Shown here: piece by piece, positions 1 to 9,613 of the stretch
How positions within the stretch are numbered: position 1 is the stretch's first letter
Layout: every line of letters starts with the position of its first letter
Assembly (NCBI GenBank): GCA_003170375.1
Contig: PMZN01000195.1
Coordinates: forward strand, 5,840-15,452
Reading direction: 5' to 3'
Source: Acidimicrobiaceae bacterium
GTDB taxonomy: Bacteria; Actinomycetota; Acidimicrobiia; Acidimicrobiales; Bog-793
DNA length: 9,613 nucleotides
Notes under the pieces: model-generated
Databases searched by the model: none
Told to the model about the DNA's origin: nothing
The model's input: the letters and a program-made list of their open reading frames with translations, nothing else
Translations under genes and position numbers: made by a program

Positions 1-870
1 AACTGGCGCATGGGGAGGTTCATCGCCGAATCAGGTGTGAAGCTGTTCCAGATCGAGACGACGCTCAACACCGACACCTTCCCCAAGGAGCTCGGCTTCC
101 TGCAAAAGCGCGAGTGGGAGTGGTCGCTCAAGGACCGAGCCAGCTTCCTGGCAACCTCCAGCGCTCTAGGACGGACCCCGGGTGGGCTGAGCCGCAAGAT
201 CTTCCACTCGGTTTACGCGCCGCACGACCTCACCTCGGTCCAGGCGGGCGCCGTCGAGGCCGTGCACGAGGCCACGCTCGCCAACCTCTTCCGCCAGCAG
301 CTCGTCGAGGTCTCGGGGCAGACCGACGTGCTCACGATGGGACTGCCTTACATCGGCCCTTACAACGTCAACTCGACCATGAACCCGATCCTCGTCGCCT
401 GCTTGGGGCTCGGCTACTTCTTCAACCTCTATCGCGGCAAGCCCCTGGTGCGTGAAGGCGGCGTGGTGATCATCTCGCACCCGACGCCATGGGAGTTCAA
501 CCCCGTTCATCATCCCAGCTACATCGACTTCTTCGAGCAGGTCCTGGCCGAGACCACCGACATGTTCGAGATCGAGGCCAAATACGAAGAGTCCTTTGCC
601 ACCGATCCCTGGTACGTACACCTCTACCGGACGAGCTACGCCTACCACGGCGTCCACCCCCTCTACATGTGGTACTGGTGCGCCCACGCGCTTGCGCACC
701 TCGGTCGCGTGATCGTCGTCGGAGGTGACCGGGCGGCCGTTCGCCGGCTGGGCTTCTCCCCCGCCTCGACGCTCGAGGATGCCCTCGAGCTTGCCGAGGA
801 CGTCGTCGGCAGGGACCCGACCATCACGCACCTCCGCGTGCCCCCTTTGCTGATGGCGGAGGTCACGTGA
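1..870 (+). CDS. LarA-like (lactate racemase domain, DUF2088) protein, 5'-truncated by the window
   Basis: The frame is open from base 1, so the gene most likely begins upstream; about 290 C-terminal residues are visible, against roughly 420 for full LarA-family proteins. The ATG at 10 has no ribosome binding site within the window and is probably an internal Met. The visible part resembles the C-terminal domain of nickel-pincer-dependent racemases: a 'PLVREGGVVIIS' segment (the position of the family's K-PGG-I/V strand), then a stretch rich in His, Tyr and Trp, then 'RVIVVGG' and 'LGFSPASTLEDALELA', which matches the usual LarA ending. The N-terminal catalytic domain lies outside the window, so the substrate cannot be judged. 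Members outside the lar operon may act on other 2-hydroxy acids (family knowledge). The gene overlaps the acyltransferase start by GTGA, so it is translationally coupled to a lipid enzyme rather than to larB/C/E-type genes. Family assignment is fairly sure; lactate as substrate is not. Confidence 0.72.
   Translation, partial: NWRMGRFIAESGVKLFQIETTLNTDTFPKELGFLQKREWEWSLKDRASFLATSSALGRTPGGLSRKIFHSVYAPHDLTSVQAGAVEAVHEATLANLFRQQLVEVSGQTDVLTMGLPYIGPYNVNSTMNPILVACLGLGYFFNLYRGKPLVREGGVVIISHPTPWEFNPVHHPSYIDFFEQVLAETTDMFEIEAKYEESFATDPWYVHLYRTSYAYHGVHPLYMWYWCAHALAHLGRVIVVGGDRAAVRRLGFSPASTLEDALELAEDVVGRDPTITHLRVPPLLMAEVT
858..862 (+). promoter_or_regulatory. Ribosome binding site of the acyltransferase gene
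   Basis: GGAGG lies inside the end of the LarA-like gene, 4 nt before the GTG at 867. It supports the GTG start, which overlaps the preceding stop as GTGA. Confidence 0.6.
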
Positions 871-1811
871 CACGGCGCGTCCGCGGGGCTGCGGCTCTCG
901 GGCGGGAGGGACTACGTTTTCTGGCCGAGAAGCCGACGAGGCCCGGTGGCCTGCTCGCGCCCTTGCCAAAGCACAAGCTCGGCGTCGACTACGACACCTC
1001 CTGGGCTCGCCGCTATCCCGTCCGGCTCGCGCGGGCCGTGGTGCTGGACGACATCACTCGGCCGATCGCGCGTGTGGTGCTGTCACCTCGCGTGATCGGG
1101 CTCGAACATCTCGATCCGGTACAGGGCCCGATGATCCTCGCGGCAAACCACGCGAGCCACCTCGACACCGGCCTGCTGCTCTCGAGCTTGCCGGTGGCGC
1201 TACGCCACCACACGATCGTCGCGGCGGCGGCTGACTACTTCTTCGACCGTCATTGGAAGGCTGCTTTCTGGTCCTTCGGCCTTGGGGCGATCCCGATGGA
1301 GCGCTCCAAGGTCAATCGCCGTTCCGCGGATCTCGCCGCTGGCCTCGTCAACGACGGCTGGAGCCTCATCATCTTTCCCGAAGGGGGACGCACCGCCGAT
1401 GGTTGGGGCCGGGAGTTCAAGGGGGGTGCTTCCTACCTCGCCAAGCGCTGCGGCGTCCCGGTGATCCCGGTGCACATCCGGGGCACTAGGGCCGTGCTCG
1501 CAAAGAGCAGTTCGCGCTTTCGCCCGGGTGCTACCGAGATCCGGCTCGGCGATGCGCTCATCGCTCGCGAGCATGAGGACGCGCGCAAGTTCGCAGCTCG
1601 CATAGAGCAGGCCGTTGCCGCCCTCGCCGACGAGGCCGAGTCGGACTGGTGGTCCGCGCGCCGCCGTGCCGCGGCCGGGACGACTCCGCCGTTTCGGGGT
1701 CCGGAGGCCTCGGCATGGCGCCGCGAATGGGCGCTGCCGGACTCAGCGCGCAAAGATCAGCGCGCGACCCGCGAACACCGCAAGCGCCAACCATGGAGCC
1801 GGGATGACTGA
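867..1811 (+). CDS. PlsC-family 1-acyl-glycerol-phosphate acyltransferase-like protein
   Basis: A 314-aa protein with the glycerolipid acyltransferase (PlsC/LPLAT) fold. Motif I, NHASHLD, has H95 and D100 (HX4D), the catalytic pair that transfers an acyl chain from acyl-CoA or acyl-ACP to a hydroxyl. Motif II is around 'IPMERS' (141-146). Motif III, FPEGGRT (170-176), has the phosphate-binding E172-G173 with Gly in place of the more usual Thr. Motif IV is 'VPVIPVHIRG' (197-206). The protein is longer than a minimal PlsC (about 240 aa): it has roughly 75 extra N-terminal residues and a basic, Arg-rich C-terminus from about residue 260. The start is GTG, overlapping the LarA-like stop as GTGA with GGAGG upstream. 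It probably works at the inner face of the membrane in phospholipid or another acyl-lipid pathway. The exact acceptor is unknown, and the LarA-like neighbour suggests a specialised lipid rather than bulk phosphatidate synthesis (inference). Confidence 0.88.
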   Translation: MTRRVRGAAALGREGLRFLAEKPTRPGGLLAPLPKHKLGVDYDTSWARRYPVRLARAVVLDDITRPIARVVLSPRVIGLEHLDPVQGPMILAANHASHLDTGLLLSSLPVALRHHTIVAAAADYFFDRHWKAAFWSFGLGAIPMERSKVNRRSADLAAGLVNDGWSLIIFPEGGRTADGWGREFKGGASYLAKRCGVPVIPVHIRGTRAVLAKSSSRFRPGATEIRLGDALIAREHEDARKFAARIEQAVAALADEAESDWWSARRRAAAGTTPPFRGPEASAWRREWALPDSARKDQRATREHRKRQPWSRDD

Positions 1812-2352
1812 TCCCCTGCTGCCTGGTCGCCGGCCCGGGCTGCGCAGAGTTCCGGCGCGCGCGAGCCTCGCAGGCCTGGCACTTTTCGCACTCGCGGCCG
1901 CGCTGTCGGGTTGCGGGGCAAGCACGGCGCTCGGCAACGCGGTGCTCGCCCCCCTGTCGGTGCTGCCCGACACCGATGTCGTCCTGGAGACGAACCTCCA
2001 GTCCGCCGTGGCTGGTGGCGCTGCCCAAGCCGGCCTCTCCGGCACGGGCGGCTTGACGACCACCGGGCCACCGACCTCACCAAGCGTGGTCAGCGTCGCC
2101 AGCGCAGCCGGTGTGTCTGTTTACACCGCTTTCAACCCGGTCGACCGGCACTGCCTCGGGACATTCATCCTCTCTCCGGGCGCCGCATTCGCAGTGCTCG
2201 GAGAGACCACGCCCGGCACCTATGACTTCTGGTTCGGGCCGACGACCGCGGTCAACTGCACGGCCAGCACATACACGACCGAGTCCGCGGTTCCCTCGGG
2301 ATGGGCCGCGGGCGATCCCGCCTCCGCGGCCACGGGGTGGCCGGGGCCCTGA
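1804..2352 (+). CDS. Secreted lipoprotein of unknown function
   Basis: A 182-aa protein whose ATG lies 8 bases inside the end of the acyltransferase gene, with GGAG (1795-1798) 5 nt upstream; this start is preferred because it gives a complete type II signal peptide. A basic n-region (residues 9-19) is followed by a hydrophobic core (20-33) and the lipobox L-S-G-C at 34-37, so C37 should be lipidated and the protein anchored outside the membrane. The mature part is low-complexity, rich in Ala, Gly, Ser and Thr up to about residue 100. A more ordered domain follows, with 'HCLGTFILS' and 'TYDFWFG...NCTAS' segments whose two Cys residues could form a disulfide. I do not recognise the family. Co-translation with the acyltransferase suggests a shared envelope role (inference). 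Confidence 0.72.
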   Translation: MTDPLLPGRRPGLRRVPARASLAGLALFALAAALSGCGASTALGNAVLAPLSVLPDTDVVLETNLQSAVAGGAAQAGLSGTGGLTTTGPPTSPSVVSVASAAGVSVYTAFNPVDRHCLGTFILSPGAAFAVLGETTPGTYDFWFGPTTAVNCTASTYTTESAVPSGWAAGDPASAATGWPGP

Positions 2353-2382
2353 GCTAGGACCTTCGCGGCCGGGCCAGCTGAG

Positions 2383-3129
2383 TCAGCGGCGCGGCGACGG
2401 TGGCACAGTGCCCCAGGTCGCGCCGATCACGTAGCCCCTGCCACGGACCAGGCTCCGACGCCACTCGACCGGCCTATCGCCGGCGTAGGCGATGCGCTCC
2501 ACCTCGAAGACGCCTTCGCCACGGCCGGGCCGCAGCAGCCTGCGCTCGGCCTGGTCGCAGGTGACAGCGCGAAGCCACTCGCTCCCTCCGGTTATCCGCA
2601 CACCGCAGAGCGTCTCGAGCAGGCCGTAGAGCGACCCCTGTGTGAGATCGCCGCCCACGAACGCCCTCCGTTGGGCGGCACTGATCGCCAGTGCCGACCG
2701 GTCCAGCGCGAGAGGCTCACCGTCCGCGTAGCGGACGCGTTCGACCCACTGGACCACCTCGTGGGTGCCGGTCCCGAGCGCCCGAGCTGCCGTCTCGCCC
2801 GCTTGTCCTTCCTCGATACGCAGCACCCTGCTCGCCTCGACGAGCCCCGCGGCCGTGATCGCCTGCGCAAGCCCCGAGGTCCCAAGGATCGGGGCATCGA
2901 GCTGGCGGCGCACGACGAAGGTCCCGCTGCCGCGACGCGCGTCGAGCAACCCGTCGCCACGGAGGCGGCGGATGGCTTCTCGGACCGTCGCCCGGCTCAC
3001 GCCGAAGGCGACGACGAGCTCGGCCTCTGTCGGGAACCGCTCGTCGAAGTCGCCTGCGCCAAGACGGCGTCGGAGCTCAGCGACAAGTTGTGCCCAGAGC
3101 GGCATCGGGCTGCTCATGTCGAGAGACAT
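2383..3129 (-). CDS. GntR-family (HutC subfamily) transcriptional regulator with UTRA domain
   Basis: A 248-aa repressor-type protein. The N-terminal winged helix-turn-helix (about 8-72) has the GntR signature 'FPTEAELVVAFGVSRATVREAIRRL' in two halves, followed by the wing 'RRGSGTFV'. The rest (about 95-240) fits the UTRA ligand-binding domain of the HutC group, with 'VERVRYADGEPLALDRS' and near the end 'FEVERIAYAGDRPVEWRRS'. Start choice is open. ATG 3129 gives the normal GntR N-terminus, with GGAGG at 3147-3143, which is 13 nt away (10 nt from the adjacent GTG 3132). ATG 3183 would add 18 unconserved residues but overlaps the DUF1634 stop as ATGA. The gene is third in the transporter operon, so it probably controls that operon in response to a small ligand (inference). 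A GntR-like palindrome lies in the operon promoter. It converges on the lipoprotein gene with only 30 bases between the stops. Confidence 0.88.
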   Translation of the reverse strand: MSLDMSSPMPLWAQLVAELRRRLGAGDFDERFPTEAELVVAFGVSRATVREAIRRLRGDGLLDARRGSGTFVVRRQLDAPILGTSGLAQAITAAGLVEASRVLRIEEGQAGETAARALGTGTHEVVQWVERVRYADGEPLALDRSALAISAAQRRAFVGGDLTQGSLYGLLETLCGVRITGGSEWLRAVTCDQAERRLLRPGRGEGVFEVERIAYAGDRPVEWRRSLVRGRGYVIGATWGTVPPSPRR

Positions 3130-3179
3130 CACAGAGCCCGGGCCTCCGGATCGGTCGAGACTTGGCTGCCGGGTCGCCG

Positions 3180-3605
3180 TCATGCCGACAACCACCCGAT
3201 CAGGAACGACCCCAAGATAACCGAGAGCACACTTGCCGAGATCGCCGTGAACAACCAATCACGCCGTCGCGCGAACGCGACGGCACTGGTGACGAGCCCT
3301 GCGACGGGAGTCAGGATGAGCACCAGAACCCCGGCGACGATTATCGCCTCACCACTGCCGCGCCCGATCCCGTCCCACACAGCGACGAACGAATGCGGGA
3401 AGCTCGCACTTGCTCTGAGGTGGGCCTGTTCGACAGCGTGCGAGTCGAACGCTGCCGGATCACCGACGAGGCCGACGAGGTATCCCGTCAGGAGGATCGC
3501 CGCGCTCACGAGCACGCCCGCATGCAACACCCTCCCCACCGCAGCGCGCACGCCACGCGGTGAGGGCGGCGTCAGGGCACCATACCCACGAGCCAGTGGA
3601 GCCAT
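3180..3605 (-). CDS. DUF1634 membrane protein, partner of the TSUP transporter
   Basis: A 141-aa integral membrane protein. The ATG at 3605 shares one base with the transporter stop (TGATG), which selects it over an open extension upstream that runs into the transporter gene. Three hydrophobic helices are visible: about 21-45 ('GRVLHAGVLVSAAILLTGYL'), about 80-106 ('AIIVAGVLVLILTP') and about 114-138 ('TAISASVLSVILGSFLIG'). The L-I-x-T-P-V turn after helix 2 and the short R-R-D loop before helix 3 are typical of DUF1634. This family is commonly encoded beside TauE/SafE (TSUP) transporters (family knowledge), exactly as here. Its biochemical role is undefined; an accessory subunit of the transporter is the natural inference. 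The stop overlaps a possible start of the regulator gene (ATGA at 3183-3180). Confidence 0.85.
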   Translation of the reverse strand: MAPLARGYGALTPPSPRGVRAAVGRVLHAGVLVSAAILLTGYLVGLVGDPAAFDSHAVEQAHLRASASFPHSFVAVWDGIGRGSGEAIIVAGVLVLILTPVAGLVTSAVAFARRRDWLFTAISASVLSVILGSFLIGWLSA

Positions 3606-4495
3606 CAACCAATCCCCTTCCAGATCATCTGGACGGCGACCACACCGAGGACGCTCACAAAGAGCACCCGGAGACGATCGGAGCGCATGCCCGCGAGCCA
3701 CTTGGATCCCTGCGTCGCTCCCAAGAGGACGCCGATCGCGACCGGGCCGGCGATGAGCGGATCGATGTCACCCCGAGCGAAATACACCACCGCGCTCGCT
3801 GCCGCAGTCAGCCCGATCAACAGGTTGCTCGTAGCGGTCGAGACTTTCATCGGGATGTGCATCGCCAAGTCCATCGCAGGCACTTTCAGCACGCCCGAGC
3901 CGATGCCGAGCAAGCCGCTCAGGGTCCCCGCAAGGTACATGAGCCCGAGGCCGAGCCCGGTGTTGACCACGACGTAGGGCACTTCCAAGCCTTCCGCCTC
4001 GTCGAAGTAGGCCGAATGAAGCGCAAGTCGGTCGGCCAGCGCGCCGCCGCGATCGACTCCTTCCGTGAAGGCGACGGCCACGCCGATTGTCGCCATCGCA
4101 GGGATCGGGTCTTTCGCCACCGGAATCCGACGCTTGCGGACCATCTGCACCCCGGAGACTGCGAGAACGATCCCGAACAGCGCGAACAGGAAACGGGCAT
4201 CGAACACACCGGCCAGGAGTGCGCCCGTCACCGCCCCGAGTGTCGTCGCAAGCGCGAGAAACGTGGCGACCCGCAGATTGGTGATGCTCTCGGTCACGTT
4301 CCTCGCGGCCCCCGCCGAAGAGGTGGCCGCCACCGCCACGATCGAAGTCCCTATCGCAAGCCGGATGTCGAGGTGAAAGACCAGAGTGAGCACGGGCACG
4401 ACCACGAAGCCGCCGCCGAGGCCCAGAAGAGAGCCCAGCACGCCAGCCAGGATCGAGACCCCGAAAAGCACTAGTGACAGCTCGACGATGGTCAC
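3605..4495 (-). CDS. TSUP family (TauE/SafE) membrane transporter
   Basis: A 296-aa polytopic membrane protein with the two-repeat layout of TSUP permeases. The first repeat begins with 'GSLLGLGGGFVVVPVL' (21-36) and the second with 'GLLGIGSGVLKVPAM' (194-208), each followed by more helices; a soluble-looking loop of about 120-175 sits between the halves. TSUP proteins export or import sulfite, sulfonates, thiosulfate or similar organic anions; the substrate cannot be read from this sequence. I chose GTG 4495 because the helix starts right after it and a good promoter ends 7 nt upstream with no Shine-Dalgarno, suggesting a leaderless mRNA. The frame is open upstream, and a TTG at 4531 would add 12 polar residues, but that codon lies in the proposed -35 box. 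First gene of a three-gene unit with DUF1634 and a GntR regulator; upstream lies a plus-strand LysR gene. Confidence 0.88.
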   Translation of the reverse strand: MTIVELSLVLFGVSILAGVLGSLLGLGGGFVVVPVLTLVFHLDIRLAIGTSIVAVAATSSAGAARNVTESITNLRVATFLALATTLGAVTGALLAGVFDARFLFALFGIVLAVSGVQMVRKRRIPVAKDPIPAMATIGVAVAFTEGVDRGGALADRLALHSAYFDEAEGLEVPYVVVNTGLGLGLMYLAGTLSGLLGIGSGVLKVPAMDLAMHIPMKVSTATSNLLIGLTAAASAVVYFARGDIDPLIAGPVAIGVLLGATQGSKWLAGMRSDRLRVLFVSVLGVVAVQMIWKGIG

Positions 4496-4502
4496 GAACG
4501 GG

Positions 4503-4531
4503 AGTCTACATTTGTTCGTACAATCGGACAA
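4503..4531 (-). promoter_or_regulatory. Promoter of the transporter operon with a GntR-like operator in its spacer
   Basis: Read on the minus strand: -35 TTGTCC (4531-4526), a 17-bp spacer, and -10 TAGACT (4508-4503), then 7 nt to the GTG at 4495. Each box matches the sigma-70 consensus at 4 of 6 positions and has the TANNNT form of actinobacterial -10 elements. The spacer contains TTGTACGAACAA (4523-4512), symmetric at 10 of 12 positions, with the GT-N4-AC outline of GntR/HutC operators (centre CG rather than the usual TA). A repressor there would block polymerase. The GntR gene of the same operon is the obvious candidate (inference). Confidence 0.5.
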
Positions 4532-4697
4532 CTATGGATCTACGGCGAGTCCCGTGCGCTCTTGGCAGCCGAGATTGCTCGCTGCGCGCAGGCGCGCGCA
4601 TCGGCCTCAGGCGAAGGGACCGCCCCCGCCTCGCCGTGTACCCGGGCCGAGGCCCCTAGCCGCTGACGTGCGCCGAGCAAACTTGCCTCCAGACGCG
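4532..4697. other. Intergenic stretch upstream of the transporter promoter
   Basis: This part of the gap between the transporter and lysR has open frames on both strands, but none has a credible start or a recognisable product. A GC-only self-complementary run (GCGCGC-AG-GCGCGC near 4584-4597) and GGGCC-GA-GGCCC near 4644-4655 are short and have no U-tract. I see no gene in it. Confidence 0.4.
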
Positions 4698-4772
4698 GAG
4701 AAAGGGCCGGTGGGGGGGATACCGGCCCCTTCTCAAGACTCTTCAGTCGCTGGAGGGGGGATTCCGCCACTG
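4698..4772 (-). ncRNA. Candidate 6C small RNA (two C-loop hairpins)
   Basis: On the minus strand two hairpins follow each other. Hairpin 1 (4772-4744) pairs CAGU-G-GC-GGA with UCC-A-GC-G-ACUG, one bulge and one G/G mismatch, around the loop AUCCCCCC. Hairpin 2 (4734-4698) is a 14-bp stem, GAGAAGGGGCCGGU with ACCGGCCCUUUCUC, around the loop AUCCCCCCC. The linker is AAGAGUCUU. The single imperfect pair of stem 2 is G-U when read on the minus strand but A/C on the plus strand, which favours a minus-strand RNA. Two consecutive hairpins each with six or more C in the loop is the definition of the actinobacterial 6C RNA, a roughly 90-nt sRNA known from Mycobacterium and Streptomyces, whose C-rich loops are reported in mycobacteria to base-pair with mRNA targets. 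Hairpin 2 with its CCCUUUCU end could also serve as terminator. The true 5' end is probably about 4780. Confidence 0.72.
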
Positions 4773-4784
4773 AGGTCTAGATAC

Positions 4785-4813
4785 ATAGTGCACGATTTCA
4801 CAGCATCGGTCAA
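4785..4813 (-). promoter_or_regulatory. Possible promoter of the small RNA
   Basis: On the minus strand TTGACC (4813-4808) is a strong -35 match. After 17 bp comes CACTAT (4790-4785), a weak -10 that keeps the A and T at positions 2 and 6. Initiation near 4778 would put the first C-loop hairpin almost at the 5' end of the RNA. The -35 overlaps the dyad at 4805-4828. Confidence 0.35.
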
Positions 4814-4828
4814 ACAGTTCTTACCGAT
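4805..4828. promoter_or_regulatory. Dyad ATCGGT-N12-ACCGAT, possible LysR-type operator
   Basis: A perfect 6-bp inverted repeat (4805-4810 and 4823-4828) lies 20 bp upstream of the lysR start and covers both the presumed -35 region of lysR and the TTGACC box of the small RNA. LysR-type regulators usually bind dyads beside their own gene and control the divergent unit. The N12 spacing is not the textbook T-N11-A, so the assignment is inference. Confidence 0.4.
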
Positions 4829-4834
4829 AGCTGA

Positions 4835-4840
4835 TATCGT
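4835..4840 (+). promoter_or_regulatory. Possible -10 element of lysR, leaderless start
   Basis: TATCGT (TANNNT form) sits 8 nt before the ATG at 4849. No Shine-Dalgarno is present (the bases before ATG are GATTGAG). This layout would start transcription at or next to the A of ATG. No clear -35 box is seen. Confidence 0.35.
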
Positions 4841-4848
4841 AGATTGAG

Positions 4849-5814
4849 ATGGAGCTACGCCAGCTGAGCGCAGTCGTCGGGATCGCCGATCATGGTTCGT
4901 TCTCTGCGGCTGCCGACGCGCTCCAAACCGTCCAGTCGAACATCTCTGCGCACGTGAAAAAGCTCGAGCGGGAGCTCGGCTGCGAGCTGGTCGATCGTTC
5001 CACAGGCCAGTTGACCGAGGCCGGCGCACTCGTCGTTGCCCGCTCGAGGCGAGTTCAAGTCGAGCTCGACGCGCTGCTCTCTGACGTGCTCGCCCTCACC
5101 CGCGAAGTCGCCGGAACCGTACGGATCGGGATCATCGGCACGACCGCCCGGTGGCTCGTTCCGCAGTTGCTACGCACGGTCCCCCAGCGATACCCCCACC
5201 TTCACCTGGTATTCGTCGAATTGACAAGCACCAAGCTCGATGTCCAGCTCGCAACGGGAGAGGTCGACCTCGCCGTGCTCAACCTTCCTGCGACGGGAAG
5301 CGACCTCGCGCTGACCCCCCTTTTCGAGGAGGATCTCGTCCTGGTCGTACCCGTCGACCACCCGCTCGCAAGTTCGCGCGAGGTCAGCCTCCGCGCGCTG
5401 AAGGGGATGCCCCTGTTGCTGCCCGTCGCCGGGACGGCGTTTCGCGCCGACCTCGACGCCGCCCTCAGTTCCACCGGCACCACGCTCCTGGCGCGGGCCG
5501 AGATCGACGGGACTCGCCTCATCGCCTCGCTCACCTTCGAGGGCTGGGGACCGTCCATCCTGCCGGCGACTGCTGTGCCCGGCTACCTACGTGACAACTT
5601 TGCCCTTGTGAAGCTCACCGAGATCCCCCGGCGGCTCGTCGGGGTCGTCCAGCGGGCGACGGGACTACCCTCGGCACCGGCACGAGCCGTACTCGATCTG
5701 CTGACCGAGATCGTCTTCGATCCCTCCAGGATCCCCGAGGGGCTGACCCCGGTGTCCCCCGATTCTCCGCGCCCGCGCGCCGACACCCGGCGATCAGGCG
5801 TCGTCCTGCTATGA
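4849..5814 (+). CDS. LysR-type transcriptional regulator
   Basis: A 321-aa protein of normal LysR length. The N-terminal winged helix-turn-helix spans about 1-60 and carries the family pattern 'GSFSAAADALQTVQSNISAHVKKLE' in two parts, with 'LVDRSTGQLTEAG' as the wing. A linker helix (about 60-88) leads to the periplasmic-binding-like effector domain, which starts at 'GTVRIGIIGTTARWLVPQLL' and includes 'GEVDLAVLNLPA' and 'EEDLVLVVPVDHPLA'. The last 25 or so residues are Pro- and Arg-rich and look disordered. The effector is unknown. It is transcribed away from the TSUP operon, with the candidate small RNA between them, so either may be its target (inference). Its end overlaps the GNAT gene tail to tail by 6 bases. 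Confidence 0.92.
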   Translation: MELRQLSAVVGIADHGSFSAAADALQTVQSNISAHVKKLERELGCELVDRSTGQLTEAGALVVARSRRVQVELDALLSDVLALTREVAGTVRIGIIGTTARWLVPQLLRTVPQRYPHLHLVFVELTSTKLDVQLATGEVDLAVLNLPATGSDLALTPLFEEDLVLVVPVDHPLASSREVSLRALKGMPLLLPVAGTAFRADLDAALSSTGTTLLARAEIDGTRLIASLTFEGWGPSILPATAVPGYLRDNFALVKLTEIPRRLVGVVQRATGLPSAPARAVLDLLTEIVFDPSRIPEGLTPVSPDSPRPRADTRRSGVVLL

Positions 5815-6420
5815 CGGCGGCCTGAGAGGCTCTCGCCACATGAGCCATAGCCGCACGGAGCCGTCCGGCACGCTCACCTCGCCGGTGACTTCGAACCCGC
5901 GGTGCCGGTAGAAAGCGACGTTGCTCTCCTTCGAGGACTCGAGATAGGCAGCAAGACCCTCGCGGTCGCAGATGTCGAGCACGGGAGCCATCACGGCAGA
6001 GCCGAGGCCCCTTCCTTGCCACTGCGGATCGGTGCCAAGCCCGCCTAGGTAGTAATGGGGCGTCTTCGGGTGACGGGACTCGACGAGCTGGACGAGGCGG
6101 AGTGCCGCTCCCGCCCGCCGCCCCAAGATCAAGAGCATCGGAAGCTGGGCAATCGCGTCGCGCATCTGGGGCGGACCGGCACGAGGGGGCATCCACAGCG
6201 CGGTCGACCGGCACTCCTCGGTCGTGTAGGCCAGTCCTCTCTTCATGTACGTCTGGCGGAGCTGGAGCTTGAAGAAGCGGAGCAAGGCTCGTTCCCGGGT
6301 CCGCGGCTCGGGGAACATGTAAGCCAGCATGGGATCGTCGTGAAAGGCACGCACGAGCGACGCGGCGGCAACCGGCACATCGGCTGGACGCACCAGGTGA
6401 ACCTGTGGCACCGCAGGCAT
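5809..6420 (-). CDS. GNAT-family N-acetyltransferase
   Basis: A 203-aa protein. Acetyl-CoA binding motif A is 'LGTDPQWQGRGLGSAVM' (128-144), with the Q-G-R-G-L-G pyrophosphate loop at 135-140. Motif B follows as 'YLESSKESNVAFYRHRGFE' (159-177). The N-terminal 'VRAFHDDPMLAYMFPE' and the order of the blocks resemble the group that includes puromycin acetyltransferase, but that group is large and mostly of unknown substrate, so no resistance role is claimed. The start is ATG 6420, where the domain begins; the frame is open further upstream but that part is unlike any GNAT N-terminus and would run into the divergent gene. No good Shine-Dalgarno is visible (GGCGG at about 11 nt). It converges with lysR (6-base overlap) and diverges from the DsbA-like gene. 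Confidence 0.88.
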   Translation of the reverse strand: MPAVPQVHLVRPADVPVAAASLVRAFHDDPMLAYMFPEPRTRERALLRFFKLQLRQTYMKRGLAYTTEECRSTALWMPPRAGPPQMRDAIAQLPMLLILGRRAGAALRLVQLVESRHPKTPHYYLGGLGTDPQWQGRGLGSAVMAPVLDICDREGLAAYLESSKESNVAFYRHRGFEVTGEVSVPDGSVRLWLMWREPLRPPS

Positions 6421-6464
6421 GGTAGCTGTGCCGCCATCGTGCCCCTGGAGGATCGTCTCACCGG

Positions 6465-6490
6465 GAATCCCCGAGCGACGTCCGGGGTTC
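6465..6490. repeat. Inverted repeat in the leader of the DsbA-like gene
   Basis: GAATCCCCG (6465-6473) can pair with CGGGGTTC (6483-6490) across a 9-nt loop, with one bulged base. It ends 8 nt before the ATG at 6499 and includes the only purine-rich run (GGGG 6484-6487) that could act as a ribosome binding site. It lies in the 78-bp gap between the divergent GNAT and DsbA-like genes, so it could be an operator or an RNA hairpin limiting translation; neither is shown. Confidence 0.35.
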
Positions 6491-6498
6491 TCGCCTTC

Positions 6499-7104
6499 AT
6501 GACCACAACCCCCTTCTCCATCAACTGGGACTATCGTTGCCCCTTTGCCCGCAACGCCCACGAGCACCTCGTTGTCGCCCTCGAGGCCGGCGCCCCGTTC
6601 GAGGCCAGCTTCGTACCGTTCTCACTCAACCAGGCACACGTCGAGGAGGGCGACACGCGGGCGTGGGAGGACCCGGCGCGCGAAGCGGACCTGCTCGCCG
6701 GCCAGGTCGGGATCGTCGTGCGCGACCGCTTCCCCGAGAGGTTCCTCCGCACGCACCTGGCGCTGTTCGCCTTGCGACACGACCATGGCGGCGACCTGCG
6801 CGACCGGGCGGCGCTCGACTCGGTGCTGGGGCGCGAGGGCGTCGATCCCGGTGAGGTCTTCGACCAGATCAAGAGCGGGTGGCCACTCGACGAGTACCGC
6901 AAGTCGCACGAAGCGGCGGTCGCCGACAACGCCGTTTTCGGAGTGCCGACGTTCGTGGCCGACGGACGGGCGGCCTTCGTCCGGATCATGACAAGGCCGG
7001 GCAAAGATGCGGGCTTGGCGACCGCGACGATCGAGCGAGTCCTCGACCTTCTCGAGCATCACGTCGAGTTGAACGAGTTCAAGCACACCACAATCCCCAA
7101 CTAA
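6499..7104 (+). CDS. DsbA-like thioredoxin-fold protein with single-Cys CPFA motif
   Basis: A 201-aa cytoplasmic protein (no signal peptide). The first strand 'SINWDYRCPFARNAHEHL' places C14-P-F-A17 where DsbA and thioredoxin proteins have CxxC; the resolving Cys is missing and there is no other Cys, so a dithiol oxidase role is unlikely. A helical insert of about 40-140 is followed by 'VFGVPTFVADGRAAFVR', where GVP (148-150) supplies the cis-Pro loop of the fold. Close relatives include 2-hydroxychromene-2-carboxylate isomerase-like and mycothiol-dependent actinobacterial DsbA-family enzymes (family knowledge). A role with mycothiol or a similar thiol as cofactor is possible (inference). ATG 6499 is chosen because the fold begins at once. 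The gene is 34 bp before the CoA-transferase gene, on the same strand. Confidence 0.82.
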   Translation: MTTTPFSINWDYRCPFARNAHEHLVVALEAGAPFEASFVPFSLNQAHVEEGDTRAWEDPAREADLLAGQVGIVVRDRFPERFLRTHLALFALRHDHGGDLRDRAALDSVLGREGVDPGEVFDQIKSGWPLDEYRKSHEAAVADNAVFGVPTFVADGRAAFVRIMTRPGKDAGLATATIERVLDLLEHHVELNEFKHTTIPN

Positions 7105-7125
7105 ACGTTCGCCGCCCTCCACTGC

Positions 7126-7131
7126 TAGGGT
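7126..7131 (+). promoter_or_regulatory. Possible -10 of the CoA-transferase gene, leaderless start
   Basis: TAGGGT (TANNNT form) is followed by 7 nt and the ATG at 7139, the same spacing as at the transporter start. No Shine-Dalgarno is seen in the 34-bp gap. No clear -35 box. Confidence 0.35.
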
Positions 7132-7138
7132 CGGCCGC

Positions 7139-8404
7139 ATGCGCCTCATTTCAGAGCAACAGCTCGGGAACCGGCTCGGTTCACTGTCCGAGACAGCGCC
7201 GCGGATTGTTGTCACAGGCAACTGGGCCTCGCCCAAGAGGGCGCTCGAGATCCTCGACGCGAACCTCGAAAGCTACCGGGTGTTCATGTTGGGCTCCCGC
7301 CATCCCATCTCGTCCCGGCCGGGAGTGCGTTACGAGACGCCGTTCGTCGGGGCCGGAATGCGGCATTCCTCCGCGCTCGACTACATACCGATGCGACTCT
7401 CGCTGGTGCCGCGGCTGTTCGCTATCTCCCGCCAGCCCGACGTCGTCCTCATCCACACCTCGACGCCGAGAGACGGCAAGGTCTCCCTCGGCATCGAGGT
7501 CAACGTCTTGCCGGCAGCCCTCGAGGTGGCACGTGCGCGCGGGGCCCTTGTTGTCGCTCAGATCAACCCTCGGATGCCGTACACATTCGGCGAGGGAGAG
7601 ATCGCGATGGACATGATCGACGTCGCCATCGAGGTGGACCAACCGCTCGACACCACCGAAGGGCACTCCTCTGATGGGCGAAAAGAACAGATCGGCGAGT
7701 ACATAGCCCATCTCGTACCGGACGGTGCGACCTTGCAGCTCGGGATAGGTGCCATCCCCGACGCAACTTTGGGACGGCTCGTGCACCGACGCGGACTCAG
7801 GATCTGGTCGGAGATGATCAGCGACGGCGTTCTCGCCCTGGAGCGCTCGGGTGCTCTTGATCACGAGCACCAGGTCGTCACGTCGTTCATCGGCGGGTCC
7901 GAGGAGCTCTACAAGTGGGCTGACGGCAATCGGAGACTACGGATGTTCCGGACCGAGACGACCAACGATCCCGGGAAGATCGCGATCAACCCGATGATGA
8001 TCTCCATCAACGCGGCCGTGCAGATCGACCTGTTCGCTCAGGCGAACGCGAGCTACGTAGGCGGCCGCATCTTTTCTGGCTTCGGCGGCCAAACAGACTT
8101 CATCGTCGGGGCGCTGCACTCGGCCGGCGGCCAGGCCGTGATCGGGTTGCCGTCGTGGCACGAGAAGTCGAAGACCTCCACCGTGGTCCCTCTTCTGGAC
8201 ATGCCCGCGACCTCGTTCCAGCATTCGGTAGTCGTCACCGATCAAGGCTGCGCGCACGTCTTCGGGCGTAGCCAGCACGACCAGGCACGCCTCCTCATCG
8301 AAGAGGCTGCCGCTCCCTCGGCGCGCGACGAGCTCTGGGACGCTGCTGAGCGACTCGGCCTCGCCGACTCCAAGAGCGGGACCAAGCCGTCTGACGACCT
8401 GTAG
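7139..8404 (+). CDS. Acetyl-CoA hydrolase / 4-hydroxybutyrate CoA-transferase family protein
   Basis: A 421-aa two-domain CoA-transferase of normal family length. The N-terminal domain runs to about residue 175 and includes 'DVVLIHTSTPRDGKVSLGIE' (101-120). The C-terminal domain starts near 185 with the CoA-site loop 'LQLGIGAIPDATLG' (199-212). 'IWSEMISDGV' follows, whose E225 is at the position of the catalytic Glu that forms the glutamyl-CoA thioester in 4-hydroxybutyrate and acetate CoA-transferases. Later come the conserved 'SGFGGQTDFIVGALHSAGGQ' and 'VVVTDQGCAHVFGRS'. The enzyme should move CoA between short-chain acyl-CoAs and acetate, propionate, butyrate or a hydroxy acid. The substrate is not readable from sequence and no beta-oxidation or butyrate gene lies beside it. 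It follows the DsbA-like gene by 34 bp and converges with recA across a hairpin. Confidence 0.92.
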   Translation: MRLISEQQLGNRLGSLSETAPRIVVTGNWASPKRALEILDANLESYRVFMLGSRHPISSRPGVRYETPFVGAGMRHSSALDYIPMRLSLVPRLFAISRQPDVVLIHTSTPRDGKVSLGIEVNVLPAALEVARARGALVVAQINPRMPYTFGEGEIAMDMIDVAIEVDQPLDTTEGHSSDGRKEQIGEYIAHLVPDGATLQLGIGAIPDATLGRLVHRRGLRIWSEMISDGVLALERSGALDHEHQVVTSFIGGSEELYKWADGNRRLRMFRTETTNDPGKIAINPMMISINAAVQIDLFAQANASYVGGRIFSGFGGQTDFIVGALHSAGGQAVIGLPSWHEKSKTSTVVPLLDMPATSFQHSVVVTDQGCAHVFGRSQHDQARLLIEEAAAPSARDELWDAAERLGLADSKSGTKPSDDL

Positions 8405-8438
8405 CTCCCAGTCCGTAGTCGACGCACGGGCTGGCAGC

Positions 8439-8470
8439 CAGCACCGGAGCGAGCACACGCCTCGGTGCTG
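8439..8470. terminator. Bidirectional terminator-like hairpin between the CoA-transferase gene and recA
   Basis: CAGCACCG (8439-8446) and CGGTGCTG (8463-8470) are perfect inverted repeats; the pairing continues inward (GAGCG with CGCCT, one G-U and one A/C mismatch) to a 6-nt loop, giving about 13 paired positions. It lies midway between two convergent stops (8404 and 8491). A second tight palindrome, GCTGGC-A-GCCAGC (8430-8442), overlaps it. There is no U-tract on either side, as is common in GC-rich actinobacteria. Confidence 0.6.
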
Positions 8471-8488
8471 AGAAGCCTGTTGTAACGC

Positions 8489-9544
8489 TCAGTCGAGCGA
8501 GATGGGCTCGTCGTCGTCGGCCAAGCCTCCGGCTCCGATCGGCGTCTCAACCGCAAGAGCCGCCTTCTCGGCTACCAGGTTACGGATCCGCTGGTGGAGC
8601 TCGATCATGAGCTCGGGGCTCTCCCGTAGGAATTGCTTGGCATTCTCACGGCCCTGGCCGAGCTGCTCGCCCTCGTAGGTGTACCAGGCGCCGGACTTCT
8701 TCGCGATCCCCAGGTCGACGGCTACGTCGAGCACGGAGCCCTCTCGGCTGATGCCCTTGCCGTAGACGATGTCGAACTCGGCCATGCGGAAGGGCGGAGC
8801 GCACTTGTTCTTCACGACCTTGACCCGCGTGCGGTTGCCGATGACCTCGGCTCCGTCCTTGATGGACTCCAAACGACGAATATCGAGCCGGACCGAGGCG
8901 TAGAACTTGAGCGCCCGCCCTCCGGGCGTGACTTCGGGCGATCCGTAGACCACGCCGATCTTCTCTCGCAGCTGATTGATGAACAGCGCGATCGTCGATG
9001 ACTTGCTGAGCGTGCCCGTGAGCTTGCGGAGAGCCTGGGACATGAGGCGAGCCTGCAGGCCGACGTGGGTATCGCCCATGTCACCTTCGAGCTCGGCACG
9101 TGGTGTGAGCGCCGCCACCGAGTCGACGACGATTACGTCCATAGCCCCGGAGCGGATCAGCATGTCGGCGATCTCGAGCGCTTGCTCGCCCGTGTCGGGC
9201 TGGGAGATCAGCAATTCGTCGATGTCGACACCGATGGCTTTTGCGTAGACGGGGTCGAGCGCGTGCTCCGCATCGATGTAGGCGCAGATTCCCCCATTAC
9301 GCTGTGCTTCCGCAACTACGTGCAGCGCGAGGGTCGACTTGCCAGAGGACTCCGGTCCGAACACCTCAATTATCCGCCCTCTCGGGAGCCCACCGATCCC
9401 GAGAGCGAGGTCAAGGGCCATCGCGCCAGTCGAGATCACTTCGATCCCCATTCCGGTGTGCTCACCCATGCGCATGACTGAGCCCTTTCCGAACTGCTTC
9501 TCGATCTGGCTGAGTGCCGCCTCGAGTGCCTTGTCACGCTCCAT
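8489..9544 (-). CDS. recA: Recombinase RecA
   Basis: A 351-aa RecA, the ATP-dependent strand-exchange protein of homologous repair and co-protease for LexA cleavage. It has the N-terminal polymerisation helix '[22 protein letters not shown]' (in parts), Walker [10 protein letters not shown] (63-71), 'IDAEHALDP' (90-98), Walker B 'VIVVD' (137-141), loop L1 near 150-160, loop L2 from '[20 protein letters not shown]' (190-209), and an acidic C-terminal tail ending DDDEPISLD. No intein is present. ATG 9544 is chosen over the in-frame GTG 9586 because it gives the usual RecA N-terminus and has GAGGAG (9562-9557) 12 nt upstream. In the 69 bases upstream no GAAC-N4-GTTC LexA box is visible; it may lie outside the window. 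No recX follows: the next gene downstream is convergent. Confidence 0.98.
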
Positions 9545-9613
9545 CGTCGGGTCTCTCTCCTCTCGCGCTGCTTGTCGACGGTTCACTTCCGAGACCGGAC
9601 CTCTCTGCTGTGC

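What the first reader, a model, noticed from the sequence alone, without database searches (positions are those of the whole stretch)
4698..4790. Unannotated 6C-type small RNA between the TSUP operon and lysR
Two adjacent minus-strand hairpins each have a loop of AU followed by six or seven C, the defining layout of the actinobacterial 6C RNA. Stem 2 is fully paired (with one G-U) only when read as minus-strand RNA, so its strand can be assigned. Gene callers would leave this gap empty. C-loop RNAs can pair with G-rich ribosome binding sites such as the GGAGG and GAGGAG sites in this same window. I recall a conserved linker resembling ACUGAAGAGUC in the family, which the window also has, but that is memory and should be checked.
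Basis: partly seen in the sequence, partly recalled or inferred. Interest (0 to 1): 0.72.

Follow-up and report, generated by a model that had tools for sequence, protein, structure and literature searches.

The report
C-loop small RNA beside LysR regulator
In Acidimicrobiales bacteria a conserved two-hairpin RNA structure with runs of C in both loops sits head to head with a LysR-type regulator gene; it is predicted to be made as a small RNA under that regulator's control, and would likely silence other genes by covering their G-rich ribosome-binding sites.

Summary
In detail: two adjacent C-loop hairpins lie on the minus strand (window 4698-4772). They belong to a structured RNA conserved in Acidimicrobiales. 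A covariance model built here finds it in 112 of 298 genomes of the order. All four helices covary (22 of 25 pairs; 322 doubly changed cells against 101 in shuffles), and both loops keep five or more C in 79 of 80 distinct sequences.

It is not a member of Rfam 6C as modelled: RF01066 matches neither the window nor eight relatives, and the new model reaches 1 of 16 RF01066 loci, weakly.

The new part is the partner. Of 80 loci chosen by their LysR gene, 68 have the RNA divergent within 400 nt. A GATR-N5-YATC dyad starts 48-76 nt upstream of the RNA in 46 of 70 (shuffles 0.12). Where LysR has moved 2.4 kb away, the dyad stays with the RNA. In the window's genome the combined dyad-promoter pattern occurs once, here.

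Most likely: a LysR-controlled trans-acting small RNA that blocks ribosome-binding sites as mycobacterial B11/6C does. Transcription, LysR binding and targets are untested.

The parts
4682..4784 (-). structured RNA (match to model R1, all 105 model positions); predicted small RNA, start about 4777-4782
   Evidence: R1 89.9 bits (the window's own sequence, as L005, is one of the 24 that built R1); covariation. Transcription not tested.
4744..4772 (-). hairpin 1 with C6 loop (C at 4755-4760); outer pairs GAC 4775-4777 with GUC 4737-4739
   Evidence: sequence, helices 1-3
4698..4734 (-). hairpin 2, 14 pairs, C7 loop (C at 4712-4718)
   Evidence: helix 4
4689..4697 (-). conserved tail CGCGTCTGG just 3' of hairpin 2; role unknown
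   Evidence: CGCGTC in 49 of 80 distinct sequences; longer tail pattern has one exact match in the genome
4785..4790 (-). predicted -10 (CACTAT, weak in this copy)
   Evidence: 17-nt spacer to TTGACC; family alignment; not called by the promoter scan
4805..4814 (-). predicted -35 and conserved GAT half-site (TTTGACCGAT)
4826..4838 (.). dyad GATATCAGCTATC, predicted LysR operator
   Evidence: binding not tested
4849..5814 (+). divergent LysR-type regulator gene (HTH_1 and LysR_substrate)
   Evidence: Pfam; beside the RNA in 68 of 80 LysR-chosen loci and 24 of 30 BLAST-chosen loci

Best explanation
A conserved two-hairpin RNA with C-rich loops lies divergent to a LysR-type regulator gene; it is predicted to be transcribed as a small RNA of about 100 nt from a promoter whose operator that LysR protein would bind, and it would act in trans by pairing its C-loops with G-rich ribosome-binding sites to lower translation. 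Shown: the structure, its conservation, the C-loops, the divergent LysR neighbour, and a conserved dyad-plus-promoter sequence that stays with the RNA when LysR is displaced. Inferred: transcription, its start and end; control (most likely activation) by LysR, as for VtlR with AbcR1; and pairing with ribosome-binding sites, by analogy with mycobacterial B11/6C. The inducer of LysR and the target mRNAs are unknown.
For: Model R1 matches in 112 of 298 genomes of the order. Covariation in all four helices, far above shuffled and slid controls. C runs of five or more in both loops in 79 of 80. RNA divergent to LysR within 400 nt in 68 of 80 LysR loci; LysR beside the RNA in 24 of 30 BLAST loci and 23 of 30 best R1 loci. 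Dyad at 48-76 nt upstream of the RNA in 46 of 70 loci, shuffles mean 0.12, maximum 2. In L098 and L099, with LysR 2.4 kb away, and in L111, L117, L122, L124, L141, with LysR 110-132 nt away, the dyad is still 54-55 nt from the RNA; L098 and L099 have no dyad next to LysR. Of 8 LysR loci without an R1 match and not cut by a contig end, only L148 has the dyad, and L148 shows one C-loop hairpin by eye. Dyad-promoter pattern: 41 matches in 33 of 60 genomes, none for the reversed control. Following gene varies: HAD-PlsC 43, MurT 8, TSUP 2, other 15, contig end 2, of 70. B11 represses through either C-loop on a six-G site (PMC10470900, passages); VtlR, a LysR protein, directly activates three small RNAs (PMC7486931, passages).
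Against: No expression data. The window's own -10 is poor and the promoter and terminator scan calls neither a promoter nor a terminator at the RNA; no U-tract follows hairpin 2. The strict dyad is not within 60 nt of LysR in 16 of 68 loci, and in nine loci it lies 92-106 nt from the model match (two of these, L133, seen as L025, and L146, show an extra C-loop hairpin by eye). Some loci have the RNA without the LysR, and L077, L081, L082 and L091 have neither dyad nor the -35 motif in the upstream 110 nt. Six extra dyad-promoter sites in five relatives precede what look like protein genes. The review read for 6C draws panD and dnaB as positively regulated, not repressed (PMC8628891, passages). 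No target was searched for.
Confidence: 0.62

Rival explanations
1. The element is a 5' leader or attenuator: the hairpins regulate the next gene on the same strand (HAD-PlsC in most loci, MurT or TSUP in others), and LysR controls that operon through it.
For: A HAD-PlsC gene follows on the same strand in 43 of 70 RNA loci and MurT in 8; in the window TSUP follows on the same strand; a strong hairpin in front of a gene can act as an attenuator.
Against: The RNA is kept while the next gene changes: 15 of 70 have neither of these three genes next, and TSUP is next only in the window's genus. Both C-loops are kept, which a plain attenuator would not need.
Confidence: 0.15
2. The C-loops bind a protein rather than mRNA: the RNA titrates an RNA-binding protein that likes C-runs, with one to three identical sites per RNA.
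For: Repeated near-identical loops, one to three per locus by eye, as in RNAs that titrate proteins (general knowledge, recalled).
Against: The best studied RNA with this layout, B11/6C, acts by pairing with ribosome-binding sites. No candidate protein was sought.
Confidence: 0.1
3. It is a divergent true 6C RNA that the Rfam model fails to reach, inherited from a common actinobacterial ancestor.
For: Same layout: two neighbouring hairpins with C-runs in the loops. A HAD-family gene lies beside 12 of 16 RF01066 loci and beside many loci here. RF01066's cut-off is also missed by C. glutamicum, an accepted 6C bearer.
Against: No RF01066 match even at E<=10; R1 finds 1 of 16 RF01066 loci, at 23.5 bits. 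No LysR at the RF01066 loci tested. The HAD gene is divergent and upstream at the 12 RF01066 loci (coordinates) but downstream on the same strand here, and it is fused to PlsC here.
Confidence: 0.3

Closest known systems
6C RNA (Rfam RF01066; mycobacterial B11, C. glutamicum cgb_03605)
   Same: Two adjacent hairpins with C-runs in both loops; about 100 nt (C. glutamicum 6C, PMC4046766, passages); no flanking protein needed in the structure; B11 loops pair with G-rich ribosome-binding sites.
   Different: Different stems, linker and 5' part; not matched by RF01066. Here the neighbour is a divergent LysR with a dyad; B11 lies between rv3660c and rv3661 (table in PMC8628891, passages), and RF01066 loci here have a HAD gene but no LysR match.
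VtlR with AbcR1/VrsA (Agrobacterium, Brucella)
   Same: A LysR-type protein that directly activates small RNAs and works largely through them (PMC7486931, passages).
   Different: Other bacterial class, other RNAs; abcR1 lies downstream of vtlR and is not head to head with it, and VtlR binds three promoters.
OxyR with OxyS (recalled, no call)
   Same: A LysR-type activator divergent to a small RNA; the LysR profile's best PDB matches are OxyR proteins.
   Different: OxyS has other structure and targets (recalled). No cysteine is invariant or nearly invariant in the 19 aligned LysR orthologues, so an OxyR-type thiol switch is unlikely; the best NCBIfam match is CynR, far below its cut-off.

Membership tests
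6C RNA (RF01066) | score at or above the Rfam gathering cut-off (47 bits) | tested here: not met
   no match in the window, in L005 and eight relatives, at E<=10 locally or at this place genome-wide. C. glutamicum also stays below the cut-off but does show a match.
6C RNA (RF01066) | two adjacent hairpins, each with a run of about six C in the loop | tested here: met
6C RNA (RF01066) | shared sequence or profile with known members | tested here: not met
   R1 over 16 RF01066 loci (8 over cut-off, 8 at 43-46 bits): one weak match, L041, 23.5 bits; linker motif in 0 of 16
6C RNA (RF01066) | expressed as a small RNA of about 100 nt | not testable with these tools
   no expression data on hand
6C RNA (RF01066) | C-loops pair with G-rich ribosome-binding sites | not tested
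   no target search was done; known for B11
LysR-type regulator (the partner protein) | N-terminal HTH_1 and C-terminal LysR_substrate domains over Pfam cut-offs | tested here: met
   62.8 and 129.9 bits
LysR protein with a small RNA it controls (OxyR/OxyS, VtlR/AbcR kind) | conserved genetic link of regulator, operator-like dyad and RNA | tested here: met
LysR protein with a small RNA it controls (OxyR/OxyS, VtlR/AbcR kind) | the regulator binds and activates the RNA promoter | not testable with these tools
   needs EMSA and expression in a lysR mutant

The most novel reading that the evidence does not exclude
A new small-RNA family absent from Rfam: a C-loop regulator of Acidimicrobiales, locked to one dedicated LysR protein whose main or only target in many genomes is this RNA, so that a metabolite signal becomes broad translational repression through one to three interchangeable C-loops. 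It reached the 6C design on its own or split from 6C long ago.
Probability: 0.5. Interest if true: 0.75.

Novelty: new variant of a known kind. Interest (0 to 1): 0.62.

Why it matters
The papers read here leave the input of 6C-type RNAs largely open (a review says B11 is induced by undefined factors; C. glutamicum 6C is said to be in the GlxR network). Here a candidate control element is in plain sight and conserved: one regulator, one dyad, one RNA. That makes the input of a C-loop RNA testable with purified LysR and a short DNA. It also gives Acidimicrobiales a covariance model and a clear first candidate for a trans-acting RNA. Finding the same C-loop layout outside the Rfam model raises the question whether it arose more than once.

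Tried and rejected
Rfam at gathering and at E<=10: no 6C. The four E<=10 matches (mir-1822, HOXA11-AS1_1, GP_knot1, BLV_package) are far below cut-off and were taken as chance. BLAST against plasmids: two short matches of no value. R1 across the phylum: 27 of 198 genomes at E<=0.01, but apart from the window's genome and G056 (same order) all are below 38 bits; of the seven new loci fetched (L172-L178) only L172, which is G056, has a LysR match, so I claim no spread outside the order. RF01066 in the order: 9 of 148 genomes at E<=0.1, one just over cut-off (L180, 47.5 bits); L179-L182 have no LysR match. A TSUP-leader reading was dropped because TSUP is found beside the RNA in 4 of 30 BLAST loci, all from the window's genus. 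The conserved tail as a general terminator motif was dropped: with up to one mismatch 18 matches against 16 for the reversed control, one of them exact, at this RNA.

Rows dropped before counts: A1 used 24 of the 30 BLAST loci (left out L007, N-run upstream; L020 and L021, one hairpin; L025, three hairpins; L029, same as L027; L034, chance match). A4 used 89 sources that I chose from those fetched, giving 88 matches, 80 distinct; duplicates and weak members were left out, so its covariation describes the core of the family. The loci fetched are its best 30 new places only. The upstream alignment holds 43 sequences with LysR-to-RNA distance 60-75 nt, so it was chosen for that spacing. Of the 16 RF01066 loci used as 6C yardstick, 8 are over the cut-off and 8 just below.

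Full report
What is there. On the minus strand the window holds two adjacent hairpins with C6 and C7 loops, in the gap between a TSUP gene (3605-4531, minus) and a lysR gene (4849-5814, plus). The 121-nt stretch folds better than all 200 shuffles (z -3.85). Hairpin 2 carries that signal alone (z -4.70); hairpin 1 alone does not (z -0.16).

It is conserved. BLAST of 100 nt against 98 relatives gave 64 with a match at E<=1, many of them chance; at E<=1e-3 I count 28 of 98 in the listing, the window's own genome included. Twenty-four of the 30 fetched loci were aligned and made into a model of 105 positions and 25 pairs (R1). R1 finds the RNA in 112 of 298 genomes of the order at E<=1e-3. Some genomes carry two or three copies.

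It is an RNA structure. On 80 distinct sequences 93.2% of pair cells are standard (77.8% shuffled); 22 of 25 pairs have changes on both sides (14.9 shuffled); such cells number 322, against 101 shuffled and at most 49 when partners are slid. The alignment was fitted to the model, which leans it towards the structure. G-U cells outnumber A-C cells 86 to 41, which favours the minus strand. Loop 1 holds five or more C in 80 of 80 and loop 2 in 79 of 80. By eye, some loci have one such hairpin (L020, L021, L148, L157) and some three (L025, L146, L200).

Its partner is LysR. tblastn with the window's LysR finds it beside the RNA in 24 of 30 BLAST loci; TSUP is found in 4 of 30, those of the genus. 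Starting from LysR instead, 68 of 80 loci have an R1 match on the opposite strand within 400 nt, 60 of them at E<=1e-3; two more lie about 2.4 kb away and ten have none, of which two (L127, L157) are cut by a contig end. The distance from LysR ATG to the RNA match is 63-68 nt in 35 of the 68 (counted). Of the 30 loci fetched by R1, 23 have the LysR.

The shared DNA looks like a LysR-type control region. Forty-three aligned upstream regions share GATA-N5-TATC, then TTTGACnGAT, then a -10-like element. The dyad GATR-N5-YATC starts 48-76 nt upstream of the RNA match in 46 of 70 loci; base-shuffled sequences give 0.12 on average and 2 at most. Where LysR lies 110-132 nt away (L111, L117, L122, L124, L141) or 2.4 kb away (L098, L099) the dyad keeps its distance to the RNA, and L098 and L099 have no dyad next to LysR. 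In nine other loci the dyad lies 92-106 nt from the model match and 10 nt from LysR; two of these show an extra hairpin by eye. Of eight LysR loci without RNA match and not cut short, one (L148) has the dyad. Dyad plus promoter matches 41 times in 33 of 60 genomes and never in the reversed control; the window's genome (80% complete) has one match, this one. Six extra sites in five relatives stand before what look like protein genes. Against the reading, the window's own -10 is poor and the promoter scan calls nothing here, and four RNA loci without LysR have neither dyad nor the -35 motif (L077, L081, L082, L091).

It is not the leader of one gene. Among 70 RNA loci the next gene on the same strand is HAD-PlsC in 43, MurT-like in 8, TSUP in 2, something else in 15, and 2 run into a contig end (domains). 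HAD-PlsC is common enough that a second role as its leader stays possible.

How it probably works. Mycobacterial B11/6C pairs its C-loops with G-rich ribosome-binding sites; in M. abscessus either loop suffices for a target with six G (PMC10470900, passages). A review says 6C binds panD and dnaB mRNAs, and its figure legend has them positively regulated (PMC8628891, passages), so the sign of regulation is not settled in what I read. The original 6C target paper was not held. LysR control of small RNAs is known from VtlR (PMC7486931, passages). Joined, these give the model: LysR senses a small molecule (inferred), activates the RNA (inferred), and the RNA lowers translation of mRNAs with G-runs (inferred).

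Is it 6C? By Rfam's model, no. R1 in turn matches 1 of 16 RF01066 loci, at 23.5 bits. Eight of 198 genomes of the phylum carry RF01066 over cut-off, all labelled same phylum only, and 1 of 148 in the order, barely. The cut-off is strict: C. glutamicum, an accepted bearer of 6C (PMC4046766, passages), also stays below it. A HAD gene beside both kinds of locus hints at common descent, but in opposite arrangement. I therefore call it a 6C-like RNA and leave descent open. Searches of the open library for 6C RNA with Acidimicrobi, and for Acidimicrobi with sRNA and covariance model, found no paper; subscription papers and supplements were not searched.

What is not known: whether it is transcribed, where it ends (no U-tract follows hairpin 2, and a conserved CGCGTC tail, 49 of 80, does), what LysR senses, and the targets.

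Noticed in passing
window 4689-4697 (minus): A tail CGCGTCYGG just after hairpin 2 is conserved (CGCGTC in 49 of 80 distinct sequences) yet is not a general motif of the genome. Its role is unexplained.
   Followed up: partly
L188-L196: Some genomes carry two or three related two-C-loop RNAs, two of them a few kb apart on one contig (L188, L189); none of these nine loci has the LysR match.
   Followed up: partly
L035-L050, L183, L184: A HAD-family gene lies divergent to the RNA at 12 of 16 RF01066 loci, while a HAD-PlsC fusion follows the RNA at many Acidimicrobiales loci; a possible trace of common ancestry.
   Followed up: partly
L187 near 14536; L204 near 1624; L197, L198, L199, L203: Extra dyad-promoter sites stand before what look like protein genes; the one tested (L187 13886-14452) has no Pfam match. 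They may be further members of the LysR regulon.
   Followed up: partly
window 10-870 (plus): Fragment matching NPN-dependent hydroxyacid isomerase LarAH14/15/16 (NF052592), cut by the window edge.
   Followed up: no
window 8489-9586 (minus): recA (TIGR02012); in L187, where an insertion separates LysR and RNA, a RecA-like frame is still a few kb beyond LysR.
   Followed up: no
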